This document shows, piece after piece, positions 1 through 64,000 of a DNA stretch of 64,000 nucleotides (its first letter is position 1; every line of letters starts with the position of its first letter). The notes below the pieces were generated by a model that was not told the origin of the DNA, searched no databases, and was given only the letters and a program-made list of their open reading frames with translations. Source of the stretch: a virus. The position numbers and the translations under genes are program-made. The DNA lies in IMG/VR virus record IMGVR_UViG_3300028610_000426, positions 19,101-83,100 of that record; one strand, written 5' to 3'.

Positions 1-189
1 AAACCAAATTCGGGACCATTCGTTTTTATCAGTGATTGGCATTACGGAATTGATAGTATAGATATGGAATTTCATTTGAGAAAAATTCTAACAACGGAAT
101 TTGGTGAACGAATTGACCAAGACCTTTTAATGACAATGGGAGACACATTTCATGAAACGCTTTTTTCGAAGAATGCGGTCACGGATTAG
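1..189 (+). CDS. C-terminal end of a metallophosphoesterase-like protein (partial at window edge)
   Basis: An open frame runs in from the left edge and stops at TAG 187-189. It shows a Ser-Asp-Trp-His-Tyr-Gly stretch (residues 11-16 of the visible part) and a Met-Gly-Asp about 40 residues later. These match motif I (D-x-H) and motif II (GD) of calcineurin-type phosphoesterases such as SbcD. It ends only about 14 residues after motif II, so the GNHD and GHTH motifs are missing. It is either a truncated remnant or a coincidental resemblance. It overlaps the next gene by 38 bases. Confidence 0.45.
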   Translation, partial: KPNSGPFVFISDWHYGIDSIDMEFHLRKILTTEFGERIDQDLLMTMGDTFHETLFSKNAVTD

Positions 190-535
190 AGATTTTAAAT
201 TCAATATCAAGATACGACTCCAAAGAAAATTTCGGGGTTATTCTGATGATGAGGTTTGGGACTTGGGGTATTCCACTTTGTACTGGATGCTTCCTCGGCT
301 CAAGGCGTATCGTAAAAATTTAATGGGCCATCCAATGCCTCTTACCTCTAATCAATGGGAAGCATACGTTGATAAACTCATTGCGGCCATTGAATTGCTG
401 GCGGCGGACAGGGATGGAACCCTTCCTCCAGATGAGTTTGGCCAACCCCGTTATGGCCTGAACGTGGAAGAGTATGAACAGATTGATGAAGCCCTCAGAT
501 TGCTGGGCTTTTGGATACTTGCGATCTGGGATTGA
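152..535 (+). CDS. conserved small phage protein, function unknown
   Basis: This 127-aa protein has a very basic N-terminus (residues 1-28, rich in Arg and Lys). The body contains Y-S-D-D-E-V-W-D-L near residue 31 and M-L-P-R-L-K near residue 46. Its layout resembles a family of small phage proteins with a W-x-L-x-x-x-x-x-x-x-L-P-R-L-K core; that is my recollection of the family. The start is preceded by GGGAG at 138-142. No function is known to me. Confidence 0.7.
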   Translation: MKRFFRRMRSRIRDFKFNIKIRLQRKFRGYSDDEVWDLGYSTLYWMLPRLKAYRKNLMGHPMPLTSNQWEAYVDKLIAAIELLAADRDGTLPPDEFGQPRYGLNVEEYEQIDEALRLLGFWILAIWD

Positions 536-577
536 CATTACTCCAACGTTCTGGTACATTATTCAAATACGCTTCAA

Positions 578-3409
578 ATGAGAAAGGATAGGTTTGTGGT
601 AGAGAAGATCGACGGAACTTATATTTCTTCGTCTTTTAGAGGAAACCGCAGAAGCTCACTCATCGTTTCTTATTACACTAAGAACGGTGAACGGCGTTAC
701 AAAGAATACAAAATCCCCGAAGATTTCAAACCCCGATTAGGGTGGGCTTTCCACGGAGAGTCTGAGTGGAAGTCTTTGAACGGCACTCCCGTATACCTTC
801 AGGAATTCAATTCCATTAACGAATATTATGAAGCGGCTCCTTATGGGGATATCCATAATCCCAACAAGTTGTCACCCCTCCACGATATTGCTATCCCTAC
901 CCAGCTTATTGCTGAGGTGTTCCCAAGGAGTGAGCGTTCATTCACATGTCCTTTTATCCGAGTGGGGGTATTAGATATTGAGGTTGATACCATGGGTGGA
1001 TTTGCGAAACCCGACAACCCCTTCCAACCTATCGTAGCCTTGACCTATTACGATGTTGCTAGAGATAAAAAGTATGTTTTCTCAGCACCTCCAGATGGTC
1101 AGTCGGATTATGTTCCACATGAGCCCAACGTGCGGTACTTCAACTGTTCTGGGCCGGATGGAAAACTGAACGAAGCGTTCCTTATTAAATCATTCATCGA
1201 CGTGTTTTCTGGGGAAGGTGGTAAGGACTATCCGGATGTCTTAACAGGGTGGTTCTCATTCGGGTTTGATATCCCATACTTCATCAATCGTATCAAATAT
1301 CTGGCGAAGTACGGTCAAATTGAAGAGAAAATAATGTACAAACTATCTCCCTTCAGAACTATCCGAGAAAAACGGGTTATTGCTGATTCAGGATTGAGGC
1401 ATCAAGATGTTGAAGGTTACACTATTACTGGCGTGGCTCACCTTGATTATATTGAATTGTATAGGAAGTTCCAACCGGGGGGCCGGGAGAGTTTTACATT
1501 AGATTACATTTCCAAGTACGAATTGGGTAAAGAGAAAGTTGACTACCGGGATAAGTATGGTGACCTTGCCACCCTTTACCGTCAGAATTTTCAATTGTTC
1601 GTTGAGTACAACATTTATGACGCCGATCTTGTTAAGATGTTGGATGACAAACTTCAGCTTATCCAACTGGGAGCCACCATTTCTTACATGGCCGGACTGG
1701 GGGATTTTGAACAGGTGTTGGGCACCTTGCGTATCTGGGAAGCTTATCTATATAATATTCTGAACGAACGGAAGATTGCCACACCAACCCGTGAGACTAA
1801 GCGGTGGACTCCTTACCCCGGAGCGTTCGTGAAGGAACCTATCAAGGGGTTGGATGAATGGGTTATCAGCTTTGACGTGGCATCGGAATATCCAACATGT
1901 CTTATCAGCAACAACATTTCCCCGGAACGGAAAATAAACGAAAATGAACTCCCGGAAGCTTTACAGGCATTGTCAGATAATGTAACCGTGGATGGGTTAG
2001 TCAACGGGTTGGTAGATACCTCTATCCTTGAGGAGTACCCGGATTATAATCTATGTGTGGCGTGGCAGGAGGATCAAACTGTAGAAGCTGGCGGCCGAGA
2101 GTATGGTCAATTTTACTACCGGGACGGCGGAACTCTTGGATTCATTCCCGAAGTGGTCAAGGATATCTTTGAACAAAGAAAAACCACTCAAAAAGAGATG
2201 AGAACACTTGAACAGCAACTTGATGATGAGATGACTGGTGGGGGGCATATTGATGAATATCGTTATTTGGAGGATGAAATAGCCGCTAAGGACCAGATAC
2301 AGTATGCTCTCAAGATTCTCCTGAACTCCCTGTACGGAGCCTATGCTAACAAGTTCTTCCCCTATTATGACGTGGCGCTGGCTTCATCCATCACACTGAC
2401 ATCCCAATTTTATATCAAATCAGTGGAGAAGGCTATTAGTGAGTACCTGACACTCGCATTTGGGCCTCTGGAGACGTTTACTGCTGAGGGGGTGCCCGTG
2501 GTACACCCTTATATCAAAATGATTGATACAGACAGCGTGTACGTCCGTCTGGGGACTGTGGTGACTCAGCGGTTCCCTGATGGGGGCTCACAAGAAGAAA
2601 TCGTCCGATTCTTAAATAGACTTAGTGAACAGGTATTATTACCTGTCATTGAAAAGGCATTCCATGATTGTGCTGTAAAGTTGAACTCCAGTGTCAATTA
2701 CATGTCTATGGGCCGAGAGAAAATTTGTGGTGGGGTCATTGCGCTGGCTAAAAAGAAATATGCTTATATGGTGTTGGATGATGAGGGTAAAGATTACACT
2801 AAGAACCCCAAGATTGATCAGACCGGAATTCAGGTGGTACGGTCAGATAGCCCACAAGTTATTCGGGACTGGCTCAAGGAATCACTGCGGATGGCATTCC
2901 TTGAAGACAATGATACACTTATTGATTTTATCAGGGAAAAGAAGAAGGAGTTTTTCACGTTACCGTTTGAGGCCGTGGCATTCCCCAAAGGAGTCAATAC
3001 GTATGATAAATATCGTGATACTAAGATAATAACCGTTCCCGGTCTGGACGGAGAAATGGTCAAAGTGTTGGCAGACAAAGAGCATGATGAACTGAAAGGA
3101 TTGCCTATTCAAGTCCGAGCGTCTATGGTTTATAATCAAGCTGTAAAGAAGTATGGTTTGGAAAATAAATATCCATTCATCGCTGAAGGAGAGAAAATTA
3201 AATTTGCCTACATGATTGAGCCTAATGTTTTACGTTCTAATGTGATCGGTATCAGTACGAAGTTTCCACATGAATGGAAGGATATTATCCAAGTGGATTA
3301 TGGTCTTCAGTGGAAGAAAGCGTTTATCAATCCATTAAAGGATATTCTTGATACAATAGGATGGACTACGGAAAGAGTTGTCACGATTTGGGATATGATA
3401 AATAATTGA
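578..3409 (+). CDS. 43: family B DNA polymerase (T4 gp43-like)
   Basis: This is the replicative DNA polymerase with a 3'-5' proofreading exonuclease, which works with the clamp and clamp loader encoded at 11-13 kb. The exonuclease site shows Asp-Ile-Glu at residues 133-135, and an F-G-F-D-I-P stretch follows about 90 residues later. In the polymerase domain, motif A is D-V-A-S-E-Y-P-T (about residue 432), motif B is K-x-L-L-N-S-L-Y-G (about 575) and motif C is D-T-D-S (about 650). Motif A carries Glu where most family B enzymes have Leu (S-L-Y-P). The 943 residues are close to T4 gp43 (898). No strong ribosome binding site precedes the ATG. A T4-type late promoter lies directly after the stop. 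Confidence 0.95.
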   Translation: MRKDRFVVEKIDGTYISSSFRGNRRSSLIVSYYTKNGERRYKEYKIPEDFKPRLGWAFHGESEWKSLNGTPVYLQEFNSINEYYEAAPYGDIHNPNKLSPLHDIAIPTQLIAEVFPRSERSFTCPFIRVGVLDIEVDTMGGFAKPDNPFQPIVALTYYDVARDKKYVFSAPPDGQSDYVPHEPNVRYFNCSGPDGKLNEAFLIKSFIDVFSGEGGKDYPDVLTGWFSFGFDIPYFINRIKYLAKYGQIEEKIMYKLSPFRTIREKRVIADSGLRHQDVEGYTITGVAHLDYIELYRKFQPGGRESFTLDYISKYELGKEKVDYRDKYGDLATLYRQNFQLFVEYNIYDADLVKMLDDKLQLIQLGATISYMAGLGDFEQVLGTLRIWEAYLYNILNERKIATPTRETKRWTPYPGAFVKEPIKGLDEWVISFDVASEYPTCLISNNISPERKINENELPEALQALSDNVTVDGLVNGLVDTSILEEYPDYNLCVAWQEDQTVEAGGREYGQFYYRDGGTLGFIPEVVKDIFEQRKTTQKEMRTLEQQLDDEMTGGGHIDEYRYLEDEIAAKDQIQYALKILLNSLYGAYANKFFPYYDVALASSITLTSQFYIKSVEKAISEYLTLAFGPLETFTAEGVPVVHPYIKMIDTDSVYVRLGTVVTQRFPDGGSQEEIVRFLNRLSEQVLLPVIEKAFHDCAVKLNSSVNYMSMGREKICGGVIALAKKKYAYMVLDDEGKDYTKNPKIDQTGIQVVRSDSPQVIRDWLKESLRMAFLEDNDTLIDFIREKKKEFFTLPFEAVAFPKGVNTYDKYRDTKIITVPGLDGEMVKVLADKEHDELKGLPIQVRASMVYNQAVKKYGLENKYPFIAEGEKIKFAYMIEPNVLRSNVIGISTKFPHEWKDIIQVDYGLQWKKAFINPLKDILDTIGWTTERVVTIWDMINN

Positions 3410-3417
3410 TATAAATA
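3410..3417 (+). promoter_or_regulatory. T4-type late promoter (TATAAATA)
   Basis: TATAAATA followed by CTTAAAA lies between the polymerase stop and the next gene. It matches the -10 element of T4 late promoters read by gp55/gp33/gp45-modified RNA polymerase. Transcription would start around 3423, which favours ATG 3439 over ATG 3424 for the gene downstream. Confidence 0.55.
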
Positions 3418-3438
3418 CTTAAAATGGCGGGAGCGAGA

Positions 3439-3954
3439 ATGCAATCATCAGAAATGGTTCACTTGGTTCAGGGTATAGATTTTCTGTGTGAATTAGGGGA
3501 TTATCGGGAAATAGAAAACGGGGGAGAGGTAATTGACCTACCCCCAACCAACGTGTTGACTATTATGATGGTGGAAATGATTACAGGAGGGGAGTGGCAA
3601 ACAGTTGATCATATGATAGATGATCTAATGTCTTATTACGATATTGAAACTGCCAGACCTTTTTGGAAAGCACTAGAAGGAACCCAATTTTGTAAAAAGG
3701 ATTATAATAATCCAGTGGTTGGATTTATCAACGGCGTTCCTTTAAAACGGACATCATTGATTAATTATACAAAGAAAATTTTAGAGAAGGTGTTTCAGAG
3801 AAGTATGAAAAGGGGTCTTGATCCGTTAGATGTTGTGCAGGGGCTGGCGTTGGCACTTAATACGGATGTTGAAGACATTATTGATAAAATTAAAAAGATT
3901 GTACATTATTACATCAATAAGATGGATAAAGGAGAAATACGATATGAGCAATAA
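3439..3954 (+). CDS. hypothetical protein
   Basis: This 171-aa protein was not recognised. I chose ATG 3439 because a GCGGGAG ribosome binding site lies 5-6 bases upstream, and because the late promoter at 3410 would start transcripts at or after ATG 3424. Starting at 3424 would add five residues. The C-terminal half is helical and lysine-rich, with alternating Ile and Lys near residue 145. It overlaps the next gene by 11 bases. Confidence 0.75.
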   Translation: MQSSEMVHLVQGIDFLCELGDYREIENGGEVIDLPPTNVLTIMMVEMITGGEWQTVDHMIDDLMSYYDIETARPFWKALEGTQFCKKDYNNPVVGFINGVPLKRTSLINYTKKILEKVFQRSMKRGLDPLDVVQGLALALNTDVEDIIDKIKKIVHYYINKMDKGEIRYEQ

Positions 3955-4267
3955 AACTCCAAAAGAGGTTATGCTGGAAAGCTTCGAAGCAGAGGAATTG
4001 GCCGAGAAGGAAACCATGAATCGATTGGAAGAGGCCAGAGAAACCATTGAAGAGGATAAGGGTAATAAGAATGCCATTGTTCATGATGCTGATGGCAAGA
4101 AGCTGGGGAATCTGGGCAACCAGATCGACTGGGCGGCTTTTGATGATTATGAGGGGCTTGGCCCCACAAAGAAAATCAAAGGCAAGGAGATGTTTGTGGT
4201 GCCCGGAAAACTCTTCACCCACATCCCGGCCGTCAAAGGTGTAAAAACCGTTTATGTGTCCGTGTAA
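3944..4267 (+). CDS. hypothetical acidic protein
   Basis: This 107-aa protein has a Glu/Lys-rich, probably coiled-coil first half (residues 8-45). The second half is more hydrophobic and ends in a short beta-like V-K-T-V-Y-V. The start has an AAAGGAG site 9 bases upstream. It is the last gene before a short transcription unit with its own promoter and terminator. Confidence 0.75.
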   Translation: MSNKTPKEVMLESFEAEELAEKETMNRLEEARETIEEDKGNKNAIVHDADGKKLGNLGNQIDWAAFDDYEGLGPTKKIKGKEMFVVPGKLFTHIPAVKGVKTVYVSV

Positions 4268-4276
4268 AATTTTCAC

Positions 4277-4304
4277 TTGACAACAGTTCAAAAATGATTA
4301 TACT
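4277..4304 (+). promoter_or_regulatory. sigma70-like promoter of the short 4.3-kb transcription unit
   Basis: TTGACA at 4277-4282 and TATACT at 4299-4304 are separated by 16 bases. The transcript would begin near 4311 and end at the terminator at 4430-4463, giving an RNA of about 150 bases. Confidence 0.7.
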
Positions 4305-4364
4305 TGAATTGTAAGTGGTTGAGAGAAACAAATTTATTTTGAGTCAAGTGAAAGGAGGTTATAT

Positions 4365-4373
4365 ATGAGATAA
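4365..4373 (+). other. two-codon minigene AUG-AGA-UAA with a perfect ribosome binding site
   Basis: AAAGGAGG (4351-4358) is followed six bases later by ATG AGA TAA. No longer reading frame on this short transcript has a comparable ribosome binding site. Two-codon minigenes such as the lambda bar minigenes cause peptidyl-tRNA drop-off and tie up a rare tRNA; AGA is a rare arginine codon in many bacteria. The unit could instead be a non-coding RNA that uses the purine tract differently. Confidence 0.5.
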
Positions 4374-4429
4374 ACAAAATAACCTGTTAATATAAAAAAA
4401 TAAGACAATCTAAAAAGAAATGAAAGACC

Positions 4430-4463
4430 AAAAAGGGAGCCTGTACATACAGGCTCCCTTTTT
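4430..4463 (+). terminator. strong intrinsic terminator
   Basis: A perfect 10-bp stem (GGGAGCCTGT, 4435-4444; ACAGGCTCCC, 4449-4458) with a four-base loop is flanked by AAAAA and TTTTT. It closes the 4277-4463 unit just before the next promoter. Confidence 0.9.
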
Positions 4464-4475
4464 GCATGTTTTTAC

Positions 4476-4503
4476 TTGACATTCTCTGAATAAGAGGTAT
4501 ATT
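4476..4503 (+). promoter_or_regulatory. sigma70-like early promoter
   Basis: TTGACA at 4476-4481 and TATATT at 4498-4503 have a 16-base spacer. It lies between the terminator and the gene at 4527 and belongs to the repeated promoter family of this window. Confidence 0.8.
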
Positions 4504-4526
4504 TCTATACAAAGGAGGTGTTTAAT

Positions 4527-5012
4527 ATGACTGACACCGAATATCAAAAGTACGTAGATGAGCTTTGGGTGATGTTGGATAAAGAACTGGTACACGAAAA
4601 GACGGCCATTGGTAAAGCCAAGTTGGTTTTTTTGATATTGGATGGTGTGACCGTCGAAGACCTTATGAGGGCTGGCATTGATCTTGGCCGTGCTCGTACA
4701 CTTATCTTTCAAAACTTCCTTACCAACAAATTCATTCGTCGGGTTGAGCGCCGGGTGTATGAGGTAACCAAAAAAGGTGCGAAAGAATTCAGGAAACCAC
4801 CCCGGAAGCGTGGACGCCCGACCAAGACTATCAAAGTTCCAGCGGGTCTCACGGTATCAACCCACACCAACCTTATGGATGCGCTTGCTGTAATGCGCCC
4901 CGTATTGAAGCGGATAGTAAAGCTTAATCCAACAACAGAACGTGAACCAATTCGATATCAAGCCAGATGTGCGCTTGTTGAAATTAACATGCTTATCGAA
5001 ACACTTCAGTAA
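4527..5012 (+). CDS. putative DNA-binding protein with AT-hook-like motif
   Basis: This 161-aa basic protein has a probable helical/winged-helix-like segment (residues 40-87) followed by R-K-R-G-R-P-T-K (about residues 92-99), which resembles an AT-hook. ATG 4527 follows AAAGGAGG by eight bases; an in-frame GTG at 4518 lies inside the ribosome binding site and is unlikely. It has its own promoter and terminator, so it is a single-gene unit. A role as an early regulator or nucleoid-binding protein is inference. Confidence 0.7.
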   Translation: MTDTEYQKYVDELWVMLDKELVHEKTAIGKAKLVFLILDGVTVEDLMRAGIDLGRARTLIFQNFLTNKFIRRVERRVYEVTKKGAKEFRKPPRKRGRPTKTIKVPAGLTVSTHTNLMDALAVMRPVLKRIVKLNPTTEREPIRYQARCALVEINMLIETLQ

Positions 5013-5027
5013 ATTCGGCCTCTAACA

Positions 5028-5061
5028 GGGAGAGGGTTAGCCTTCTGTTTGGCCCTCTCCC
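5028..5061 (+). terminator. intrinsic terminator-like hairpin
   Basis: GGGAGAGGG (5028-5036) pairs perfectly with CCCTCTCCC (5053-5061) over nine bases. The following sequence is AT-rich but lacks a strict T tract, so termination may be partial. Confidence 0.7.
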
Positions 5062-5090
5062 AGCTTAAAATTATTTAATAACATTTCCTG

Positions 5091-5145
5091 TTGAATCATA
5101 TATACTTAAGAGAGTATATATCATAGCCCTCTAAATTAGGGGGCT
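5091..5145 (+). promoter_or_regulatory. weak promoter and paired hairpins upstream of the 5173 gene
   Basis: TTGAAT (5091) lies 17 bases before GTATAT (5114), a weak promoter match. The same region contains a 9-bp inverted repeat (ATATATACT 5098-5106, AGTATATAT 5113-5121). A second hairpin follows (AGCCCTCT 5125-5132, AGGGGGCT 5138-5145, one mismatch). It could be an operator/leader for the phosphoesterase gene. Confidence 0.4.
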
Positions 5146-5172
5146 GTCCCTTATGAAACACAGGAGGTGTGC

Positions 5173-6351
5173 ATGACTGTAACGCCAGAGCCTCACAAAC
5201 GAAATGTTACAAATGGTAACCCATCTTATCAAGGACAGCGGGTTAGCAAGGAGCAACTCCACAAAAGAATATTGAAACTTAGAACTGAGGGATTGTCTTA
5301 TGATAAAATTGCTATTCAGTTAAGAAGTGAAGGTTATCGAATCAGTAAAAATACTGTAAGATATGTTTGTTATGAAGCTTCTGGGGGTAGCCCCGATCCT
5401 AAACACAAATCAACCAAGAAGCAACGGTCTAAGAAAAGTGTGGATAAAGATTGGAAGGATAAAAAGAAACCCCTAAACGTGGATACCACTATTAAATTAG
5501 AGGGACACGACCCCGGAAAATGTCCAGAAGAGCTTTTGAATGAAATCATTGCGAAGCAGAAGAAGGAGGGGATTTTTGATATAGATAAACCCCCTATCAA
5601 AATTACGACTACTCATCCAGTGGGGCTTTGTGCAATTTCTGATCTTCATCTAGGGAGTTCTGGAGTTAATTATGAATATCTGAAAGAAGTTGTCGAACTT
5701 ATTAATGACACACCCAACCTTTTCGTGGCTATTGGCGGAGACCTTATCGACAACTTCATCATTCAGAAATTGAACATTGCCACGGAGCAACGTGAGTTCA
5801 AGGTTGAAATGCAATACAAGTTTGTTGCTTATATTTTGGATATGTTGGCAGGGCGTGTGCTGTGGATGATTCGTGGTAACCATGAGGCATGGACAGAGCG
5901 CTATGCATTCGTGGACCAAATGGCAAAGTTCGCCACATGGAAGAATCTTCCGTATTACAAGGACGGGGGTATCGTCAAACTGGACATCAACGGAATTCGA
6001 TACAAGGTTCACCACCGTCATAAGTTCTGGGGGATGTCTAAACTGAATAGGCACAATGCCGGGAAGCGGATGTATGATTTTGGACAAGAGCCTTATGACA
6101 TTGGTATTCTTGAACATTTCCATGAAGGGAGCATAGAGAGCTTCCATAGGCATGATGAAAAGCGTATCTCTATCAATAGTGCTACCTTCAAAGAGAAAGA
6201 CCCATATGCTGAATCTTTGGGATACTATCACACGGGTATTGAAATTCCTGTAGCAATAATGTATCCTAATCAGAAGAAATTAGCTGTCATTGATGACATG
6301 GACACGGCCGCACTTACTTTAAGGGCAATGGCGGAAATGGAATGGAATTAA
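5173..6351 (+). CDS. metallophosphoesterase with N-terminal helix-turn-helix
   Basis: This 392-aa protein joins two domains. Residues about 24-66 form a resolvase-like helix-turn-helix (an E-G-L-S-Y-D-K-I-A-I-Q-L stretch followed by I-S-K-N-T-V-R). A lysine-rich linker leads to a calcineurin-like phosphoesterase from about residue 150. Its metal motifs are S-D-L-H-L-G, G-G-D-L-I-D-N, R-G-N-H-E, H-H-R-H-K and H-F-H-E, a complete set. It probably hydrolyses phosphodiester bonds in nucleic acid and is brought to DNA by the HTH, but the substrate is unknown. ATG 5173 is set by AGGAGGT five bases upstream. It lies between the polymerase and primase genes. Confidence 0.85.
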   Translation: MTVTPEPHKRNVTNGNPSYQGQRVSKEQLHKRILKLRTEGLSYDKIAIQLRSEGYRISKNTVRYVCYEASGGSPDPKHKSTKKQRSKKSVDKDWKDKKKPLNVDTTIKLEGHDPGKCPEELLNEIIAKQKKEGIFDIDKPPIKITTTHPVGLCAISDLHLGSSGVNYEYLKEVVELINDTPNLFVAIGGDLIDNFIIQKLNIATEQREFKVEMQYKFVAYILDMLAGRVLWMIRGNHEAWTERYAFVDQMAKFATWKNLPYYKDGGIVKLDINGIRYKVHHRHKFWGMSKLNRHNAGKRMYDFGQEPYDIGILEHFHEGSIESFHRHDEKRISINSATFKEKDPYAESLGYYHTGIEIPVAIMYPNQKKLAVIDDMDTAALTLRAMAEMEWN

Positions 6352-6390
6352 AGAGTCGTAAAAGTTGTAACAAAAAATGCCAACCTGTGA

Positions 6391-6431
6391 TATAAATAAT
6401 TTAAAAGGAGGCTGTGAAATATCTCACAGCC
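6391..6431 (+). promoter_or_regulatory. T4-type late promoter with a 5'-end hairpin
   Basis: TATAAATA at 6391-6398 resembles the T4 late -10 box. Transcripts would begin near 6404 and immediately contain an 8-bp hairpin (GGCTGTGA 6410-6417, TCACAGCC 6424-6431), which may protect the RNA 5' end. The gene at 6451 follows with its own ribosome binding site. Confidence 0.45.
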
Positions 6432-6450
6432 TATCACAAGGAGGCGTATT

Positions 6451-6579
6451 ATGTTAGAATTTCTCACAATGATGTCAGTCATCGCAATGATTTTTTGTGC
6501 GGCCACAGCATTCGTAGCGTTTATCTCCGGGGTGCTACTTAAAGTCGCACGAAAGATAGGGGAGATTATTAAGACATAA
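6451..6579 (+). CDS. small single-pass membrane protein
   Basis: This 42-aa protein is mostly one hydrophobic segment (about residues 5-31) followed by a short basic tail with several Lys/Arg residues. AAGGAGG lies seven to eight bases before the ATG. It would be made behind the putative late promoter at 6391. Function is unknown. Confidence 0.7.
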   Translation: MLEFLTMMSVIAMIFCAATAFVAFISGVLLKVARKIGEIIKT

Positions 6580-6596
6580 TCCCCAAGGAGGTTCGT

Positions 6597-7607
6597 TTGA
6601 GCCTGTATGAATATGATGTAAAGCAGATTCAGGAAAAGTATCTCGGATACATGAATCTCAAGGGACTGAAGCGGCATCACTCCGGAAAATGGAATTTCCG
6701 TTGTCCACTTTGCGGGGATTCCAAGCGTAATATCAACAAGAAGCGTGGTTGGTTTGAACCGGACATGAGAGTTTTTTCATGTTTCAATTGTGATCAGAGG
6801 GGCATATCATTTGAGAAATTTATGGAAATAGTACAACCCACTTTGCTTCATCAATACAAACAAGAGATTGGAGCGGCGTGGCTGGAGGACCGAGAGAAGA
6901 ATGGTCCCCAATTGCCGCCTGAAGTTCATATTCCAGAAGAGCAGATTGAGTTTGAAGAAAAAGTCAAGAAGTTTGAGATTGAGTTACCTAAAGGCACCGT
7001 ACCTGTCTGGGAATTACCAGAAGATCACCCTGTCCGTGTATATTTGACCGATAGACTTATCACCATGGAGATGTGTAAAGATCATGGTGTTTCCTTCTGT
7101 ATGGCTGAGAGAGGGGATTACCAACAACGAATGATCCTTCCTTTTGTTTGGAAGACGGAGAAGCGTATTTATGGATTCCAAGCTCGGAGGTTAGACGGTG
7201 ATGGGTATCCAAAGTATCTGACCAAAGTGTTGGATGGTCATCCCAAAATCTGGAACATGTTCAATGTTAATCATGATGGTACTGAGGTTGTGTATGTGAC
7301 AGAAGGTGTCATTGATGCTATGTTCTTATCTAATTCCATAGCATTGTGCGGTTCTGATTTTTCTGCTGAATATCAGAAGGCACTCAAGTCATGGAATTTT
7401 TGTTTTGTTTTCGACAACGATGAAACCGGCCGAAAGAAATCAATCAAGTTTGCTGAATTAGGATATAAGGTTTTTGTGTGGCCCCCAGATTGTCCGGCGA
7501 AAGATGTCAATATGGCTATTCAAATGGGGCTGAATATAGATTTTAAAACATCTTACAGGTCTTATAAGGGCGTTGAAGCAGTGGTGAGAATTAAACTAGG
7601 GAGGTAG
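6597..7607 (+). CDS. 61: DNA primase (DnaG/T4 gp61-like)
   Basis: This 336-aa primase should make RNA primers for lagging-strand synthesis, normally in complex with a replicative helicase that is not in this window. A zinc-binding domain has Cys36, Cys39, Cys62 and Cys65. The TOPRIM catalytic core shows V-T-E-G-V-I-D-A (about residues 229-236) and F-D-N-D-E-T-G (about 270). The size matches T4 gp61 (342 aa), with no fused helicase. The start is TTG 6597, fixed by AAGGAGGT five bases upstream; the next in-frame ATG lies inside the zinc-domain region. The deoxyribosyltransferase-like gene follows two bases after the stop. Confidence 0.9.
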   Translation: MSLYEYDVKQIQEKYLGYMNLKGLKRHHSGKWNFRCPLCGDSKRNINKKRGWFEPDMRVFSCFNCDQRGISFEKFMEIVQPTLLHQYKQEIGAAWLEDREKNGPQLPPEVHIPEEQIEFEEKVKKFEIELPKGTVPVWELPEDHPVRVYLTDRLITMEMCKDHGVSFCMAERGDYQQRMILPFVWKTEKRIYGFQARRLDGDGYPKYLTKVLDGHPKIWNMFNVNHDGTEVVYVTEGVIDAMFLSNSIALCGSDFSAEYQKALKSWNFCFVFDNDETGRKKSIKFAELGYKVFVWPPDCPAKDVNMAIQMGLNIDFKTSYRSYKGVEAVVRIKLGR

Positions 7608-7609
7608 TT

Positions 7610-8191
7610 ATGAGTGAACAAGATGATATTTTGAATGAAATTTTTCCGAAGAGTGTTTATCTGTCTGGGTCCATTGAGCATAACGAAGATGGTCATGATT
7701 GGTGGGATGATATTACGGGGTTATTTGAAGCCGAAGGTTTCAAGACATTAGACCCCACCAAAGGACAGGAGGAACTGGAAGAACGGTGTAGTGCCGCTAG
7801 TGGCGACAAGACTTCTGTTCAGTATAAAGACGCTATTTATGAAATCGTAAACAAGGACATAATAATGACTTGTGTCGGCCACGGTTCTTTCGTCCGATAT
7901 TGTGAGGGAGTCCGTAGGGGTGCTGGCACCCATGGGGAGATTACCCTTCATAGGGCCATAGGACTCCCGGTTGTGGTCTGGGCCAACGGGTACGACAAAC
8001 AGGATATTCCGGGGTGGGTGTGGGGGTGTACTAATTATATTATCAACGATAAAGAGGCCGCTGTTCACACACTTATTGAATTAGTGAAGATAAATATTTC
8101 TTCAGACACGTATATGATAACATTGGCCATTCAAGAATTGATGAAAGGATTGATCGGTGAAACTGGACAAAAAAACCAAAAAAGAAATTAA
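7610..8191 (+). CDS. nucleoside 2-deoxyribosyltransferase-like protein
   Basis: This 193-aa protein has the Rossmann-like order of this family. It starts with S-V-Y-L-S-G-S-I (residues 15-22), continues with an N-K-D-I segment before the active-site strand, and then has G-A-G-T-H-G-E-I (about residues 103-110), where the Glu would be the catalytic nucleophile. Known relatives exchange or hydrolyse the N-glycosidic bond of deoxynucleosides or nucleotides. In a phage it could salvage or remodel nucleotides, or act on a nucleotide signal. GGGAGGT precedes the ATG. Confidence 0.7.
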   Translation: MSEQDDILNEIFPKSVYLSGSIEHNEDGHDWWDDITGLFEAEGFKTLDPTKGQEELEERCSAASGDKTSVQYKDAIYEIVNKDIIMTCVGHGSFVRYCEGVRRGAGTHGEITLHRAIGLPVVVWANGYDKQDIPGWVWGCTNYIINDKEAAVHTLIELVKINISSDTYMITLAIQELMKGLIGETGQKNQKRN

Positions 8192-8525
8192 AGAGGTTGT
8201 CGAGGAGGCTACTAAAGAAACGCTTTCTGGCACCCTTTCTAAAATGTTGGGGAATGAACCTAAAAAGACTACGGCTGTCAGGAAACCGGGAACGCCACGG
8301 TCAACTTCTATTATCACCCCACACGAGGCGAGACCTCCGAAAATTCCCAAACCCCCGGCTCCCGGCACCCGGAAACGTCGCCATCCTATGGCCATTAAAG
8401 GACAGATATTATTCTGGCGTGATACTGTTATTGAAGTAATTGGGTTAGCGATTGGTATTGCCGTCGTGGTTGGTTTATTTATCCTTATTATCAAATGGGG
8501 ACAGTGGCTCTGGAGGGTTCTCTAA
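8157..8525 (+). CDS. C-terminally anchored membrane protein
   Basis: This 122-aa protein has a charged, Pro-rich N-terminal two thirds and one hydrophobic segment (about residues 92-115), so it is probably a tail-anchored or single-pass protein. GTG 8157 overlaps the previous gene by 35 bases and has AAAGGA upstream. Its stop overlaps the next ATG (TAATG). Confidence 0.65.
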   Translation: MKLDKKTKKEIKEVVEEATKETLSGTLSKMLGNEPKKTTAVRKPGTPRSTSIITPHEARPPKIPKPPAPGTRKRRHPMAIKGQILFWRDTVIEVIGLAIGIAVVVGLFILIIKWGQWLWRVL

Positions 8526-8821
8526 TGCCCACATATCAATATAAATGTAATCATTGCAGTCGAGTGTTTGAAGTGGATAAAAAGATCAGTGAATTTGATC
8601 GGGAAGAGTGGTGTCCCAAGTGTGATAAAGATACCCGAATTCAGATTCAGTTAATACCGTTTCATTTGAAAGGTTCTGGGTGGGCTCACCAAGACCCCAT
8701 GAAAAATGATTTGGAGGGTCGGGATGGATATGATGTTCTCCAGTCAGAGGTTGATCGTCACGCAGATCAGGCGAAAAGGACCGATGACCGGATTGCTGAA
8801 GGTATGGAAAAAACCGGATAA
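8525..8821 (+). CDS. FmdB-type zinc ribbon protein
   Basis: This 98-aa protein begins Met-Pro-Thr-Tyr-Gln-Tyr-Lys-Cys with a C-x2-C pair, then a second C-P-x-C pair about 20 residues on. This is the standard FmdB/putative regulatory zinc-ribbon start. It probably binds zinc; whether it contacts nucleic acid is unknown. The charged C-terminal half is helical. It is coupled by TAATG to the upstream gene and ATGA to the downstream one. Confidence 0.8.
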   Translation: MPTYQYKCNHCSRVFEVDKKISEFDREEWCPKCDKDTRIQIQLIPFHLKGSGWAHQDPMKNDLEGRDGYDVLQSEVDRHADQAKRTDDRIAEGMEKTG

Positions 8822-9039
8822 TGAAATATCAGGTAGATAAATTATGTCTTGCTCAGACCCGACCAACGGTTTGTGTTTTGGGTGTTCAAGATAAATGTTG
8901 TGCTGTTTGCGATGAGCGCATTCAGTGTGAGCAAATGAATTCTAAAATTGGCTCACCACTTCCTTGTATTCCAGAGTTCGATGAGGGGTGTGAATTTATT
9001 AAATTGAAACGTCGTAGGATTCTGGATGATGATAATTAA
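8821..9039 (+). CDS. small cysteine-rich protein
   Basis: This 72-aa protein has eight Cys residues, including C-C-x-x-C and further spaced Cys, suggesting a metal-binding fold. It is the last gene before the promoter at 9042. Function is unknown. Confidence 0.7.
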   Translation: MKYQVDKLCLAQTRPTVCVLGVQDKCCAVCDERIQCEQMNSKIGSPLPCIPEFDEGCEFIKLKRRRILDDDN

Positions 9040-9041
9040 AC

Positions 9042-9069
9042 TTGACATTTACAAAAAAATGGGTATAAT
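9042..9069 (+). promoter_or_regulatory. consensus sigma70-like promoter
   Basis: TTGACA (9042-9047) and TATAAT (9064-9069) are both perfect consensus hexamers with a 16-base spacer. It would drive the 9094 gene, the bS22-like gene and the downstream replication genes. Confidence 0.85.
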
Positions 9070-9093
9070 AGGAGAATAGCTAAAGGAGAATCA

Positions 9094-9438
9094 GTGTATC
9101 CAGAAGCGTTAACAAAGAAAAGTGTGGAGAAGGAAACCATCGAAGAAATGTTTCCGATAGTGGTTAATCATTTGTATGATTGGCCCAATCCACGTAAGCT
9201 GTTAGGCGTGGCGAGGAAAGTGGGAACCAAACATTATAGCACTAAAGGATTAGCTTCGGTGGTTTTAGTAATGGCAGTAAATGATGCTTTTGTGTTTTTG
9301 GTAAATACGGCAACGTGTCGTGGAGGGTGGCTCCCGTTGCAGTTATTTCATAAAAATTATGAAAAAATAACCCGAAAGGAAGCGCTGAGGCGTTTAACCA
9401 TGCATGGCAAGGGAGGTAGTTATGGGAAGCGTAATTAA
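9094..9438 (+). CDS. hypothetical protein
   Basis: This 114-aa protein was not recognised. It starts at GTG 9094 with AAAGGAG six bases upstream, has a hydrophobic middle (about residues 55-72, probably buried beta strands rather than a membrane helix) and a basic tail. Its 3' end overlaps the bS22-like gene by 17 bases, so the two are translationally coupled. Confidence 0.7.
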   Translation: MYPEALTKKSVEKETIEEMFPIVVNHLYDWPNPRKLLGVARKVGTKHYSTKGLASVVLVMAVNDAFVFLVNTATCRGGWLPLQLFHKNYEKITRKEALRRLTMHGKGGSYGKRN

Positions 9439-9517
9439 AAAACGTCGTAAAATGATGAGTAAACACAAGCATCGTAAACGGCTTAAAGGAAGTCGTCACA
9501 AAGCAGGGAAGAAGTAA
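9422..9517 (+). CDS. bS22/AURKAIP1-COX24-like mini ribosomal protein
   Basis: This 31-aa, extremely basic protein reads Met-Gly-Ser-Val-Ile-Lys-Lys-Arg-Arg-Lys at its N-terminus, then Met-Met-Ser-Lys-His-Lys-His-Arg-Lys. From memory, this pattern is the signature of the short bacterial bS22 protein of mycobacterial ribosomes and of the AURKAIP1/COX24 domain. Such proteins sit in the small ribosomal subunit. GGGAGGT precedes the ATG, and the stop overlaps the next start (TAATG). A phage copy could modify host ribosomes, but this is inference. Any short Lys/Arg-rich peptide could mimic the C-terminal half, but the MGSVIKKRRK start is distinctive. Confidence 0.75.
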   Translation: MGSVIKKRRKMMSKHKHRKRLKGSRHKAGKK

Positions 9518-10005
9518 TGAATTACAAATTAAAGCCTTTTGGTACGGATGGATGCTCCGGAAATATGTCGTGGTTATGGTCCAGAATAGCCGCTATCAGG
9601 AATACTTTATCTCCGACTATCGTTAGATACTTCGGTAAATGGTCTTCACGTCTTCCTTGGTATGAAGATTGTGTTGAGCATGACAAGACCTATTGGCTGG
9701 GTGGCAATCGCATGTCTCGTCTCCGGGCGGACGCCAAGCTGATGGAAGCGGTGGCCCGGAAAGGATATCCAGTTATCGGAGTCTACATGTTCCTTGGTGT
9801 TCAGCTTGGTGGATATGGCTGGAGGGCTGAAATTGGTTATTGGCTCACGAGGATTGTCAACTGGAATGCTACCCGGTATAACTGGGGTTATGGTTTCGGT
9901 AAGGGATACAAGTATAAGCATTCCCAAGAAGTCTTCAGGAGGTTGCAAAATGGAGAGTATGCAACGGAAACGGGGTGTACGAAAATCACCACATTCCCCG
10001 AATGA
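9517..10005 (+). CDS. phospholipase A2-like protein
   Basis: This 162-aa protein contains G-T-D-G-C-S-G near residue 8 and later C-V-E-H-D-K-T-Y-x-x-G-G (about residues 52-63), followed by R-A-D-A-K-L. The order resembles the calcium loop and His-Asp catalytic dyad of secreted phospholipase A2. No signal peptide is present, so it would act inside the cell at lysis or in the virion. Assignment rests on motifs only. Confidence 0.5.
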   Translation: MNYKLKPFGTDGCSGNMSWLWSRIAAIRNTLSPTIVRYFGKWSSRLPWYEDCVEHDKTYWLGGNRMSRLRADAKLMEAVARKGYPVIGVYMFLGVQLGGYGWRAEIGYWLTRIVNWNATRYNWGYGFGKGYKYKHSQEVFRRLQNGEYATETGCTKITTFPE

Positions 10006-10267
10006 GAGGAATCCTAATCCACACAACATGCCTCAATTTTTAGATTGGTATTACAGGAGATCGGAAGACGGGCGGTTGATATTGGAGACGGCCCCGTTCC
10101 TTGCGGAAACGGAAACAGAGATTCGGCCTGAGTTTGAAAAAGAAGAAGGCTTTTTCCGGTGGCTAACCCAAGATGATATCGATTCTATCAATAACCAATT
10201 TCAAAAAATGTTGATTGAAGCTCTTTCGAAAGAGGTGCCGGGTGAGACTGCTGGCGATAGCGGATAA
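9950..10267 (+). CDS. hypothetical protein
   Basis: This 105-aa protein was not recognised. ATG 9950 is set by AGGAGGT seven bases upstream; an upstream in-frame ATG lies inside the preceding gene and has no ribosome binding site. The start overlaps the phospholipase-like gene by 56 bases. The N-terminus is basic and the rest is acidic. Confidence 0.65.
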   Translation: MESMQRKRGVRKSPHSPNERNPNPHNMPQFLDWYYRRSEDGRLILETAPFLAETETEIRPEFEKEEGFFRWLTQDDIDSINNQFQKMLIEALSKEVPGETAGDSG

Positions 10268-10784
10268 CCACTTCTACCACAAAGAAATCATCAAACATTG
10301 CAATAGACCATTTCAGGATTATGATGAGATGAACGCTCACATGATTAAGAAATGGAATGCCGTAGTCCAGTCGGAGGATCGTGTTATTATCGTGGGAGAC
10401 TTCTTCTGGTCCAAGGCTGGAAAAGAAAAGTTTGATGATCTTCTAGCTGAATTGAACGGCGTCAAGGGACTTATCCTTGGCAACCACGATGGTTGGTCAA
10501 AGAGTTTTTATCTATCCAAGTTTACTTTCGTGGCCGACAGACTGGATTGGAATCAATTCATTTTTACCCACTACCCCCTCAAAAAAATTCCCCATGGCAA
10601 GATTAACATTCATGGTCACACCCACCAATATCACCAACGTTGTGGACGTGAAATAAAAGCTATAACAAAAAAGTGGGATTGTGATAGAGTGTGTGTATCT
10701 GTAGAAGCAATTGATTATGAACCCGTGGTAATTTGGAAGGGAAAATCCAATGTCAGCCAAACCACTTCTGGTACAACTTCTTGA
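10242..10784 (+). CDS. calcineurin-like metallophosphoesterase
   Basis: This 180-aa phosphoesterase has A-D-N-H-F-Y-H (motif I, residues 7-13), G-D-F-F-W (motif II), G-N-H-D (motif III), T-H-Y-P and H-G-H-T-H. It is thus a complete small single-domain enzyme of the kind often found in phages. I place the start at GTG 10242 (V-R-L-L-A-I-A-D), preceded by AAGAGGTG; ATG 10215 would add nine residues. It overlaps the genes on both sides. The substrate is unknown. Confidence 0.85.
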   Translation: MRLLAIADNHFYHKEIIKHCNRPFQDYDEMNAHMIKKWNAVVQSEDRVIIVGDFFWSKAGKEKFDDLLAELNGVKGLILGNHDGWSKSFYLSKFTFVADRLDWNQFIFTHYPLKKIPHGKINIHGHTHQYHQRCGREIKAITKKWDCDRVCVSVEAIDYEPVVIWKGKSNVSQTTSGTTS

Positions 10785-11016
10785 ATTCACCGAAGCTGAA
10801 GGCGAAGAACTAAAGCTTCGGTATAACGCCATATATATGACCTTTTGGTCTGATGGTAAAATCACATTCTGTAAAGAGTTTAATAATCCCACCTCTATTG
10901 CTGATATTGATATGGAGCTTCCCCTGACCACGTTCCTTGAGGGGTTAAGAATCTTTGTCAAGAACGTTAACGATGTATTATGTGACGACGGATACCGAAT
11001 ATGCAACCACGAATAA
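10750..11016 (+). CDS. hypothetical protein
   Basis: This 88-aa protein was not recognised. It is coupled to its neighbours by overlaps of 35 and 16 bases, within the run leading to the sliding clamp gene. Confidence 0.65.
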   Translation: MSAKPLLVQLLEFTEAEGEELKLRYNAIYMTFWSDGKITFCKEFNNPTSIADIDMELPLTTFLEGLRIFVKNVNDVLCDDGYRICNHE

Positions 11017-11204
11017 GTTTTTGTCGGGGGTCTAACGGTGGGGAAGCTGTCTACCTGTATTATGAGGATAGCGGCGGTTATAGGATATTCGGCCCGAAGT
11101 GTTGGGGAAATATAACGGAGGTAATGTCTGTGGACGTTCATCCCAGTGATGTGGGTGTTGCCATATCTGCCTTACAATTAATGGTTAAAGAGGATTCAAA
11201 ATGA
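11001..11204 (+). CDS. hypothetical protein
   Basis: This 67-aa protein was not recognised. It overlaps the previous gene by 16 bases and the clamp gene by 4 (ATGA), so it is co-translated with the clamp. Confidence 0.65.
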   Translation: MQPRISFCRGSNGGEAVYLYYEDSGGYRIFGPKCWGNITEVMSVDVHPSDVGVAISALQLMVKEDSK

Positions 11205-11869
11205 AATTATTTGAAGCTGATGACCTGAAGATTCTTCAAAATCTTTCTCTTATTAACCCTTCGATTGTGTTTAGAGAGAGTGTAATAAGGGTGATGAAAC
11301 GGAATAGTTCTGTGGTAGCTTATTACATCTGGAATAAGCCTGAAAAGTTTATGTTCGGAATTTATGATGTAAAACAATTCCTTTCCATTGTAGAGGTGAT
11401 GGGTGGTCAAGAAGTAGATGTGAATATCAAGGATTCACACGCTGTCTTGAAGAGGAATGGTAAACGGTCTACCTATCGGTTCATGCCGATTGATGGAATC
11501 AAGGAAGCACCGGACCCGGAAAAATTGACAATGCCGGATGATGTTGTTACTATCTCCATGGAACAAAATGATATCAAGGAATTGCTTCGGGCTTCCACTA
11601 TCCTAAACACGCCGGATATCAAGGCTGAAATCAGGAATGGTAAGGTTATTCTGTCCACGTTGGATAAGGACAACAAAACTAAGAGCGATTTCAGTCTGAC
11701 CTATGAGGTAGATACCGGGAAGTTTGATCAAGAACATTTTGTGAGCGTGGAGAATATCACCATGCTTCCTAATGCTTATCGGGTTCAATTCACTAATCAG
11801 GGATTCGCTCGTTGGATACCCAAAGATTTGGACACTCTTATTTACATCGTAGCGTTCCAAGCCGAATAA
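11201..11869 (+). CDS. 45: DNA polymerase sliding clamp (T4 gp45-like)
   Basis: The 222-aa length, an M-K-L-F start with a helix and I-N-P-S-I-V, the segment D-I-K-E-L-L-R-A-S-T-I-L near residue 125, and the position directly before gp44/gp62-like genes all match T4 gp45 (228 aa). The clamp forms a ring that tethers the polymerase. In T4 it also activates late transcription together with gp33 and gp55. A gp33-like protein and TATAAATA promoters are present in this window, so both roles are likely. Confidence 0.9.
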   Translation: MKLFEADDLKILQNLSLINPSIVFRESVIRVMKRNSSVVAYYIWNKPEKFMFGIYDVKQFLSIVEVMGGQEVDVNIKDSHAVLKRNGKRSTYRFMPIDGIKEAPDPEKLTMPDDVVTISMEQNDIKELLRASTILNTPDIKAEIRNGKVILSTLDKDNKTKSDFSLTYEVDTGKFDQEHFVSVENITMLPNAYRVQFTNQGFARWIPKDLDTLIYIVAFQAE

Positions 11870-11878
11870 GGAGGCATT

Positions 11879-12019
11879 ATGGACCTCATGATACCGAGTT
11901 GGATGTTGTGGACATTCGTGGGTGCTGGGCTGGTCATTTTTTTAGTTTTCGTTCAGATTGGGATTCGGTTCGCCAAATTTCTGTTGGACTGGATCGCTCG
12001 TTTCACGGGGTGGGATTGA
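11879..12019 (+). CDS. small membrane protein
   Basis: This 46-aa protein has one long hydrophobic helix (about residues 8-33) and a Trp-rich tail. AAGGAGG precedes the ATG and the TGATG junction couples it to the twin-arginine protein. It sits oddly between the clamp and clamp loader genes. Confidence 0.7.
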   Translation: MDLMIPSWMLWTFVGAGLVIFLVFVQIGIRFAKFLLDWIARFTGWD

Positions 12020-12300
12020 TGGATAGACGTGACTTTCTGAAAGCTACGGCTGTTTTGGCCGGGATGATATCAGCGGGGGTCTTACCAAAAGGAAACGGGC
12101 TGGCCATCATACATCGTTGGGATGGCCAAAAGTTCAATCAGGTTCGAATGAGTGAACTTACCCCCGGTGATATATTCACTACCGAAAATGCAGAGGGTCT
12201 GTATAAGGCGGAAACTTGGCCATTCCTTCAACATTATTTACCCCCTTTACCTGATGGGAATTCTGTTATGGGGGTTCATGCGAGAAGATTGGAGATGTGA
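12019..12300 (+). CDS. small protein with twin-arginine (Tat) signal
   Basis: This 93-aa protein starts Met-Asp-Arg-Arg-Asp-Phe-Leu-Lys followed by a hydrophobic Ala/Gly/Leu stretch to about residue 22. That is a textbook (S/T)RRxFLK twin-arginine signal. Tat exports folded, often cofactor-bearing proteins; the mature part is only about 65 residues and has no recognised domain. It has no Cys, so it is not an iron-sulfur ferredoxin. It overlaps both neighbours by one base. An exported exclusion or envelope factor is a guess. Confidence 0.7.
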   Translation: MDRRDFLKATAVLAGMISAGVLPKGNGLAIIHRWDGQKFNQVRMSELTPGDIFTTENAEGLYKAETWPFLQHYLPPLPDGNSVMGVHARRLEM

Positions 12301-13277
12301 TGACAGCGGCAAAATTAGGAGACCTTACCCAGAATCCAAAACATTTTCTTTGGGCTGAGAAGTACAGGCCCATGAATCTTGCTGAGACTGTCATGTCCGA
12401 AGCTCTCAGACAACAATTCAAATCTTTCATCGTTACTCAAAATATTCCACATCTCCTGTTTTATGCGCCGGAGTCTGGGCTGGGGAAGACAACCCTTGCC
12501 TACATTCTCGCACATTCCATTGCTGGGAGAGATAACACCCTCTATATCAATGCTTCCAGCGAAAGCTCCATTGATGTCATCAGGAATGATGTGATGGACT
12601 TCGCCAATACAATGACGCTTACCGGGAACGGGCTTAAGATTGTTATCCTTGATGAGTTCGAACGTATGGGCGCTCAGGATGCCCAGTCTGCGCTCAGGGC
12701 TGTCATGGAAGAGGCCGCCAAGACCTGTCGGTTTATACTGACCACGAATTATCTCCATAAGGTCATTAACCCCATTCAGTCCCGGTGTGTGGTGGTGGAT
12801 TTCTCTGAGGACTTTCAGCATAACGAAGAAGCCCTTAAGGTAGCATTCTTTAAGAGGGTCAAGGCTATTTTCGGGAATGAGGGTATCACTGATTACTCGG
12901 AGGAAGTCCTTGCTAAAATCATTAACAAGTATTACCCGGATATGCGGAAGTGTTTGAATATTATCCAAGGTGCTTGTCGGGATAATATTATGAGTACCAT
13001 TGCTATGGAAGATGCTACTCTCGTAGCTGAACTGTTTACCTTGATTCTGGAAGGACGTTGGAAGCCCGTCCGTCAGTTCATCGCTGAGCGGGTTGGTCAG
13101 AATGCAACCTATCTGTATGGTCAGATATTCGCTATGCTGGAACAGTATGTCCCAGAGAAAGCTATTCCTGATATTATTGTCATGATGTCCAATTACCAGT
13201 TTCAAGATTCTCTTGCGGCTGATAAGGAGATTCCTTTTACGGCCATGTGCATGAGGATGATTGAGAGTGTCAAGTGA
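12300..13277 (+). CDS. 44: clamp loader ATPase (T4 gp44-like)
   Basis: This 325-aa AAA+ protein is the large subunit of the clamp loader. It shows W-A-E-K-Y-R-P near residue 18, a Walker A of P-E-S-G-L-G-K-T (57-64), a Walker B of I-L-D-E-F-E-R (about 115-121) and the S-R-C arginine-finger motif (about 160). T4 gp44 has 319 aa and the equivalent D-E-F-D-R. The start overlaps the upstream stop; GTG 12297 would add one residue. The small subunit follows with a GTGA overlap. Confidence 0.92.
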   Translation: MTAAKLGDLTQNPKHFLWAEKYRPMNLAETVMSEALRQQFKSFIVTQNIPHLLFYAPESGLGKTTLAYILAHSIAGRDNTLYINASSESSIDVIRNDVMDFANTMTLTGNGLKIVILDEFERMGAQDAQSALRAVMEEAAKTCRFILTTNYLHKVINPIQSRCVVVDFSEDFQHNEEALKVAFFKRVKAIFGNEGITDYSEEVLAKIINKYYPDMRKCLNIIQGACRDNIMSTIAMEDATLVAELFTLILEGRWKPVRQFIAERVGQNATYLYGQIFAMLEQYVPEKAIPDIIVMMSNYQFQDSLAADKEIPFTAMCMRMIESVK

Positions 13278-13657
13278 GTAAAAAGGGTCGGTCTCCATAT
13301 GATTATGTCAAGAACCTCAGTGAAAAATTAGATATTAACGCCTTCGATGAGAAGGAGTATGTTCCGTGGATGGTTAATCGTATCATCTCCCTTGGAGGAT
13401 CGAAAGAGGCACAACTTGCAACAGTGGCCACAGGTCTCAACGTGCCAAAGCGTATACATTTCCTCTTTTATTGGTATCTTTTACCCCATAAGAAGCGGTT
13501 CATTAAGTATTATAAGAAGGGGGCAGACAAGGCGCTAGAGGCTGTTATGTATATTTATGGGGTGGATGAGGCTGTAGGTGAAAGTTATACGGCGCTTCTG
13601 ACAGTGGAACAAATTCAAATTATAATATCACAAACGAAGTTTTATAAAGAAGGTTAA
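13274..13657 (+). CDS. 62: clamp loader small subunit (T4 gp62-like)
   Basis: This 127-aa protein follows the gp44-like gene with a 4-base overlap (GTGA). It has the P-Y-D-Y-V-K-N-L start, a P-W-M-V-N-R motif near residue 30 and K-K-R-F-I-K-Y-Y-K-K near residue 72, in the same order as T4 gp62-type subunits. It is shorter than T4 gp62 (187 aa). Identification rests on position plus these motifs. Confidence 0.75.
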   Translation: MSKKGRSPYDYVKNLSEKLDINAFDEKEYVPWMVNRIISLGGSKEAQLATVATGLNVPKRIHFLFYWYLLPHKKRFIKYYKKGADKALEAVMYIYGVDEAVGESYTALLTVEQIQIIISQTKFYKEG

Positions 13658-13664
13658 TTAACTA

Positions 13665-14207
13665 ATGACATGTATTATTGCGCTTAAACATGATAATGGA
13701 ATTTTGGTTGGGGCTGATTCGTTGATGACAATAGGATATGAATGTGATGTTCTTAAACAAAAGAAAATTTTTAAAAAAGGTAGGTATGTAATAGGTATAA
13801 CCGGAAGATTGCGTTCATCATCATTATTAATAGGGGCCGATAATCCACCCGAACCAAAAACAAAAGTAACACATAATTATATGATACAAAAATTTATTCC
13901 GTGGCTTAAAAAAGTAATGACCGATTCAGGATTTCAGAAGAAAAAAGATGAAGTTGAAGAAATGGTGGGAACGTGGTTGTTAGTCGTGGTTGATGGTGAA
14001 ATTTATACTATTGACAGTGATTATTCGTTATATCAAAATAGATTAGATTTCCAAGCTGATGGTAGTGGTGCTCCTTACGCAAAGGGGTCGCTTTTTAAAA
14101 GTGAAGGCAGTCCGAAAGAAAGAATGAAAAAAGCTTTGGAAGCCGCTGAATATTTTTCGGCGGGTGTTAGAAGACCGTTTTATTACATTGATATAAAGGA
14201 GGATTAA
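13665..14207 (+). CDS. proteasome beta/HslV-like Ntn hydrolase
   Basis: This 180-aa protein starts Met-Thr-Cys-Ile-Ile-Ala. After Met removal, Thr1 would be the nucleophile. Asp18 of the precursor (G-A-D-S) becomes Asp17 and Lys34 becomes Lys33, exactly the catalytic positions of HslV and proteasome beta subunits. G-S-G-A-P-Y-A (about residues 133-139) corresponds to the conserved glycine-rich active-site loop. Its length is close to HslV (about 175 aa). No HslU or other unfoldase is visible nearby, so it may borrow a host ATPase or process small substrates. It is noticeably AT-rich, which hints at separate acquisition. Confidence 0.75.
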   Translation: MTCIIALKHDNGILVGADSLMTIGYECDVLKQKKIFKKGRYVIGITGRLRSSSLLIGADNPPEPKTKVTHNYMIQKFIPWLKKVMTDSGFQKKKDEVEEMVGTWLLVVVDGEIYTIDSDYSLYQNRLDFQADGSGAPYAKGSLFKSEGSPKERMKKALEAAEYFSAGVRRPFYYIDIKED

Positions 14208-14208
14208 T

Positions 14209-14460
14209 ATGTCAACACCAGTGAAAGATAATTGGGCCGACAGGCCAAAAGGCATGAGATGTGCCACGTGCATGTATTGGGTTTGTAAAATGGGTATTGT
14301 GGGCCGCTGTCGCCGCCGTTCGCCGACCATGAATGGCTGGCCTGTTCTCTTCAACACCGATTGGTGTGGAGATCACAAATTGAACGAAGCCACGGTGGAT
14401 CAACAGCCACAAGCTTCGCCAGAAGCCTCACAGCCGAAGGAAAAGGAAGCCGCCGCCTGA
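14209..14460 (+). CDS. small cysteine-rich zinc-binding protein
   Basis: This 83-aa protein has C-A-T-C near residue 18, then a third Cys, G-R-C-R-R-R and W-C-G-D-H-K, so two zinc ligand sets are plausible. The Pro/Ala/Glu-rich tail (residues 62-83) looks disordered. GGAGG precedes the start. Similar short proteins occur in many phages; function is unknown. Confidence 0.75.
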   Translation: MSTPVKDNWADRPKGMRCATCMYWVCKMGIVGRCRRRSPTMNGWPVLFNTDWCGDHKLNEATVDQQPQASPEASQPKEKEAAA

Positions 14461-14486
14461 TCAAAGCACTCCATACCCCCTTTCCA

Positions 14487-14519
14487 TGATAAATACTTAA
14501 AATACCATGAGTATTTATT
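14487..14519 (+). promoter_or_regulatory. late-promoter-like box and hairpin upstream of regA
   Basis: GATAAATA (14488-14495) differs from the late box TATAAATA at one position. The same bases form an 8-bp inverted repeat (TAAATACT 14490-14497, AGTATTTA 14510-14517) ending about 20 bases before ATG 14539. RegA repressors often control their own translation here, so this may be a promoter, an RNA structure, or both. Confidence 0.4.
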
Positions 14520-14538
14520 ATGCGAAAGGGGGTTTACT

Positions 14539-14943
14539 ATGGATGTCGAACAAATCCTAGAGTCGTTCATTGAAGTATCCCTTGTGAACGATTTTTCTGT
14601 TATTGCCGAAACGCTCACCAGAATTGGCATAGCGGATACCAAACAGAAAAAACTTTATCAGTCCTGCCACATTCTCCAAAAGAGGGGCAAGTTTTATATT
14701 GTCCATTTTAAGGAGATGTTTTTGTTGGATGGAAAAACCGCCAACCTTTCAGATAGTGACAGGTGGAGGCGGAACGCCGTGGCCTATCTTCTGGAGAAGT
14801 GGGGTCTCATCGAAATCCTAACCAACGAGGACGGGATTGAGGACCGGACCACACAAGTCTACGTTCTTAAAGCGGCGGAAAGGGATGAGTGGTCATTAAT
14901 TCCCAAGTATACCTTTACGAAAAGGCGGAGAAACACAGAGTGA
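14539..14943 (+). CDS. regA: translational repressor RegA
   Basis: This 134-aa protein is a clear relative of T4 RegA (122 aa), which binds the start regions of many early phage mRNAs and blocks ribosomes. Diagnostic stretches are E-T-L-T-R-I-G-I-A near residue 24, L-Y-Q-S-C-H-I-L-Q-K near residue 39, Y-I-V-H-F-K-E-M near 53 and L-L-E-K-W-G-L-I-E-I near 84. It has about 12 extra C-terminal residues rich in Arg. The ribosome binding site is GAAAGGGGG. Its position after the clamp-loader genes matches T4 order (45-44-62-regA), here with two inserted genes. Confidence 0.95.
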   Translation: MDVEQILESFIEVSLVNDFSVIAETLTRIGIADTKQKKLYQSCHILQKRGKFYIVHFKEMFLLDGKTANLSDSDRWRRNAVAYLLEKWGLIEILTNEDGIEDRTTQVYVLKAAERDEWSLIPKYTFTKRRRNTE

Positions 14944-15209
14944 GTGTAACATACCTGAAGTGGGAACAGGTTTGGTCCGTCTTCACGAAGTTGGCCGCCC
15001 GGAAAGGATACACCCAGCCAGACGGGGATGCGCTTGGATGTTACAATCCGGCTACTGGGGATTATATCAGACTTGGTAAAATAATGGGACACAATGTCAC
15101 CTTAATTGAGAAGGGGATATCACAAGTATTCCCTTTCTCCGTATTGGAAGAGTGGACTAAACGGAATGAAACGATTCAATACTTTCATAAACGACAAGAC
15201 ACTAATTGA
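14940..15209 (+). CDS. hypothetical protein
   Basis: This 89-aa protein was not recognised. GTG 14940 overlaps the regA stop (GTGA), and an in-frame ATG at 14889 lies inside regA without a ribosome binding site. Its end overlaps the tagged ART-like gene by 44 bases. Confidence 0.6.
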   Translation: MSVTYLKWEQVWSVFTKLAARKGYTQPDGDALGCYNPATGDYIRLGKIMGHNVTLIEKGISQVFPFSVLEEWTKRNETIQYFHKRQDTN

Positions 15210-16080
15210 TGAAGGACTGTCTGATACTCTATTCCATATAACTAACACTGGTAGTGCGGAAAGTATATTAAAATCGAACAAATTTATGTTGACACTAAGT
15301 TTGGGAACACCATCAGACGATACATCAAGGAAAAGCAAAAATAAGATATATTATTTCTCAACAGCGAGAACACCAAACGCACGTTATTTTGAGAGTATCG
15401 GCTACACTGGTTTATATTTTGAGTTGGATGGAAAAAAGTTAGGACAAAGGTATTCAGGAAAGACTGTGGATTATTGGGGTCCGGAATTTGGGAGACAAGC
15501 ATCTGAAGCAGAGGATCGTTTGTTTAGTACAAGTTCAACAATCCCAAACGCAATATCGTACATTAAAGCCATTCATGTGTTTTTTGATTTGGAAGATCAA
15601 AAATATATACATCAACAAGACTTGAAATCAATACGAAATATTTTGACCATCGCAAAACAGAAAAAAATTCCTATATATTTTTATGATAATGATAGGAACT
15701 GGAGAACCCGTAATATTAGAAAAACGTTCAATCCACTAAAGAGTGGACTGTTTGGGTCAACAGAACCATTAAGTATTAATATATATGCCGGAAGGAAAAG
15801 AAGAAACCCGTTCGATCCGTGGATAGAATTAGCACATAGTCCGGTTGCTAATGTGACAAGGTTAAGTAAAGATGGGCGTGAATTGTTGGACACCCTACAA
15901 CGTGGTTATAATTATGAGAGAGATCGGATAGATATTAAAAGAGGGTTGGAGAATGATATACATAATTATAAAGCCCGTGGCGGTTCTGATTCTCTGGTTA
16001 AGGCGATGAGACATTTAAAAACCACAAACGTTGAAGATTTTATTGAAAAAATATATAAGAGATGGAGTATCGCCCCATGA
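15166..16080 (+). CDS. capsid-tag-bearing ADP-ribosyltransferase-like protein
   Basis: This 304-aa protein starts Met-Lys-Arg-Phe-Asn-Thr-Phe-Ile with a possible I-D-E cleavage site at residues 14-16, like the tag of T4 internal proteins. The body shows L-F-H-I-T (about 22-26), I-Y-Y-F-S-T (about 61-66) and E-A-E-D-R-L-F-S (about 112-119). This His...Tyr...Glu order is used by PARP/DarT/KptA-type ADP-ribosyl transferases. T4 Alt is a packaged ADP-ribosyltransferase, which makes the combination coherent, but this is motif-level inference. The gene is AT-rich: two 60-base lines (15241, 15661) contain 19 and 15 G+C, against 29 in line 18841 of the SSB gene. The ribosome binding site is weak. Confidence 0.6.
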   Translation: MKRFNTFINDKTLIDEGLSDTLFHITNTGSAESILKSNKFMLTLSLGTPSDDTSRKSKNKIYYFSTARTPNARYFESIGYTGLYFELDGKKLGQRYSGKTVDYWGPEFGRQASEAEDRLFSTSSTIPNAISYIKAIHVFFDLEDQKYIHQQDLKSIRNILTIAKQKKIPIYFYDNDRNWRTRNIRKTFNPLKSGLFGSTEPLSINIYAGRKRRNPFDPWIELAHSPVANVTRLSKDGRELLDTLQRGYNYERDRIDIKRGLENDIHNYKARGGSDSLVKAMRHLKTTNVEDFIEKIYKRWSIAP

Positions 16081-16463
16081 AACGTTTTAACACCTTCGTA
16101 AATGAAATGTCGATGGGGGAAGTCCGGAGTCTTGAACAGAAGCTGGATAAGATGTTTGAGCCCTTCGGGGTTGATATTGTGTTCACCCGGCATGTTGTTA
16201 AAGACAGGCTTTTGACAGGCCAACGTGAGGGTGGTGTCACGGCTGATGAAATCCTTGATGTGTTCAAGCGATTCATCGCCCGGTATAAAGATAAGCTTAC
16301 CAAAAAGGAATGGGAAGCGGTCATCAAGGACGTGCGGACTAAATTGAATCTTCCGGTTACCTATAAGAAAGATGCTCTTGAAGGTGACATGGACATGATT
16401 GTCAAGACCATCATGAAGAAGCGAGACTTTAAGGGTGGCGGGAAAGTTTTGACAGTCAAATGA
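16077..16463 (+). CDS. capsid-tag-bearing protein of unknown function
   Basis: This 128-aa protein starts Met-Lys-Arg-Phe-Asn-Thr-Phe-Val-Asn-Glu, nearly the same tag as the preceding gene, with V-N-E as the possible cleavage site. The body contains F-T-R-H-V-V-K-D-R-L (about 40-49), G-G-V-T-A-D-E-I and, near the end, an M-K-K-R-D-F-K segment. I recall phage proteins with the same layout but no known function. ATG overlap (ATGA) couples it to the ART-like gene. Confidence 0.7.
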   Translation: MKRFNTFVNEMSMGEVRSLEQKLDKMFEPFGVDIVFTRHVVKDRLLTGQREGGVTADEILDVFKRFIARYKDKLTKKEWEAVIKDVRTKLNLPVTYKKDALEGDMDMIVKTIMKKRDFKGGGKVLTVK

Positions 16464-16873
16464 TAAAATTTACTGAATTCAGAGAAATTCTTCTTGAATA
16501 CGAAACTTTTAAGTTCGGGTTGATTCGGTATGATGTTGATAAAGCCAAACGTTGGATTCGTGCTAATCGTGATAAGGTTAAGATAACAAACATACCCACG
16601 AAAGATTTGGTGAAATGGTTATCCATACGGATTAAAGATTGGAAGAAGACTGGGGATAAAATGGGTAATTTGATGAGTATAGGAGTGGACCCCGAAAAAG
16701 CGGAAAAAACAAAATTTTCCGCCCCGGTCATTTTAGTAGATGATCCAGATTTAGGTGGAAGTATGGTCATTGATGGCTGGCACAGAATAGCCATGGCTGA
16801 TTATAAAGGTTGGAAACATGTTCCGGCTTATCACATAACAGACCCAGAAGTGGTCAAGTCTCTTAAGAATTAA
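16460..16873 (+). CDS. tagged protein with ParB/sulfiredoxin-like motif
   Basis: This 137-aa protein starts Met-Ile-Lys-Phe-Thr-Glu-Phe with an L-L-E site at residues 11-13, a variant of the capsid tag. The C-terminal half has M-V-I-D-G-W-H-R-I-A-M-A (about 103-114), then V-P-A-Y. This resembles the D-G-x-H-R motif of ParB/Srx-fold nucleases and ATPases. It is coupled to the upstream tagged gene by a 4-base overlap. Confidence 0.6.
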   Translation: MIKFTEFREILLEYETFKFGLIRYDVDKAKRWIRANRDKVKITNIPTKDLVKWLSIRIKDWKKTGDKMGNLMSIGVDPEKAEKTKFSAPVILVDDPDLGGSMVIDGWHRIAMADYKGWKHVPAYHITDPEVVKSLKN

Positions 16874-16904
16874 TTTGTCATTTTAATAACAAAGGAGTAA
16901 TGAT

Positions 16905-17201
16905 ATGAACATTTTATTTGCCATTATAGTAGCCTTTTTCGTTGGGACACAGGTCGTTCCCCCGACTGAACTTCCGGACCTTCAGGCTCCGGCCATGTCT
17001 GATTTCGATACAGCCGTGTACAAGGTATGTGTTTCTGTTACGGCTTCTTCGGGATTTGGATCAGTTACAGAGTTTCTGCTTCCGGAAGGTGAAGCTTGTC
17101 CAGATCAATTTTATCTTGAGACTTATCAACTCAAGCCCTATTTTTATGATCAATTGAAAAACTTTAGGCTGAAGTATGAAGAAGCCAAGAAGGATGAGTA
17201 G
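16905..17201 (+). CDS. secreted or membrane-anchored small protein
   Basis: This 98-aa protein has an N-terminal hydrophobic segment (residues 3-15) consistent with a signal peptide, a short mature part with two Cys residues and an acidic/lysine tail. AAAGGAG precedes the ATG. Periplasmic location is likely; function unknown. Confidence 0.65.
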   Translation: MNILFAIIVAFFVGTQVVPPTELPDLQAPAMSDFDTAVYKVCVSVTASSGFGSVTEFLLPEGEACPDQFYLETYQLKPYFYDQLKNFRLKYEEAKKDE

Positions 17202-17352
17202 AGACCTTCATCCTTGGCAATGTCGAGCTTGTGTAAATTGCGAACCCCGATGTTCTTTTTATGGTAAGGGAGAATTTTGGGAAAAAAATCATAACAAAAC
17301 TGATCGAATGATATATACTGGTGTAACAATTGAAACTAAAGGAGGTTACAGA

Positions 17353-17712
17353 ATGAAAGACGTGTCAATTATCGGGCTTAAAAATGGGACTATTATTGCT
17401 GGTCAAATGGATGGAGAAAAAGTTTTACACCCGGTTATGCTGAAGACTGGAATGACTTCAGATGGTTTTCAAATCAGTGTTGGCCCTTATCCCACCGCAA
17501 TCATTTGGTTCACGGATGATTTGAGGGATTACTCCTGCAACGTGTCCGAAGACGAAATTCGGTTCAGGGTTCCCGCTCCACAGCGTCTTCTTGATGAATA
17601 CAAGAAAGCTGTAGGTCAATCCTATATGGGAATTCAGCTTGCTACGTCTACTGAAATCGCCGCTGTCAACAAATCTCAGGCTAAAGATTCTGAGTTGATT
17701 ATTAAAAAATAA
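17353..17712 (+). CDS. hypothetical beta-rich protein
   Basis: This 119-aa protein starts at ATG 17353, preceded by a perfect AAAGGAGG. Its first 60 residues look like short beta strands (I-I-G-L-K-N-G-T-I-I-A-G-Q), which could be a small barrel such as an Sm-like fold. The frame stays open upstream to ATG 17176 and carries C-R-A-C-x-x-C-x-x-x-C, so a longer 178-aa form or a fused zinc segment is possible. I prefer 17353 because of the ribosome binding site. It precedes the gp33-like gene with a TAATG overlap. Confidence 0.65.
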   Translation: MKDVSIIGLKNGTIIAGQMDGEKVLHPVMLKTGMTSDGFQISVGPYPTAIIWFTDDLRDYSCNVSEDEIRFRVPAPQRLLDEYKKAVGQSYMGIQLATSTEIAAVNKSQAKDSELIIKK

Positions 17713-17912
17713 TGGCGAATCCAGAAGTTTGTGCCAAAATAGAATATGAAGCGGCTAAACATGATGTCCCCCTCAAAGACCTCATTGTGGAATACTGCGT
17801 TCGTAATGGAGTAGACCCAGAGGATTTTGCTGATGACGTGATAACACCCCGACTCAAAAAGAAGCTCAAGGAAGAACTTATTGCGTCTGGGGGGTTGAAG
17901 AGGAAGCGGTGA
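17712..17912 (+). CDS. 33: late transcription coactivator gp33-like
   Basis: This 66-aa protein has the layout of T4-type gp33: an N-terminal helix, V-E-Y-C-V-R-N-G-V near residue 26 and a charged helix L-K-K-K-L-K-E-E-L near residue 48. gp33 bridges the sliding clamp and RNA polymerase at late promoters. T4 gp33 is longer (112 aa). The order gp33-gp59-gp32 matches T4, and TATAAATA boxes in this window support a late-transcription role. Confidence 0.6.
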   Translation: MANPEVCAKIEYEAAKHDVPLKDLIVEYCVRNGVDPEDFADDVITPRLKKKLKEELIASGGLKRKR

Positions 17913-18574
17913 AAGTAGACCCATTGGTAGCGTATCAATATGATGTGTTGATACGTTCTTATTATAAGAAGGTGAAGTATCAACGGTTTGCTCATGGGAT
18001 GAAGAATATCACCGTGTCCACATTATTGAATTCCCCTCTTCAAAAACATTATAGATGGCTGGCGGCCAACGTTTCCTCTAAAAAGGAACTCAAGCTTTGG
18101 TTGTCAGTCGCTTATCTCTTCCCGAATGTCAAAGCTGTCCCGGACGTTACATCCAATATCACCAACATCCAAGAAGTGGCAATGCTCTTGGAAGCCCCAG
18201 AGTATCACATCAAGAAAGACCTTCGTCGTATGGAGGAAGATGAATTTCCATTATTTTATGCATTGGCTAATGGATTTATCAATCCTTTAACATTTTGTTT
18301 TTGTGTTGGTTGGCTTAATCTTGAAGCTAATCCACGGGACTTTTATCGTAATGGTATGATTCAAAAGGCTTATCGTTGGCTTATTATCAACGATTTTGCA
18401 ATGGTATCAGGAGGAAAAATATTTATAACAAAAAATGAAGTTTGGGATATACTAAAAACACGATTCAAAGAAGAGCCAGATAATTATTTAAAATTAGACG
18501 GCGACGGTAATGGTAACAGTAACGGTAATGGTAACGGTAATGGAAAAGGAGAAAATGATGGAAACGGATTTTGA
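17909..18574 (+). CDS. 59: replicative helicase loader (T4 gp59-like)
   Basis: This 221-aa, mostly helical protein lies between the gp33-like and gp32-like genes, the T4 position of gene 59 (217 aa). A segment at about residues 55-72 (S-S-K-K-E-L-K-L-W-L-S-V) resembles the L-K-E-L-A-L region of gp59. gp59 loads the helicase onto SSB-coated forks. The C-terminal 25 residues are a Gly-Asn/Asp low-complexity tail encoded by GGTAAY repeats that run into the SSB translation start. GTG start with GTGA overlap. Confidence 0.65.
   Translation: MKVDPLVAYQYDVLIRSYYKKVKYQRFAHGMKNITVSTLLNSPLQKHYRWLAANVSSKKELKLWLSVAYLFPNVKAVPDVTSNITNIQEVAMLLEAPEYHIKKDLRRMEEDEFPLFYALANGFINPLTFCFCVGWLNLEANPRDFYRNGMIQKAYRWLIINDFAMVSGGKIFITKNEVWDILKTRFKEEPDNYLKLDGDGNGNSNGNGNGNGKGENDGNGF
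18500..18557 (+). repeat. GGTAAY hexamer repeats upstream of the SSB gene
   Basis: Between about 18506 and 18542 the sequence is a run of GGTAAT/GGTAAC units with one CAGTAAC variant, then GGAAAAGGAGAAA and the SSB start. It encodes the Gly-Asn tail of the gp59-like protein. In T4 the SSB gp32 represses its own mRNA by binding an unstructured leader, so these repeats may be an autoregulatory operator. Confidence 0.5.
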
Positions 18575-19649
18575 TAAGTATTTAGCTGAACAGATGGGCA
18601 AATTGGATGAGAGTGTCCGGGATGCTAAGGATGAGGCCACACCCACGGGGTTTGATGATAACAAGACGTGGTATCCAGACAGGGGGTCTGATGGAAAGGG
18701 CCGTCACCTTGTACGGTTCCTGCCCCAGATGCCTCTGGAGGACAAAAAAGTTCCTTTTGTTCCCAACTTCTATCATAGGATAGAAAGAGGCGGACGTTTT
18801 TTCTGGGAACTATGTCCCGCCACTATCGGGCTGGAGTGTGATATTTGTATCGCAACCAAGCCTTATTGGAAAGCCCCGGATGGTTCTCCGGAAAAGCAGA
18901 TTGCGTACACGTTCTACCGCAAGAAGCAGTACGTAGCCAACGTGTTCGTTATCAAGGACTCTGTTCACCCGGAAAACACCGGTAAGGTGAAGCTCTGGAA
19001 GTTCGGTGTCACTGTCTTTAACAAACTCATGAGCAAATTGGAGAACGACCCGGAACTGAATATTGAAGGTGTCAATCCTTTTAATCTCCTGACAGGCGCT
19101 GACTTTATTGTTGAGGTCGCTACGAAGGACAAACGTGCTAATTATGACAACTGTTCCTTCATGACCCCCGCTCCGTTCCTTGGTGGTGATGGTAAGAAGA
19201 TTCAGGCCGTACTGGGTATGGTCTATGATCTTGATGAATTTGGGGAAGAGTCCCGGTTCAAGAGCGGAGAGGTTCTGTTGGAAAGTCTCCAGAAGTTTAT
19301 GCGAGATGCCAACGAGCCGGACATCTTCGACAAGATGCTCCGTGCCGAACAAGAAGCCGGAGACGGCGGTAAAGTTGATGCTGGGGATAATTCCGGTCTG
19401 GCCGCATGGCTCAAAGAACAGGATGGGGGAAAGGCCCCGGATACACCTCCCGAAACTCCGTCAAACACACCGCCCGATTCCCCACCGGAGACGGAAACTC
19501 CTGCGGTCCAGACCGCAGAGATTCAAACCTTCGGGGAAGAAATGAAGGTTGAACAAGAGGCCAGTGTCACCGAAACACTTCCGGAAACCTCGGAGGAAAA
19601 TGATCCTGATGCGGAATTCTTCAAGAAATTGAAGGATTCTAAAGGATAA
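18558..19649 (+). CDS. 32: single-stranded DNA-binding protein (T4 gp32-like)
   Basis: This 363-aa protein coats single-stranded DNA during replication and recombination. A zinc site is formed by His73, Cys86, Cys94 and Cys97, in the same order as T4 gp32 (His64, Cys77, Cys87, Cys90). Aromatic and basic residues surround it. The C-terminus is acidic (E-E-N-D-P-D-A-E), as needed for partner binding, and is preceded by a long Pro/Thr/Glu linker that explains the extra length over T4 (301 aa). ATG 18558 lies six bases after AAAGGAG; ATG 18555 is an alternative. Repeats just upstream may mediate autoregulation. Confidence 0.9.
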   Translation: METDFDKYLAEQMGKLDESVRDAKDEATPTGFDDNKTWYPDRGSDGKGRHLVRFLPQMPLEDKKVPFVPNFYHRIERGGRFFWELCPATIGLECDICIATKPYWKAPDGSPEKQIAYTFYRKKQYVANVFVIKDSVHPENTGKVKLWKFGVTVFNKLMSKLENDPELNIEGVNPFNLLTGADFIVEVATKDKRANYDNCSFMTPAPFLGGDGKKIQAVLGMVYDLDEFGEESRFKSGEVLLESLQKFMRDANEPDIFDKMLRAEQEAGDGGKVDAGDNSGLAAWLKEQDGGKAPDTPPETPSNTPPDSPPETETPAVQTAEIQTFGEEMKVEQEASVTETLPETSEENDPDAEFFKKLKDSKG

Positions 19650-19675
19650 GCCATAGCCCCTCTGCCACGCCCATA

Positions 19676-19703
19676 GGGGAGGGAGACTCCGGTTTCCCTC
19701 CCC
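19676..19703 (+). terminator. terminator-like hairpin after the SSB gene
   Basis: GGGGAGGGA (19676-19684) pairs perfectly with TCCCTCCCC (19695-19703), nine bp with a ten-base loop, between the SSB and ribonucleotide reductase genes. The T tract is poor, so it may attenuate or stabilise mRNA ends rather than fully terminate. Confidence 0.5.
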
Positions 19704-19730
19704 GCCTCTTATCCCAACAGGAGTCTCATA

Positions 19731-22346
19731 ATGTTTTTTGACAACCCGTTCTCTGAACAAATCTGGCGGGAAAACTACCAGTACGGCAATGAAACGATTG
19801 AAGATACAATGGCACGTCTGGCCAATACCATTATGGCCGGGGAAGATGGGGTGTATAGAGATCAACTCTATCTTGCACTTATCAACCGCCGCATATCCTT
19901 TGGCGGTCGTATCGTGGCTAATGTAGGAACCCATTATAAAAACACCTCTAACTTTAATTGTTACGGAGCCCAACGTGCTATTAAGCCTGTGGACTCTATT
20001 GCGAATATCTACCAAGATTTGACCAATGCCGCTCACATCCTGAAGACGGAGGGTGGAATTGGGTTCGATTTTTCTCATCTCCGGCCACAAGGAACTTTCA
20101 TTAAAGGTATTGGAGTGGGCACCCCCGGCGTAACCAAATTCATGGAACTGTATGATAAGTCATCTGAGATAATGACTCAAGGTCATCCCGGCGGAGAGTA
20201 CACACAGGTTCCTTCAGATGTGAACCCGAAGCGCCGGGTACGCAAGGGTGCCATGATGGGGATGCTACATATTTCTCATCCGGAGATACTTCGGTTTATT
20301 AAAGCCAAAAACATTCCGAATGTTCTGACCAAATTCAACATGTCTGTCATCGTGACAGATAAGTTTATGAAGGCCCTGTCCAAAAATGCTGACTGGGAGC
20401 TTTGGTTTCCGGATATTAATTGGAAAGATTATGACAAGCACTGGAACGGTGATTTTGATTTATGGGAGAGTAATGACTTCCCCCGTAAGGTCTATGAGAC
20501 CATCCCGGCCCGTGACCTTTGGGACATTCTCATGGAGTCCATGTACAAGAGGAATGAACCCGGTATCTGGTTCAAGGATGCCGCCAACCGATATAACAAC
20601 CTCTGGTATCACGGCAAGGTCAGCACTACAAATCCCTGTGGGGAGATAGGGATGATTGGTGACGCCGGACATGCCAAAGGGCTGGATCATATTGGTGACA
20701 TTTGCAATCTTGGTCACCACAACATGACTCAGTATGTTTCGGTAGACGAAGAAAGCGGTTACCCTAAATTTGATATGGAGTTATTCAGACAGGACAACTC
20801 CATTTTGGTCCGGGCTTTGGATAACCTTATTGATATCTCCGGGTATCCTTTAGAGGGGTTAAAGAACGCCGCCTTACTCCGCCGGAAAATCGGGGTAGGG
20901 GTTTTGGGTTATGGTTCTATGCTCTACATGTTAGGACTCAGGTACGGTTCACAGGACGCAAACACATTTACCACAATGCTTCTTACTTACAAAAGCCGCA
21001 ATGAATATAAAATTTCGGCGGGTTTGGCTACAGAAAAAGGAGCTTTTCCGCTTTGTGATATGGCTAAGATATGGAAAGAAGGTTATCTAGCCAACGGACC
21101 TCTTGCCAATGATGTCTTTATAGAAGAATGGAAACGTCAAGGTATATTCAAAAATGGACTTAGGAATGCCCAACTCTCCACTTGTGCGCCTACTGGGAAT
21201 ACTGGCGTTTTCATGGGGCTGGTCTCCGGGGGTATGGAGCCTGTCTTCGAACAAGAATATTATCGTTGGGTCATTGAGACACACCGCTGGAAATGGTATG
21301 CAAAAAAGTATAAACTGGATTTCCCAGACTTCGTGAACGGAGATTACAGCCCGACCAAGAGTTTCAAGAAGGTCAAGCTTGGGGATGAGGAAGTTCTGAT
21401 GACTGAGGATGGGAACTTCATGCTGGACCCCAATCACGGATTCAGGGAGAGAATCTACTGTGAAGACTACGGGTATGCATGGGCCAAGAAGAACTTACCC
21501 AACTTCGAAGAATTGAAGGAGAGGGGTATTTTCGTGTCTGCCCATGAACTGGATGTGTCTGAACACCTCTCACCATTTATTATTTTCTCTCAGTATGTAG
21601 ACAATTCTGTGTCCAAGACGGTAAACCTTCACAGGGATTACCCTCTGGATGATTACAAGGGCCTGTGGGAACGTTTGTGGGTTGAAGGTGTCCGTGGTAT
21701 TACCACATATAGAGAGGGCACCACAGCGGCTGTGTTGGAGACTAAAGCCCAATCTGAAGAGCGTACCAAGTCTGCCAAGAAGCAGATACGGGAATTTCTT
21801 AAGAATTTTGATGGTCATGAGAACGGAGAGGTTTTCAAAGAGGTTTCTTTACCAGATGAATATCCGGCCCGTGGTTTTATCATCAAGTCAGAAGGACGGA
21901 AATGGTATCTCCATATCTGTTTTAAGGATAAGCAAATGACAGCGCCTTTTGCAATCTTCGCTTCTACCAATTCACGTGAGAAGAATGTGTGGGCAGAAGA
22001 GGCTGTGGAAGTCATGGAAACGCTGGCCCGGTCCCATGGAATTCCAGAGGAACGGATTGTAGAGACACAAGAGAAAGCGGCCGTTCAATCAAACGTGGAC
22101 AAGATATGCCGGATGGTTGGACTCTTATGTCGTCATAATGTTCCGATCATTGAAACTATCAAGGCACTGGATACGGTGAACGTTGGTGTGGGGTCTTTCG
22201 TTTATCATATCAAGAAGTTCCTCATGCGGTTTGTACAAGATGAGAATCTACAGGAGTTCCTTGGCGCTTGCCCGGAGTGTGGTGGTAAACTGAGGATGGC
22301 TGAAGGGTGTATCAACTGTGTAGATTGTGGTCATTCGAAATGTTAA
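19731..22346 (+). CDS. nrdJ: adenosylcobalamin-dependent (class II) ribonucleotide reductase
   Basis: This 871-aa enzyme reduces ribonucleotides to deoxyribonucleotides using a B12-generated thiyl radical, so it needs no oxygen and no beta subunit. Key motifs are N-F-N-C-Y-G (first redox Cys, about residue 67), N-P-C-G-E-I (radical site, about 303), S-T-C-A-P-T-G-N-T-G (about 483), and a C-terminal C-P-E-C-G...E-G-C-x-x-C-x-x-C-G-x-S-K-C tail typical of NrdJ. The ribosome binding site is CAGGAG. The host must supply or take up cobalamin. It works with ThyX at 24.6 kb to provide precursors. Confidence 0.95.
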   Translation: MFFDNPFSEQIWRENYQYGNETIEDTMARLANTIMAGEDGVYRDQLYLALINRRISFGGRIVANVGTHYKNTSNFNCYGAQRAIKPVDSIANIYQDLTNAAHILKTEGGIGFDFSHLRPQGTFIKGIGVGTPGVTKFMELYDKSSEIMTQGHPGGEYTQVPSDVNPKRRVRKGAMMGMLHISHPEILRFIKAKNIPNVLTKFNMSVIVTDKFMKALSKNADWELWFPDINWKDYDKHWNGDFDLWESNDFPRKVYETIPARDLWDILMESMYKRNEPGIWFKDAANRYNNLWYHGKVSTTNPCGEIGMIGDAGHAKGLDHIGDICNLGHHNMTQYVSVDEESGYPKFDMELFRQDNSILVRALDNLIDISGYPLEGLKNAALLRRKIGVGVLGYGSMLYMLGLRYGSQDANTFTTMLLTYKSRNEYKISAGLATEKGAFPLCDMAKIWKEGYLANGPLANDVFIEEWKRQGIFKNGLRNAQLSTCAPTGNTGVFMGLVSGGMEPVFEQEYYRWVIETHRWKWYAKKYKLDFPDFVNGDYSPTKSFKKVKLGDEEVLMTEDGNFMLDPNHGFRERIYCEDYGYAWAKKNLPNFEELKERGIFVSAHELDVSEHLSPFIIFSQYVDNSVSKTVNLHRDYPLDDYKGLWERLWVEGVRGITTYREGTTAAVLETKAQSEERTKSAKKQIREFLKNFDGHENGEVFKEVSLPDEYPARGFIIKSEGRKWYLHICFKDKQMTAPFAIFASTNSREKNVWAEEAVEVMETLARSHGIPEERIVETQEKAAVQSNVDKICRMVGLLCRHNVPIIETIKALDTVNVGVGSFVYHIKKFLMRFVQDENLQEFLGACPECGGKLRMAEGCINCVDCGHSKC

Positions 22347-22354
22347 TAAAAAGC

Positions 22355-22422
22355 TTGACATGTCGAAAAAATAGGTTATATTAGATAGCAATGATAGACG
22401 TGTACATCTAATCGACATGTCA
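22355..22422 (+). promoter_or_regulatory. promoter flanked by paired GACATGTC operators
   Basis: TTGACA (22355-22360) and TATATT (22377-22382) form a family promoter. The -35 region overlaps TGACATGTCG (22357-22366). Its exact inverted copy CGACATGTCA lies at 22413-22422, just before the ribosome binding site of the 22441 gene. Each copy contains the 8-bp palindrome GACATGTC. Two identical operators of this kind suggest a dimeric repressor, possibly looping. Confidence 0.65.
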
Positions 22423-22440
22423 TAACAAAAGGAGCGTGGA

Positions 22441-22680
22441 ATGAAACAAGAGAAGCGCATACAAAAAAAGAACCGCAAACAGGCGGCCACGGAAAAATCA
22501 AAGAAGGCCACTAAACCCAAAATCATTGCTGGTACGGGGTACGTTAAACCAGAAGATCGCCCCATTTGTCAGAACTGTGATCATCACAGGAACAAACCGT
22601 CAAGGTGTCGATTACACGGCACTTATGTAGAGCGTAAAGGATCATGTTTAGAAGGTTTCACAAAGGAGCGTATGGCATGA
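22441..22680 (+). CDS. basic zinc-finger-like protein
   Basis: This 79-aa protein has a Lys/Arg-rich N-terminal third and then C-Q-N-C-D-H-H...C-R-L-H...C near residues 44-72, consistent with one zinc site. It is the first gene behind the operator-flanked promoter and could be a regulator, but no family was recognised. Confidence 0.7.
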   Translation: MKQEKRIQKKNRKQAATEKSKKATKPKIIAGTGYVKPEDRPICQNCDHHRNKPSRCRLHGTYVERKGSCLEGFTKERMA

Positions 22681-23327
22681 AAGAGTTTACTGTATACAAT
22701 CGAGAATCTGGGGATATTGATGTAGCTTCTTACATCCTTGTGGATGAGAATATCAATATCATTTATGTGGGCCGTGCCTACAGGAGTCCAATCGATCAAC
22801 CCAACCGTAAGTTGGGTCGGAAGATTGCTCAAGGCCGTGCCGTGAAGATGGTTGATATCTTTAATGGGGACAGTTTACCTGAAAAAATGGTGAACGATAT
22901 TAAGAATCGGACCCATGAAGAAATCACTCCTGATACTGTGGCCGCCGCAGTAACAACCGTCCCGTTCAGGGAGGTTAATTATTGTCGTTGCCATTACTCC
23001 AATATTCAGGGCATTCCCCGGTTGGTTACGGCTTTCGCCATGCCGGTAGAAGATGCTGACCAGTTTCTGAGTTGTCGGGAAGCGGAAGTGCTTCGGGCAT
23101 ATGCTTTTAACAAAGGCGGCCTAGAAGAGTCGATCAACTCTCCTCTCTTATCATCGGCCGGTGAGATGGTCAAAGATTTACGGGAAATGGGGGCCGACAA
23201 TCCAGAACTCAAAGCAAAAATCATCAAGGATATCAAACCACTTTTCGATCTTCTGAAAGAACTGGTGAGTGATGGTGCTGGCGATAGTGGGGAGCAGAAC
23301 GATAACGAAGAAAGTTCTGGTATCTAG
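22677..23327 (+). CDS. hypothetical protein
   Basis: This 216-aa protein was not recognised. ATG 22677 overlaps the upstream stop (ATGA) and has AAAGGAG nearby; the in-frame ATG at 22644 lies inside the previous gene. Cys residues near 102 and 104 (Y-C-R-C-H-Y) and a Ser/Glu-rich disordered tail are notable. Confidence 0.7.
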   Translation: MKEFTVYNRESGDIDVASYILVDENINIIYVGRAYRSPIDQPNRKLGRKIAQGRAVKMVDIFNGDSLPEKMVNDIKNRTHEEITPDTVAAAVTTVPFREVNYCRCHYSNIQGIPRLVTAFAMPVEDADQFLSCREAEVLRAYAFNKGGLEESINSPLLSSAGEMVKDLREMGADNPELKAKIIKDIKPLFDLLKELVSDGAGDSGEQNDNEESSGI

Positions 23328-23661
23328 AACGGTTCGGGTCGGGCTGGATGCTCTTGGTGTGAAGCCGGGGGATATCACCCTTATTATTTCTGGAGGTGCT
23401 CGTGGAGTTGATACGATTGCCAAACAGATTGCTGATGAGAGTGGTATCCCTTTCAAGCTTTACCCAGCCAACTGGTCCAAGTACGGACGTTACCGGGCTG
23501 GCCGCATTCGTAATTCGGAAATGGCGGATGATGCTGATATAGTGGTAGCTGTCTGGGATGGCGTAAGCACAGGCACCCACCATATGATAAAGGAGTCGAT
23601 GAACAGAGGTAACTTAACATACTGGAATGATAATATCGAACCAGTTATTCTTGATTCGTGA
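23272..23661 (+). CDS. SLOG-family (DUF2493/YspA-like) nucleotide-binding protein
   Basis: This 129-aa Rossmann-like protein shows L-A-I-V-G-S-R near the N-terminus, I-I-S-G-G-A-R-G-V-D (about 40-49), K-L-Y-P-A-N-W (about 63-69), R-N-S-E-M (about 82-86) and V-V-A-V-W-D-G. This is the full SLOG/DUF2493 signature. SLOG proteins bind nucleotide or NAD-derived ligands. The start overlaps the previous gene by 56 bases; GTG 23269 is an alternative. Confidence 0.8.
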   Translation: MVLAIVGSRTITKKVLVSRTVRVGLDALGVKPGDITLIISGGARGVDTIAKQIADESGIPFKLYPANWSKYGRYRAGRIRNSEMADDADIVVAVWDGVSTGTHHMIKESMNRGNLTYWNDNIEPVILDS

Positions 23662-23683
23662 ATAGCGAATATGGAGGTTGGTT

Positions 23684-23899
23684 ATGGCAAACTGTTGGTA
23701 TGGGGACAAAGGCGGTAAACAGGAACACAAGAAACAATTCTTTGTGCGGTCATACATTGTGATTTTCCATATCATTATTCTGGCCGCTCTTTTCCTCTAC
23801 AAAGCTCCCATGAATTATGTAAAGTACATCGGCATCTTCACAGTGGTATGGGCGCTGGCGGCTCTCTTGTCTTATGTGGGATTCAAAGAGACTCCCTGA
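23684..23899 (+). CDS. two-pass membrane protein
   Basis: This 71-aa protein has a charged N-terminus and two hydrophobic helices (about residues 22-42 and 48-65). GGAGGT precedes ATG 23684 by seven bases. It lies between the SLOG and NADAR genes; function unknown. Confidence 0.7.
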   Translation: MANCWYGDKGGKQEHKKQFFVRSYIVIFHIIILAALFLYKAPMNYVKYIGIFTVVWALAALLSYVGFKETP

Positions 23900-23921
23900 T
23901 GGGATACAAATTGGAGTGCTT

Positions 23922-24410
23922 ATGAGAAATCGACAAGGTAATATAATTTCATTCGATGGGGATGAGCGCTACCTGAGCAACTTCGCCACACTGGAAGACT
24001 CCATCTATTTGGACGGGATGCCTTTCATCACGGTGGAGGCGGCATACCAAGCGGCCAAGACGTTCAATCATGAACTTCGAAGAGCTATCTCCTGTATGTC
24101 TCCCGGCAACGCCAAGAAAGCTGGTAACGCCGTGAAGCTCCGGGATGATTGGGAACAGGTTCGGGTATCCATTATGAAAGACCTTGTTCACCAGAAATTT
24201 GAACAGGAGCCTTTCCGTTCCAGCCTCATACAGACCCATGAGCATGTTGTCATCATTGAGGGGAATCACTGGGGAGACATCTTCTGGGGGATGAGCGGGG
24301 GAATCGGTGCGAATAACCTTGGCAAGATTATCATGGAAATACGTGATGATTTAAAGGGGGTCAGGGATATGCCTTTTGACCCCCAAGACGTAATGAGAAG
24401 AAGGAGGTAA
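23922..24410 (+). CDS. NADAR family (YbiA-like) ADP-ribose hydrolase
   Basis: This 162-aa protein begins with F-D-G-D-E-R-Y-L-S-N-F (about 11-21), then V-E-A-A-Y-Q-A-A-K (about 42-50), S-P-G-N-A-K-K-A-G (about 64-72) and later G-N-H-W-G-D-x-F-W-G (about 113-122). This is the complete NADAR signature. NADAR proteins have been shown to remove ADP-ribose from guanine bases in DNA (reversal of DarT-type modification); others process riboflavin intermediates. In a phage an anti-DarT role is attractive but inferred. ATG 23922 follows TGGAGTG; an upstream in-frame ATG lacks a binding site. Confidence 0.85.
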   Translation: MRNRQGNIISFDGDERYLSNFATLEDSIYLDGMPFITVEAAYQAAKTFNHELRRAISCMSPGNAKKAGNAVKLRDDWEQVRVSIMKDLVHQKFEQEPFRSSLIQTHEHVVIIEGNHWGDIFWGMSGGIGANNLGKIIMEIRDDLKGVRDMPFDPQDVMRRRR

Positions 24411-24413
24411 TCT

Positions 24414-24644
24414 ATGTATACCCAGCTATCTGAAGAGCAACAGGGACAAGTGAAGAGAGTGCTGACCCAGACACTGGGCTCTGATTTTATGGGCTCCATG
24501 GATTTCATCGCTCTGGTTTTGATTCCTAACAACGGTCGCAAGACGTTTATAGGAATCAAGGAGAGAACGTCCATTGAGGCCGTAACCGTGACAGTGAGTA
24601 CCAACCATTGTATTAAAAGGGAAGATAACAATGATTCCAGTTAA
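24414..24644 (+). CDS. hypothetical protein
   Basis: This 76-aa protein was not recognised. It has an AAGGAGG ribosome binding site and overlaps thyX by 14 bases, so it is likely co-translated with it. Position before thyX does not by itself indicate a nucleotide role. Confidence 0.65.
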   Translation: MYTQLSEEQQGQVKRVLTQTLGSDFMGSMDFIALVLIPNNGRKTFIGIKERTSIEAVTVTVSTNHCIKREDNNDSS

Positions 24645-25326
24645 ACCCCGTTTTGTAATTGAAAGTTCCGTTAGTGGGAAACGTATTCTTGAACACATTG
24701 AAAAGTGTGGTCGGACCTGTTACAAGTCAGAGCATAAGATGAATATAAACCCTGAGCATGTTATTGCATCCGAAGCTACCAAAAAGTTTGTTCGGATGAT
24801 TATCGCTCGTGGTCATGAATCTGTTTTAGAACATGCCAGTTTGACAGTTCGGTTCATCTGTAACCGGGGCGTATCTCATGAAGAGGTTCGTCACCGTCTT
24901 TGTTCTTTCTCACAAGAATCCACTCGTTACTGTAATTATACCAATGACCGCCACGGTGGAGAGATTCAAATTATCGAGAATCCACCGTCATGGTACGATG
25001 ATGAGCGGTACGGGGAAGGCATGGGAGAAAAGCTTTATGATGAGTTCAATCAGGCCATGATGAACGCTGAACGCCATTACTTTAATCTCGTTGAAATGGG
25101 GTGGAAACCGGAACAGGCCCGGAACGTTCTACCTATCGGTCTGAAGACGGAAATCATGGTGACGGCCAACATGCGTCAGTGGAGACTCATGTTTAATCAG
25201 AGGACTGCTCCTACGGCTCACCCCCAGATGCGTCAGCTTATGAAACCGCTCTTGAAACAACTTAAGAAAATCATTCCCGTTATCTTTGAGGACATTGTTG
25301 TCAAGGAAGATGATGAATTCGTTTAG
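24631..25326 (+). CDS. thyX: flavin-dependent thymidylate synthase ThyX
   Basis: This 231-aa enzyme makes dTMP from dUMP with FAD, NADPH and methylene-tetrahydrofolate. The family motif R-H-R-x-x-S-x-x-x-x-S-x-R is present at residues 87-99 (R-H-R-L-C-S-F-S-Q-E-S-T-R). R-N-V-L-P and an R-T-A-x-x-A-H-P segment near the C-terminus are also typical. Length is normal. Together with the class II reductase it forms the nucleotide module. Confidence 0.95.
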   Translation: MIPVKPRFVIESSVSGKRILEHIEKCGRTCYKSEHKMNINPEHVIASEATKKFVRMIIARGHESVLEHASLTVRFICNRGVSHEEVRHRLCSFSQESTRYCNYTNDRHGGEIQIIENPPSWYDDERYGEGMGEKLYDEFNQAMMNAERHYFNLVEMGWKPEQARNVLPIGLKTEIMVTANMRQWRLMFNQRTAPTAHPQMRQLMKPLLKQLKKIIPVIFEDIVVKEDDEFV

Positions 25327-25335
25327 GAGGTAGTT

Positions 25336-25602
25336 ATGTATATTGATCGCATAAAAGACATGGTGGCCGCCGCTATAGCCAAGGGTAATGTCATCAATCC
25401 GTCTCCAGAACTTGTAGCATCTCTGGAAGAAATGTTAAAAAGTATCTGGAGTCAGGCATGGCTGGACAATGCCACCACCCGTGAACTTATTGATGAACTG
25501 TCCACAAGGATAGGCATGAATAATTGCGGCCGATTTGGATGTGACTGTATGGGGTTGGATTACAAGCCCACGGGTCGTATATGTGCGGATGCTCCCCATT
25601 GA
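25336..25602 (+). CDS. hypothetical protein
   Basis: This 88-aa protein was not recognised. A mostly helical first two thirds is followed by a Cys-rich end (C-G-R-F-G-C-D-C, then one more Cys). AGGAGGT precedes the ATG. Confidence 0.7.
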   Translation: MYIDRIKDMVAAAIAKGNVINPSPELVASLEEMLKSIWSQAWLDNATTRELIDELSTRIGMNNCGRFGCDCMGLDYKPTGRICADAPH

Positions 25603-25647
25603 GCATGTCTGATTTTTAAAAAAGAAAATCGAAGGAAGTACAGAAAA

Positions 25648-25845
25648 ATGAAATGGGGTAAGCCTGTCAAACAATGCTCCACTTGTAAATATGTAAAAGT
25701 ATTGTTTGGGGAGCATATTGATGGTAGCAATGTTTGGTATTGCAACAAGTGGGATGTCCACTTTCTTCCGTGGTACGTACCACGGATTTTAAAAAAACCC
25801 TTTTGGTGTCCCGGCTGGATGAGGGATTTGAATGGAGTAATATGA
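25648..25845 (+). CDS. small zinc-binding protein
   Basis: This 65-aa protein has C-S-T-C near residue 10 and later single Cys residues (W-Y-C-N-K-W and F-W-C-P-G-W), an arrangement suggesting a four-Cys zinc site. GAAGGAAG lies upstream. It is coupled by ATGA to the next gene. Confidence 0.65.
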   Translation: MKWGKPVKQCSTCKYVKVLFGEHIDGSNVWYCNKWDVHFLPWYVPRILKKPFWCPGWMRDLNGVI

Positions 25846-26150
25846 AAGTAAAATTTCCACCATCATCACATGAAGACCCGGAAGCAGTTATCCCCCACGG
25901 GTGTTATTGTTACTGGCATACTGGGCGGAGAGAAAGTTCAGGGGGTATGCGCTTAACAAGTCAGGTTTGTCCTTTTTGGGCTAACATTCCAGATGCTCCG
26001 CCTCAAATGAATGGGTATTGTCATTACCTGAAAACAGGTGATATGATGGATAGGGGGACCATGCTCATCTGGGATATGGTCAAAGAGTGTGGAATTAATG
26101 ATGACTGGGATGAGACAGACTGGATGTACGGTCCCCACGGAGAATGTTAA
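25842..26150 (+). CDS. small cysteine-containing protein
   Basis: This 102-aa protein was not recognised. It has H-G-C-Y-C-Y-W-H near residue 19 and several further Cys residues. ATG 25842 overlaps the upstream stop; an in-frame ATG at 25734 lies inside the neighbour. Confidence 0.65.
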   Translation: MKVKFPPSSHEDPEAVIPHGCYCYWHTGRRESSGGMRLTSQVCPFWANIPDAPPQMNGYCHYLKTGDMMDRGTMLIWDMVKECGINDDWDETDWMYGPHGEC

Positions 26151-26455
26151 TGAAATGTCCAATAGGAGTAGACGCATCTAATTGGAAATGGAACGGTCCC
26201 ACAAATGACAAACCCTATCATCAAACGTGGGCTAAGGTTTCTAAGTATCCCCGATACATTAGAAAATTTTACCAGTGGTTTTGTGGACTAAAAGGACATG
26301 AAATTTCAGCAACCGAGTGGGGATATGGTGGTGGTAACGTGGATTGTTGGTGTCGGTGGTGTAATAAATTTGGATCACTGAAACCAGAGACAGCGAGGTT
26401 TTTGTGGGAATCTTTTAACGTCTGGGGACGATTTCAGGAATTTGGAGAAGAATAA
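26150..26455 (+). CDS. hypothetical protein rich in Trp and Cys
   Basis: This 101-aa protein has nine Trp residues and a C-W-C-R-W-C stretch near residue 63. It is coupled on both sides through TAATG overlaps. It is AT-rich. Function unknown. Confidence 0.6.
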   Translation: MKCPIGVDASNWKWNGPTNDKPYHQTWAKVSKYPRYIRKFYQWFCGLKGHEISATEWGYGGGNVDCWCRWCNKFGSLKPETARFLWESFNVWGRFQEFGEE

Positions 26456-26586
26456 TGAAATATACACACAGTGCCTATTTTTCTGATAAGATAGAGCTTA
26501 CTTTACGGGACATCATTAAACTCTTGTTGGGACATACTCTCAAAGAGGGGGCAATGGAAATAAGACTGGGAGGAAAATATGAGTGA
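26455..26586 (+). CDS. small hypothetical protein
   Basis: This 43-aa protein starts at ATG 26455 overlapping the upstream stop (TAATG), and its end overlaps the next start by eight bases. It is amphipathic, with an R-D-I-I-K-L-L-L helix. Supported mainly by the tight coupling on both sides. Confidence 0.55.
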   Translation: MKYTHSAYFSDKIELTLRDIIKLLLGHTLKEGAMEIRLGGKYE

Positions 26587-26938
26587 TTCAGCCCTATGGA
26601 CAGAGGTAGGCTTTCGGCAATATCTAATGATAGAGCCGGATAAGAAATTATATCCTTATTATGGTTTAACGGAGTGGTACGTAGATTACACGCTCATCCT
26701 TATTTCCGATAGATTCAAAAAGGGCACAGCCGCCTATGAGTTTATCTTTGATCATGAAGTGTATCATACCAATCAAACGGCCGATGAGTACCATATGGCT
26801 GTCATCTGGTCAGAGGTCCGGGCAAACTGGTATGCAATGAAACGACACCCGTTCGGGTTTATTCGGGTTCTTTTTATGACCTTAACTGACAAAACCAGAC
26901 TAAAATTATACATTGACAAGATCAAAAATGCCCGATAG
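26579..26938 (+). CDS. putative HExxH zinc metallopeptidase
   Basis: This 119-aa protein has F-D-H-E-V-Y-H (about 59-65), the HExxH zinc-protease motif, followed about 20 residues later by W-S-E-V-R-A-N, where the Glu could be the third ligand. Small stand-alone proteins of this type are frequent in large phages; substrates are unknown. GGGAGG precedes the ATG. Confidence 0.55.
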   Translation: MSDSALWTEVGFRQYLMIEPDKKLYPYYGLTEWYVDYTLILISDRFKKGTAAYEFIFDHEVYHTNQTADEYHMAVIWSEVRANWYAMKRHPFGFIRVLFMTLTDKTRLKLYIDKIKNAR

Positions 26939-26946
26939 GGTATAAA

Positions 26947-27043
26947 GGACATTTAAGCGGACATTTCAGGAGCCTGAATTACCGCAAGTATCTATAATGT
27001 ATAAACATTGTGTGGACATTTAAACGGACAAAGTAGAGGACAT
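26947..27043 (+). promoter_or_regulatory. TATAAT promoter set between GGACAT repeats
   Basis: GGACATTTAAGCGGACA (26947-26963) and GGACATTTAAACGGACA (27014-27030) differ at one base in 17. A shorter GGACATTT at 26959 and GGACATA at 27038 complete four GGACAT units. TATAAT lies at 26993-26998 between the two long copies, without a TTGACA. This looks like an activator- or repressor-controlled promoter for the DHH phosphoesterase gene. Confidence 0.5.
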
Positions 27044-27048
27044 AAACG

Positions 27049-27984
27049 ATGAAAAGTAGAATAATTATTTATCACGGGCCGCACTGTTCAGATGGATTCA
27101 CCGGGGCATGGATAGCACACAACGCTTTGAGGGAATCTGAAGAAGACGTGATGGTGGTGTATTATCCCACCCATTACGGCGAAGAAAAAATTCCGGATGT
27201 TGTGGGGTATGATGAAGTCATCTTAATCGATTTCTGTTATCCCGTGGATGTACTTCATAATATGTGTATGGAAGCTGGACAAGTTTTTTTGTTGGATCAT
27301 CATAAGACGACTGAAGAAGCTCTTGAAGAATACCGTGAAGCTGGGGTATCACTTCCGGATAATCTAACCGCCCATATCAAATTTGATGTCTCCGGCGCTG
27401 TTATAGCGTGGCAGTTCTTTACGAATACCTTGGGGGTGGTCAAGGGTTGGGATTCAGATATGCCCACACTTATCAAGTATGTAAGTGATCGTGATTTGTA
27501 CAACTGGGCTCTTCCTTATAGCCGGGAGATATCCGCATACATTATGACCGCAAAAAAAACCTTCGAACGTTGGGATGCTCTATCTGCGGAACTGGAGAAC
27601 GATTTCCAAGGGGTCGTAGAGAAGGGGAAGATCATCCTTGAGACCCGGATGTCCATTGTCAATGAGATCGTCTCTAACACAGCCTGTTATGCATGGATAG
27701 GGAAATACCCTGTTTGGACATGCAACAGCCCAACCCTATACAGCGACGCCGCTGATGCTTTGATAGCTGAAAAGGCGTTTATTGACCGAGTAGCAGTCTG
27801 TTACAGCTTCACTTCCAATCATGTGAAGTTTTCTGTCAGGTCAGCCGAAGGGTGTTACGTAACGGCTAAGGAACTTGCGGAATACTTTGGTGGCGGCGGC
27901 CATGTTCACGCCGCCGGATTTGAGTTGAGTCATGAGGAATTCTTTGACTTGGTAACGTTCATGCCGGGTAAAAATATCATTTGA
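27049..27984 (+). CDS. DHH/DHHA1 family phosphoesterase
   Basis: This 311-aa protein belongs to the DHH superfamily (RecJ, NrnA, oligoribonuclease-like). It has H-C-S-D-G-F near residue 12, L-I-D-F near 59, the D-H-H motif at residues 83-85 and the DHHA1 substrate motif G-G-G-G-H-V-H-A-A-G (about 282-291). Members cleave short oligonucleotides, cyclic dinucleotides or inorganic pyrophosphate. In a phage the likely roles are nucleotide recycling or degradation of cyclic oligonucleotide signals. It is a single-gene unit with its own regulated promoter and a strong terminator. Confidence 0.88.
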   Translation: MKSRIIIYHGPHCSDGFTGAWIAHNALRESEEDVMVVYYPTHYGEEKIPDVVGYDEVILIDFCYPVDVLHNMCMEAGQVFLLDHHKTTEEALEEYREAGVSLPDNLTAHIKFDVSGAVIAWQFFTNTLGVVKGWDSDMPTLIKYVSDRDLYNWALPYSREISAYIMTAKKTFERWDALSAELENDFQGVVEKGKIILETRMSIVNEIVSNTACYAWIGKYPVWTCNSPTLYSDAADALIAEKAFIDRVAVCYSFTSNHVKFSVRSAEGCYVTAKELAEYFGGGGHVHAAGFELSHEEFFDLVTFMPGKNII

Positions 27985-28044
27985 GTAGCCATAGGAAAGG
28001 GGTGGGGTTTTTCTTTACCGTTTCTCCCTGTCCCGAACCTCCTA

Positions 28045-28080
28045 GCCCCCGATAGGAATGGCCTATCGGGGGCATTTTTT
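28045..28080 (+). terminator. strong intrinsic terminator
   Basis: GCCCCCGATAGG (28045-28056) pairs perfectly with CCTATCGGGGGC (28062-28073), loop AATGG, followed by ATTTTTT. It ends the DHH phosphoesterase transcript. Confidence 0.92.
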
Positions 28081-28107
28081 GACCTAAAATAAATGTAGGT
28101 ATTTTAC

Positions 28108-28136
28108 TTGACATCACTGCTTAAATTGGTTATATT
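28108..28136 (+). promoter_or_regulatory. early promoter cassette
   Basis: TTGACA (28108) and TATATT (28131) are 17 bases apart. The sequence from the -10 box to the start codon is almost identical to that at 48669-48707, including the double ribosome binding site GTGGAGGTAGATGAAAGGAG. Confidence 0.85.
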
Positions 28137-28166
28137 ATAGATGGAGGTAGATGAAAGGAGATTGAA

Positions 28167-28337
28167 ATGCGTAAACACATTCACGAACTTGATTATGTTA
28201 AAACGGATTGTATGGCTCTTGCCAAGTGTGATTACTGCGGTAAATACTTTCCTTGTCATGCATTAATTCCACGAGAAGATGGTGATTATGATAATTACCG
28301 TGATTCTTTTTATTGCGTGACTTGTAACTCAAAATAG
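28167..28337 (+). CDS. small zinc ribbon protein
   Basis: This 56-aa protein has C-D-Y-C-G-K near residue 21 and C-V-T-C near residue 50, a plausible zinc ribbon. ATG 28167 follows AAAGGAG behind the promoter cassette. Confidence 0.75.
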   Translation: MRKHIHELDYVKTDCMALAKCDYCGKYFPCHALIPREDGDYDNYRDSFYCVTCNSK

Positions 28338-28342
28338 GAGAG

Positions 28343-29710
28343 ATGACTGTGGAATTCGTTGAGAATTTTAAAAGTAAAATAACCTACGATGAGGAAAGCG
28401 GCCTCCCCCATCTTGATGGGAAGAGGGTCTTTCTTGTTCCTGAACGAAACCTTCCAGCTTTCAACGCCCGGTTTGCCAAGGTGGTTAAGAAGGCCAAGAA
28501 GGTTGGTGTTGAGGAACCCACTTTCACTGTTCACTTCAAGACCCGTATCGAAGTGGAAGTTGACTACTGCCCTGTAACGTATCACATCAAGCGGGAATGG
28601 GTTAGCGCTCTCGCTATCACGGTGGCCGGACCCAAGCCTATCATTGAGGGTTGGACCTTTGTTGCTTCTATTCTTCATACCGCCACTGAGGACGGCAAGA
28701 ACTTAGTAGTATCATCCAGTGATATCACTCTTCCTCTTGAGTACAGGACAGCGGATGATTCCTGTGATCATTGTGGCCACAAGCGTTTCAGAAAAAACAC
28801 CTTTGTTCTTGTCGATGAGGACGGGAATTTCAAAAAGGTTGGTAGCACATGCCTTAAAGATTTCATCGGTAACATGACCGCTTCTTCTGTTGCTAACTGG
28901 GCAACGTTTTGGTGGACCTTCGAAAATGATTGTGGTAATGAGTTTTGGGGTGACGGTGAATACAAGGGTGAGAATTACATCTCATTGGCCGCTTTCATGA
29001 ACTACGTGGCCAAGAACGTCAGGTTGGATGGTAAGTTTATGTCCATCAGTAAGTGCCGGGATGAATGGGGTGACATAGTTGAGACCCCTACTGTTGATAA
29101 GGCTTCGTGGGATATTGAAGATGTCAACTCTAAAGCTTCCAAAGATTGGTCAGTTGAGAAAAGAACCGAAATGCTCCCCACGGTGGAAGATGTTGAGACC
29201 GCTACTGAGTGGATAGAGGCTATCAGGGAGTATGCGGAGAATCTGACCGATGAAGAGTCTGAGGCTCTCAACGATTATGAGTGGAACCTGATAACGGTAA
29301 CCGCTGGCGATGCTCTTAATAAGAGGGCAAAGGGTCTGGCCGCTTCACTGGCTTCATGGTACTGGAGACGGTTCACGCTTCCTGAGCTTGAGGCCACAAG
29401 GGTTAACTACTCCGAGACCTCTGAGTATGTCGGTGAAATTAAAGAACGTTTAAGAGGGTTAGAAGTTACGGTTTTGAGCAAGCATGGTTTTGAAGGTGGG
29501 TTTGGTTGGACCGATATTTACAAGTTTGCCGATACCGATGACAACCTCTTCACTTGGTTCTCAACAGGTAATGTCAAGAGGCCGGACGGTGAGACCGGGT
29601 TGAGCAAGGATGAGACGGTTGTGATAGACGGTACGGTCAAGGCTCACAATGTCTACAGGGATGCCAAAGAGACCCTGCTTAATAGATGTACAGTGAAGGA
29701 GATCAAGTAA
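28343..29710 (+). CDS. large conserved phage protein with zinc motif
   Basis: This 455-aa protein has a C-D-H-C-G-H-K-R motif (about residues 139-146) followed by F-V-L-V-D-E-D-G and V-G-S-T-C-L-K-D-F (about 165-173), so the treble-clef-like module uses three Cys plus His or a fourth ligand. The last 60 residues (V-V-I-D-G-T-V-K-A-H) look like an OB-type beta domain. I recall related proteins in many phages and plasmids, with no assigned function. A nucleic-acid-binding role is likely but unproven. Confidence 0.75.
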   Translation: MTVEFVENFKSKITYDEESGLPHLDGKRVFLVPERNLPAFNARFAKVVKKAKKVGVEEPTFTVHFKTRIEVEVDYCPVTYHIKREWVSALAITVAGPKPIIEGWTFVASILHTATEDGKNLVVSSSDITLPLEYRTADDSCDHCGHKRFRKNTFVLVDEDGNFKKVGSTCLKDFIGNMTASSVANWATFWWTFENDCGNEFWGDGEYKGENYISLAAFMNYVAKNVRLDGKFMSISKCRDEWGDIVETPTVDKASWDIEDVNSKASKDWSVEKRTEMLPTVEDVETATEWIEAIREYAENLTDEESEALNDYEWNLITVTAGDALNKRAKGLAASLASWYWRRFTLPELEATRVNYSETSEYVGEIKERLRGLEVTVLSKHGFEGGFGWTDIYKFADTDDNLFTWFSTGNVKRPDGETGLSKDETVVIDGTVKAHNVYRDAKETLLNRCTVKEIK

Positions 29711-29892
29711 TGGCCATATCATGTTTTAGTTGTAAGCGTGGAGAAATTGAGTTCACCGCTAAAGATGGTAAACTAGTTAAAGCTGATGTTCGTGATCCTG
29801 ATACTGGAAGTCTGGAAGGTAGGGGGTGGTTGTGTGAAGACCATCTTAATATGTACGTTGATGATGGATATAAAGTAAAGGAGATCAAGTGA
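29710..29892 (+). CDS. small zinc-binding protein
   Basis: This 60-aa protein has C-F-S-C near residue 5 and a C-E-D-H near residue 48, compatible with a C2-CH zinc site. TAATG couples it to the upstream gene. Both genes end in a V-K-E-I-K tail encoded by AAGGAGATCAAGT, which doubles as the ribosome binding site for the next gene. Confidence 0.65.
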   Translation: MAISCFSCKRGEIEFTAKDGKLVKADVRDPDTGSLEGRGWLCEDHLNMYVDDGYKVKEIK

Positions 29893-30071
29893 AAAAAGGT
29901 AGGTGGGCCGTTTTAGCTGGATGGGCCGCAACGGGGAGAATACTCCATAGGAAGGTGAATGCGGCTGAAGCGGCTCATTTAAGGAAGCTGGCGAAGGATG
30001 GTAAATTGGGTCCACACGCCGTTTCGAATTTAAAGAAGGTTGGCATCTTAAAGGAAGGGGATATATCATGA
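29889..30071 (+). CDS. small basic protein
   Basis: This 60-aa protein starts at GTG 29889 (GTGA overlap) after AAGGAG. An Ala/Arg/Lys-rich helix dominates. Not recognised. Confidence 0.6.
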   Translation: MKKGRWAVLAGWAATGRILHRKVNAAEAAHLRKLAKDGKLGPHAVSNLKKVGILKEGDIS

Positions 30072-30418
30072 TAAGGGAACTGAAAGCAGATGAAGTGTTA
30101 TTCAAGGTTGATGCCGGTGTCTCTGATATTCCGATTATTGGTAACTGTTCGGCTATCGATGAAGAGACGGACAAGGCAATGGCAGAGTTTATCGTCAAGG
30201 AACTGCTTGCAGGGAACAAGTGGGTATGGTGTGATATAATCGTGACCGCTTCATGGAAAGGGTTTAAGGGTCATGACAATCTGGGAGCTTGTTCCTATAA
30301 GGATGAAAAAGATTTCTGTGAGCCCGGTGGGTATTTCGATGACATGAAGAGTGAGGCTTTGAAGATGCTCAATGCAGTAGTTTTCAATGCCTATTCCAAT
30401 ATCAGCAAATTGGTGTAA
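30068..30418 (+). CDS. hypothetical protein
   Basis: This 116-aa protein was not recognised. ATGA overlap with the upstream gene and AAGGAAGGGG upstream support the start. It contains W-V-W-C-D-I-I-V-T-A near residue 52. Confidence 0.7.
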   Translation: MIRELKADEVLFKVDAGVSDIPIIGNCSAIDEETDKAMAEFIVKELLAGNKWVWCDIIVTASWKGFKGHDNLGACSYKDEKDFCEPGGYFDDMKSEALKMLNAVVFNAYSNISKLV

Positions 30419-30424
30419 AATAAA

Positions 30425-30598
30425 ATGGCTTTGATGAGACACCACATGATTCCTGAAATGAGGGAACTGGAGTGTGAACACACTCTAGGATTTCCGTATA
30501 CTGGTACTATCCCTTGCACCGGCCCACGTGTCTGTCCGATGTGTGGGACTGATCTGGAGGATATAGAGGAAATTCCAATTATAAGGAATAACACTTGA
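30425..30598 (+). CDS. small zinc-binding protein
   Basis: This 57-aa protein has a Cys at residue 17, another at 31 and C-P-M-C-G near 37, a likely zinc site. No clear ribosome binding site is visible. Its stop codon overlaps the -35 box of the next promoter. Confidence 0.5.
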   Translation: MALMRHHMIPEMRELECEHTLGFPYTGTIPCTGPRVCPMCGTDLEDIEEIPIIRNNT

Positions 30599-30623
30599 CA
30601 CGAACATAATTAATAGTTATATT
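30595..30623 (+). promoter_or_regulatory. early promoter
   Basis: TTGACA (30595) and TATATT (30618) are 17 bases apart. The -35 hexamer overlaps the stop codon of the 30425 gene. Confidence 0.8.
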
Positions 30624-30644
30624 GTAATTGAAAAGGAGGCTATC

Positions 30645-30920
30645 ATGGAGAGAGGAATTATCAAAAGTTTTGGCGGCTCGTGGGGTTCGGGAATTGGTTA
30701 CTTGCTGGTTGAATCCAACGGCAAAGGTCTCACCATCCCCTGTGAAAACGCTTCTACTGTCCGGGCGCTGGAGGCTTGCTTCGGTAATGTCATCGGCCCC
30801 GGTCATACGGTGGATAACGAAAATGGTGGGCATATCGGGGAAGAGATTTTCTTTAGCACTGATTGTGTCGGTATGCTGGAGGGTTTTACTCCCATTCACG
30901 AACGTTTAATCGATTGTTAG
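30645..30920 (+). CDS. conserved small phage protein
   Basis: This 91-aa protein starts with M-E-R-G-I-I-K-S-F-G-G-S-W-G-S-G and has T-V-R-A-L-E near residue 42 and a G-F-T-P near the end. I recall the same layout in small proteins of many phages; function unknown. AAAGGAGG precedes the ATG. Confidence 0.75.
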   Translation: MERGIIKSFGGSWGSGIGYLLVESNGKGLTIPCENASTVRALEACFGNVIGPGHTVDNENGGHIGEEIFFSTDCVGMLEGFTPIHERLIDC

Positions 30921-30930
30921 GAGGTTTATT

Positions 30931-31359
30931 ATGACCGAATCTGAACTTCATAGAGCTATAGGAGAATTCGTGGATCGGGAACTTCTGTGCTGTGATTCCA
31001 GTCTGGTTGAGGACATCAGGGCTTTGGAAACACCTCTTGAGGGATTCTCTTATGATGAGATCGAGAATGCCTACACGGAGTTTGAAGAGGGGGAAGAGGG
31101 CACCTGTTCTGAGTGCGATGAGGAAGAGATTCCTTTGGATGAAGACATGAACGTCTGTGAAGACTGTTTCGAATCGGAGCCCAAAGAAATTTACGAGTGG
31201 TGGAGGGTGACCAAGTGGTTTGCTGGGAAGCTCCGGGCCGCCGGGGAACCCGTCCTTGATAATAACTACGGTACGTGGTGGGGACGTTGTACCACCGGAC
31301 AGGCCGTTCTTTTGGATTACGTTATAAGGAAAATCTATAAAGAGGTCAATAAGCTGTGA
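30931..31359 (+). CDS. acidic protein with zinc ribbon
   Basis: This 142-aa protein has an acidic middle with C-S-E-C (about 58-61) and C-E-D-C (about 75-78), a clear four-Cys zinc ribbon. The C-terminal third is Trp-rich and basic. AGGAGG upstream, 4-base overlap downstream. Confidence 0.72.
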   Translation: MTESELHRAIGEFVDRELLCCDSSLVEDIRALETPLEGFSYDEIENAYTEFEEGEEGTCSECDEEEIPLDEDMNVCEDCFESEPKEIYEWWRVTKWFAGKLRAAGEPVLDNNYGTWWGRCTTGQAVLLDYVIRKIYKEVNKL

Positions 31360-31823
31360 AACCAAACAAACACCCAATTATGGAATGTCCTTATTGTAAG
31401 AAGACTTATTCAGCTTCTTATCATATAAGGGATTGTATACATTCCAGTATTCCTTTTGAATGTCCCATGTGTAAAGAGACAATAACAGACCCTTACAATG
31501 CTATCTCAACCGAATACCAAAGACTTCCCGTATTTGATGAGTTTGATGAAAGCTGGTTAAATAGTAATATTAATAGTATTCTACATAAAAATCTTTACGG
31601 GTGTCCTCTAATAAAATGTGTAGTATTCCCCTTATTACAAAAGTCTATCTCAGAAATTCAACAGTTTGTCAGGGGTGATAATAGATTGAAAGAATTGGTG
31701 GAAGATGTTTTGATAGATACATCAACATATAATGATGATGATAACCCACGAGTAGTGGATATTTCAATAAAATTAAGATCAACAGAGCACCTGTTTACAT
31801 TTCCACTTACTTTAGGGAGTTAA
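31356..31823 (+). CDS. zinc ribbon protein
   Basis: This 155-aa protein has C-P-Y-C-K-K near residue 11 and C-P-M-C-K-E near residue 36, a standard zinc ribbon, followed by a helical region with no recognised domain. It is AT-rich compared with its neighbours, suggesting a different origin. Confidence 0.65.
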   Translation: MKPNKHPIMECPYCKKTYSASYHIRDCIHSSIPFECPMCKETITDPYNAISTEYQRLPVFDEFDESWLNSNINSILHKNLYGCPLIKCVVFPLLQKSISEIQQFVRGDNRLKELVEDVLIDTSTYNDDDNPRVVDISIKLRSTEHLFTFPLTLGS

Positions 31824-31824
31824 C

Positions 31825-32103
31825 ATGATAATCAAACACATGGTAAAAGGTGAAGTGGTTAAGGAACGGGAGTTTAAAAGTAAACTCATGGAACTCAGTC
31901 CCACGATGAGGGGGTTCAACAAATACATTGACCTGACCGCTTCTAAATTCATGCGCCGCTTGAATGTTCTTATTAAAAGGGAGTTTGTTTTCGTTGAGAC
32001 CGGGATGGGCACGGATAGGAATGGTCTCCATCTTTGGGTTATCTTCAATCTTGGGGATAACTGTCTCAAGATTTATCCGGAAGACGGGTGTTACGTTGTC
32101 TGA
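31825..32103 (+). CDS. hypothetical protein
   Basis: This 92-aa protein was not recognised. It is basic in the middle and ends in beta-like strands (L-H-L-W-V-I-F-N). It starts two bases after the previous stop. Confidence 0.65.
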   Translation: MIIKHMVKGEVVKEREFKSKLMELSPTMRGFNKYIDLTASKFMRRLNVLIKREFVFVETGMGTDRNGLHLWVIFNLGDNCLKIYPEDGCYVV

Positions 32104-32443
32104 GCGCAAATGGCCATGTCCACCAAAGGAGTGGGATGAGACTGGAGGTATTGATGTATACAGCAATGTTGCTTATACTGTTATGGAACGCTACCCCGAT
32201 CTACACCGGGATGTTGTTAGGCAAATTGCCTATAGTGCCGGGGCTCATGCCCATAAAAGCCGGGATGAGTACATAGACAATATCCGGATACTGAGAGTCA
32301 AGGAACCCACAGATGCGTACTTCAAACAGTTTAAGGGTGGTTGTTGTGGAGAACAGGACATTGTAGTAATATCATCTGGCCCATTCAGAGACAAGGATTC
32401 TGAAACAGAGATGTGGTTGGTAGGTTGGAATCACGGACATTAG
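32096..32443 (+). CDS. hypothetical protein
   Basis: This 115-aa protein has K-W-P-C-P-P-K-E-W near the N-terminus and G-G-C-C-G-E-Q near residue 83. I place the start at TTG 32096, overlapping the previous stop by eight bases. An in-frame ATG at 31964 would lie deep inside the upstream gene. The start is therefore uncertain. Confidence 0.55.
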   Translation: MSERKWPCPPKEWDETGGIDVYSNVAYTVMERYPDLHRDVVRQIAYSAGAHAHKSRDEYIDNIRILRVKEPTDAYFKQFKGGCCGEQDIVVISSGPFRDKDSETEMWLVGWNHGH

Positions 32444-32452
32444 GAGGTAACC

Positions 32453-33199
32453 ATGTGGAGTCTGCCCGATATCAAACGGATTAACGCAGTGGCCGAAGAG
32501 AGAGCCCGTCTCAAGAGGGAGGCTCTGGCCGGACCCGGTTCTGAGAAGCAGGGTGATATGCTCACCGGGGAATTCATGGAGTTTCCTGAGCTTCCTCTGG
32601 ACCCGGATGATGAAAACTACGAAGAGTGTGAATACTGCGAAGAAGCGGCTGAGCATACTCTGGAGTGGTTTGACATCTTCTCCGATGATCCCAAGGGTGA
32701 ACTACATCTCTGTGAGGACCATTATGAGGATCAGCTTTATTCTGATTCTTACTTCGAATGTGATACGTGTAACCGTCTCATGATTATGAACTACACGTGG
32801 GAGAATTATTACCGTGTGGGGGATGGTTACATTCAGTGCCTTAAGTGTGCCTTCAAGGAATTTATTGAAGAGCCTACAAACGCTATCACAATGGATAATT
32901 TGGATGAGGTTATGGATGATATCGCTGAACGTCGGCTTGAAGCTTTGGGTGAAAGGTGTCCCCATTTAATAGCCGTGGGGTCTGATTACTGGAAAGAGTA
33001 TTTGAACTTCGAAGCCAACCACGAATTCTCTGAATGGGAGCCGGGTGGAACATTGGGTACTTCGTGGGTTCGATTCAGTAATGATATCAGGCTGGCCGTC
33101 AGGGACACTGGCATAGTCTACCTGATAATGGATGCCGCTTATCAGTGGAGTATTAGCATCGGTATTTATGTGCCGATAACAAAGGAGGCAATATCATGA
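32453..33199 (+). CDS. zinc-binding acidic protein
   Basis: This 248-aa protein has C-E-Y-C-E-E (about 59-64) with C-E-D-H (about 86-89), then C-D-T-C-N-R (about 102) and C-L-K-C (about 125). These make two zinc modules in series. The C-terminal half is a beta-rich unknown domain. AGGAGGT precedes the ATG. Likely nucleic acid or protein binding, but unassigned. Confidence 0.7.
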   Translation: MWSLPDIKRINAVAEERARLKREALAGPGSEKQGDMLTGEFMEFPELPLDPDDENYEECEYCEEAAEHTLEWFDIFSDDPKGELHLCEDHYEDQLYSDSYFECDTCNRLMIMNYTWENYYRVGDGYIQCLKCAFKEFIEEPTNAITMDNLDEVMDDIAERRLEALGERCPHLIAVGSDYWKEYLNFEANHEFSEWEPGGTLGTSWVRFSNDIRLAVRDTGIVYLIMDAAYQWSISIGIYVPITKEAIS

Positions 33200-33636
33200 T
33201 ACTATATGGGTTAATAATGGCTTTCGTGACCATTGCGGTCATTCTTACGCTCCATGCTTTCTTCCCCGATTTCCGGAGGACTGTACAAACCACACTATCC
33301 TACTTTACCTTTCCTGTTAAGGATAGGGAAGAGAAGACCCACAAATACAAGTCCAAACGGAAGTGGGTGCCGGATATGGAAGAGAAGGATTCATGGAGAA
33401 TACTTTTTTATGAACTGGGGCTCATGCCCTGTTGCCGGGGAAATATGAAATTCTTTGAAGGCCCCCGTGGTGGCATGGCTACGAATATCAAGTGTGCTCA
33501 TTGTAGCCATAAATGGAATATAACGCCGGGATTTGCACAATATATTGAAAATATAGGCGGAGCACTGCCTGTAATGGTTCCGGACCCAAGTGATCCTCAT
33601 AACATGGAGATAGCAGAAATGAGGCAAAACGGATGA
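33196..33636 (+). CDS. membrane-anchored zinc ribbon protein
   Basis: This 146-aa protein begins with one membrane helix (residues 3-23), then a basic linker, then C-C-R-G-N near residue 78 and C-A-H-C-S-H-K-W near residue 98. The zinc domain would face the cytoplasm or periplasm depending on topology. Overlaps both neighbours by four bases. Confidence 0.68.
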   Translation: MILYGLIMAFVTIAVILTLHAFFPDFRRTVQTTLSYFTFPVKDREEKTHKYKSKRKWVPDMEEKDSWRILFYELGLMPCCRGNMKFFEGPRGGMATNIKCAHCSHKWNITPGFAQYIENIGGALPVMVPDPSDPHNMEIAEMRQNG

Positions 33637-33923
33637 ATAAGGATATCCGATTCACTCAGAGGGGTGCGGAGCTTTCCCGTGAACTGCGGCGAATGCACGA
33701 AGAGTCTGCGGACTTATCGGCCAGTTTAGCTCACGTGGGATTCAGTCGTCTATCTAAGACATTTCATAAACATTCCAAGTCTTTGTTGAAACTGTCGGGA
33801 GAACTCCGGGAACTCATCGGTGATAAAGTTGATGAGGATATGAGGAATGCCAGAGGTATGACCAAGGCTGTGATTGAGAGTGCGTTGGTCGGGGCGAAAC
33901 TGGAGAAACAGAATCATGAATAA
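33633..33923 (+). CDS. helical hypothetical protein
   Basis: This 96-aa protein is Lys/Arg/Glu-rich and predicted all-helical by composition. ATGA overlap upstream. Function unknown. Confidence 0.68.
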   Translation: MNKDIRFTQRGAELSRELRRMHEESADLSASLAHVGFSRLSKTFHKHSKSLLKLSGELRELIGDKVDEDMRNARGMTKAVIESALVGAKLEKQNHE

Positions 33924-34359
33924 TCTTTCTGTGGTACAAGAATGGCTTGCCTTATGTACCTTGAAACAACAGACAGTATTACTGTCAGCATTACGGGGGT
34001 GTGATGGGAAATATAAGGAGGACTACAGCAAGCCCTTTACCCGGAAGCTCAGGTCTGTGTTATTGAAGAACGCTGGCGGGATACAATTAACCGGGAAGTT
34101 TATGGCGGATTTTGTGGGAGTGGAAGAGCTTACAAAGTTCATATCGAATCTTGACCATTACCCCATGCATTGGTTATTGCATTTTACTCATGCGGTAGAG
34201 ATTGCCGGGTACAAACATCCTGACCCCGCCATTCGAGATTTTTGGTATACTCTGTATTTGGAAATTTGTAATGTATTACATATGAATCCTGAAACTGAAA
34301 AACAATTGGATGAGCGGTTGGTGGATATCATAGGAGAAGAGAATAATGAATCTGGATAA
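33916..34359 (+). CDS. conserved phage protein
   Basis: This 147-aa protein includes Q-Q-T-V-L-L-S-A-L-R-G-C-D-G (about 18-31) followed by K-x-D-x-S-K, a motif I recall from small phage proteins of unknown role. ATG 33916 is preceded by TGGAG and overlaps the previous gene by eight bases. Confidence 0.72.
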   Translation: MNNLSVVQEWLALCTLKQQTVLLSALRGCDGKYKEDYSKPFTRKLRSVLLKNAGGIQLTGKFMADFVGVEELTKFISNLDHYPMHWLLHFTHAVEIAGYKHPDPAIRDFWYTLYLEICNVLHMNPETEKQLDERLVDIIGEENNESG

Positions 34360-34678
34360 CCTACCCACATCTGAATATATTATCCTTCGTGATAAGGTGA
34401 CCAAATATGTCCGGAGTTTCCAACTCCGCTCTGGGATGATGGATTGTCCCACTATTGAACGCATAGCTAAAAGCCTTAGACTTAAACAGGCGAATGTGTT
34501 AGAATTCTGTGAGGACGCTGAGACCTTGTGTGTAAATATAGGCTTTCAGATTCCACAAGTGGGATGGGCGGTTTATGACAGAATAGGGGAATATCAGATT
34601 GAATGCTTATCAGACGAAATCTGGATAGAACACGAAAGGAGACAGCGCCGTGGTAGATATAACAATGTGCAAAGGTGA
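34346..34678 (+). CDS. hypothetical protein, possible winged-helix
   Basis: This 110-aa protein has a helical N-terminal half (T-I-E-R-I-A-K-S-L-R-L-K-Q-A-N-V near residue 36, HTH-like) and beta strands near G-W-A-V-Y-D. GGAGAAG lies upstream. A DNA-binding role is only suggested. Confidence 0.62.
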   Translation: MNLDNLPTSEYIILRDKVTKYVRSFQLRSGMMDCPTIERIAKSLRLKQANVLEFCEDAETLCVNIGFQIPQVGWAVYDRIGEYQIECLSDEIWIEHERRQRRGRYNNVQR

Positions 34679-34841
34679 AACAGGAGAACTTGATGAAAAG
34701 AGGGTATGTCCTGTTCGTGGTGACTGTTACAGGTATACGGCTTCGGCCGATCCCTACTGGCAAAGTTACTTTGTGAACACGCCATATAAATGGCAAAACG
34801 ATGATTGCCAAAATTTCATGAATAACGAAATCAAACCATAA
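34650..34841 (+). CDS. small cysteine-containing protein
   Basis: This 63-aa protein starts at GTG 34650 after AAAGGAG and overlaps the previous gene by 29 bases. Cys residues lie near positions 7, 20 and 26 with C-Y-R-Y-T-A, then one more near 53, suggesting one metal site. The layout recurs in other phages. Confidence 0.65.
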   Translation: MVDITMCKGETGELDEKRVCPVRGDCYRYTASADPYWQSYFVNTPYKWQNDDCQNFMNNEIKP

Positions 34842-34844
34842 ATA
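34837..34844 (+). promoter_or_regulatory. late-promoter-like box
   Basis: CATAAATA followed by CTT differs from the T4 late box at the first base. Transcripts would start near 34850, just upstream of the AAGGAG site of the 34864 gene. Confidence 0.4.
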
Positions 34845-34863
34845 CTTTGACAAGGAGATATTT

Positions 34864-35547
34864 ATGAATTTCGCAGAGGCAAGAAAAGTCTTTGGATCAG
34901 AAGACATTGAAGAATCCCGTTCGTGGTTGGGATATATCGATGAGTCCAGCTTATCAAGAGTCTGGAGACTCATGGAGAAGCCGTTTGCTATCCTTACAGC
35001 GTTCAGGGGGCAGTTGGACCTGAAGACCAACCAAAAGCGTAACAGAGAGCTTCTGAGCGCCTTAAATGGTATGGGTATGGGTCCACACCTCCTTATTGGG
35101 CACTGGCAAGAAGCACCTGATGGTTTCGCCGTCACGGGGTCCGGGAATTCGTTGGTCATCGTGACACCGGACGGTCAGCGTTTACCTCTGGCCAAGGCTG
35201 TCAGTGATGGTATCGTTCAGGATGTTACGGAGGAATCATTTTTCGTACCCATACCGGCAGATATGACTTATATAGAATTCGTGGAGACCATCACCAAGTT
35301 CGTTAAGAAGTACAAACAAGACGCCGCCATTCTGGGAGATGGGGAGAATATGTATTTCCTAACACGAAGTGGAAGATTGACAAAGTTTGCCTCCACCGCC
35401 GCATTCGGAAAGATCGCTCAGGCGTATAGCCAGCTTCGTAAAAAGCCGGGGGTTCCGTTCGTCTTTGAAGGTGTGACCCAGCCACAAGGCGTCATCTCCA
35501 GAATGGCTTTTGCTTTTTTGGGACTTCATTACATTCACGACATGTGA
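34864..35547 (+). CDS. DUF3293-like protein
   Basis: This 227-aa protein shows F-A-I-L-T-A-F-R-G (about 41-49), a run with N-x-x-R-x-x-x-L-x-x-x-L (about 55-68), G-H-W-Q-E near residue 80 and E-E-S-F-F-V (about 122-127). This is the order of DUF3293. No biochemical function is known for that family. AAGGAG precedes the ATG. Confidence 0.65.
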   Translation: MNFAEARKVFGSEDIEESRSWLGYIDESSLSRVWRLMEKPFAILTAFRGQLDLKTNQKRNRELLSALNGMGMGPHLLIGHWQEAPDGFAVTGSGNSLVIVTPDGQRLPLAKAVSDGIVQDVTEESFFVPIPADMTYIEFVETITKFVKKYKQDAAILGDGENMYFLTRSGRLTKFASTAAFGKIAQAYSQLRKKPGVPFVFEGVTQPQGVISRMAFAFLGLHYIHDM

Positions 35548-35556
35548 TAAATTATC

Positions 35557-35585
35557 TTGACATCATCATTATAATTGGTTACATT
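35557..35585 (+). promoter_or_regulatory. early promoter
   Basis: TTGACA (35557) and TACATT (35580) are separated by 17 bases and share the TAATTGGTTA context of the family. The gene at 35604 follows with AGGAGGT. Confidence 0.78.
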
Positions 35586-35603
35586 TTGAGTAGGAGGTTA
35601 ATC

Positions 35604-36149
35604 ATGTTTATTATTGGTATTAAAGATGGTAAATTCGAACTTCATAGACAAGGATATGAAGGACGGGTTTTCGAACTGCATGACAAGGAAGGGCTTAAGG
35701 AGCATTTCCAAAGATTGGGTATAACCAATATTATGTCATCATCATCCATGAACTGGCCCGAAGATTGTGGAGTTTCAGAAGACGTGATGACTGTCGGAGA
35801 GATTGCTGATATCGTTAAGTACGCTCTGTCATGGCAGGGGGAAGTTCCCGTCGATTTCCGTGATCTTCCCGGTTATACCACAAAGGATAAAACTGAAGGT
35901 CTTATCCATACGTTGGAAGGTGGTATCAACATTATGGGTAATGATTTCGCTGAGGTGTTAAAGGAGAAGATTCCTCATATGCACAGGACGCTTCAGCAAG
36001 GTCTTATGAGGGATATAGTGAAGCCCATTATTGAGGTGTTTGCTGAACTCTGGGAGAATGGTGAAATTGATCCCCGAAATGAGGCAACCTGTGAGGCGGC
36101 ATCGAAACTGAAGGAGGTAATGGATAGTTATGGCTTCCCATGTATCTAA
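35604..36149 (+). CDS. hypothetical protein
   Basis: This 181-aa protein was not recognised. ATG 35604 follows AGGAGGTTAATC; an in-frame ATG at 35544 lies upstream of the promoter. It is acidic, with many His and Met in the middle. Confidence 0.72.
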   Translation: MFIIGIKDGKFELHRQGYEGRVFELHDKEGLKEHFQRLGITNIMSSSSMNWPEDCGVSEDVMTVGEIADIVKYALSWQGEVPVDFRDLPGYTTKDKTEGLIHTLEGGINIMGNDFAEVLKEKIPHMHRTLQQGLMRDIVKPIIEVFAELWENGEIDPRNEATCEAASKLKEVMDSYGFPCI

Positions 36150-36339
36150 ACCGAAAAGACGCAGGGTCAGTAGTAGAGACCCGGCTGAACCAAAGCCGAA
36201 GAAGGTAATCCAGAAAAAGGGTTATACTGTTCAAGGGAAGGCCGCTCAAACAAGAATGTGCCGATGGTGTTATGGCTCTGGTAAATTGGATGGCAAACCT
36301 TGCTCATGGTGTAAAGGAACAGGACATGTCAAAGGATGA
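36130..36339 (+). CDS. basic protein with DnaJ-like zinc repeat
   Basis: This 69-aa protein has a Lys/Arg-rich first half and C-R-W-C-Y-G-S-G...C-S-W-C-K-G-T-G (about 44-64). This is two C-x-x-C-x-G-x-G repeats like one half of the DnaJ zinc domain. Such mini-domains bind zinc and sometimes unfolded proteins or RNA. Function here unknown. Confidence 0.72.
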   Translation: MASHVSKPKRRRVSSRDPAEPKPKKVIQKKGYTVQGKAAQTRMCRWCYGSGKLDGKPCSWCKGTGHVKG

Positions 36340-36508
36340 GTATAAAAGACATGCTGGGAAAGGCGTCCGTTGGCGCTGTCCTTGCTGTGATCCCAAACCA
36401 AAAGATCGCCCGGTGTATCGCCGTCAGGCTAGACGCCGTGTGAAAACCATGGACCGTGTAGAATTTCTGAAAGGAGAATACGATGGCGGCAACCCCATCT
36501 CCAACTAA
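36326..36508 (+). CDS. small basic zinc-binding protein
   Basis: This 60-aa protein has R-C-P-C-C-D-P near residue 18 and a run of Arg residues. ATG 36326 overlaps the previous gene by 14 bases and has AAAGGAACAGG upstream. Confidence 0.6.
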   Translation: MSKDEYKRHAGKGVRWRCPCCDPKPKDRPVYRRQARRRVKTMDRVEFLKGEYDGGNPISN

Positions 36509-36647
36509 ATTCACACCAGAGTTTAAGCCTTATGAATATCATATCGATTTCGAACCTTATAGAAAGAAGAGGCCGAACAGAGGTATGAATAGCCGGGGAT
36601 CAACCCGTATCAAACCTGATCGCCGTTACAAGAAGAGTGGCCGGTAA
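36483..36647 (+). CDS. small basic protein with MAATPSP start
   Basis: This 54-aa protein starts Met-Ala-Ala-Thr-Pro-Ser-Pro, is rich in Arg, Lys, Tyr and Pro, and looks disordered. AAAGGAG precedes the ATG. The same seven-residue start occurs on the 36829 gene. Confidence 0.65.
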   Translation: MAATPSPTKFTPEFKPYEYHIDFEPYRKKRPNRGMNSRGSTRIKPDRRYKKSGR

Positions 36648-36829
36648 TGACACTCATCAGGCAATGTGACAATCCTTTGTGTTCTCGTTGGTATAAAGAC
36701 AGTCTGAGAAAATGTCCTGAGTGTGAGTGTGTAGTATCAACCCCATATACCACAGATGATGCCATCCAGTTCCTCAATGAGTACAAAATTAATTATTCTG
36801 ACTGGAAACAGAAAAGGAGACCCAGATAA
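36647..36829 (+). CDS. small zinc ribbon protein
   Basis: This 60-aa protein has C-D-N-P-L-C near residue 7 and C-P-E-C-E-C near residue 23, a likely zinc site. TAATG junctions couple it on both sides. Confidence 0.7.
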   Translation: MTLIRQCDNPLCSRWYKDSLRKCPECECVVSTPYTTDDAIQFLNEYKINYSDWKQKRRPR

Positions 36830-37074
36830 TGGCCGCTACACCTTCACCATCAAACGCTACGTTTGGTCCTGAACCCACGGCCAAGGAAAAGAGTGACGCT
36901 ATGGCCAAAGCTCAGATGGCCGGACTATTTGGGAGCATGGCCGACTTCCTGTCTCAGCCTTCCCATAGGCATTGGGCCGGGGTAGGTCCAGCGCCAAAAA
37001 CGAAGGATAAGAACCGGGCCAAAAAGAAGAGTCGGAATAAAATGGCCAAAGCCAGTCGCAGAAAAAATCGATAA
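36829..37074 (+). CDS. small basic protein with MAATPSP start
   Basis: This 81-aa protein shares Met-Ala-Ala-Thr-Pro-Ser-Pro with the 36483 gene but with different codons. The C-terminal 25 residues are almost all Lys, Arg, Asn and Ala, so it probably binds nucleic acid. Confidence 0.65.
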   Translation: MAATPSPSNATFGPEPTAKEKSDAMAKAQMAGLFGSMADFLSQPSHRHWAGVGPAPKTKDKNRAKKKSRNKMAKASRRKNR

Positions 37075-37085
37075 GGAATATCAAA

Positions 37086-37337
37086 ATGGGTGAGGTAGGA
37101 GTAACTTGTACATGTGACAATGATATGGTGTTTTGTAGAGATTGCCATGTTGATGAAATTAATCGTCTCAATTCTAAAAATGAAGAATTTGAGATTGTGG
37201 TAAATGCGGCGAAGTTATTTCAAGAATATGTAGGAGCTTCGTGTGAACACGATGACGATAAAGAGTTTTTTAAAAGTTGTGAGCGTTGTCAATTATCGGT
37301 GAGCTTGCGTACAAAAATCGAGGCTCTGGATAAATAA
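37086..37337 (+). CDS. small cysteine-rich protein
   Basis: This 83-aa protein has C-T-C-D near residue 8, C-R-D-C-H near 17 and C-E-R-C near 66, enough for one or two zinc sites. AT-rich. Function unknown. Confidence 0.65.
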   Translation: MGEVGVTCTCDNDMVFCRDCHVDEINRLNSKNEEFEIVVNAAKLFQEYVGASCEHDDDKEFFKSCERCQLSVSLRTKIEALDK

Positions 37338-37360
37338 ATAGTAACAAAACTTCAATATCA

Positions 37361-37369
37361 TGATATAAT
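37361..37369 (+). promoter_or_regulatory. possible extended -10 promoter
   Basis: TGATATAAT (TGnTATAAT) lies eight bases before ATG 37378 with no good -35 box. If used, the mRNA would be nearly leaderless. Confidence 0.3.
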
Positions 37370-37377
37370 GAGGGCTT

Positions 37378-37665
37378 ATGGAAGCTGAAATTCAAACATT
37401 AAAGGTAAAGCTGGAAGCGCTGGAAACCCAGCATAACAAGCTTATAGAGAAGCATGAAGAGTCTCGTGAGATGAATATCTTATATGGGACCACCATACAT
37501 GTTATGCTCCAAGCACTGCGTATTTACGCCAATGAAGAAATGTGGGCAGAAGATGAGAACGGTAAGCGCACATTTTTCGGAGACGGTGAACAACACGGTT
37601 TTGAACTTGCATTGCATTCACTTATCGAGATAGGGGCCATTAAACAGGAGGATGAGGATGAGTAG
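37378..37665 (+). CDS. coiled-coil protein
   Basis: This 95-aa protein has a heptad-patterned N-terminal helix (residues 2-33, Leu/Ile at regular spacing, Lys/Glu-rich) and a globular acidic C-terminal part. Function unknown. Confidence 0.65.
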   Translation: MEAEIQTLKVKLEALETQHNKLIEKHEESREMNILYGTTIHVMLQALRIYANEEMWAEDENGKRTFFGDGEQHGFELALHSLIEIGAIKQEDEDE

Positions 37666-37930
37666 CAAATCAATTGAGTGGTATCTACTAAATGGGTGTG
37701 AGTTGTGCAATCCTTCTTTAGAGATGTTTGTATTAGTTTATACGGCAACTGTAGGTAATCCTTGCAATGGTTGTAATTGTAAGGGCACTTGTAAGGCATG
37801 GCCATTAATCAATCACCCGACTGCAAAATTACATCCCACCAAAAAAGTAGAGACAAATGCTGATATAGCAGAACGTCTTGGTATTAGTAAACGTCAAGTT
37901 GCAAAGATGAGACGTGAAGGAAAACTTTAA
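37658..37930 (+). CDS. cysteine-rich protein with helix-turn-helix
   Basis: This 90-aa protein has C-E-L-C near residue 14, C-x-x-C-x-C-x-x-x-C near residues 36-45, and a C-terminal A-D-I-A-E-R-L-G-I-S-K-R-Q-V helix-turn-helix (about 69-82). It may be a small DNA-binding regulator. ATG 37658 is placed seven bases after AGGAGG; ATG 37652 is too close. Confidence 0.62.
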   Translation: MSSKSIEWYLLNGCELCNPSLEMFVLVYTATVGNPCNGCNCKGTCKAWPLINHPTAKLHPTKKVETNADIAERLGISKRQVAKMRREGKL

Positions 37931-37951
37931 CACTGAAAGGATGATGAGCAA

Positions 37952-38086
37952 ATGCTGATAGAAATTAAATGTGTTATTTGTGGACATAAAGAAAAAGTGG
38001 AACCTTCATTTGATGCGCCAACGTGTTCGGAATGCTTTGGTCCAGTTACAGCGGTAAGTGCTGAATTGAAAGAGGGCGTGATATGA
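37952..38086 (+). CDS. small zinc ribbon protein
   Basis: This 44-aa protein has C-V-I-C-G near residue 7 and C-S-E-C near residue 25. Its stop overlaps the next start (ATGA). The ribosome binding site (AAAGG) is distant. Confidence 0.6.
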   Translation: MLIEIKCVICGHKEKVEPSFDAPTCSECFGPVTAVSAELKEGVI

Positions 38087-38331
38087 AAATGATGGGTAAT
38101 TGTAGAATTCCCAAAATCATAGATTGTCCATTTCTTTTAGCTCCATCTGATCATTCTGGATATACAGGAAAATCTGGATTCTGGACATGGTGGAATTGCA
38201 AACTTCACAAAATACCCATTCGGTATATTACATCATGTGAATTAGCCGGAGACGAAAACCTAATGACAAACACATTCATAGAGTATCAGTATGAACAGGG
38301 TCAAAAGGAAATGAAAGAAAATTCTATATAA
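38083..38331 (+). CDS. hypothetical protein
   Basis: This 82-aa protein was not recognised. Four Cys residues are scattered along it and its middle is Trp-rich. It is the last gene before the recombinase gene. Confidence 0.65.
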   Translation: MKMMGNCRIPKIIDCPFLLAPSDHSGYTGKSGFWTWWNCKLHKIPIRYITSCELAGDENLMTNTFIEYQYEQGQKEMKENSI

Positions 38332-38402
38332 CATTCATGAAAAACTGTGATATAGTATGAAAAATGATTATTTAATGCTTGTTTGGTGGAGGAACGTTTA
38401 TA

Positions 38403-39494
38403 ATGGTAAAAAGTCTCACTTCCCAGTTGGCTAAAATTTCTTCATTTGACGTTGGGGGTATGGGCGCAGAAGGGTTGGATATTCCATATTACATTCCCTC
38501 TTCTATTCTCGGTCTCAACGCACTTATCACGGCCGATATTTATAAAGGATTCCCGGCCACACTCATTACTCAAATATCAGGACCACCCGGTTGCGGCAAG
38601 ACTCGTATCGCCGTGGATGCCGCACAGAACTGTCAAGCTATAGGTGGTGAGGTTTTTTGGATTGACACAGAACGTGCCATGACCCAAGAAGGTCTCATGT
38701 CTGACAAACTTGATCCAGAACGGATGTTTGTTGGGGTTTGTAATGTGGCTGAAGAGGTTACTATTGAGCTTCGAAACATGTTAGGAGCAGTCAAAAAAAT
38801 GCGAGATGGGGGTGATAATACCCCATTGCTTGTTGTGGTGGATTCCATTGGGAACCTCATGTCCATGTTGGAAGTTTCCCAGATTGAGGGTGGAGAAATT
38901 AAGGCTGATCCCGGCCGAAGGGCACAGGCTATCAAACAGATATTCCGGGCCTCTATTACTCCAGTATTGGCCGCCAAGGTTGTTATGATCGTCATCAACC
39001 ATGAATACACCGCCATTGGTGAAGGTAAGTTCGCCGCCAACAAGCAGTCCGGTGGTCACGGCACTGTCTATCTGTCTAGCATCACCATCTCTATGACTAA
39101 GGCTCAAGAGAAAGAAGATACTCTTATTGTGGGCGCTAATATGAAAATGCAGACCACAAAGAATAGACTGGCCAGAGAACGTCAGAAGATGAACGCCCGG
39201 TTATTCTTCGACACTGGGTTCAACCCTTACGTGGGGCTCCTACCCTATGCGATTGAGGCCGGGGCTATTGTTAAGAAGGATAAGAAATTCATTGTTCCAC
39301 ATATTGATGCCAAGAAAACTTTCTGGGAGAAGAGCTTATATAGAGAAGAAGTTTTCACGCCAGAGTTATTGAAAGAGATAGCGCCGGTCGTGACCAAGTT
39401 CTTCGCCTATGGGTCAGAGGAAATCTCTTCAGCCGCTGTTGAAATGGAACAAGAGGCGCTGGAGACAGAGGTATTGGGGGATGAAGATAATTAA
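38403..39494 (+). CDS. uvsX: RecA-like recombinase (T4 UvsX-like)
   Basis: This 363-aa ATPase should form filaments on single-stranded DNA and drive strand exchange, recombination-dependent replication and repair. Walker A is G-P-P-G-C-G-K-T (60-67), followed by V-F-W-I-D-T-E-R (the RecA catalytic Glu region, about 83-90). Walker B is L-V-V-V-D-S-I (about 138-144). A loop K-Q-S-G-G-H-G (about 209-215) matches the DNA-binding L2 region. The C-terminus is acidic. T4 UvsX has 391 aa. ATG 38403 follows GGTGGAGG; ATG 38379 overlaps that site. Confidence 0.9.
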   Translation: MVKSLTSQLAKISSFDVGGMGAEGLDIPYYIPSSILGLNALITADIYKGFPATLITQISGPPGCGKTRIAVDAAQNCQAIGGEVFWIDTERAMTQEGLMSDKLDPERMFVGVCNVAEEVTIELRNMLGAVKKMRDGGDNTPLLVVVDSIGNLMSMLEVSQIEGGEIKADPGRRAQAIKQIFRASITPVLAAKVVMIVINHEYTAIGEGKFAANKQSGGHGTVYLSSITISMTKAQEKEDTLIVGANMKMQTTKNRLARERQKMNARLFFDTGFNPYVGLLPYAIEAGAIVKKDKKFIVPHIDAKKTFWEKSLYREEVFTPELLKEIAPVVTKFFAYGSEEISSAAVEMEQEALETEVLGDEDN

Positions 39495-39934
39495 TGGCTA
39501 TAAGAGTAAGGTTATTGAAAGGAAGATGGGTAGCTTTCTGTGCGGCCGTTACTGACCCAGAACCCAAAGATTTATATGTTGACGATGCTCAGGATCATGC
39601 ATTAAGGCGTAAATATATCGCTGATTATTTGAGAGAAGGGTTAATATCAAAAACTGATTATAAAAAGGATACAAAGATGAAGAGTAAACAAAACTCCGGA
39701 TATCAACCAGAAGGAGAGGATATATTGAACCCAGTTCCTCCGCATGGAGAATCTATTTTAAAACCTCCCATGCATACCATCAATTATGGACGGGGGATTA
39801 GGTTGGAAATTTCTCTGGATATCCTGAAAACGATACTTGCTTCCAAATCTATTCCCCAGTCACAATTAGAAGCTTTGGTGGAAAAGTCTGTTAAGATAGC
39901 AGACCTCCTGATTGAAAAGGTGGGGGTGACATGA
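39494..39934 (+). CDS. conserved small-domain protein with C-terminal extension
   Basis: This 146-aa protein starts with M-A-I-R-V-R-L-L-K-G-R-W-V-A-F-C and D-L-Y-V-D-D-A-Q-D-H-A-L-R-R-K (about 26-40), which I recall as a roughly 60-aa stand-alone phage protein. Here a Pro-rich linker adds a second helical part. An internal ATG at 39676 could start it separately. Confidence 0.65.
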   Translation: MAIRVRLLKGRWVAFCAAVTDPEPKDLYVDDAQDHALRRKYIADYLREGLISKTDYKKDTKMKSKQNSGYQPEGEDILNPVPPHGESILKPPMHTINYGRGIRLEISLDILKTILASKSIPQSQLEALVEKSVKIADLLIEKVGVT

Positions 39935-40446
39935 GACTAATTGTAGGATTGATTAATTTATTAGTGGTTGTGATCATCGTTGTTTTATTAGGGGTGGCGT
40001 ACACCGAAACTACTCAATCCAATGAGCAAAACAAAAACCCGGCACCCGCTGAATCTGAGATAATCCATTCGTCTCTGAGCGGAGTGGTAAGTGATACTAT
40101 AGATCAATGGTCTTCTGATGAAGGAGATGAGGTCGCATATTTAAACACTCTTGGTAATAATAAGAATTGGGTTGTTACCAACGAATATCCCAACATTGTA
40201 GCTTTTACCGGATCACTCTATAACCTTGGAACCACTTATGGTTATGCCAAGGAGTTATATTTCCAAGGTGAGACAGACGGTAGCTGGTTGAAAATTGACC
40301 TTGACACGTGGGAAATAACCATCTCTAAAGAACTTGATATGGACGCCGCTTCCTTGATGTTCATCCGGGGAGTGCAATATTACGCTGAGGACCGGATAGA
40401 GTATCTGGAACGAATTCTTAATCAAAAAGGGATACCTTATGAGTGA
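39931..40446 (+). CDS. membrane-anchored extracytoplasmic protein
   Basis: This 171-aa protein has an N-terminal hydrophobic helix (residues 3-24), a low-complexity Asn/Pro/Ala linker, and a globular domain with aromatic residues. The helix could be an uncleaved anchor or signal peptide. Function unknown. Confidence 0.65.
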   Translation: MRLIVGLINLLVVVIIVVLLGVAYTETTQSNEQNKNPAPAESEIIHSSLSGVVSDTIDQWSSDEGDEVAYLNTLGNNKNWVVTNEYPNIVAFTGSLYNLGTTYGYAKELYFQGETDGSWLKIDLDTWEITISKELDMDAASLMFIRGVQYYAEDRIEYLERILNQKGIPYE

Positions 40447-41158
40447 TGAAAAAAGCATTGAACGTTTCCGAACCATTCTCAACAATGAGGGGTACACAGA
40501 CTGGACCATCAAATTGATTGGTGACGGTGGTCTCTGTATCCATAAAACGAAAGAGATATGGCTTGGGGAAGATTGCCGTTATGACCTCCCGATGTTCCTT
40601 CATGAGATGGCTCATATAAAAGTCCCCAACCATGAAGGGAGTTTCGTTGACCATTTCACATATCTGATCCGGAAGTATATGTCTGATGCTCCCATCATGT
40701 GGAATGTTTATTCCATGACCGGGAAGATTACAAGTCCCGGTTGGACGTTTCAAATCTGTAAATACTGTGGCCGGGAACAGAGATTGGATTTCTACGCCGA
40801 AAATAACATTTGGGAGCGGGTAGCCGGACCAGAACTTTGTGGTAAGGTTTTGTGTCTGGAGTGTTTTCTATTACTAGCGGATTCAAAAGGCATTTCTTTA
40901 ACTAAAGAAGATGTATGGCCTATATGCATCATATCCAAATCGGGGTGGAGTTGGGATATGAGGGGTGGTTTCGAAACTGGGGCATTGCGGTGTGATGATG
41001 ACGGTCATTGGTATGTGATGCCACTAAATAGAACCACTCTTTTCAGCGAATTGTTATCTAAAAGAGATTGGAAACGGTTCGGTGATGAATTCGAACAGTA
41101 CAGAATAGATGGTGGTCCACAACACGCACCTGTTCTTTTACAAAAGAGGTTGGAGTAA
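40439..41158 (+). CDS. HExxH metallopeptidase-like protein with zinc ribbon
   Basis: This 239-aa protein has F-L-H-E-M-A-H (about 53-59), the HExxH zinc-protease motif, with H-E-G-S-F near residue 64, as in SprT/WLM-like peptidases. A second Cys set, C-K-Y-C-G-R (about 107) and C-L-E-C (about 138), forms a zinc ribbon. It may cleave DNA-bound or host proteins. Starts with ATG 40439, overlapping the previous gene by eight bases. Confidence 0.65.
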   Translation: MSDEKSIERFRTILNNEGYTDWTIKLIGDGGLCIHKTKEIWLGEDCRYDLPMFLHEMAHIKVPNHEGSFVDHFTYLIRKYMSDAPIMWNVYSMTGKITSPGWTFQICKYCGREQRLDFYAENNIWERVAGPELCGKVLCLECFLLLADSKGISLTKEDVWPICIISKSGWSWDMRGGFETGALRCDDDGHWYVMPLNRTTLFSELLSKRDWKRFGDEFEQYRIDGGPQHAPVLLQKRLE

Positions 41159-41162
41159 GTTT

Positions 41163-41411
41163 ATGACCGATTTAAAGGCTGAATTAGAAAAAGAGTATAC
41201 CATCTTTATAGAATATTCTAATGGGGATCATTCTGAGTTTATGGTTAATTACACTAACGCTCGGAATATTGTGACCGTTCTTAAAGAAGGTGATCCACCC
41301 CCGGTTATCTCTTTTGTTGATTTGAATGAAGAGGATATTTTTCCCTTTACAAACAAGATCGATATCATTAGAATACAGGAAATGAGGGAAGAAGAGATGG
41401 AGAATTTATAA
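41163..41411 (+). CDS. hypothetical protein
   Basis: This 82-aa protein was not recognised. ATG 41163 follows GGAGTAAG. The stop overlaps the ligase start (TAATG). It is acidic at its C-terminus. Confidence 0.65.
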   Translation: MTDLKAELEKEYTIFIEYSNGDHSEFMVNYTNARNIVTVLKEGDPPPVISFVDLNEEDIFPFTNKIDIIRIQEMREEEMENL

Positions 41412-43258
41412 TGAGCAAGAAACGGTTAATTGAACAAGCTAACGAAGCCTACTATGAGGATGATACTCCTGTCCTGACGGATGAGGAATTTGATCTTCTG
41501 GCAGAGTCCGGGTTGGAACGTGCTGAAGGACATACGTTCAGGAAGAAAGTCAAACACACCATCCCCATGGGCTCCCTGTCCAAGATCAAGACCTTTGAAG
41601 ATTTCAAAGCGTGGGTACATAAATACCCGGACGCCAAGTTTATCGTCACCCCCAAAATTGACGGAAATTCAATCGCCGTTACCTACATTGATGGTCATCT
41701 GAAGACGGCTGTTACACGTGGGGATGGCATCCATGGGAATGATTGTACAGACAAGGTGAAAGCATCCGGGAATATTCTTCACCGTTTACGCAAACCTGTC
41801 AACTTGACTGTTCGGTGTGAGGCTGTCATTCCCAAAGAGAATCAAGCCTACTTTGAAAAGAATATCCGGAACGTTGCATCCGGCCTCTTGAATTCTAAGG
41901 AGGTCTCTCAGGGGGTCAACCTCCTGAAGTTCATGGTCTTCGATTCCGCTCTGTTGGATGATGAGAAAATTTATCAACCCACAAATTGGATGCTTCACCA
42001 AGAGGAAATACAGGATCATGGTTTCTACTGGATAAAACCTTACATGCTTATAGGTAATGCCAAAACCATGTATGAGAATGTGGAGAGTTGGTTCAAAAGC
42101 TGGGATACATCATTCCCTTACTTTATTGACGGGGTTGTGGTGGAGGCTCTGGATGAAAATGGCAACCATCTGGAGAAGGAAGGTAAACATCCGGCTCATA
42201 TGATCGCCGTGAAGTTCCAGAGACCGCCTGTAAGGGCAATAATTGATAAAGTGGAGTGGACGTTGGGGATGCATAACAAATTAGCTCCTGTGCTTGTCCT
42301 AGAGACTCCTGTGACCATTGATGGAACATCTGTCCAGCGTATATCAGCCAGCAACTACGGAATCATGTGTGCGGCTGGATTGTGGCCGGGTGCTGAAGTG
42401 GGAGTGATTAAGTCTGGGGACATTATTCCCTACATCGCTGAGGTTTACCAAAGAAGCGTTCATGAAAACATCGTGGTGTGTCCGGAGTGTAAAAGACAGG
42501 CTGAAATTGATGATCGTCGGATAGATTTGATATGTCCTTATAATGATTGTCAGGGGAAGGAAATTATTAAACTCCAGACAGTGTTTCGGGTGCTGGACAT
42601 TGACGGCATTTCTGACAAGACCATTGAGAATTTATACCGTGAGGGGTTTCAAACACTGGAGCTTATCTTTAAAGCCTTTCCATATGAGCTTGCACGGTTA
42701 GAGGGGTGGGGGGAAAAGAGCGCTGAGGTGTTCTTGAATTCTCTTCGGGGTGTGTCTATGACAGAGGCCCAGATAATTGCGGCCACCGGTATCAAAGGTA
42801 TTGCTTTGAAACAGGCAGAAAAGTTGATGTATGCTTATGGGTCTTTGGAAGACCTAGTGCGGGATGTACGCACTATGGGCGGCCTTAAGATTATTGATGG
42901 TTTCGGAGACATCCTCTCCAAACAAGTGGTGGATAATATGCGAATTATTATGGAGATGGCCATACAAGTGGTTTTGTCTGGCATCTCCATTAAAGTCGTT
43001 ATTGACATGCCTCTTGTTCCTGTCTGTGTTACCGGCCCTCATCCAACTATGGGACGTAAGGAGTTTTCCCGTTTCCTAGAGGGACATGGATACAAGATGG
43101 TGTCCAGCGTTACAAAGGAATGTAAGATCGTCTTGACGGCGGACACTACCAGCAACTCTGGTAAGATGAAGAAGGCCAAGGCTAGAGAGGACGTGGAGAT
43201 CATGTTGTATGAGGACTTCGAAGACTGGTTATTGGTCAATCAGGTGAAGGACCGATAG
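41411..43258 (+). CDS. ligA: NAD-dependent DNA ligase (LigA)
   Basis: This 615-aa enzyme seals nicks using NAD rather than the ATP used by T4 ligase. The adenylation motif is K-I-D-G with Lys82. The zinc finger has C-P-E-C and C-P-Y-N-D-C (about 357-380), followed by helix-hairpin-helix repeats. The C-terminal roughly 80 residues form a BRCT-like domain (V-C-V-T-G, about 538). It is shorter than bacterial LigA (about 670 aa), mainly in the N-terminal Ia domain, which is only about 50 residues. Because Ia binds the NMN part of NAD, this shortening is worth noting. Confidence 0.93.
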   Translation: MSKKRLIEQANEAYYEDDTPVLTDEEFDLLAESGLERAEGHTFRKKVKHTIPMGSLSKIKTFEDFKAWVHKYPDAKFIVTPKIDGNSIAVTYIDGHLKTAVTRGDGIHGNDCTDKVKASGNILHRLRKPVNLTVRCEAVIPKENQAYFEKNIRNVASGLLNSKEVSQGVNLLKFMVFDSALLDDEKIYQPTNWMLHQEEIQDHGFYWIKPYMLIGNAKTMYENVESWFKSWDTSFPYFIDGVVVEALDENGNHLEKEGKHPAHMIAVKFQRPPVRAIIDKVEWTLGMHNKLAPVLVLETPVTIDGTSVQRISASNYGIMCAAGLWPGAEVGVIKSGDIIPYIAEVYQRSVHENIVVCPECKRQAEIDDRRIDLICPYNDCQGKEIIKLQTVFRVLDIDGISDKTIENLYREGFQTLELIFKAFPYELARLEGWGEKSAEVFLNSLRGVSMTEAQIIAATGIKGIALKQAEKLMYAYGSLEDLVRDVRTMGGLKIIDGFGDILSKQVVDNMRIIMEMAIQVVLSGISIKVVIDMPLVPVCVTGPHPTMGRKEFSRFLEGHGYKMVSSVTKECKIVLTADTTSNSGKMKKAKAREDVEIMLYEDFEDWLLVNQVKDR

Positions 43259-43267
43259 GGGGATATC

Positions 43268-43558
43268 ATGACAGAGAAAATTCACGTTCTTGATGTACCA
43301 ATGGAAGGACAATTTGAAGGAGAAACAATCCGGGATTATCTCCGGGAACTGTTCTTGACTCTTTGGGATGAAGGAGAAGGTTTCTCTGGTAAGCGCCCAT
43401 TCGGAAACAGTGGGTGGGAGTATGATTTGTATATCCCTCTAGTCAGACATGGCTTCATTAAAGGCACTATCGATAAAGAGTACGATGATGTCTCAGTGGG
43501 GGACAAAAAGGAAGCGCATAACTTTGTGCGTAAAATAATCGAAGGAGTATTCGTATGA
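43268..43558 (+). CDS. conserved small phage protein
   Basis: This 96-aa protein has I-R-D-Y-L-R-E-L-F-L-T-L-W-x-E-x-E-x-F-S-G-K-R-P-F (about 21-45), a layout I recall from other phage genomes. No function known. Followed by an ATGA overlap. Confidence 0.7.
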   Translation: MTEKIHVLDVPMEGQFEGETIRDYLRELFLTLWDEGEGFSGKRPFGNSGWEYDLYIPLVRHGFIKGTIDKEYDDVSVGDKKEAHNFVRKIIEGVFV

Positions 43559-43992
43559 CAGATAAAGAGATGGCGGAATATATAGGAATTCGTAAAGAGA
43601 GTATGGGAACGTGGGAACGTATTCCGAAGAATATCAAGGTTCTTATTCGTAGTCTCATCCTGAACAAAAAGTCTATGGAGGAAGACCTTGCGGCCGTTCT
43701 CGGCAAAACCTCTAAAAGTCATTTGTTTTTGATGAACTTCGGAGTCGCCGGAAAAAATACTCCCATCCCGGCTGATACCTCTATCCGCTTCCTGCTTAAC
43801 CCAGAGACAGACGCATACCTTGAGGTTAAGTCCAATGGTGAAGGGGTTGAGCTTCGGTCCAGCAAGAAAATATTCATATCTCCCCGGACAGCGAATATCG
43901 CTGATATCAGGGTGGCTATGGGCCTTGGGTTCGATGGAACTCAACAAAAGAAAAAGAGGGGTGGACGGCCACGGGCGGCGGCCAACGCATGA
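43555..43992 (+). CDS. putative DNA-binding protein
   Basis: This 145-aa protein starts with a helix-turn-helix-like E-M-A-E-Y-I-G-I-R-K-E-S-M-G-T-W (about 4-19). It ends in K-K-K-R-G-G-R-P-R, which resembles an AT-hook. The middle is beta-rich. Role unknown. Confidence 0.62.
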   Translation: MTDKEMAEYIGIRKESMGTWERIPKNIKVLIRSLILNKKSMEEDLAAVLGKTSKSHLFLMNFGVAGKNTPIPADTSIRFLLNPETDAYLEVKSNGEGVELRSSKKIFISPRTANIADIRVAMGLGFDGTQQKKKRGGRPRAAANA

Positions 43993-44213
43993 TTAAAAGA
44001 TGTTTTCTTAAACATAAGTGGAAGAAATGGATTCCGCTTTATGGTAATCGCCTTTACATTACTCGGATGATACGGCACTGTACCAACTGTCCGTATGTTC
44101 AGGTGAAACGGTTGGAGGAATACTGGGTTACCTCTACATACCCCAATAGGATATCAGGGATGACAGGAAAGGTTGTTAAAATTCCTCCTGTTTTAAGAGG
44201 ATCACCAAAATGA
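43989..44213 (+). CDS. small basic protein
   Basis: This 74-aa protein has Cys at 5, 31 and 34 (C-T-N-C) and many basic residues, suggesting a metal site. ATGA overlaps on both sides. Confidence 0.62.
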   Translation: MIKRCFLKHKWKKWIPLYGNRLYITRMIRHCTNCPYVQVKRLEEYWVTSTYPNRISGMTGKVVKIPPVLRGSPK

Positions 44214-44443
44214 ATACTGTGTTCTGTTTATATTACGAAGGCTATGAGGGTGACTTCCTAATACAAATATTCTCTACCTCTGAGAAGGCGATGACGTATG
44301 TTACGAAGAAGAGATTGTCTAAGAAAGATCATCGTTTGGATGAAGTGGAAGTTGATTCAGATATGCATTGTAGAACGTGGTGGCCGACCTATTACAAGGA
44401 TGATATGTCTGGCCAGCCGGAGCCTTGGCCTAACCAAATTTAA
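44210..44443 (+). CDS. hypothetical protein
   Basis: This 77-aa protein begins with a beta strand (V-F-C-L-Y-Y-E-G), then F-S-T-S-E-K-A near residue 22 and an acidic strand. I recall a similar layout in small phage proteins that follow an 'I-F-S-T-x-E-x-A' pattern. It is the last plus-strand gene before the convergent late block, with only 14 bases between. Confidence 0.65.
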   Translation: MNTVFCLYYEGYEGDFLIQIFSTSEKAMTYVTKKRLSKKDHRLDEVEVDSDMHCRTWWPTYYKDDMSGQPEPWPNQI

Positions 44444-44457
44444 TCGAACAGTTTTTA

Positions 44458-44679
44458 TTACATTCCGCCGGAACCAGACCCACTTAAATAAGCATCACCG
44501 TCTTTCATTGCTTTCGACAATACGCTGGTCGGTATTTTTCCACCACCACTAAGAACGGTGTTGGCTCCCTGTTTGCCGGTAATTTTATAACGTGCGGGTT
44601 TTACACCATTGATTTCTTTTTTAAGAATAATGTAAGACCCTGCGGTAAATTCGTTGAGTAACACATCTTCAAATTTCAT
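44458..44679 (-). CDS. tagged small protein (candidate capsid-packaged)
   Basis: This 73-aa protein starts Met-Lys-Phe-Glu-Asp-Val-Leu-Leu-Asn-Glu-Phe, with L-N-E as a likely prohead-protease site. The rest is beta-like with a G-S-G-S-G-G end. AAGGGGGT precedes the start. It is the last gene of the minus-strand late operon. Confidence 0.7.
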   Translation of the reverse strand: MKFEDVLLNEFTAGSYIILKKEINGVKPARYKITGKQGANTVLSGGGKIPTSVLSKAMKDGDAYLSGSGSGGM

Positions 44680-44692
44680 CTATAACCCCCTT

Positions 44693-45211
44693 CTATGATA
44701 CGTAGGCAATGACTTCAAATGTTCCGGAGTCCATCTTATGCCATGTCATCACGAACTGAGTATTGGTGAATGGGGTGAAGAATTTCACGCCTTTATAGTT
44801 AGTCTCTGTTTCTGTCGGGGCCAGAGGAACCAACATTTTCCCACTCTTGCCAGTGACGAATCCCTCCCACTCTGTGCTGTCTTCCTGTAGGATAACCAGC
44901 CCCACCCCATGAAGAGCTTTGATAATTTCTTTAATAGGAACGTTCGGGAAGTATGTTTGCTCCAGAGCCTTTTCCAGTGCCCGGTTACCCTTTTTCTTTA
45001 AGGCGCTTTTGATAGGGGTTTGGGTCATGGTTTCGATGGCGTTGGTGGCGTCAGACGGGGACATTTCTCGTAAAGATTTACCGTACCGTATGACTGCGGC
45101 CTTGTCCAGTATTTCCTGATACACCCAGTCCTGAACCCGTGCTAAACGCTTGGGAGGAACGTAAGGCATATGCCACCGTGTAGCTTCTGTGTAGAGTTTT
45201 CCAAAACTCAT
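44693..45211 (-). CDS. tagged protein (candidate capsid-packaged)
   Basis: This 172-aa protein starts Met-Ser-Phe-Gly-Lys-Leu-Tyr-Thr-Glu-Ala with Y-T-E-A as the site. The body is a basic helical part followed by a beta-rich part. TAATG couples it to the upstream gene. Unknown function. Confidence 0.7.
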   Translation of the reverse strand: MSFGKLYTEATRWHMPYVPPKRLARVQDWVYQEILDKAAVIRYGKSLREMSPSDATNAIETMTQTPIKSALKKKGNRALEKALEQTYFPNVPIKEIIKALHGVGLVILQEDSTEWEGFVTGKSGKMLVPLAPTETETNYKGVKFFTPFTNTQFVMTWHKMDSGTFEVIAYVS

Positions 45212-45495
45212 TAGTGCCTTCCCACCCAGCCAATGGCCAACTCACCAATAATCTTCTCCGGCTTCTCAGCGTTCTTTTTGTTGACAATAGCAATCTTTCC
45301 GCCCTTATAAGTGAGTAACCAGACAGGGGGTGCGGGGGGTTCTGTGTTAAGAAAGTAATCTTTACTCTCTTTGAACCCAAGAGATTTCAACGCCTCCCCA
45401 ACGTCCATGAATTTCTTTCCAGTCACGGCACGGGCTATCTTATCAATAATTTCCCAACCAGATGATTTTTCTGTTAGGGTGTTTTTGAATTTCAT
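45211..45495 (-). CDS. tagged protein (candidate capsid-packaged)
   Basis: This 94-aa protein starts Met-Lys-Phe-Lys-Asn-Thr-Leu-Thr-Glu-Lys-Ser with L-T-E as the site. The start is set by AGGAGAC; an in-frame ATG at 45594 has no binding site. The body has P-P-A-P-P-V-W-L-L and a short beta domain. Its tag shares K-N-T-L-x-E-K-S with the 45886 gene, suggesting duplication of the tag. Confidence 0.7.
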   Translation of the reverse strand: MKFKNTLTEKSSGWEIIDKIARAVTGKKFMDVGEALKSLGFKESKDYFLNTEPPAPPVWLLTYKGGKIAIVNKKNAEKPEKIIGELAIGWVGRH

Positions 45496-45553
45496 TGGCG
45501 TCTCCTGCAAGCCCATAGATGAATTTTGTACATGAGGTCCGTTAACCATTCCA

Positions 45554-45886
45554 TTAATATGCCCCGTGAAATTTTTTATACTGAACCGGGTCAAGGTCTT
45601 CTTTTACTTTGGTAAAAAATGTTTCCCGTACTATGGCACAATACTTGCTAAGTTCTGGGGGCATATACCCCTCAATGTCAGCAATGTCAGCAATGTTTTT
45701 GAAAATCCGCTCGTAATTGGTGTATAGTCTGTAGCTAACATCTATCCATCCGGATTGGGTAGTTACTCTCATCAACCGGGCTCCTTCTATAAGAGCTTCA
45801 GTGTGATGGTTGATATCAGTAAGTTCTGCAATTTCCTTTACTGTTTTGTTAAAATAAGCAGACTTTTCAATCAATGTATTCTTCAT
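45554..45886 (-). CDS. tagged protein (candidate capsid-packaged)
   Basis: This 110-aa helical protein starts Met-Lys-Asn-Thr-Leu-Ile-Glu-Lys-Ser with L-I-E as the site. AAGGAGG lies five to six bases upstream of ATG 45886. Unlike its neighbours it has its own sigma70-like promoter at 45945-45917. Confidence 0.7.
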   Translation of the reverse strand: MKNTLIEKSAYFNKTVKEIAELTDINHHTEALIEGARLMRVTTQSGWIDVSYRLYTNYERIFKNIADIADIEGYMPPELSKYCAIVRETFFTKVKEDLDPVQYKKFHGAY

Positions 45887-45916
45887 GACTACCTCCTTGG
45901 TTATCATCTCAAATTC

Positions 45917-45945
45917 ACTATAACCATTTATTAGGAGGTTGTCAA
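45917..45945 (-). promoter_or_regulatory. sigma70-like promoter inside the late operon
   Basis: On the minus strand, TTGACA (45945-45940) and TATAGT (45922-45917) are 17 bases apart with the GGTTATAGTGAA context of the early family. It would transcribe the genes from 45886 leftwards early in infection. Confidence 0.72.
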
Positions 45946-45948
45946 GAA

Positions 45949-46251
45949 TTATAGTTTTACTTGACCCGTCTTGTAAGCGTTCCACACAGCATCATAATAC
46001 ATCTTTAAATGTCCTTGTTTGGATGAGGCAGTGTTGTTCAGTCCTTCCAGAGCGCCAAGAATGGCCTCCTGTTGTTTAGGGGATACAAGGGCTCCAAAAA
46101 TATCTTGGAAAATATCTGTGATATCCCTCATGGCATCAAAGGCATCATAATTCCCTCGGTTCTTGAGATACCATGACAGATATTCCCCCAGTTTTTTCTT
46201 CAAGAGGGATGGACCGCTGACGATTTCGTTCAGGACTTTTTCGAATTTCAT
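45949..46251 (-). CDS. tagged protein (candidate capsid-packaged)
   Basis: This 100-aa helical protein starts Met-Lys-Phe-Glu-Lys-Val-Leu-Asn-Glu-Ile with L-N-E as the site. AAGGAG precedes the ATG. No domain recognised. Confidence 0.7.
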   Translation of the reverse strand: MKFEKVLNEIVSGPSLLKKKLGEYLSWYLKNRGNYDAFDAMRDITDIFQDIFGALVSPKQQEAILGALEGLNNTASSKQGHLKMYYDAVWNAYKTGQVKL

Positions 46252-46253
46252 GG

Positions 46254-46547
46254 CTACTCCTTGTTATCACCCTTATCATCACCGCCGCCGGAAACAGCAT
46301 TGGCTACAGAGGTGAAAGCATCGGAAAGCTTGTCCATGAATTTGGTGGCCAGAGGATCATCACTGGCGGCCAACCCCTTGAGAAGTTGTACGCCTTTCAT
46401 CTGCTCTTTATTGTCACCCTTGAAATCGGTATCGCTGAGGCTTTTGATAACGCCCTTTATATCAACCGCTTCTTCGATAATCTTTTCCTTGGCACCCTTT
46501 TCATTCGCCTCAGTAATAAGATTTTGGATATCTTTTACGCTCCGCAT
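46254..46547 (-). CDS. tagged protein (candidate capsid-packaged)
   Basis: This 97-aa protein starts Met-Arg-Ser-Val-Lys-Asp-Ile-Gln-Asn-Leu-Ile-Thr-Glu-Ala-Asn with I-T-E-A as the site, the best match to a T4 gp21 cleavage sequence. The body is acidic and ends in a Gly/Asp/Lys-rich tail. Confidence 0.68.
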   Translation of the reverse strand: MRSVKDIQNLITEANEKGAKEKIIEEAVDIKGVIKSLSDTDFKGDNKEQMKGVQLLKGLAASDDPLATKFMDKLSDAFTSVANAVSGGGDDKGDNKE

Positions 46548-46558
46548 AACTGTCTCCC

Positions 46559-46831
46559 TTATTTGTTAATCAGTTTACTGATAGAATCTTCCAATTCTTT
46601 TACAGCAAATTTTACATCCCCATCTTCTGTTAATGCTGTATAATAATCACCGGATTGTTTTACTGGAGATTTTTTCATTCCTCTCAGGATGGATATAAGT
46701 TTCCCGTTTTTCCATACTCCCTTATATTGTTTCCCGTCCAGAATAATGGAGCCTTTACCTTTACCTTTGGAATAAGAGGAAATCTTAACAGAAACCACAA
46801 CCTCTGTTATATATTCTTGGAATCTCTTCAT
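46559..46831 (-). CDS. tagged basic beta protein (candidate capsid-packaged)
   Basis: This 90-aa protein starts Met-Lys-Arg-Phe-Gln-Glu-Tyr-Ile-Thr-Glu-Val with I-T-E as the site. The body has a K-G-K-G-K-G run and short beta strands, so it could bind DNA. ATGA overlap with the upstream gene. Confidence 0.7.
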   Translation of the reverse strand: MKRFQEYITEVVVSVKISSYSKGKGKGSIILDGKQYKGVWKNGKLISILRGMKKSPVKQSGDYYTALTEDGDVKFAVKELEDSISKLINK

Positions 46832-47145
46832 ACGAAAATCCTTTCAAGACGTTTCTGGAGATCGGCCCTTCCAGATACTTGATTGAAGTTTGCCAGAAGA
46901 CCTCTCATATATTCCCGTGCCTTCGTGATACTCCAATTATTTAAACTTCCCCCAGCCGTGGACAAGATATCCCTATCCGGATTATATGTGAGTAGAGCGT
47001 TGCTCATTACTTTTTTGAGATGGACCACATCTCCACCCTTCATATCAAGTGCGGCTATCATATCCTGAAAAACAGACTTTGCTTCAGTGGACCATTTGAC
47101 GGATACTTTAGGCCAAGTTTCTTCCAGAACGTCCCCGAATCTCAT
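46828..47145 (-). CDS. tagged helical protein (candidate capsid-packaged)
   Basis: This 105-aa protein starts Met-Arg-Phe-Gly-Asp-Val-Leu-Glu-Glu-Thr with L-E-E as the site. The TAATGA junction with the upstream structural gene sets ATG 47145. The body is helical and basic. Confidence 0.7.
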   Translation of the reverse strand: MRFGDVLEETWPKVSVKWSTEAKSVFQDMIAALDMKGGDVVHLKKVMSNALLTYNPDRDILSTAGGSLNNWSITKAREYMRGLLANFNQVSGRADLQKRLERIFV

Positions 47146-47924
47146 TACGGTGTATATGCTACACACTCTACAATGTGAGCATCCAAATCAATGGATTGAA
47201 TGATAGAAGTATCAAGACCGTTATCATCTTGAACAGTCTCACCTTCAATGGATTGAATGATAGAAGTATCAAGACCATCATCATCTTGAACAGTTTCGCC
47301 ATCTTCAAACTTTCCGGTTAATACGGTCACGGTAATATCATTTACGTTAATCGCATCAATAGTTGCTGTGGCTCCTGATGTTAATCCGGTAAGGATATCT
47401 GATACAGCATGACCGAGAGCATCATCAACCGCAAGTGTTACAGTGTCTTCAAACACTCCTGACGTAACAGTAACGGTAATATCGTTCCCGTCAATCGCAT
47501 CAATAACTCCTGTAGCTCCTGATGTTAATCCAGTAAGGGTATCTAATACAGCATGAACGGAGGCATTGTCTACCGTAAGTGTTACAATTTCGCTGGTTAC
47601 AGTAACTCGTACAAACGTTTCAGGAGGATAAGTTTCAACAGGGATACGTTTTGTTGTATCGATAGCAACAATAACCGGGGCGGCAAGTATACTTACCCAC
47701 CCACTTAATAGACCAACGTAAACCTCAATATCATCAACGTTTATGGCCCCGTCCCCAACTGCTGAAACATACAACAACATTTCTTGTTTACCACCTTGAG
47801 CAATTTTCCGAACAATCCCAGCACCATCAGGCACACGCCGCTCAACACCCAGAGGTCTGGTTTGACCTTTACGGAACAGAACTATGGCTCTGTTAACTTC
47901 TCCAGTGTCAGACTGTAAAGCCAT
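47145..47924 (-). CDS. virion decoration/fibre-like protein with internal repeats
   Basis: This 259-aa protein has an N-terminal domain of about 115 residues homologous to the neighbouring 126-aa protein. A repeat region follows. Two copies of about 48 residues contain L-T-G-L-T-S-G-A-T, and two 19-residue copies begin G-E-T-V-Q-D-D. The T-S-G-A-T pattern is common in phage structural proteins. It is likely a virion surface or neck protein. The 19-residue repeat corresponds to a 57-bp tandem repeat in DNA. Confidence 0.6.
   Translation of the reverse strand: MALQSDTGEVNRAIVLFRKGQTRPLGVERRVPDGAGIVRKIAQGGKQEMLLYVSAVGDGAINVDDIEVYVGLLSGWVSILAAPVIVAIDTTKRIPVETYPPETFVRVTVTSEIVTLTVDNASVHAVLDTLTGLTSGATGVIDAIDGNDITVTVTSGVFEDTVTLAVDDALGHAVSDILTGLTSGATATIDAINVNDITVTVLTGKFEDGETVQDDDGLDTSIIQSIEGETVQDDNGLDTSIIQSIDLDAHIVECVAYTP
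47188..47301 (-). repeat. 57-bp tandem repeat, two copies
   Basis: Two near-identical 57-base units (beginning TCAATGGATTG at 47188 and 47245 on the plus strand) encode the duplicated 19-residue motif of the structural gene. They differ at only a few third-position bases, indicating a recent duplication. Confidence 0.8.
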
Positions 47925-47942
47925 TATTACTTCCTCCAGATA

Positions 47943-48323
47943 TTACGGGGTGACAGGGGCAAATTCTATTCTATGATCAAACAACGCCCCATCCATAGTA
48001 ATACGGACATGTGTCTCTGTAGGATATGTTTCGATCAATCTTCGAATTGAGATATCTGCGTCAATAGTAACCGGGGCCGCAAGTAAACTTACCCAAGACT
48101 GGGTAGCTGACACGTAGACTTCGATGTCATCAAGGTCTACTGTAACAGCCGGATCAGCGTTTGTAATATAGAGCGCAACTTGTTGTGACCCACCCATTGC
48201 CTTTTTACGAACAACAGTGCTCCCATCCGGCATACGTTTTTCCAGTGGATCAGGAGCCGTAGGAGATTTGCGGAATAATACAGTTAAAGCGGTAACTTCA
48301 CCGGTATCGGAAAGTAGAGGCAT
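47943..48323 (-). CDS. virion structural protein, paralogue of the 47145-47924 N-domain
   Basis: This 126-aa protein aligns with the first domain of its neighbour. Shared landmarks are S-D-T-G-E-V near residue 5, V-L-F-R-K near 15, P-D-G near 32, D-D-I-E-V-Y-V near 66 and S-x-L-A-A-P-V near 79. It lacks the repeat region. A decoration or neck role is inferred from the late operon. Confidence 0.6.
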   Translation of the reverse strand: MPLLSDTGEVTALTVLFRKSPTAPDPLEKRMPDGSTVVRKKAMGGSQQVALYITNADPAVTVDLDDIEVYVSATQSWVSLLAAPVTIDADISIRRLIETYPTETHVRITMDGALFDHRIEFAPVTP

Positions 48324-48325
48324 TA

Positions 48326-48496
48326 TTAATCTTTCTGGCGACTAAGAAAATCTGTTGCTTCAGCAATAAGGTCAGACTTCCGCTCATTCTTTTTCGCCTG
48401 TTTTTCTTCACGCTTCTCCTTGAGTTTATCCTTATCCCAATCACCATCCATGGCAGACTGAACAAGGGCTCTCAGTTCTTCGTAGCTTGCTTTCAT
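48326..48496 (-). CDS. small charged helical protein
   Basis: This 56-aa protein starts Met-Lys-Ala-Ser-Tyr-Glu-Glu-Leu and is Lys/Glu-rich and helical. ATAGGAGAC sets ATG 48496. It is the first gene behind the minus-strand late promoter, about 30 bases from the expected start of transcription. Confidence 0.7.
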   Translation of the reverse strand: MKASYEELRALVQSAMDGDWDKDKLKEKREEKQAKKNERKSDLIAEATDFLSRQKD

Positions 48497-48534
48497 ATCT
48501 ATGTCTCCTATAAGGTTAGTATAGTTCTTTTAAG

Positions 48535-48542
48535 TATTTATA
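48535..48542 (-). promoter_or_regulatory. T4-type late promoter for the minus-strand block
   Basis: On the minus strand TATAAATA (48542-48535) is followed by CTTAAAAGAACTATAC. This is the best late box in the window and the same TATAAATACTTAAAA string as at 3410. It lies upstream of eleven co-directed genes. Confidence 0.75.
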
Positions 48543-48646
48543 TGAGTTCTTCTGAAAATGGGGTCTGGTAGTTTAACCGCTAATAATTAGCACTATAAAC
48601 CCTAACTTTTTAGGGCAAAATCTTTGAAATATAGTCATTTAATACT
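48543..48646. other. divergent intergenic region
   Basis: The region between the late minus-strand promoter and the early plus-strand promoter holds a GCTAATAATTAGC palindrome (48573-48585) and a CCCTAA/TTAGGG hairpin near 48601-48616. No gene, tRNA or convincing terminator is visible. Confidence 0.5.
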
Positions 48647-48674
48647 TGACATAAGGGGTAAAAATAGTTATATT
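48647..48674 (+). promoter_or_regulatory. early promoter cassette
   Basis: TTGACA (48647) and TATATT (48669) are 16 bases apart. From the -10 box to ATG 48705 the sequence is almost the same as 28131-28169. Confidence 0.85.
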
Positions 48675-48704
48675 ATAAGTGGAGGTAGATGAAAGGAGAT
48701 TGAA

Positions 48705-48917
48705 ATGTCCAAGGCATTTAAAGTAGAAGTTAAAGGAACTGTGGCGGTGGCAAAAGTGACGGCCAAGAAGTTTGGAGTTGCCCCCCTTACTGCCATTAAA
48801 GAGCGCTTCTATGGTGTAACGGAAGCGGTCACTGCCGGGACTGAGACTGCTCTTGAGAAGTGGTTCGGGGCTGTCGAAGAAGGTCCGGGCACTCTTCTTA
48901 CTTTCAAGACTGCATAG
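48705..48917 (+). CDS. hypothetical protein
   Basis: This 70-aa protein was not recognised. It is Ala/Val/Lys/Thr-rich with no Cys. AAAGGAG precedes the start behind the promoter cassette. Confidence 0.72.
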   Translation: MSKAFKVEVKGTVAVAKVTAKKFGVAPLTAIKERFYGVTEAVTAGTETALEKWFGAVEEGPGTLLTFKTA

Positions 48918-48926
48918 GAGGTAGTC

Positions 48927-49409
48927 ATGGCCGAAGCGAAACTTCACTATTTAAAGAAAACCCTCCGACACGGAGCGTGGGATGTTCATAGTGCCTGTGG
49001 CCGGGGCAAGTTCCTGACAGAGAGTCTGGACGCCACCACTTGTAAGAGATGTCGGAAATCTCCCGCATGGAAATCAACCAGACTGTCGAAACTGATATTT
49101 CTTCCCTTCTATAAGAAGAAGATGGACCCGGCGCTGGTTAAGATGGTTAAGGAAGCTCCAGAGGTTGTTCATCTTCTGGACGTAACCAAAACGGGTGTCA
49201 AGAGTGCTGAGTGCGGCGCAACGGTTCCTCTGGATGATCTTAAAGTTCCTTTCCGAAATCCTTCCGCTCTGGAACTCATCACGTGTCCCGCATGTTATGA
49301 GAAGCTGGACACGGAGTTAAAGGAACTGGAAAAGAGACTGGCCGCTGATGATAAGATGAGACTGGCCGCTGGTAAAGCAAGGATAGAGGCCATGAGAAAA
49401 AGGAGTTGA
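48927..49409 (+). CDS. zinc-binding protein with duplicated half-domain
   Basis: This 160-aa protein has two similar modules. The first is H-S-A-C-G-R-G-K...T-T-C-K-R-C (about 21-42). The second is S-A-E-C-G-A-T...I-T-C-P-A-C (about 91-120). Each would bind one zinc ion. The same module occurs in the 49534 gene. The C-terminus is a Lys/Glu helix. AGGAGGT upstream. Confidence 0.72.
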   Translation: MAEAKLHYLKKTLRHGAWDVHSACGRGKFLTESLDATTCKRCRKSPAWKSTRLSKLIFLPFYKKKMDPALVKMVKEAPEVVHLLDVTKTGVKSAECGATVPLDDLKVPFRNPSALELITCPACYEKLDTELKELEKRLAADDKMRLAAGKARIEAMRKRS

Positions 49410-49466
49410 ACTCAGGCTCAGGCGGGAATTTCTTAGGATCAACGATTCCATTAAGAACCTATTAAT

Positions 49467-49494
49467 TTGACAAACCCAACAAAATGGTTATATT
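49467..49494 (+). promoter_or_regulatory. early promoter cassette
   Basis: TTGACA (49467) and TATATT (49489), spacer 16, followed by ATAGATGGAGGTA and a second site AAAGGAGG before ATG 49534. Confidence 0.82.
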
Positions 49495-49533
49495 ATAGAT
49501 GGAGGTAAGAAACATCAGCGAAAGGAGGACATC

Positions 49534-49755
49534 ATGACAAACGTTACAAAAGTCAGAAGGACTAAAGATACCATCATTCATTATACGAGGACGGTAACGT
49601 TCAGCAAGCACCACACTCCTTGTGGGTTGAGTTTGAGAACTTCTGATGAGAGAACTACCAGCTTCGTGGAATACGTGACTTGTAAGAAATGTGCGGAGTA
49701 CCTTTTTAAGAAAGCTAAGAAGGTGCTGGCCGTCGCAACCATGAAGGAGAAGTAA
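49534..49755 (+). CDS. small zinc module protein
   Basis: This 73-aa protein has H-H-T-P-C-G-L-S...V-T-C-K-K-C (about 26-52), the same zinc module as the 48927 gene, with a lysine-rich tail. TAATG couples it to the metallopeptidase-like gene. Confidence 0.72.
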   Translation: MTNVTKVRRTKDTIIHYTRTVTFSKHHTPCGLSLRTSDERTTSFVEYVTCKKCAEYLFKKAKKVLAVATMKEK

Positions 49756-50264
49756 TGGCAAGACCACGTGATAGTCAAAGGTCCGCAGTGTACAGGTGGG
49801 AAGCCACTATTCGTCGGGAACTAGTTCCTTATGATTACCGCAAGGAACTTCTGTCTTTACCATCCTGTAGGGCGCTGGTCAAGAAAATAGCCGAAGATTA
49901 TGATATCAAAGCTCCAGAAGTGAAAGACGGTAGGGGCACTACTACCGCTTATGCTTATGGTGGGTGGGCCGTAGGATTTCCCAGATGGGCACGGAGGCCA
50001 GTGACTATCATTCATGAGATGGCTCATATTATTCTCTACCGGAGAATCAGGGAATCGTTATCTGCTCATGGCCGGGAGTTCGCTTCCCTTGTCCTTGATA
50101 TGTACAAGCGTTATCTGGGGATCGATCACGTGAAGGCTCGGAAGATGGCAATCGTTCAGAAACCCCGTAGGGTCCGGTTCGCCAAGATGGTTGACATCCC
50201 GAAACCCATAAAGAAGGTTTATAAACTGAAGCCTGTTGTTATAGCGGCTTCGAAGGAGAAGTGA
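49755..50264 (+). CDS. HExxH (SprT/WLM-like) metallopeptidase
   Basis: This 169-aa protein has I-I-H-E-M-A-H-I-I (about 92-100) and S-A-H-G-R-E-F (about 111-117). That is the HExxH motif followed by the third His ligand in H-G-x-x-F, as in SprT- and WLM-type peptidases, which cleave DNA-bound proteins. The C-terminal 40 residues are basic. Phage role unknown. Confidence 0.7.
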   Translation: MARPRDSQRSAVYRWEATIRRELVPYDYRKELLSLPSCRALVKKIAEDYDIKAPEVKDGRGTTTAYAYGGWAVGFPRWARRPVTIIHEMAHIILYRRIRESLSAHGREFASLVLDMYKRYLGIDHVKARKMAIVQKPRRVRFAKMVDIPKPIKKVYKLKPVVIAASKEK

Positions 50265-50869
50265 TGTTTGGAATGAGTCTACTCAGCACAATAAACACAC
50301 GTGGAGATGTTGAATTTACGTTTGTTAAACTGACAGCCACAACCAGAGGAATGGAGCTTGATTATGGTTGGGTGCTGAAAGTCTCCTCCCTTTTGGAACT
50401 TATGAATTATCATATGTGCCAGTCACATGCGGCGGAGGCTTTCCTTGACTATTCAGCGGTAGTCTCTAAGAAGCAGAAACATTTCGCCAATGATCGGGCA
50501 CAGACAGCCCAGATATTTGCCGAACTTAAAGGCACGGCTGTTATCAAAGAACTTTGTAACATGGGAGCCAAGTCTTTCGAAGCTCAGTGTAAAGGTCTTG
50601 AGGCCAAAGGCGTCATTTATATCCAGCATACCGGAGGTTGGATGACGTGGGATGAAGAGAATGTCTGGGAAGAGGAAGAGTGGTCCAGAGATCATCTGAT
50701 ATTTCCGGACTCCGATGAAATTAGAGTCTTACAGTGGCCGGGTGGTGAACACTGGTATGCCAAGATAGGCGCTGTGGATGTGGTCATTGATGGTGAACAG
50801 AAATGGAATACCTTCAATGAAGCCGATACCGCCGCCAAGCGGTTCGTAGATGAAAGGATAACGTCATGA
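50264..50869 (+). CDS. hypothetical protein
   Basis: This 201-aa protein was not recognised. It has a helical first half and a Trp/Glu-rich second half (near residue 133). AAGGAG lies upstream; GTG 50261 would add one residue. Confidence 0.7.
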   Translation: MFGMSLLSTINTRGDVEFTFVKLTATTRGMELDYGWVLKVSSLLELMNYHMCQSHAAEAFLDYSAVVSKKQKHFANDRAQTAQIFAELKGTAVIKELCNMGAKSFEAQCKGLEAKGVIYIQHTGGWMTWDEENVWEEEEWSRDHLIFPDSDEIRVLQWPGGEHWYAKIGAVDVVIDGEQKWNTFNEADTAAKRFVDERITS

Positions 50870-51123
50870 GAAGGATGATGAACGTAAAATCAGCAACCAA
50901 CGAATTGGACTTGGATAAGTCCAAGATGCTTACCTTCGAAATAGAGGGGTATGAGGGTGGGATAAAATGTTTCATCAACCAACAGTCCTACAGGGTCCGT
51001 AAGATGAAAGAAAAACTTGTCCATGAATTGGGGATCGATGAGGAAATCGTCTGCGCCTTCAAAGAAGCGGTGTTGGATGAGGACCGTGAAGACAGGCGTT
51101 ATGACGGCTGTTGTAATTGCTAG
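50866..51123 (+). CDS. hypothetical protein with C-terminal CCNC
   Basis: This 85-aa protein was not recognised. It is charged, with a G-C-C-N-C end. ATGA overlap upstream. Confidence 0.65.
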   Translation: MRRMMNVKSATNELDLDKSKMLTFEIEGYEGGIKCFINQQSYRVRKMKEKLVHELGIDEEIVCAFKEAVLDEDREDRRYDGCCNC

Positions 51124-51134
51124 GTATTTATTCC

Positions 51135-51163
51135 TTGACATGGGGGTTAATAATAGTTATATT
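51135..51163 (+). promoter_or_regulatory. early promoter
   Basis: TTGACA (51135) and TATATT (51158), spacer 17, followed by GTAGGTGAAAGGGAGGTAA before ATG 51189. Confidence 0.82.
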
Positions 51164-51188
51164 GTAGGTGAAAGGGAGGTAACAAACT

Positions 51189-51650
51189 ATGGCAACGAAA
51201 ATGACTGCAAAGAATAAGGCCGATGTCGCTCTTTACGAAAGGGCACTGGCGGCCGGGGAAGCGGCGCTGATTGCGGCTACACCCACACCAATGGTTGTGG
51301 GTGAAGCAAAAGACCTCTTCTCCAATGAGTTTAAAGAAGGTGCCAAACTTCACTTCGTGGAAGGTGGCGTGTGCGGGTTCGCATGGGTTAATGTAAGGTC
51401 CAGAAATGGTGGACTGAAGTTCATCAACTCTCTGGCCAAGGCTGGTCTGGCCAAGAAGGGTGATGATTATTCCCATGATGGCACCACCATTAACACCCGG
51501 TTCCGGAAAGATCACTATTATGGTGGTTATACTTTCTGGGTGAAGGAAGGTGACCAGAGCATGGAGCGTAAAGAAGCTTTCGCTAATGCCTTTGCCAAAG
51601 TTCTCACCGAGACTGGCATGACGGCCTACGCCAATTCCCGAATGGACTAG
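51189..51650 (+). CDS. conserved phage protein
   Basis: This 153-aa protein has an Ala-rich N-terminal helix and G-V-C-G-F-A-W-V near residue 60, then Y-Y-G-G-Y-T-F-W-V near 109. I recall the C-G-F-A-W-V segment from small proteins of other phages. Function unknown. Confidence 0.72.
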   Translation: MATKMTAKNKADVALYERALAAGEAALIAATPTPMVVGEAKDLFSNEFKEGAKLHFVEGGVCGFAWVNVRSRNGGLKFINSLAKAGLAKKGDDYSHDGTTINTRFRKDHYYGGYTFWVKEGDQSMERKEAFANAFAKVLTETGMTAYANSRMD

Positions 51651-51660
51651 GAGGTTTATT

Positions 51661-52011
51661 GTGGGTTGGACATTTACTTCAAGACCGAAAGGCGAACCCA
51701 TCAAGAAGTTTCTTGCGGAACGTGTCTTCGGTCCCAAATTCGAAATTCTGGAATGTGCCGTGATCAAGCGAACAACCGCTTACGTGGCCGCTCGGAACCT
51801 TGACAATCCAGATGAGGTCTTCGCCTGTATTTTCCTTCTGGCGTACAGGCCCAGAGATTACGGGTATGAGTTCGGGTACAAGGATATGGATGAGACCATG
51901 GGTCCATTCTCTTATGACTGCCCTGAGCGTATTCTGGACCTCCTGACCCCCACTGACAATGAGAGTGCTATGAGATGGAGGGAGAGGTGTCGGGAAAGGG
52001 CGGCGGCATGA
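51661..52011 (+). CDS. conserved phage protein
   Basis: This 116-aa protein begins M-G-W-T-F-T-S-R-P-K-G (GTG start 51661 after AGGAGGT) and ends with a D-N-E-S-A-M-R-W-R-E-R-C helix. Similar M-G-W-T-F proteins occur in phages and plasmids; function unknown. Confidence 0.72.
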   Translation: MGWTFTSRPKGEPIKKFLAERVFGPKFEILECAVIKRTTAYVAARNLDNPDEVFACIFLLAYRPRDYGYEFGYKDMDETMGPFSYDCPERILDLLTPTDNESAMRWRERCRERAAA

Positions 52012-52211
52012 CAAGAGTTCCCGTCTTCTGTGGAGAGAAAAGTGTCTGGATGTTCAGGGAGGAACGTCCGGGTGATGATACACCAATGGCGTATAAGGTA
52101 TATGGTATCTATGTCTCCCGGACAGGTATTGACCCCTTGAGGATGTTCGCCTCCAGAGCCGTCCTTGCGGCGGCCGCTGAGAAATATGTAAGGAGGTTAT
52201 CAGGTGGCTAA
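52008..52211 (+). CDS. hypothetical protein
   Basis: This 67-aa protein starts at ATG 52008 overlapping the upstream stop (ATGA). It has a beta-like Y-K-V-Y-G-I-Y-V segment. Not recognised. Confidence 0.62.
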   Translation: MTRVPVFCGEKSVWMFREERPGDDTPMAYKVYGIYVSRTGIDPLRMFASRAVLAAAAEKYVRRLSGG

Positions 52212-52353
52212 AGAAATTTGTAGTAGTTGTTATTATGAAGAGATTTGTGATGACAAGACAAGTAAAAGACCAGAGAAATATGCTGACAGGGTTGGAGTAT
52301 ATGGTCCTGTGATAGCGTGTACAAAATATAAAAGGAGGTTATCAAGTGAGTAA
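52204..52353 (+). CDS. small zinc-binding protein
   Basis: This 49-aa protein starts at GTG 52204 seven bases after AGGAGG. It has C-S-S-C near residue 6, Cys at 15 and Cys at 39. Overlaps both neighbours by eight bases. Confidence 0.6.
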   Translation: MAKEICSSCYYEEICDDKTSKRPEKYADRVGVYGPVIACTKYKRRLSSE

Positions 52354-52639
52354 ACAAATTATTCGTCAACCCTCGGTTGATAGTAATGTGGAACTGTATT
52401 GTATCTATTCCTCCATCGTCGGGGAAATCATCTGGTACGATTGCACGGCGGAGGAAATTGAAAAAATCTTCGTCAAAGAGGCTGAAGAAGAAGCTTCCGC
52501 TTATGTGAGAGGCATCTTTGAAAAACTCAATAAAGGTGAAAATCCTTATCGTCGGCTGGGCATAACTTATGAAGAAGCTCTTGAAGATTCGGGAGGAACC
52601 TTGGATGAAGATTGTAAGGAGGAAGATTCTAATGAATAA
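52346..52639 (+). CDS. hypothetical acidic protein
   Basis: This 97-aa protein starts at GTG 52346 after AAAGGAGG. It is Glu-rich with a helix near residues 35-62. Not recognised. Confidence 0.68.
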   Translation: MSKQIIRQPSVDSNVELYCIYSSIVGEIIWYDCTAEEIEKIFVKEAEEEASAYVRGIFEKLNKGENPYRRLGITYEEALEDSGGTLDEDCKEEDSNE

Positions 52640-53003
52640 ACTTATCTCAAGCATTTGGGAAAATATCGGCATTATCGTTGTTTTAATCATCTGTGTTCTA
52701 CTGGCGGTAGGTATGGCATCCGTTGTCAATGATGTCTACAAAAAGATTGTATACTTGGAGGGGGAACTGGATTGGTATCAGGATAACTATCAGTCTTTCC
52801 AAGGGTCCATGTTATTTGAAATAGATAAAAACGGTGATTCTGTCTATGAGCAATACAGAATGTTCACCCCCAACGCTGAGAAGAATTGGTATCTTATCAA
52901 CGATGACCGTTCTTTAGTAACGTCTCCTACACCCAGACAGGAAAAGATTCTGGCAAGGGCTTTAGCATTTCATGAAATGTCTAAAGCAGTGAGGGAACGA
53001 TGA
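52632..53003 (+). CDS. membrane-anchored protein
   Basis: This 123-aa protein has one hydrophobic helix (about residues 9-30) and a charged domain that would lie on one side of the membrane. AAGGAGG precedes ATG 52632; an in-frame ATG at 52569 lies inside the previous gene. Confidence 0.7.
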   Translation: MNKLISSIWENIGIIVVLIICVLLAVGMASVVNDVYKKIVYLEGELDWYQDNYQSFQGSMLFEIDKNGDSVYEQYRMFTPNAEKNWYLINDDRSLVTSPTPRQEKILARALAFHEMSKAVRER

Positions 53004-53194
53004 TGAAAGCAACTGAGAAAGTCAGATGTGGAACTTGTATATTTGGGTTAATGCGGATATTGAGGCCGGGGCCAGATGAAAGAAAATTCATTGCTTGTTC
53101 TCGATATCCAAAAACAATTACAAAAAGTCCTTGGCACTTGTGCGGGGAATGGAGCAACGAGTATCCACCAAAAATTAAAAAGGAGATGAAGTGA
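53000..53194 (+). CDS. small zinc-binding protein
   Basis: This 64-aa protein has C-G-T-C near residue 10, Cys at about 33 and C-G-E-W near 48. ATG 53000 or 53003 are both possible; the ATGA overlap favours 53000. Confidence 0.62.
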   Translation: MMKATEKVRCGTCIFGLMRILRPGPDERKFIACSRYPKTITKSPWHLCGEWSNEYPPKIKKEMK

Positions 53195-53439
53195 GCCATA
53201 CTAGCTCCGACCATAACCATATCATTTGGGTAAATGGTAAGCCCCACCGTATGCGCCGGGGGAAGCTGATCCACATTTCTGATCAGTGGTTTGGTCACGT
53301 TACCCGGCCCCAGACCATCCGGAAGAGACAGAGTAAACAGATCAAGAAGATCAAGAAGCACATGCAGGGTGATTCACAGCGTCAGACATATGAACGATGG
53401 CGCTGTCGTTCCAAAGCGAAATATGCTATAATGGATTAA
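53191..53439 (+). CDS. small basic protein
   Basis: This 82-aa protein starts at GTG 53191 after AAAGGAG. The second half is strongly basic (K-Q-I-K-K-I-K-K), so nucleic acid binding is likely. Not recognised. Confidence 0.65.
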   Translation: MSHTSSDHNHIIWVNGKPHRMRRGKLIHISDQWFGHVTRPQTIRKRQSKQIKKIKKHMQGDSQRQTYERWRCRSKAKYAIMD

Positions 53440-53452
53440 GGAGATAGAAATT

Positions 53453-54424
53453 ATGAGCTTTATACAATATATACCAAAACGTTTCTCAGCGGGGTCTTTA
53501 CATCTCATAGAGACTGCCAACCAAATCATCAACGAATATGAAGAGATGGGATATACTCTCACTCTTCGACAGCTTTATTATCAATTCGTGGCCCGTGATT
53601 TGATCGCCAACAAGCAATCCGAATATAAGCGACTGGGTTCGATTATCAATGATGGTCGGTTGGCTGGTATGATCAACTGGAAATCTCTTGAGGATCGGAC
53701 CCGGAACGTTCAGACCAATTCTCATTGGACTAACCCCAAATCAATCATCAAAACGGCTTACCACGCCTATGCCCGTGACAAGTGGGCAACACAGGATTAT
53801 TACGTAGAGGTCTGGATTGAAAAAGATGCTCTTCTTGGTGTGATCGAACACACATGTAAAGAGCTTGACGTTCCCTTTTTCTCCTGCCGTGGTTATACCA
53901 GTCAATCAGAGGCATGGGGAGCGGGTCAGAGGATGCTCACAGCAATCAATGAGGACAAACAGCCAGTGGTGATTCATATGGGTGATCATGACCCATCTGG
54001 TATCGATATGAGCTTCGATATCTGGAAACGGTTGAACCTATTTGTCGGAGAAGGTTTATACGAGTGGGGCAATATCAGCGATTATTACAATCGTAATGAA
54101 GCAATGCTGAGAACCACTTTTCATCGATATGAGAAAGAGGGTGTCATTGTTGAGCGGATAGCCCTTAACCGGGATCAGGTTCATGAAATGAATCCACCAC
54201 CGAACCCCGCAAAACTTACGGATAGCCGCATCAAAACATATGCTGAACTTTTTGGCACCCTGTCATGGGAACTTGATGCTATCAATCCCCCAACGTTAAA
54301 CGCTATCCTCAAAGACAAAATCACATCTTACATAGATGATGATTACTGGGATGAAGTTGTACAACAGCAAGAAGAGGAAAGGGATAGTATCAAAGAACTT
54401 ATGGATAATTTAAAAGGAGAATAA
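53453..54424 (+). CDS. stand-alone topoisomerase VI-A/Spo11-like protein (Mini-A type)
   Basis: This 323-aa protein combines an N-terminal winged-helix-like part containing L-T-L-R-Q-L-Y-Y (about 36-43) with a TOPRIM domain. That domain shows V-W-I-E-K-D-A (about 122-128) and H-M-G-D-H-D-P-S-G (about 177-185), the Glu and D-x-D metal ligands. This is the topoisomerase VI A subunit/Spo11 layout, in which a Tyr of the winged helix attacks DNA. No B subunit is encoded nearby. Stand-alone A-type proteins in mobile elements have been named Mini-A. It may cut or resolve DNA during replication. Confidence 0.75.
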   Translation: MSFIQYIPKRFSAGSLHLIETANQIINEYEEMGYTLTLRQLYYQFVARDLIANKQSEYKRLGSIINDGRLAGMINWKSLEDRTRNVQTNSHWTNPKSIIKTAYHAYARDKWATQDYYVEVWIEKDALLGVIEHTCKELDVPFFSCRGYTSQSEAWGAGQRMLTAINEDKQPVVIHMGDHDPSGIDMSFDIWKRLNLFVGEGLYEWGNISDYYNRNEAMLRTTFHRYEKEGVIVERIALNRDQVHEMNPPPNPAKLTDSRIKTYAELFGTLSWELDAINPPTLNAILKDKITSYIDDDYWDEVVQQQEEERDSIKELMDNLKGE

Positions 54425-54426
54425 CC

Positions 54427-54606
54427 ATGCGGTACGGTAAAGTTATTGTTCAAATGGAAAACGGAAACCGGAAGGTTTACCAAAAGGTATGGGTGGTCCG
54501 GGATATTATCGACAAGGACCGAGAAGATGCCAAACGTATCTGTTTCTTTGATGGTTCAGAAATGATCCTTAAGGAAAAAGATATTAAATCAATAACCTAT
54601 CTATAA
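54427..54606 (+). CDS. small hypothetical protein
   Basis: This 59-aa protein has beta-like strands (V-I-V-Q-M, V-W-V-V-R) and an acidic/basic C-terminal half. AAGGAG precedes the ATG. Follows the Mini-A gene by two bases. Confidence 0.65.
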   Translation: MRYGKVIVQMENGNRKVYQKVWVVRDIIDKDREDAKRICFFDGSEMILKEKDIKSITYL

Positions 54607-54616
54607 GGAGCTTGTC

Positions 54617-54937
54617 ATGGGAATATCATCTTGTCAGGGTAAAGCTATATACCATCTCTGTCGCCCGATCTATACCCAATGCGCTTGTTCGTGGTGTCAT
54701 CACTTTCTCTTTGCTGGGGAGAGTAAAGACCCTATGGAAGATCGTATCTTTTGTGGTATAGGGAAGGTCACAGAAGAGTTCTGGTATACTAGTAATAGTT
54801 CCCGGTCTTGCCCCTATTCGGCCGTGTGTGGGCACAATTATGATGAGCTTGTCAAGGCACGAACAAGTGTGAAACAGATAACCACAGAGCAAAAGAAAGT
54901 AGCACAGCGGATGCAACAAATGTTATCTTGTCAATAA
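54617..54937 (+). CDS. cysteine-rich protein
   Basis: This 106-aa protein has ten Cys residues, including C-A-C-S-W-C near residue 22 and C-P-Y-S-A-V-C near 65. This suggests a metal cluster or two zinc sites. The tail is a Lys/Gln helix. AAGGAG upstream. Confidence 0.68.
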   Translation: MGISSCQGKAIYHLCRPIYTQCACSWCHHFLFAGESKDPMEDRIFCGIGKVTEEFWYTSNSSRSCPYSAVCGHNYDELVKARTSVKQITTEQKKVAQRMQQMLSCQ

Positions 54938-54951
54938 AATAAGGGGTGAAA

Positions 54952-55125
54952 ATGAGCGGTGGGGCGGCGGCTTGGTATACGTTAAAACAACGGCGTAATG
55001 AAAAAGAGAAAGAAGACTCAATTATAAAGAGAACAGCATTTAACCATATAAAGAAAGCTGTTTGTTACAAATGCGGCTATGGGGTAAACCAATATCCGTG
55101 TTGGAATTGTGGAGCTAAACAATGA
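54952..55125 (+). CDS. small zinc ribbon protein
   Basis: This 57-aa protein has a basic helical start and C-Y-K-C-G-Y...C-W-N-C-G (about 38-54), a clear zinc ribbon. GGGGTG lies upstream; ATGA overlap downstream. Confidence 0.7.
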   Translation: MSGGAAAWYTLKQRRNEKEKEDSIIKRTAFNHIKKAVCYKCGYGVNQYPCWNCGAKQ

Positions 55126-55370
55126 TTGAGTGTTATAAAAGTTTATGTATGTTCCATGAGGCTCAAATAGAACCAGAACTTGGACCGTACTGTCAACTGA
55201 GTTTCTGTGTACTGGAACCTCATTCCGAAATAGCCCGGAGTGAGTGGCCGGAGCTTCATCATTCCAACGAGGCGAAGGAGGGGGATATCGTCTGGGGAGA
55301 GATTCAGCGTATCGGTAATTCCATAAATTCGGTCAGAACGTGGCATTTGAGTAGGAGGAAAGCGTCATGA
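55122..55370 (+). CDS. hypothetical protein ending RRKAS
   Basis: This 82-aa protein was not recognised. Its last codons and stop (AGGAAAGCGTCATGA) are repeated at the end of the next gene. Confidence 0.62.
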   Translation: MIECYKSLCMFHEAQIEPELGPYCQLSFCVLEPHSEIARSEWPELHHSNEAKEGDIVWGEIQRIGNSINSVRTWHLSRRKAS

Positions 55371-55510
55371 AGGTCTATCCTTTCAAGGATGGGGTGGTGG
55401 GTTGGTTGTTGTGGCACTGGTATGAATTTACAAGGCCCCGGCCAGCTTATCATGACTTGGATCACAATCACCACCCAAAACCAAAAATTTTCAGAAGGAA
55501 AGCGTCATGA
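55367..55510 (+). CDS. small hypothetical protein ending RRKAS
   Basis: This 47-aa protein has Trp-rich and His-rich parts (H-N-H-H-P near residue 34). AGGAGG precedes ATG 55367. Its end repeats the R-R-K-A-S end of the upstream gene, including the ribosome binding site for the next start. Confidence 0.55.
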   Translation: MKVYPFKDGVVGWLLWHWYEFTRPRPAYHDLDHNHHPKPKIFRRKAS

Positions 55511-55770
55511 TGGAAAGAATATTTATTTTGTTATTATTGATTGGTTGTATCATAGGCATGTATGTGTGTCTTTATATTATATGGCATATGATAAAATCAG
55601 TCATAAAGGAGAATGCCATGTTGGATAAGATAAAGGTCCACGTGCTGGAGGTGAACGACATCAATGATACCGTAGAGGAACTTACAACTGAAATCTTAAG
55701 TCCTTTACACGATATGATACTGGACGGGAGCAAAAAGGTCCGTATCACTGTGGAGATAACTGATGTTTGA
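55507..55770 (+). CDS. membrane-anchored protein
   Basis: This 87-aa protein has one membrane helix (residues 4-30) and a small soluble domain. An internal ATG at 55618 has a better ribosome binding site (AAAGGAG), so a soluble 50-residue form may also be made. Confidence 0.62.
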   Translation: MMERIFILLLLIGCIIGMYVCLYIIWHMIKSVIKENAMLDKIKVHVLEVNDINDTVEELTTEILSPLHDMILDGSKKVRITVEITDV

Positions 55771-55909
55771 ATATTATGGTTTTAAATCTACTGGCAGTAA
55801 GGCCCGTGATCTTATGGGGGTGGTAGGTGAGCCCGAACAAGTGTCGTTCTGGCGTTTCGTTGGTTTGATCCTGTCAGGACGGCGCTGGAGAATTGAGAGG
55901 TTAAACTGA
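55763..55909 (+). CDS. small basic protein
   Basis: This 48-aa protein overlaps the previous gene by eight bases and the next by one (TGATG). It has a hydrophobic stretch W-R-F-V-G-L-I-L near residue 30 and an Arg-rich end. Confidence 0.55.
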   Translation: MFEYYGFKSTGSKARDLMGVVGEPEQVSFWRFVGLILSGRRWRIERLN

Positions 55910-56058
55910 TGTTTAAAAAAATCAAGATGATAGGACGCCAACTTCTTTATGTGTTCCTGAAACTGGGGATTATTGTGGGGACAGTTTTATTTATGGGATG
56001 TTTGGTGGCCGCCTTTTTTACTCCTATTGTTTTAATCGTCAAAGTGATAATTGGATAG
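55909..56058 (+). CDS. small membrane protein
   Basis: This 49-aa protein has a basic start and a long hydrophobic segment (about residues 12-46) that could span once or twice. TGATG overlap sets the start. Confidence 0.62.
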   Translation: MFKKIKMIGRQLLYVFLKLGIIVGTVLFMGCLVAAFFTPIVLIVKVIIG

Positions 56059-56090
56059 TTATACGCAGATTAACCTGACTGTGCGTATAA
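56059..56090 (+). promoter_or_regulatory. hairpin directly before a ribosome binding site
   Basis: TTATACGCA (56059-56067) pairs with TGCGTATAA (56082-56090), nine bp, ending two bases before GGAGGT of the 56100 gene. It may separate translation of the two genes or block RNA decay. Confidence 0.5.
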
Positions 56091-56099
56091 GGAGGTATC

Positions 56100-56372
56100 A
56101 TGTTTATTAAAGATAAAAATCATTTAAAGGGTTTTTTACACCGTACTCAACGGAGCTTCTGTGGATATGATCCTTATGGTATTGTTGTTCAAGGAACAAT
56201 AACTCCCCCTCCATCGTTCTGTGATTGTAAGTACGGCGCTACGCTTCCCAACTTGGGACCAACCGAAAAGAATGGGTGTCCTGAGCTTCGTTGTATGGTA
56301 GAACTTCTCAGCCTCATGACAGAAGAAGAATACGCCACCATTATGGAGCGTGGAAATCACTCAACAATATAA
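56100..56372 (+). CDS. cysteine-containing hypothetical protein
   Basis: This 90-aa protein has C-D-C-K near residue 41 and C-P-E-L-R-C near 60, probably a metal site. AAGGAGGT precedes the ATG. Confidence 0.68.
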   Translation: MFIKDKNHLKGFLHRTQRSFCGYDPYGIVVQGTITPPPSFCDCKYGATLPNLGPTEKNGCPELRCMVELLSLMTEEEYATIMERGNHSTI

Positions 56373-56381
56373 CTATTTTTC

Positions 56382-56410
56382 TTGACATATACCTCTAAAT
56401 TGGTTATATT
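56382..56410 (+). promoter_or_regulatory. early promoter cassette
   Basis: TTGACA (56382) and TATATT (56405), spacer 17, then ATAAGTGGAGGTAATAATG. The start codon lies about ten bases after the presumed transcription start. Confidence 0.85.
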
Positions 56411-56426
56411 ATAAGTGGAGGTAATA

Positions 56427-56549
56427 ATGAAAAACTTAAAATGTAACGGAGACAAGAAAATAGATTTGGATAAGATATCTTCCGATGCTGTCGGGCCGTG
56501 GATTGTTAAATGTACCGGCTGTGAAAACTGCACAACAGAGACCTCATGA
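56427..56549 (+). CDS. small cysteine-containing protein
   Basis: This 40-aa protein has Cys at residue 6 and C-T-G-C-E-N-C near residue 29. GTGGAGGT precedes it directly behind the promoter; ATGA overlap downstream. Confidence 0.65.
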   Translation: MKNLKCNGDKKIDLDKISSDAVGPWIVKCTGCENCTTETS

Positions 56550-56794
56550 AATTCCTAGTCATTAAACGCCCGGAGAAGAGTTGGTCATGGGGTATTGGGT
56601 ACATCAAATTCGGTGCCTTCTGGGGCTTCTACGATGAGGCCGAGAAACTCAGGGCGGTCATCACCACTGACAAATACAACCGGAAGACGATCTTTCGGAG
56701 AGTGGGTAACAAGTTTGAACCCTTCGCAACGTTCTGGGGTGTGAACTTCGCTAAAGCGTTTATCAGGGAATCACATAAGAAAGGTGTTATCTGA
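56546..56794 (+). CDS. hypothetical protein
   Basis: This 82-aa basic protein has W-S-W-G-I-G-Y-I-K-F near residue 13 and many aromatic residues. Not recognised. Confidence 0.65.
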   Translation: MKFLVIKRPEKSWSWGIGYIKFGAFWGFYDEAEKLRAVITTDKYNRKTIFRRVGNKFEPFATFWGVNFAKAFIRESHKKGVI

Positions 56795-56961
56795 TGAAAA
56801 AAGTATTGCCGAAAAATGGGGATCGCCGTACAGTGGGACAATATCTCTTGTTCCCAAAAATCATTGATGGTGTAAGACGTTGGTTAGAGTTTGCTGTTTG
56901 GGAAGAAGAGTTCGTAGAGTCGAAACCATATGGAATTTGGTTTGCTAAGAGGTGGATATAA
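56794..56961 (+). CDS. small hypothetical protein
   Basis: This 55-aa protein reads as short beta strands (G-Q-Y-L-L-F-P, W-L-E-F-A-V-W), possibly a small barrel. TGATG couples it to the upstream gene. Confidence 0.62.
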   Translation: MKKVLPKNGDRRTVGQYLLFPKIIDGVRRWLEFAVWEEEFVESKPYGIWFAKRWI

Positions 56962-56977
56962 TCTGATAGTATTTTCC

Positions 56978-57006
56978 TTGACATTCACCGCTTAATTGGT
57001 TATATT
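56978..57006 (+). promoter_or_regulatory. early promoter cassette
   Basis: TTGACA (56978) and TATATT (57001), spacer 17, followed by ATAGGTGGAGGTAATAACG and ATG 57026. Confidence 0.85.
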
Positions 57007-57025
57007 ATAGGTGGAGGTAATAACG

Positions 57026-57220
57026 ATGGCAAGAATGGTATTCGGTAACTGGGCAAGCGATGAACCAAGAGAACGAAAGCCCACCCATTATGCCCCAAAC
57101 ATGCATTTCTATTGTACCGGCCGAAGAGCCAGATTCGCAAAGCACGAATTCACCAACGAAAGACTCATAGTGACCTGTAAAGTGTGTTTACGGAAGCTCA
57201 AGAAGGAAGGGATCATCTGA
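57026..57220 (+). CDS. small zinc module protein
   Basis: This 64-aa protein has H-Y-A-P-N-M-H-F-Y-C-T-G...V-T-C-K-V-C (about 21-55), a variant of the zinc module seen at 48927 and 49534. TGATG overlap downstream. Confidence 0.68.
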   Translation: MARMVFGNWASDEPRERKPTHYAPNMHFYCTGRRARFAKHEFTNERLIVTCKVCLRKLKKEGII

Positions 57221-57555
57221 TGGACCTCAGCAAGTATGCCAAGAATCTGACCGAGACTGAAAAAGAATACGGGTACTTCGTGGTTAATACCCGGCTCCTG
57301 AAGGCTCTGTCCCCTGACACTAAACTGGTTAATGTTCATGGAGCTTATGCTTATTATGGTGACAGGCTCTTGTGGGATTCAATCAGGTGTTGTAATCTCC
57401 GGTATGCATTGGAATTAAGAAGGTCTCATATGGAGGAAGGTAGAAGGCGAAATCTCCGATGGACGGCACGGCTGGCCACGGATGCAGACCTTGAAAGAAT
57501 CAAACCCAACGATTTTTATTTCCCAAAGAAAGGAGACCGTGGCTATGTTCACTAA
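57220..57555 (+). CDS. hypothetical protein
   Basis: This 111-aa protein was not recognised. It has a hydrophobic N-terminal half and a basic Arg-rich stretch near residue 70. It overlaps the next gene by 11 bases. Confidence 0.68.
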   Translation: MDLSKYAKNLTETEKEYGYFVVNTRLLKALSPDTKLVNVHGAYAYYGDRLLWDSIRCCNLRYALELRRSHMEEGRRRNLRWTARLATDADLERIKPNDFYFPKKGDRGYVH

Positions 57556-57895
57556 AGTCAAAGGACCGGGCGGTAAGCCCATAGAAGCATACATGACCGC
57601 CGGGGTGGATGCTGAGTACGGCCCAGTGGAAGGCGGTATGTGGTTGGGAGAGGCTATTAAAGCTTTCCTGAAGTTCCCCGTGGACATGATAGTCCTTGAG
57701 TGGGCCGAAGGTGGTAAACTTACATTCCGTGCCGCTGGTTACACCATGGATAAGGATGGTGTGGAAGGTCCGCTGGAAGAGGATAAAGTCATCACGACCT
57801 TGACTGAGATCATGAAGGTCAAGAAGATGTGGTTGAAGATTGATGACTACGGTGACAAGTTCGTTGCCACCCTTCTCTTCCCAGATGAGTATTAA
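57545..57895 (+). CDS. hypothetical protein
   Basis: This 116-aa beta-rich acidic protein was not recognised. ATG 57545 follows AAAGGAGACC. It ends at TAA 57893-57895 in the sequence TAATA. Confidence 0.7.
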   Translation: MFTKVKGPGGKPIEAYMTAGVDAEYGPVEGGMWLGEAIKAFLKFPVDMIVLEWAEGGKLTFRAAGYTMDKDGVEGPLEEDKVITTLTEIMKVKKMWLKIDDYGDKFVATLLFPDEY

Positions 57896-58038
57896 TAAAA
57901 CTTATCTACACAACTTGCCCAGCGTGTCGGGGTCTGGCATTAGCAACGCCGGACCCAGACGGTTGGTGGGTACAGTGTCTGGATCACTACTTTGACTGCG
58001 GGTATGATTACTTCCCGAAAACATTAAGGGGGTTATGA
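57895..58038 (+). pseudogene. small zinc-type reading frame lacking a standard start (TAATA junction)
   Basis: A 47-codon frame encodes a coherent protein with C-P-A-C-R-G, D-G-W-W-V-Q-C-L-D-H and C-G-Y-D-Y, a likely zinc fold. It ends in TGA overlapping the next ATG (ATGA), the normal junction of this genome. No ATG, GTG or TTG exists after the preceding in-frame stop. The frame begins at ATA 57895 in TAATA, exactly where neighbouring genes have TAATG. It is either an ATG-to-ATA mutant or a gene using an AUA start. Confidence 0.5.
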
Positions 58039-58334
58039 TGATTAAGAATATTCTAATTATAATTTTGATTTGTCTAATCATTCCCGTATATGCGGTTGCT
58101 GATGATGGGTTTTATATTCAGGGAGGAATCGCTTTTCATTCAATGCCAATGGATTGCCCAGAATATTGTGGGACCAATCCCTTAATGGATTTTGGTGCGG
58201 GTTATACAATTGATTTGGGCGAGTGGACCGTAGATATATATTTTGAACACCGGTCATCGTTATTTGATTACGAGGACGGATATGGTCATAATTTGCTCGG
58301 ACTTGGTTTCCGTAAATACTTTAAAGAAAGGTGA
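58035..58334 (+). CDS. exported small protein, outer-membrane-like
   Basis: This 99-aa protein has a signal peptide (hydrophobic residues 5-20, Ala-Val-Ala-Asp cleavage region). The mature part has alternating beta strands (I-Q-G-G-I-A-F-H, V-D-I-Y-F-E-H, G-L-G-F-R-K-Y-F), resembling a small outer-membrane barrel. GGGGGT lies upstream; ATG 58038 is an alternative. It may alter the infected cell surface. Confidence 0.65.
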   Translation: MMIKNILIIILICLIIPVYAVADDGFYIQGGIAFHSMPMDCPEYCGTNPLMDFGAGYTIDLGEWTVDIYFEHRSSLFDYEDGYGHNLLGLGFRKYFKER

Positions 58335-58339
58335 ACTAT

Positions 58340-58597
58340 ATGGTTAAATGTGGTTTAACAGATCATGAAAGATATTTATTAGCACTTAGTATAGAGCGCC
58401 GCCGGAAGAAGTGTCCGTGGAGCGGCACTACTATGATTTATGGGGAGGTTGGAACTTTCATGGGGGATTATGATAAAGAGACTAACCGTTACGCTTGTCC
58501 GGGATGTGATAAGCCTGTAAAAATGCGCCCCCTTCCGTCTCTTCCTTCTCGTTATGCTATGATCCCACGACACAACCATTCTCTTAAAAAAGAGTAG
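58340..58597 (+). CDS. zinc-binding protein
   Basis: This 85-aa protein has a Cys near residue 25 and C-P-G-C-D-K near residue 55, with basic surroundings. ATG 58340 is preceded by AAAGGTGAAC; GTG 58331 would add three residues. Confidence 0.65.
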   Translation: MVKCGLTDHERYLLALSIERRRKKCPWSGTTMIYGEVGTFMGDYDKETNRYACPGCDKPVKMRPLPSLPSRYAMIPRHNHSLKKE

Positions 58598-58605
58598 TAT
58601 TTTAA

Positions 58606-58634
58606 TTGACATCTCCGCCTAAAAAGGTTATATT
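58606..58634 (+). promoter_or_regulatory. early promoter cassette
   Basis: TTGACA (58606) and TATATT (58629), spacer 17, followed by GTAAGTGGAGGTAAGAGTTA and ATG 58655. Confidence 0.85.
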
Positions 58635-58654
58635 GTAAGTGGAGGTAAGAGTTA

Positions 58655-59143
58655 ATGACAGACAAGACAAAAAGAATTGAAGCTTTCAAAGAGTATGTCA
58701 ATTTTGCAAGTAGCGTGATACCTATCCCAGATAACTTCGGTTGGAATCCTATTACTTGGGCTACTGAGAAAGCTGTTGCCTATCCCGTTGTCAGACATGA
58801 GGACCGGGGAAAGACTTTCAACAACAAGTGTTACAATAATAGCTTAGAAGAAACCCCACGATATATTTATTGTGAAGGGTATACTGACATTCCCAATATT
58901 TCTTTACCAATACATCATGGATGGAACTTTGATTCAGATACCGAAGAGGCTGTTGATGTGACTCTTTCGGACCCGGAAGACAGAGCCTACTGGGGGACCA
59001 AACTTCCCTACTTCATGGTTGTTGCCGCTATCTGTCATGATGCTTGGCCACACTGTTACGGGGTCATCAACACCGTGATGAATATGAGCCGGGATGAGAG
59101 AGAAGCAATCAAGAAAGAACTTGATGAAAAAGGGCTGTTATGA
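58655..59143 (+). CDS. conserved phage protein, possible papain-fold relative
   Basis: This 162-aa protein has K-C-Y-N-N-S (about 57-62), Y-C-E-G-Y-T (about 72-77), I-H-H-G-W-N near residue 86 and V-D-V-T near 99. This Cys...His...Asp order resembles small phage proteins that may have a papain/transglutaminase-like fold. That reading is tentative. Confidence 0.6.
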   Translation: MTDKTKRIEAFKEYVNFASSVIPIPDNFGWNPITWATEKAVAYPVVRHEDRGKTFNNKCYNNSLEETPRYIYCEGYTDIPNISLPIHHGWNFDSDTEEAVDVTLSDPEDRAYWGTKLPYFMVVAAICHDAWPHCYGVINTVMNMSRDEREAIKKELDEKGLL

Positions 59144-60303
59144 AAACCACAACCAACACAAAACGAAGTGAGAAAGCACGAGAGTTTTTAAATGCTGGCT
59201 TCACTTCCATGGCGGCTAAGAAAAGAGCCAATGAGTTGGTCAGCCGTGAATACGATGCAGTTCGAAGTGAACTCATGAAGGATTTTCTGGTTAAGAGAGA
59301 GGCAGAGCCGACAAAGGCTGATTACTACGATGATCTTTACTGGGACTTCCCCGATTATGTTCACAACTTCAAGGTTGAAAACCTCAATCTCAATGAAGAT
59401 TATAATGAAGCCGTTGAGAGGATTCTGAAGCTCAAGGCTCTCAGAAACGAGATCAAAGATGCAGTCGTTACCAAACCCCTGTCAAAGAAAGCCAAGGCTG
59501 ATATCGAAAGAGTTGAGCTTGAACTGAGTGTAAGTGACACGGGTAGGGCAAGGGTTGAAAAATTAGTGACTGACATTTCTGAGGTCTGGAGAAAAAGGAT
59601 CGAAGCTGACTACCGTAAGAGAGTTTTCGGAGCTATCCGGGAATTCCGGATAGCTGAAGACATTCTGGTTATTCCTTACACCAAAAGTTATTCTCCCAAG
59701 TGGAACAGGAACAACCACTACTATTCTCTTTTTGCAAGACTGGTTGATAGTGTTCACATGGGGATGTACAGCAACAAGATAGCTTCTCCCAAAGTTTACA
59801 CCCTGAAGCCTGAGTGGAAAACACTTCTGAAAGCGGCTGTTAAAAGAGATGGTGAAGAGGCTGTTGCAAGATTTATTTATAAGGTAACCGGAAAGCTTCT
59901 GAGTATTGTGGATAATATCCCCGGTGATTTCGAAGTAACAACGCACGGTGAGCTTTGGAGATCAACACTTCTTTTCAAGTGGACAAGCGGTGTGAGCTTC
60001 ATCGTTGAAAACAAAATAGTTTATGCAGTTAGAGGGTGGACACCTTACAACAGTTTCCCCTTGACCTTCCACAAGGTGATTCTTGAAGATGGTTCAAGAA
60101 TGAAAACTCCTTCAGAAGCTAAATTGAAAAAGTATTTTGGGAGGGTGTTGAAAATAGTAACATGTATACACTGTAAAAAAGAACTTCCGTTTGGGGCATC
60201 TTATTCCGCCGGAATCGATGGTAAGGAATTCGCCTGTGAAAATTGTTTCCTGAGCCCTGAGCATTATGTACCTTGGCCCGAAGAATTAATATCAAAGGAG
60301 TAA
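59140..60303 (+). CDS. hypothetical protein with C-terminal zinc ribbon
   Basis: This 387-aa protein has a long charged helical N-terminal part (about 1-150), a beta-rich middle, and C-I-H-C-K-K-E-L-P-F-G...F-A-C-E-N-C (about 343-367) at the end. No domain recognised. Overlaps the previous gene by four bases. Confidence 0.7.
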   Translation: MKTTTNTKRSEKAREFLNAGFTSMAAKKRANELVSREYDAVRSELMKDFLVKREAEPTKADYYDDLYWDFPDYVHNFKVENLNLNEDYNEAVERILKLKALRNEIKDAVVTKPLSKKAKADIERVELELSVSDTGRARVEKLVTDISEVWRKRIEADYRKRVFGAIREFRIAEDILVIPYTKSYSPKWNRNNHYYSLFARLVDSVHMGMYSNKIASPKVYTLKPEWKTLLKAAVKRDGEEAVARFIYKVTGKLLSIVDNIPGDFEVTTHGELWRSTLLFKWTSGVSFIVENKIVYAVRGWTPYNSFPLTFHKVILEDGSRMKTPSEAKLKKYFGRVLKIVTCIHCKKELPFGASYSAGIDGKEFACENCFLSPEHYVPWPEELISKE

Positions 60304-60305
60304 TA

Positions 60306-60476
60306 ATGAAGAGTATTGAGAAAGAACTTAATATTATATTTTTGGCTTTTGGTGGTTTGTTTGGTATCCTCGGATTAATCTTCATTGGCCGTCCAGACAC
60401 ATATCCCTACCCATTTGTACTAATGACGTTCGGGTGGATATTTATGTGGATCGCTCATATAGGGAAACCGAAATGA
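60306..60476 (+). CDS. two-pass membrane protein
   Basis: This 56-aa protein has two hydrophobic helices (about 9-27 and 34-52) joined by a short loop with Pro and Tyr. AAAGGAG precedes ATG 60306. Confidence 0.68.
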   Translation: MKSIEKELNIIFLAFGGLFGILGLIFIGRPDTYPYPFVLMTFGWIFMWIAHIGKPK

Positions 60477-60506
60477 GAACCCCTACTTACAGTGTGGAGA
60501 ATGGGT

Positions 60507-60782
60507 ATGAATAATCATAGATGGTCTGGATGGCCCGGAGCATACTGCCTAAAATGCGGGTGTGAAGATGCAGTAGAAAATGCACTAGCATTAGGATGGT
60601 ACGATCCAATAAAAAATACTTATGATACTCCAGAGCATGAAGAGGAAGTCGTGGCAACTTTTGTCTGTAGTGTCAGTGATATTGAATGGGCAGAGCACCT
60701 TGAAAGACAAGGAAAGTTGCACTTATGGAAAAACATAGAACAGCTTCTAAATAAGCATAGATTGAAAGAGGAGGCGACATGA
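60507..60782 (+). CDS. zinc-binding phage protein
   Basis: This 91-aa protein starts M-N-N-H-R-W-S-G-W-P-G-A-Y-C-L-K-C-G-C. I recall the H-R-W-S-G-W-P-G-A-x-C-x-x-C-G start from other phages. ATG 60507 is seven bases after GGAG; GTG 60492 and ATG 60501 are too close. Confidence 0.68.
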   Translation: MNNHRWSGWPGAYCLKCGCEDAVENALALGWYDPIKNTYDTPEHEEEVVATFVCSVSDIEWAEHLERQGKLHLWKNIEQLLNKHRLKEEAT

Positions 60783-61003
60783 GAGCACTAACGTATAGTA
60801 GACCATCACTACCATTTATCAAATGGCCAAGGGCTTTAAAGCCCTTGGTTGGTTTGAAAATCAGTTACCACGCTAAAGGGTCGTTGATACCAGTGATTTC
60901 TATGGTTGATGAAGTCAAAAAAGGTAATATTCTTTTGGCTACTGGGGAATGGATTCATACCAGCACTCATAATCTGGAAAAAATTCATAACAACCCTGTA
61001 TAA
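60779..61003 (+). CDS. hypothetical protein
   Basis: This 74-aa beta-rich basic protein was not recognised. A 22-bp perfect palindrome (60827-60848) lies inside it and encodes P-R-A-L-K-P-L. Confidence 0.65.
   Translation: MRALTYSRPSLPFIKWPRALKPLVGLKISYHAKGSLIPVISMVDEVKKGNILLATGEWIHTSTHNLEKIHNNPV
60827..60848. repeat. 22-bp perfect palindrome
   Basis: CCAAGGGCTT followed by TA and AAGCCCTTGG forms an uninterrupted palindrome within a coding gene. It could be a protein binding site or an RNA hairpin. Confidence 0.7.
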
Positions 61004-61029
61004 CTGTGGTATTATAAAAGGAGAAAAAC

Positions 61030-61140
61030 ATGTATCCAACACAAGACCCACATATATTACAAAGAATTATTGACGAGCTTCTGTCAAGAGTTCTGATATT
61101 AGAATCTATAATTAATGAACGTCTTCCACTCGGACCCTAA
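61030..61140 (+). CDS. very small helical protein
   Basis: This 36-aa protein (M-Y-P-T-Q-D-P-H-I-L-Q) is a probable single helix with regularly spaced Leu and Ile. AAAAGGAG precedes the ATG; TAATGA couples it to the next gene. Confidence 0.6.
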   Translation: MYPTQDPHILQRIIDELLSRVLILESIINERLPLGP

Positions 61141-61292
61141 TGATCATGAAAAGAAAACTAGAGGAAAGACGCCCGTATGATGCGTGGGATATGAGCGGGT
61201 TTAGAACTACACCGTGGGTAGCATGGCTGGCTGTTATCTTTTTTATAATAATGGGAGCCCTCTTTTTGTTTGGAGTACCCCCTGCTCCCTAA
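61140..61292 (+). CDS. small membrane protein
   Basis: This 50-aa protein has a charged N-terminal 20 residues and one membrane helix (about 26-45). ATG 61140 overlaps the previous stop; ATG 61146 is an alternative. Confidence 0.6.
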   Translation: MIMKRKLEERRPYDAWDMSGFRTTPWVAWLAVIFFIIMGALFLFGVPPAP

Positions 61293-61314
61293 TTGTTGTC
61301 CATCAAATAACCCC

Positions 61315-61542
61315 ATGTGTGGCCGGGGATATACTGGCGCAACCGTTTGGTGTGCTGACTGTCTTGTAGAACACGGCAAGACGCTTGACACAATTGTAAT
61401 TGAACTTCCAAAGGAGAAAAACCATGCCGTGGAAAAAGTATCGAAGAACAAACATACAACCAAGCGAAATGAGACCTTACATCCCCGGAGAAGACTTGAG
61501 CAAAATATCCGTAAGTCCGGAAATCACACCCAGAGAAGGTGA
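61315..61542 (+). CDS. possible zinc-containing protein overlapping the next gene
   Basis: This 75-aa frame starts M-C-G-R-G-Y-T-G-A-T-V-W-C-A-D-C, which looks like a real zinc module, but no ribosome binding site is visible. It overlaps the well-supported 61424 gene by 119 bases. An earlier TTG at 61270 would add 15 residues with two more Cys. Confidence 0.4.
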   Translation: MCGRGYTGATVWCADCLVEHGKTLDTIVIELPKEKNHAVEKVSKNKHTTKRNETLHPRRRLEQNIRKSGNHTQRR

Positions 61543-61627
61543 TATGGTTGCTCGTGATCCGGACTGTCACACTGACCAGTGGTTAGTTACCAGAACGTAC
61601 TTTGAAAAGAATTTGGAACCATTGTAA
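61424..61627 (+). CDS. conserved small phage protein
   Basis: This 67-aa protein starts M-P-W-K-K-Y-R-R and contains M-R-P-Y-I-P-G-E-D-L near residue 16 and D-Q-W-L-V near 51, a layout I recall from other phages. AAAGGAG precedes ATG 61424. Confidence 0.72.
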   Translation: MPWKKYRRTNIQPSEMRPYIPGEDLSKISVSPEITPREGDMVARDPDCHTDQWLVTRTYFEKNLEPL

Positions 61628-61647
61628 ATTTGTAAAGGAGGTTCATC

Positions 61648-62106
61648 ATGGCTGACAAAGATGAAGAAAAATATCTCAATCCAGTTGGGTACTGGGAAGT
61701 AACCACGGACGGGGACTGTGAGGGCAGGAGCCAACGTCACCTTGGCACGTGGTACGGTCATTGGGTGGATATTGCATTTCATCTGGCAGACCGCCAGTTC
61801 TATCAACTCAAGTTCGAAAAGATAGAGCGGCCGGAAGTGTATGACCCGGTTAAGACAGAAGTCAACGTCATGTTTAATATCGATTCGGGTACATGGGGTA
61901 TGAACAGACCCCAGCGTATTAAGTTCTTCACAGAAGCTTTGGGAGACATGGCTGATAAAGTTATCGTCAAGGATTGCAACTATTACGGGAGCGTTACCTT
62001 GACACGAGGTGATTTAGCTGAGAAAGAGCTTGCCAAGAATAAACTCCAAAAACAGGCGTTGGCCAAACTCACCACCACTGACAAGGAGGCACTGGGTCTG
62101 TTATGA
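61648..62106 (+). CDS. hypothetical protein
   Basis: This 152-aa protein was not recognised. It has G-Y-W-E-V-T-T-D-G-D-C-E-G near residue 14 and a helical Lys/Ala-rich end. AAAGGAGGT precedes the ATG. Confidence 0.7.
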   Translation: MADKDEEKYLNPVGYWEVTTDGDCEGRSQRHLGTWYGHWVDIAFHLADRQFYQLKFEKIERPEVYDPVKTEVNVMFNIDSGTWGMNRPQRIKFFTEALGDMADKVIVKDCNYYGSVTLTRGDLAEKELAKNKLQKQALAKLTTTDKEALGLL

Positions 62107-62528
62107 CAAAAGAACACGATTGGTTTAGAAGAGGAGTAGGTGATCCGGATGATGCTTCTCCAGAGGAAAAGAAAGAAAATAAATTATACCGGAGCCTTGT
62201 CCGGATTGAAGAGGTTGGAGAAGATTACATCATAGTGTGTGTTCCAGCGTGGGACTCTAACTCTTTCAAGGTCATGAGAAACAGAATTTGGATAAGTGAA
62301 ACACTTAGCCTTGATGAATTGCGGGAGAAAAAGTGTCCTATCAGGATACCTGTTAAGTGTACCCTTGGGGTGAAATTCCATCAGAATATGCGCTTCCACC
62401 AATGGGAGACAGAGAGTATGGTGGACGCCAACGAACTAGCCGAACTTAAGACATACTGGGCGGCTAAGTTCAATCCAGATGACGCTTACTATATGGGATT
62501 GACTTTCGGAGATGAGGTGGACAAATGA
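62103..62528 (+). CDS. hypothetical protein
   Basis: This 141-aa protein was not recognised. The start overlaps the upstream stop (ATGA). A charged N-terminus is followed by beta strands and an acidic end. Confidence 0.68.
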   Translation: MTKEHDWFRRGVGDPDDASPEEKKENKLYRSLVRIEEVGEDYIIVCVPAWDSNSFKVMRNRIWISETLSLDELREKKCPIRIPVKCTLGVKFHQNMRFHQWETESMVDANELAELKTYWAAKFNPDDAYYMGLTFGDEVDK

Positions 62529-62830
62529 TTGACGCTATTGGAGTTGCTTACTTCGCCACTGTAACAACGGCCACAATCCTATTGACATTCGCTGTTATTA
62601 TACTTATGATGGCGGTAAGACAACTAAAGCGCCGGGTCCGGGAGTTGAAGACGGCCGTGTCCTGTAAATCTTTTGTCGTGATCCGGTATGAATGGATAAA
62701 TCTCACTCAAAAGAAAAGGTTTATTCGGTGTGTGGTGTGTCTGGCCCAAGCACCTCTTCATTTAGCTGGGTGTGATTTTGAAAGACAAGATATGATAAGG
62801 GCCAGAGCGAGAAGGGGGAATAGCCCATGA
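62525..62830 (+). CDS. membrane-anchored zinc-type protein
   Basis: This 101-aa protein has one membrane helix (about 5-30), an Arg-rich segment, then Cys at 47 and C-V-V-C (about 69-72), so a small cytoplasmic metal site is possible. Confidence 0.65.
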   Translation: MIDAIGVAYFATVTTATILLTFAVIILMMAVRQLKRRVRELKTAVSCKSFVVIRYEWINLTQKKRFIRCVVCLAQAPLHLAGCDFERQDMIRARARRGNSP

Positions 62831-63054
62831 AACAAAAAATCGAATATAATTTTGAAGGAGATTTTTCTAAAAAATGTCGTATAGCTTCCGGCTTTTATGA
62901 TGAAGGTAGGGAGGGGCAATATTATGGAAGAATCTGTGTAACCGACCAACAGTGGGCTATTGTTCTATTCGATGGAGATGATGACCCCACCCTTTTCAAA
63001 ATAGATGGTCTTGATATTGTCCAAGAAAAATGGGTTAATGGGAGGTTTTTATGA
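62827..63054 (+). CDS. hypothetical protein
   Basis: This 75-aa beta-rich acidic protein was not recognised. ATGA overlaps on both sides. Confidence 0.65.
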   Translation: MKQKIEYNFEGDFSKKCRIASGFYDEGREGQYYGRICVTDQQWAIVLFDGDDDPTLFKIDGLDIVQEKWVNGRFL

Positions 63055-63332
63055 CAAACGGCGAACGATTTCTTGACCTTTTAAAAAAGGCTACCAAAAA
63101 TCTGCTTCCACCGGAGAGCCACGAACTGGCATTATGGTGTTTATTGGAAAGTGAACGGGAGAACGTATTGCTGTTATTGGACCAAGGACATCCTTTCCAA
63201 TTCCATAAAGCTTTCCGGCAAATGGACATCACTGATTCCGGGCGCAGAGATATGGCCATATGGCACCTTCTTGATAACGCTAAAATCTTCTGGGAAGTAT
63301 TCCATGAGGTCTGGCCCTTGAGGGAGAAATAA
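63051..63332 (+). CDS. hypothetical helical protein
   Basis: This 93-aa protein is all-helical by composition, with L-A-L-W-C-L-L-E and M-A-I-W-H-L-L-D, two similar helices suggesting an internal repeat. GGGAGGT precedes the ATG. Confidence 0.66.
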   Translation: MTNGERFLDLLKKATKNLLPPESHELALWCLLESERENVLLLLDQGHPFQFHKAFRQMDITDSGRRDMAIWHLLDNAKIFWEVFHEVWPLREK

Positions 63333-63526
63333 TGTCTCATGATAACTGGTTTCAACCAGATGAACTATCTATTAATTATGTAAAGGAATTTTCAAGAGCG
63401 GAACGTGCAGAAACTTTCTTGGAGATGATTCGAATAACCCTAATGTGTTCACCGTTTAAAAATACTGTTTGGGGGAAGAAGATAAACAATCTTATAAAAC
63501 AATATAAGAAGGAATCAACAACATGA
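63332..63526 (+). CDS. small hypothetical protein
   Basis: This 64-aa protein is helical and basic at its end. TAATG couples it to the upstream gene. Not recognised. Confidence 0.62.
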   Translation: MSHDNWFQPDELSINYVKEFSRAERAETFLEMIRITLMCSPFKNTVWGKKINNLIKQYKKESTT

Positions 63527-63648
63527 AATTTCTTTGTATAATTCGTCATAAGTGGGACGTGGAAAAATGTGGGTGTAGTCGAACATGTGATCGATGTGGA
63601 GCTTATCAATATAGAAAGTGGTCCACTGGTGATTGGGTGTTTATGTAA
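63523..63648 (+). CDS. small zinc ribbon protein
   Basis: This 41-aa protein has C-G-C-S-R-T-C-D-R-C-G near residues 16-26, a compact Cys cluster. ATGA overlap with the upstream gene. Confidence 0.66.
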   Translation: MKFLCIIRHKWDVEKCGCSRTCDRCGAYQYRKWSTGDWVFM

Positions 63649-63668
63649 TTTTGAAAAGGAGGTTCATC

Positions 63669-64000
63669 ATGGCCGGAAAACAGGGACGGAAAAAGAAAAT
63701 CAAAATGACCAAGAATCAAAGAATTAGGGCGGGGTATCAGAACCAGATTATTAATCTAACCCAAGTCTTGATGGAGAAGTTTTTACAGCCTCCCCCAAAC
63801 TATGTTGTCTCCGCTGACCTGAAGACTTTACCCACGGAAAAACTCAAGGGACTCCGGGATGCTCTTCAGCGGAAACTGGAGTATCTTGTTGACAAGGCGA
63901 AGGAGGCTATTGCCAAAGAGCGGGATGAATCCATCAAGGCCGGACTTATGTGTTGTCAATGTAGTAAGGTTATTACACAATCTGATATGGATGATGGAGT
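63669..64000 (+). CDS. basic protein with coiled coil, cut by window end
   Basis: The frame starts at ATG 63669 after AAAGGAGGT and stays open to the right edge. The visible 110 residues show a Lys/Arg-rich start, a helical region with K-L-E-Y-L-V-D-K-A-K-E-A and C-C-Q-C near residue 98, the beginning of a zinc site. Function unknown. Confidence 0.7.
   Translation, partial: MAGKQGRKKKIKMTKNQRIRAGYQNQIINLTQVLMEKFLQPPPNYVVSADLKTLPTEKLKGLRDALQRKLEYLVDKAKEAIAKERDESIKAGLMCCQCSKVITQSDMDDG

What the first reader, a model, noticed from the sequence alone, without database searches (positions are those of the whole stretch)
4277..4463. Stand-alone minigene unit: promoter, perfect RBS, AUG-AGA-UAA, terminator
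A complete short transcription unit contains an ideal AAAGGAGG site followed only by a two-codon frame. Two-codon minigenes (lambda bar type) and AGA minigenes can sequester tRNA through peptidyl-tRNA drop-off and inhibit host translation. I know of few phage cases where such a frame has its own promoter and terminator. A small regulatory RNA is the alternative.
Basis: partly seen in the sequence, partly recalled or inferred. Interest (0 to 1): 0.7.

Follow-up and report, generated by a model that had tools for sequence, protein, structure and literature searches.

The report
Two-codon gene with own promoter
A bacterial virus carries a complete small gene control unit (start signal, ribosome landing site, stop signal for transcription) whose reading frame is only two codons long; it is a real unit, but whether it jams translation, is a small RNA, or is the shell of a lost gene is not settled.

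Summary
Window 4277-4464 holds an 11/12 sigma-70-type promoter, AAAGGAGG six bases before ATG-AGA-TAA, and a 17-bp perfect intrinsic terminator, between gene 3944-4267 and the next promoter at 4476. It is beyond chance: a strong SD plus ATG arose in 26 of 20,000 local shuffles, an SD-led two-codon frame in 6 of 200 genome shuffles. One other promoter, 22355, has the same design before a 79-codon frame (2 of 43 promoter-like sites; 0.02 expected). The unit thus looks built for translation. The host-tRNA-depletion reading is untested and weakened: AGA is a common Arg codon of this phage, which encodes tRNA-Arg(UCU). No close relative was found, so the decisive conservation test could not be run. 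In viral contigs, SD-ATGAGATAA outside long frames is often followed by a terminator (5 of 12, against 1 of 20 for an AAG control). Best guess: a functional two-codon minigene RNA (0.35); close rivals are a gutted gene cassette and a small RNA.

The parts
4277..4304 (+). Promoter TTGACA-16-TATACT, 11 of 12; start of the RNA inferred near 4311
   Evidence: Scan. The -35 context (A)CTTGACA is shared with other promoters of the phage.
4271..4281 (+). 5' arm of an 11-nt perfect inverted repeat, covering most of the -35 box (TTTCACTTGAC)
   Evidence: 13 of 5,000 shuffles of 4268-4374 have an equally long perfect inverted repeat. 2 of 43 promoter-like sites show this design, 0.02 expected.
4343..4353 (+). 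3' arm of the inverted repeat (GTCAAGTGAAA), running into the SD; only RNA read through from upstream contains both arms
   Evidence: Predicted pairing probability of the stem in read-through RNA 0.96-0.97.
4283..4312 (+). Inner 9-bp hairpin around the -10 box, formed only in read-through RNA (or a DNA dyad)
   Evidence: Fold of 4264-4356: z -2.62, 2 of 200 shuffles as good.
4351..4358 (+). Shine-Dalgarno sequence AAAGGAGG
4356..4385 (+). Small hairpin (AGGTTAT / ATAACCT, 16-nt loop) that holds the 3' half of the SD; the AUG is in the loop
   Evidence: Mean unpaired probability of the SD 0.34, within the range of the 33 other starts listed (0.01-0.84).
4365..4373 (+). Two-codon frame ATG AGA TAA
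4429..4464 (+). Intrinsic terminator, 17-bp perfect stem, T-rich tail on the + strand
3944..4267 (+). Upstream gene, 107 aa, unknown; no terminator between it and the unit, so its transcripts can read through the unit
4476..4503 (+). Separate promoter of the next gene, 11 of 12
4527..5012 (+). Downstream gene, 161 aa, no family match; own promoter and own AAAGGAGG
   Evidence: Single-sequence model of low confidence, mean pLDDT 60, not used further.

Best explanation
The unit makes an RNA of about 155 nt on which ribosomes load at the strong SD, read AUG-AGA and stop at UAA: an active two-codon minigene. Most likely each round ends either in normal termination or in drop-off of fMet-Arg-tRNA(UCU), so that the RNA works as a sink for initiating ribosomes or for one tRNA, or is itself stabilised by the ribosome sitting on it. 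The promoter is placed between the two arms of a stem, so RNA that starts here lacks the stem, while RNA read through from the upstream genes carries it against the SD. Shown: the parts, their rarity, and the shared design with promoter 22355. Inferred: transcription, translation, drop-off and every effect on host or phage.
For: Intact, near-consensus parts throughout; the SD-ATG is not chance (26 of 20,000). The stem design recurs before an open frame of 79 codons at 22441 and in no other of 43 promoter-like sites, which ties the unit to translation. No other SD-led frame lies on the RNA. Viral SD-ATGAGATAA sites outside frames of 100 or more codons: 5 of 12 have a terminator within 130 nt, against 1 of 20 for ATGAAGTAA and 0 of 14 in cellular genomes (Fisher 0.018 against AAG, 0.003 against both). 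Two-codon frames behind an SD are retained through sequence change in one other phage group, near rtcB: ATG AAG TAA, ATG AAG TGA, ATG AAC TAA. Two codons, strong SD and UAA are the reported conditions for minigene toxicity (PMC8708949, passages).
Against: No conservation evidence for this unit: no relatives found. Phage AGA use and its own tRNA-Arg(UCU) argue against an AGA trap; no Pth found in the record. SD half-folded in a hairpin. In long read-through RNA the GGAGG core is predicted more open, not less (0.58-0.66 against 0.25), so the stem does not clearly switch the SD off. The IMG/VR association is small: L011 and L013 are identical, so 5 of 11 distinct, against 1 of 17 once four near-identical AAG loci are merged (one-sided p 0.022, computed by hand). 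None of the five has a promoter scoring 10 or more upstream. AGA sites are no commoner than AAG overall (18 against 51). The axe-txe minigene with the same 'toxic' features was not toxic when induced (PMC8708949).
Confidence: 0.35

Rival explanations
1. A gutted gene cassette: a moron or homing-endonuclease-like unit with its own promoter, read-through stem, RBS and terminator whose coding part was deleted; ATG-AGA-TAA is what remains and has no function.
For: Promoter-RBS-terminator cassettes around single phage genes are common (recalled). T4-type phages use stems next to the RBS, formed only in read-through RNA, for homing endonuclease genes; in another, seg43 of Aeromonas phage 25, the hairpin abuts but does not cover the RBS (PMC2988022, passages read). 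The DNA between SD and terminator is AT-rich and uninformative (22.7% G+C for 4354-4428). Dropping one A would give a nine-codon frame, MSKQNNLLI (read by eye).
Against: No part of the control region shows decay. Similarity of the start to the gene at 52346 is not significant (665 of 1,000 shuffles as good), so no parent gene was found. Even with the A dropped the frame ends after nine codons.
Confidence: 0.3
2. A small regulatory RNA (or an operon 3' end with an internal promoter) for which the SD is incidental or only a ribosome docking site; it acts by pairing or by protein binding.
For: About 155 nt, own promoter and terminator, placed directly 3' of the upstream gene; the whole RNA folds better than shuffles, z -4.7.
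Against: The excess stability is the terminator: without it z is 0.01. No Rfam family at the gathering score; hits at lax E-values are far below their thresholds. No perfect antisense match longer than 11 nt elsewhere in the record, the best being 15 nt at 93% (E of 1.8). A perfect SD at a good distance from ATG is unexplained.
Confidence: 0.2
3. A leader in cis: ribosomes on the two-codon frame affect the terminator and so read-through into gene 4527, or stabilise the message, as reported for leader minigenes.
For: Order promoter, minigene, hairpin, gene; leader minigenes that act in cis are reported (PMC8708949). In Lacusarx-like phages a two-codon frame and a hairpin precede rtcB or tadA.
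Against: Gene 4527 has its own 11/12 promoter, starting 12 bases past the terminator, and its own SD. No good antiterminator pairing was seen in the folds.
Confidence: 0.15

Closest known systems
Phage lambda bar minigenes (ATG-ATA-TAA)
   Same: Two-codon phage frame, UAA stop, candidate for peptidyl-tRNA drop-off (bar described in PMC8012679, passages).
   Different: AGA instead of AUA; perfect SD; own promoter and terminator; no toxicity or drop-off data.
Leader minigenes acting in cis (axe-txe, ler, LEE4, ycbK)
   Same: SD-led frame of a few codons (two in axe-txe, ler and ycbK) in a leader RNA (PMC8708949).
   Different: Here a strong terminator follows and the next gene has its own promoter.
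T4-type RBS control by stems present only in read-through RNA (I-TevI, segB, mobE; also soc, e); seg43 of Aeromonas phage 25
   Same: Promoter placed so that its RNA lacks one arm of the stem (PMC2988022).
   Different: The stem abuts the SD rather than covering it, as described for seg43(25); the frame is two codons.
Lacusarx-like phages, two-codon frame before rtcB/tadA
   Same: SD, two-codon frame, then a hairpin.
   Different: AAG or AAC codon, hairpin without T run, followed by a gene; no homology to this phage found.

Membership tests
lambda bar-type toxic minigene | Start codon, one further sense codon, stop, with a usable SD | tested here: met
lambda bar-type toxic minigene | AUA as the last sense codon, as in bar | tested here: not met
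   AGA. Other codons are also reported as toxic, so this bars membership in bar itself, not the mode of action.
lambda bar-type toxic minigene | Accumulation of peptidyl-tRNA and growth inhibition in Pth-limited cells | not testable with these tools
   Needs a bench test.
lambda bar-type toxic minigene | Last codon read by a scarce tRNA | tested here: inconclusive
   Host unknown; in the phage AGA is common and its tRNA is encoded.
T4-type read-through RBS stem | Stem formed only by RNA started upstream; internal promoter between the arms | tested here: met
   (prediction only).
T4-type read-through RBS stem | SD hidden inside that stem | tested here: not met
   The stem ends at the AAA of AAAGGAGG (one further G in the fold); GGAGG is not less accessible in long read-through RNA.
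Known small RNA family (Rfam 15) | Match at the gathering score | tested here: not met
   0 matches in the window.
Leader attenuator of gene 4527 | Downstream gene depends on read-through of the terminator | tested here: inconclusive
   A separate strong promoter at 4476 makes it unlikely; expression not testable here.

The most novel reading that the evidence does not exclude
Phages of unrelated lineages keep free-standing or operon-end units of the form SD, AUG-AGA-UAA, terminator, which act in trans as ribosome or tRNA-Arg sinks timed by where the transcript starts; this phage has the autonomous form, balanced by its own tRNA-Arg(UCU) and permuted tmRNA.
Probability: 0.13. Interest if true: 0.75.

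Novelty: new variant of a known kind. Interest (0 to 1): 0.42.

Why it matters
Minigene toxicity has been studied mostly with lambda bar and synthetic constructs (recalled; reviews); why phages keep such frames is open. A compact natural unit with its own promoter, RBS and terminator, and a ready control (one start-codon change), would let that be tested directly. Even as a relic it would show a T4-like read-through stem used in a phage whose polymerase is only about a third identical to its best named matches.

Tried and rejected
Relatives: exact 23-mer of the unit, DNA similarity in phages and plasmids (none), proteins 578-3409, 4527-5012, 5173-6351 and 19731-22346 in IMG/VR (only relatives at 31-41% identity, or none), promoter-family pattern. 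The ORFs of L003 around its polymerase were listed; no comparable intergenic unit could be judged at that distance.

Rejected: sequencing indel of a longer gene (dropping one A gives only nine codons); paralogy with the start at 52346; SD and ATG as pure chance; a longer frame that would use the same ATG.

The AAG scan meant as a control turned out to contain a retained two-codon frame before rtcB, so it is not a clean negative. My terminator test was first run (4 of 18 against 1 of 51, p 0.015); the detector was then changed because it missed a visible terminator in L012, giving 5 of 12 against 1 of 20 outside long frames. DNA similarity searches for six AGA loci (L017, L025, L016, L020, L012, L011) gave no named record that covers the minigene; L016 matched 35 records, mostly Bacteroides phages, and no listed place covers its minigene. 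The downstream-gene structure model was too weak to use.

Full report
What is there. The window is bases 19101-83100 of an 83.1-kb virus record. By content it is a phage with family-B DNA polymerase, clamp loader and RecA-like protein, and, before the window, 24 tRNA genes and a permuted tmRNA. Between gene 3944-4267 and gene 4527-5012 lies the unit: promoter 4277-4304 (11 of 12), SD AAAGGAGG 4351-4358, ATG AGA TAA 4365-4373, terminator 4429-4464 with a 17-bp perfect stem. The next promoter (4476, 11 of 12) begins 12 bases after the stem.

Is it more than chance? AAAGGAGG followed by ATG at 4-9 bases occurs ten times in the record, all on the + strand, against 0.54 in shuffles; nine of them start frames of 54-161 codons and one is this unit. 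Shuffling the 259-base intergenic stretch produced such a pair in 26 of 20,000. A strong SD before a two-codon frame turned up in 6 of 200 shuffles of the record. In the 76 loci held (0.69 Mb, this record's own stretch L004 included), no SD-led two-codon frame was found beyond those the loci had been picked for, and the 18 whole AGA records held only the one each was picked for. So the promoter, SD and terminator are not accidental; that the frame is two codons rather than, say, six is less constrained.

TTTCACTTGAC (4271-4281, covering most of the -35 box) is the perfect reverse complement of GTCAAGTGAAA (4343-4353), which runs into the SD. The inferred RNA start lies between the arms. Only RNA read through from upstream can form the stem (pairing probability 0.96-0.97), with a second 9-bp hairpin inside. 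Among 43 promoter-like sites, only two have an 11-base match between the -35 region and the stretch 30-110 bases downstream: this one and 22355, where the second arm again lies just before the SD, of a 79-codon frame; 0.02 were expected and 0 of 200 shuffled sets had two. The arm sequences differ between the two sites. This resembles control of I-TevI and other T4 genes, where a stem present only in read-through RNA blocks the RBS, and more closely seg43 of phage 25, where the stem abuts the RBS (PMC2988022, passages). But the predicted opening of GGAGG does not fall in long read-through RNA (0.58-0.66 against 0.25 in RNA from the promoter), and the 22355 arm contains the palindrome GACATGTC, so DNA operators remain possible.

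Minigene or not. For: the RNA has no other SD-led frame; length, SD and stop fit the reported conditions for toxic minigenes (PMC8708949, passages). Against the tRNA-trap form: the phage uses AGA at 12.6 per 1000 codons, 249 of 1,066 Arg codons in 104 crude gene calls, and encodes tRNA-Arg(UCU); neither Pth nor SmpB was found in the record, which may be a fragment. The SD is partly paired (mean unpaired 0.34), though 7 of the 33 other starts listed rank lower.

Related sequences. Instead I scanned IMG/VR for AAAGGAGG-N4-8-ATGAGATAA (18 loci) and the AAG version as control (51 loci). Outside frames of 100 or more codons, 5 of 12 AGA loci (L012, L016, L017, L020, L025) have a terminator within 130 bases, against 1 of 20 AAG loci (Fisher 0.018) and 0 of 14 in a cellular set with AAA, AGA, GAA or GGA (both controls together 0.003). 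L011 and L013 are identical, and four AAG loci are near-identical, so the effective numbers are 5 of 11 and 1 of 17. None of the five has a promoter of 10 or more upstream. This is suggestive, not proof.

A by-product. Seven AAG loci belong to a group related to Erythrobacter phage XM05 and Sphingobium phage Lacusarx, where SD, ATG AAG TAA and a hairpin lie before rtcB. XM05 has ATG AAG TGA and Lacusarx ATG AAC TAA at the same place; vB_EliS-L02 lacks the stretch. In Lacusarx the SD lies in a 10-bp hairpin (z -6.0). So a two-codon frame with an SD is present in six of six distinct sequences that have the stretch, through changes of codon and stop, with the caution that four of the six were found by the exact AAG pattern.

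Conclusion. I take the unit as real and built for ribosome loading, and put an active two-codon minigene first (0.35), a gutted cassette second (0.30), a small RNA third (0.20) and a cis leader fourth (0.15). Open-licence literature searches listed no paper that by its title or abstract start deals with a phage minigene with its own promoter and terminator; lambda bar itself was seen only through a review. Most subscription papers are not in that library.

Noticed in passing
L004:2439-2690 (record bases before the window): Permuted (two-piece) tmRNA, Rfam RF04321 at 83.9 bits, ARAGORN tag ANAPVEMAA, among 24 tRNA genes; no SmpB in the record. Permuted tmRNAs in phages are reported as rare and mostly aquatic (PMC9004378, passages).
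   Followed up: partly
L048:4383-4592; L195 (Erythrobacter phage XM05), L197 (Sphingobium phage Lacusarx): Two-codon frame with SD and hairpin before rtcB or tadA, as AAG-TAA, AAG-TGA and AAC-TAA; in Lacusarx the SD sits in a 10-bp hairpin.
   Followed up: partly
window 22355-22441: Promoter whose -35 region TGACATGTCGA is inverted just before the SD of a 79-codon frame; same design as 4277.
   Followed up: partly
window 28108, 48646, 49467, 56382, 56978, 58606: Promoter family with a shared tail: TTGACA, 16-17 nt, TATATT followed by about ATAGRTGGAGGTA. A pattern of it was not found in IMG/VR.
   Followed up: partly
window 6404-6451: Two SDs in a row before the frame at 6451; the first lies in a hairpin AGGCTGTGA / TCACAGCCT.
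   Followed up: no
window 28045-28108: The only other strong + strand terminator of the window is also followed closely by a phage promoter, as at 4429-4476.
   Followed up: no
L004:11711-11740: AAAAGGAGG shortly before the tRNA-His gene that leads no gene-length frame.
   Followed up: no

Follow-up and report, generated by a model that had tools for sequence, protein, structure and literature searches.

Why should proteins with unrelated bodies begin alike? In the window analysed here, a stretch of 64,000 nucleotides (bases 19101-83100) from a viral IMG/VR fragment of 83.1 kb, eight contiguous genes on the minus strand and three on the plus strand (starting at 15166, 16077 and 16460) encode a similar short N-terminus. 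The original prediction was that these N-termini are capsid-targeting tags on injected effectors, and all eleven open reading frames were present at the starts it had given. The gene content indicates that the fragment is a deeply diverged member of the T4 superfamily. Its replication genes include a gp43 DNA polymerase about 33% identical to those of cyanophages, gp44, gp62, a gp32-type SSB, UvsX and a primase. Across the whole record, 176 genes were called with a simple purpose-written codon-bias caller; 165 lie on the plus strand, and the remaining eleven form a single minus-strand run at 44458-48496. The first 19.1 kb of the record held no recognisable head genes. A gp21-type prohead protease (PF03420), looked for outside the window, was not found anywhere in the 83-kb record, but it was present in the records of relatives. 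The head module lies outside the fragment.

Form of the N-terminal tag and its match to T4

The tags are 7-16 residues long and follow the form M-[KR]-x-F-x-x-h-h-x-E, with some variation in length. The proposal of a single tag on eleven proteins was correct as to the common pattern, but two or three sub-types were distinguished within the phage, namely MKRFxxFxxE, MKFxxxLxE and longer IPI-like forms with an ITE, LLE or IDE end. Several of the cut-like sites carry Val, Tyr or another hydrophobic residue in place of Leu or Ile.

The capsid-targeting sequence (CTS) and its use in loading varied proteins have already been described (PMC9026906). In the T4 IPIII tag, MKTYQEFIAE, residues 4 and 7 drive targeting, and residues 8 and 10 processing (PMC9026906). 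Two of the tags in the window, MKRFQEYITE and MKRFNTFVNE, match this sequence in register, with aromatic residues at positions 4 and 7, a hydrophobic residue at 8 and Glu at 10. In these two tags the predicted likeness to T4 held at all four mapped residues, and the tag profile also transferred between the phages, as follows.

A simple composite test asked for Lys or Arg within two residues, Phe within six and a hydrophobic-x-Glu site by residue 17. It was passed by 8 of the 11 tagged genes and by 2 of the 165 others, with criteria drawn from the tags themselves. Therefore, two transfer tests with PSSMs were run. When the PSSM was built from the eleven tags alone, T4 IPII and IPIII ranked 2 and 3 among 263 T4 genes. 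The external PSSM was trained only on the tags of other phages, T4 included, with none from the studied phage. It placed the eleven at ranks 1-5, 9, 14, 15, 20, 42 and 74 among the 176 genes (nine in the top 20), and the block of eight was set apart from the 165 others (Mann-Whitney P=3.8e-6). The two tags that failed this PSSM, MRFGDVLEE of gene 46828-47145 and MSFGKLYTE of gene 44693-45211, are weakly supported. A scan of the genome with its own tag profile, as originally proposed, gave leave-one-out ranks of 1, 2, 3, 4, 5, 7, 9, 14, 16, 20 and 35 among 176 genes. Rank 6 in this profile was a gene starting with MRFNEAVQE (L002:8101-8478, plus strand), a further possible tag in the same phage; another is MKIPSWLQKQLTFVLTE (L002:18306-18812, plus strand).

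Similar N-termini might also arise by chance, through a compositional bias toward MK, F and E, or by shared ancestry, through recent duplication of gene starts. MKxF starts are common, and unsupervised clustering within this genome gave a modest excess: internal windows formed 7-11 pairs and the N-termini 24. However, chance was disfavoured by the window-tag PSSM in T4 and by the external PSSM in the own genome, under which the contiguous block gave the P value above. The same codon was used in identical tag columns at a frequency of 0.49, versus 0.46 expected from codon usage. Because synonymous codons were so near this expectation, the tag is taken to be maintained as a protein signal, and recent duplication of gene starts was likewise disfavoured. 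We regard either origin as very unlikely.

The T4 gene that scored highest with the window-tag profile was gp61.1 (NC_000866 18966-19130, 54 aa, starting MKTFKEFIKE/DMVAG), which clusters with IPI-III. It is a candidate for an unrecognised T4 internal protein.

The minus-strand operon and the tagged bodies

Table 1. Features of the window and tagged arrays in other phages (window positions unless an accession is given; / as in the LIAE/A site)
Feature	Position	Strand	Tag (position)	Remarks
T4-late-type promoter octamer TATAAATA	48535-48542	-		upstream of the sole minus-strand operon
First operon gene	48326-48496	-		56 aa, charged, contains LIAE/A; family match none
Untagged operon gene	47943-48323	-		126 aa, paralogue of 47145-47924; family match none
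Untagged operon gene	47145-47924	-		259 aa; weak matches to phage structural families
Tagged gene 1	46828-47145	-	MRFGDVLEE (47119-47145)	body 96 aa, pI 9.8, orphan; weaker tag
Tagged gene 2	46559-46831	-	MKRFQEYITE (46802-46831)	body 80 aa, pI 9.8
Tagged gene 3	46254-46547	-	MRSVKDIQNLITE (46509-46547)	body 84 aa, acidic
Tagged gene 4	45949-46251	-	MKFEKVLNE (46225-46251)	body 91 aa, pI 8.9
Tagged gene 5	45554-45886	-	MKNTLIE (45866-45886)	body 103 aa, pI 6.3
Tagged gene 6	45211-45495	-	MKFKNTLTE (45469-45495)	body 85 aa, pI 9.6
Tagged gene 7	44693-45211	-	MSFGKLYTE (45185-45211)	body 163 aa, pI 9.2; weaker tag
Tagged gene 8	44458-44679	-	MKFEDVLLNE (44650-44679)	body 63 aa, pI 9.9
Tagged protein, predicted ADP-ribosyltransferase fold	15166-16080	+	MKRFNTFINDKTLIDE (15166-15213)	E16 invariant in 17 aligned sequences; D10
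Tagged PBECR-type nuclease candidate	16077-16463	+	MKRFNTFVNE (16077-16106)	H39, T111 invariant
Tagged protein with ParB-like DGWHR motif	16460-16873	+	MIKFTEFREILLE (16460-16498)	weak
Slickus01 array	OQ508957, 86.7-93.3 kb		MKIDxLYESLLEE	nine adjacent genes
L041 array			MISFKxFLxE	about nine genes
L031 array			MKYIKxYEQFLNE	six genes
L048 array	IMGVR_UViG_3300047994_000087		MSRAxxLLE	about ten genes
L028 array			MKTFKxFKxELxE	directly after gp53/gp6-like baseplate genes (recognised by eye)

The late promoter proposed ahead of the minus-strand block exists as a sequence, 38 nt from the first operon gene, but it is supportive only, because six such octamers occur in the window versus 2.9 expected. 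The first gene encodes a possible head-core component, and the product of 47943-48323 is a probable virion protein. The matches of 47145-47924 were to phrog_358 (2e-6) and phrog_697 (head/structural, 3e-6), and structural genes likely stand at the start of the operon. These last two genes (47145-48323, minus strand) are an adjacent paralogue pair near the start of the putative late operon, and both products start with SDTGEV. Shine-Dalgarno sequences were recognisable at most starts in the block, and the starts at 46831 and 47145 sit on overlapping stop/start codons.

The bodies behind the tags are single and small, at 63-288 aa; most matched no family, and no similarity was found between them, in agreement with the original description. 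After removal of the tag, 9 of the 11 have a pI above 8.5 (8.9-9.9), against 56 of 165 other genes (P=0.003), whose median pI is 6.1; one tagged body is clearly acidic. The eight block bodies gave no Pfam, PHROG or NCBIfam family, no relatives by tblastn in phages, and none in 779 kb of loci around homologues; the largest of them also had no relatives by tblastn in viral contigs. By these searches they are orphans.

The plus-strand bodies could be assigned further. An AF2 run of 15166 from the single sequence gave a pLDDT of 37, and the model reported here uses a 17-row alignment (pLDDT 79.6, with tag residues 1-15 below 50). Its top PDB matches were DarT (5.9e-4) and Tpt1 (1.2e-3), at prob 1.00 and with low TM-scores. 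DarT and Tpt1 are enzymes of the ADP-ribosyltransferase superfamily. Because the E-values were near 1e-3 and the TM-scores low, the assignment stays at the level of the fold: the model is that of an ADP-ribosyltransferase (ART) fold, DarT/Tpt1-like, with a predicted activity. In the 17 aligned sequences, H24, T26 and E116 are invariant, and R68 and E114 nearly so. Searches of PDB sequences with queries A1 and A2 gave nothing convincing. A query of 15166 plus 16460 matched 38 phage records, most or all of which are explained by the 15166 body.

The 15166 tag begins with MKRFNTFIND, in which residue 10 is Asp. Further along it contains another site, LIDE16, and all 17 aligned sequences have its Glu. 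In T4, Asp at position 10 stops processing and leaves targeting intact. Given both residues, the protein would probably be cut at residue 16, like the long tag of T4 IPI.

Homologues of the 16077 body occur in Melnitz, phiM12, the immuto phages and L044, and H39 and T111 do not vary across the 4 homologues compared. PBECR nucleases have a His in the N-terminal helix and a C-terminal Thr or Ser. There was no Pfam match, and a PBECR-type nuclease is the probable assignment. The 16460 body matched phrog_17560 (6e-4) and the ParB-like phrog_723 (0.26), and is weakly ParB-like. No late promoter was seen upstream of 15166, which we counted against the capsid-targeting reading.

Phage-specific tag arrays in other phages

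Through homologues of the 15166 ART body, we reached arrays of tagged genes in other phages, each with a tag sequence of its own (Table 1). The MSRAxxLLE tag of L048 is possibly a variant of the head address without an aromatic residue. Some array bodies match ART-PolyVal. For tags picked by eye, the mean similarity was 24.9 within a phage, between tags on unrelated bodies, and 12.1 between phages, on homologous bodies; 0 of 2000 permutations reached this difference. A neighbour test was added because the earlier clustering tests used such eye-picked tags. In this test, genes were chosen by position only, and every gene on the same strand as an ART gene and no more than 4 kb from it was included. 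The N-terminus of the own-locus ART was recognised in 37 of 168 neighbours, versus 5.2 expected with ARTs from other loci; the window itself supplied only one of these matches, which was counted against the capsid-targeting reading.

Homologous bodies other than ARTs also bear the local tag. The 16077-type body of L044 begins with the local tag MITFKDFILKE, and a third body type, compared by eye, starts with MNFNFLYESMLNE, MKHIKLFEEFVFE, MIKLKQILNTLTE or MTRARDILSSINE across four phages. Synonymous-codon agreement in the arrays was about at expectation in L031 and L028, and slightly above it in L041 and L048. The one clear excess was in Slickus01, where the ARTs look like recent duplicates.

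The S77 gp21-type prohead protease (PF03420) was present in Slickus01, in G001 and in 5 of the 8 IMG/VR records with ART homologues; the other three records are 31.6, 91 and 143 kb in size. Near the gp21 gene of G001 (L008-L013, 115.9 kb), two tag sub-families were noted, MKTFKEFxxE (with MKRFKDFLAE) and MKGxxIFxE (five genes). The ART homologues of Dickeya JA29 and Rhizobium N46 had no tag, so a phage can make use of this body without packaging it. JA29 (L018) has two adjacent tagless copies of the ART body at 5004-6766, which suggests that they are used unpackaged in that phage.

Interpretation and comparison with known systems

Taken together, the match in register to T4, the protease of the relatives and the classes of the bodies best support the reading first proposed, and we consider it likely that the tags are T4-type capsid-targeting sequences on effectors that are made late, packaged, cleaved and injected. 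The eight-gene block would be expressed late from the minus-strand operon, and the short N-terminus would dock each protein onto the prohead core. A gp21-type prohead protease would cut after the terminal Glu of the h-x-E site and free a small, mostly basic mature protein, which would stay beside the DNA inside the head and enter the host at infection. The plus-strand trio (ART fold, PBECR candidate and ParB-like candidate) would bear the same address. Such an address would be separable from its cargo and specific to the head core and protease of each phage, and for this reason unrelated cargoes would share a tag within a phage while homologous cargoes would be tagged differently between phages. 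The bodies that could be assigned fall in classes known among injected phage proteins (ART, probable PBECR and probable ParB). The heterogeneity of the tags within the phage and the two weak tags in the block were counted against this reading, as were the one clearly acidic body, the failure to find a protease gene in the 83-kb record and the tagless ART homologues.

The tag might instead deliver head-core or structural assembly factors to the prohead, where they would be cleaved without ever being injected as effectors. The likely structural genes that open the operon fit this explanation, as does the lack of an effector-like domain in the block bodies, and T4 IPIII also influences head shape (PMC9026906). 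However, the ART-fold, PBECR-like, ParB-like and ART-PolyVal bodies have no assembly function, and the bodies differ completely from phage to phage, unlike core assembly proteins. We consider assembly factors unlikely. A short amphipathic N-terminus is also able to bind other surfaces, and cleavage here is something that we infer, so the sequence could be an uncleaved docking or localisation signal for a site other than the head, such as a membrane or an infection compartment. Several observations make this very unlikely: the tag and the T4 CTS agree in sequence, in register and in their terminal Glu, E16 is invariant in the 17 aligned ARTs although it lies ahead of the well-ordered fold, and the gp21-type protease co-occurs in relatives.

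If the tagged proteins are injected effectors, their function would be directed against the host or its defences. Injected proteins work ahead of any phage gene expression, which makes them prime candidates for acting on first-line host defences. T4 IPI acts against GmrSD (PMC3012670), and IPIII is required on strain ECOR17 (PMC9391042). Since T4 internal proteins counter host defences, a role in anti-defence or early take-over is likely here as well. Since their bodies have nothing in common, injected proteins are difficult to detect. With a tag that is recognisable and specific to the phage, they can be sought by profile scan, and this nominates dozens of effectors that have yet to be studied, among them a DarT/Tpt1-like family of ADP-ribosyltransferases with multiple copies in cultured phages. 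It also becomes possible to test in the cultured phage Slickus01 whether tag, head core and protease co-evolve. More broadly, we lean toward the view that, in T4-superfamily phages and in large phages related to them, capsid-targeting tags generally serve as an address code specific to each phage. A phage would keep a tag of its own on its injected effectors, which would form an exchangeable array; the eight orphans in one putative late operon would be an example. Cargo acquired from another phage must then be re-tagged, and the repertoire of injected effectors could be read from the tag sequence alone.

Both the CTS (PMC9026906) and polyvalent effector domains (PMC5512222) are known already; in the open-licence literature, where the T4 CTS concept was found, we did not find arrays of single-domain effectors with phage-specific tags described. 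In SPN3US, two diverged ejection-protein paralogues have a common N-terminus (PMC5694885). SPN3US and phiKZ-type ejection proteins are likewise head proteins cleaved by a prohead protease, but their propeptides mostly exceed 100 residues, compared with the 7-16 residue tags here. The polyvalent proteins of Iyer et al. 2017 (PMC5512222) share the ART, PBECR and ParB-like domain types and are predicted to be co-injected with DNA. However, they are large and multidomain, with two or more effector domains per polypeptide, whereas here each tagged protein has a single domain behind an address tag of its own. The array of Alishewanella phage Slickus01 also consists of adjacent tagged genes with ART and other bodies, in the presence of an S77 protease; its tag sequence and non-ART bodies are different, and its genes are annotated as hypothetical only. 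T4 Alt resembles the 15166 protein in its short N-terminal propeptide and ART-superfamily cargo, but the 15166 body folds like DarT/Tpt1 in the model and had no match to the Alt family. With T4 IPI-IPIII, the proteins described here share an N-terminal tag (10-19 residues in T4) with aromatic or hydrophobic residues at positions 4 and 7 and a Glu at the cut site (a predicted one here), small, basic and unrelated bodies, and a T4-like phage. They differ in bodies unrelated to the T4 internal proteins, in having several tag sub-types, and in the eight tagged genes carried by one putative late operon.
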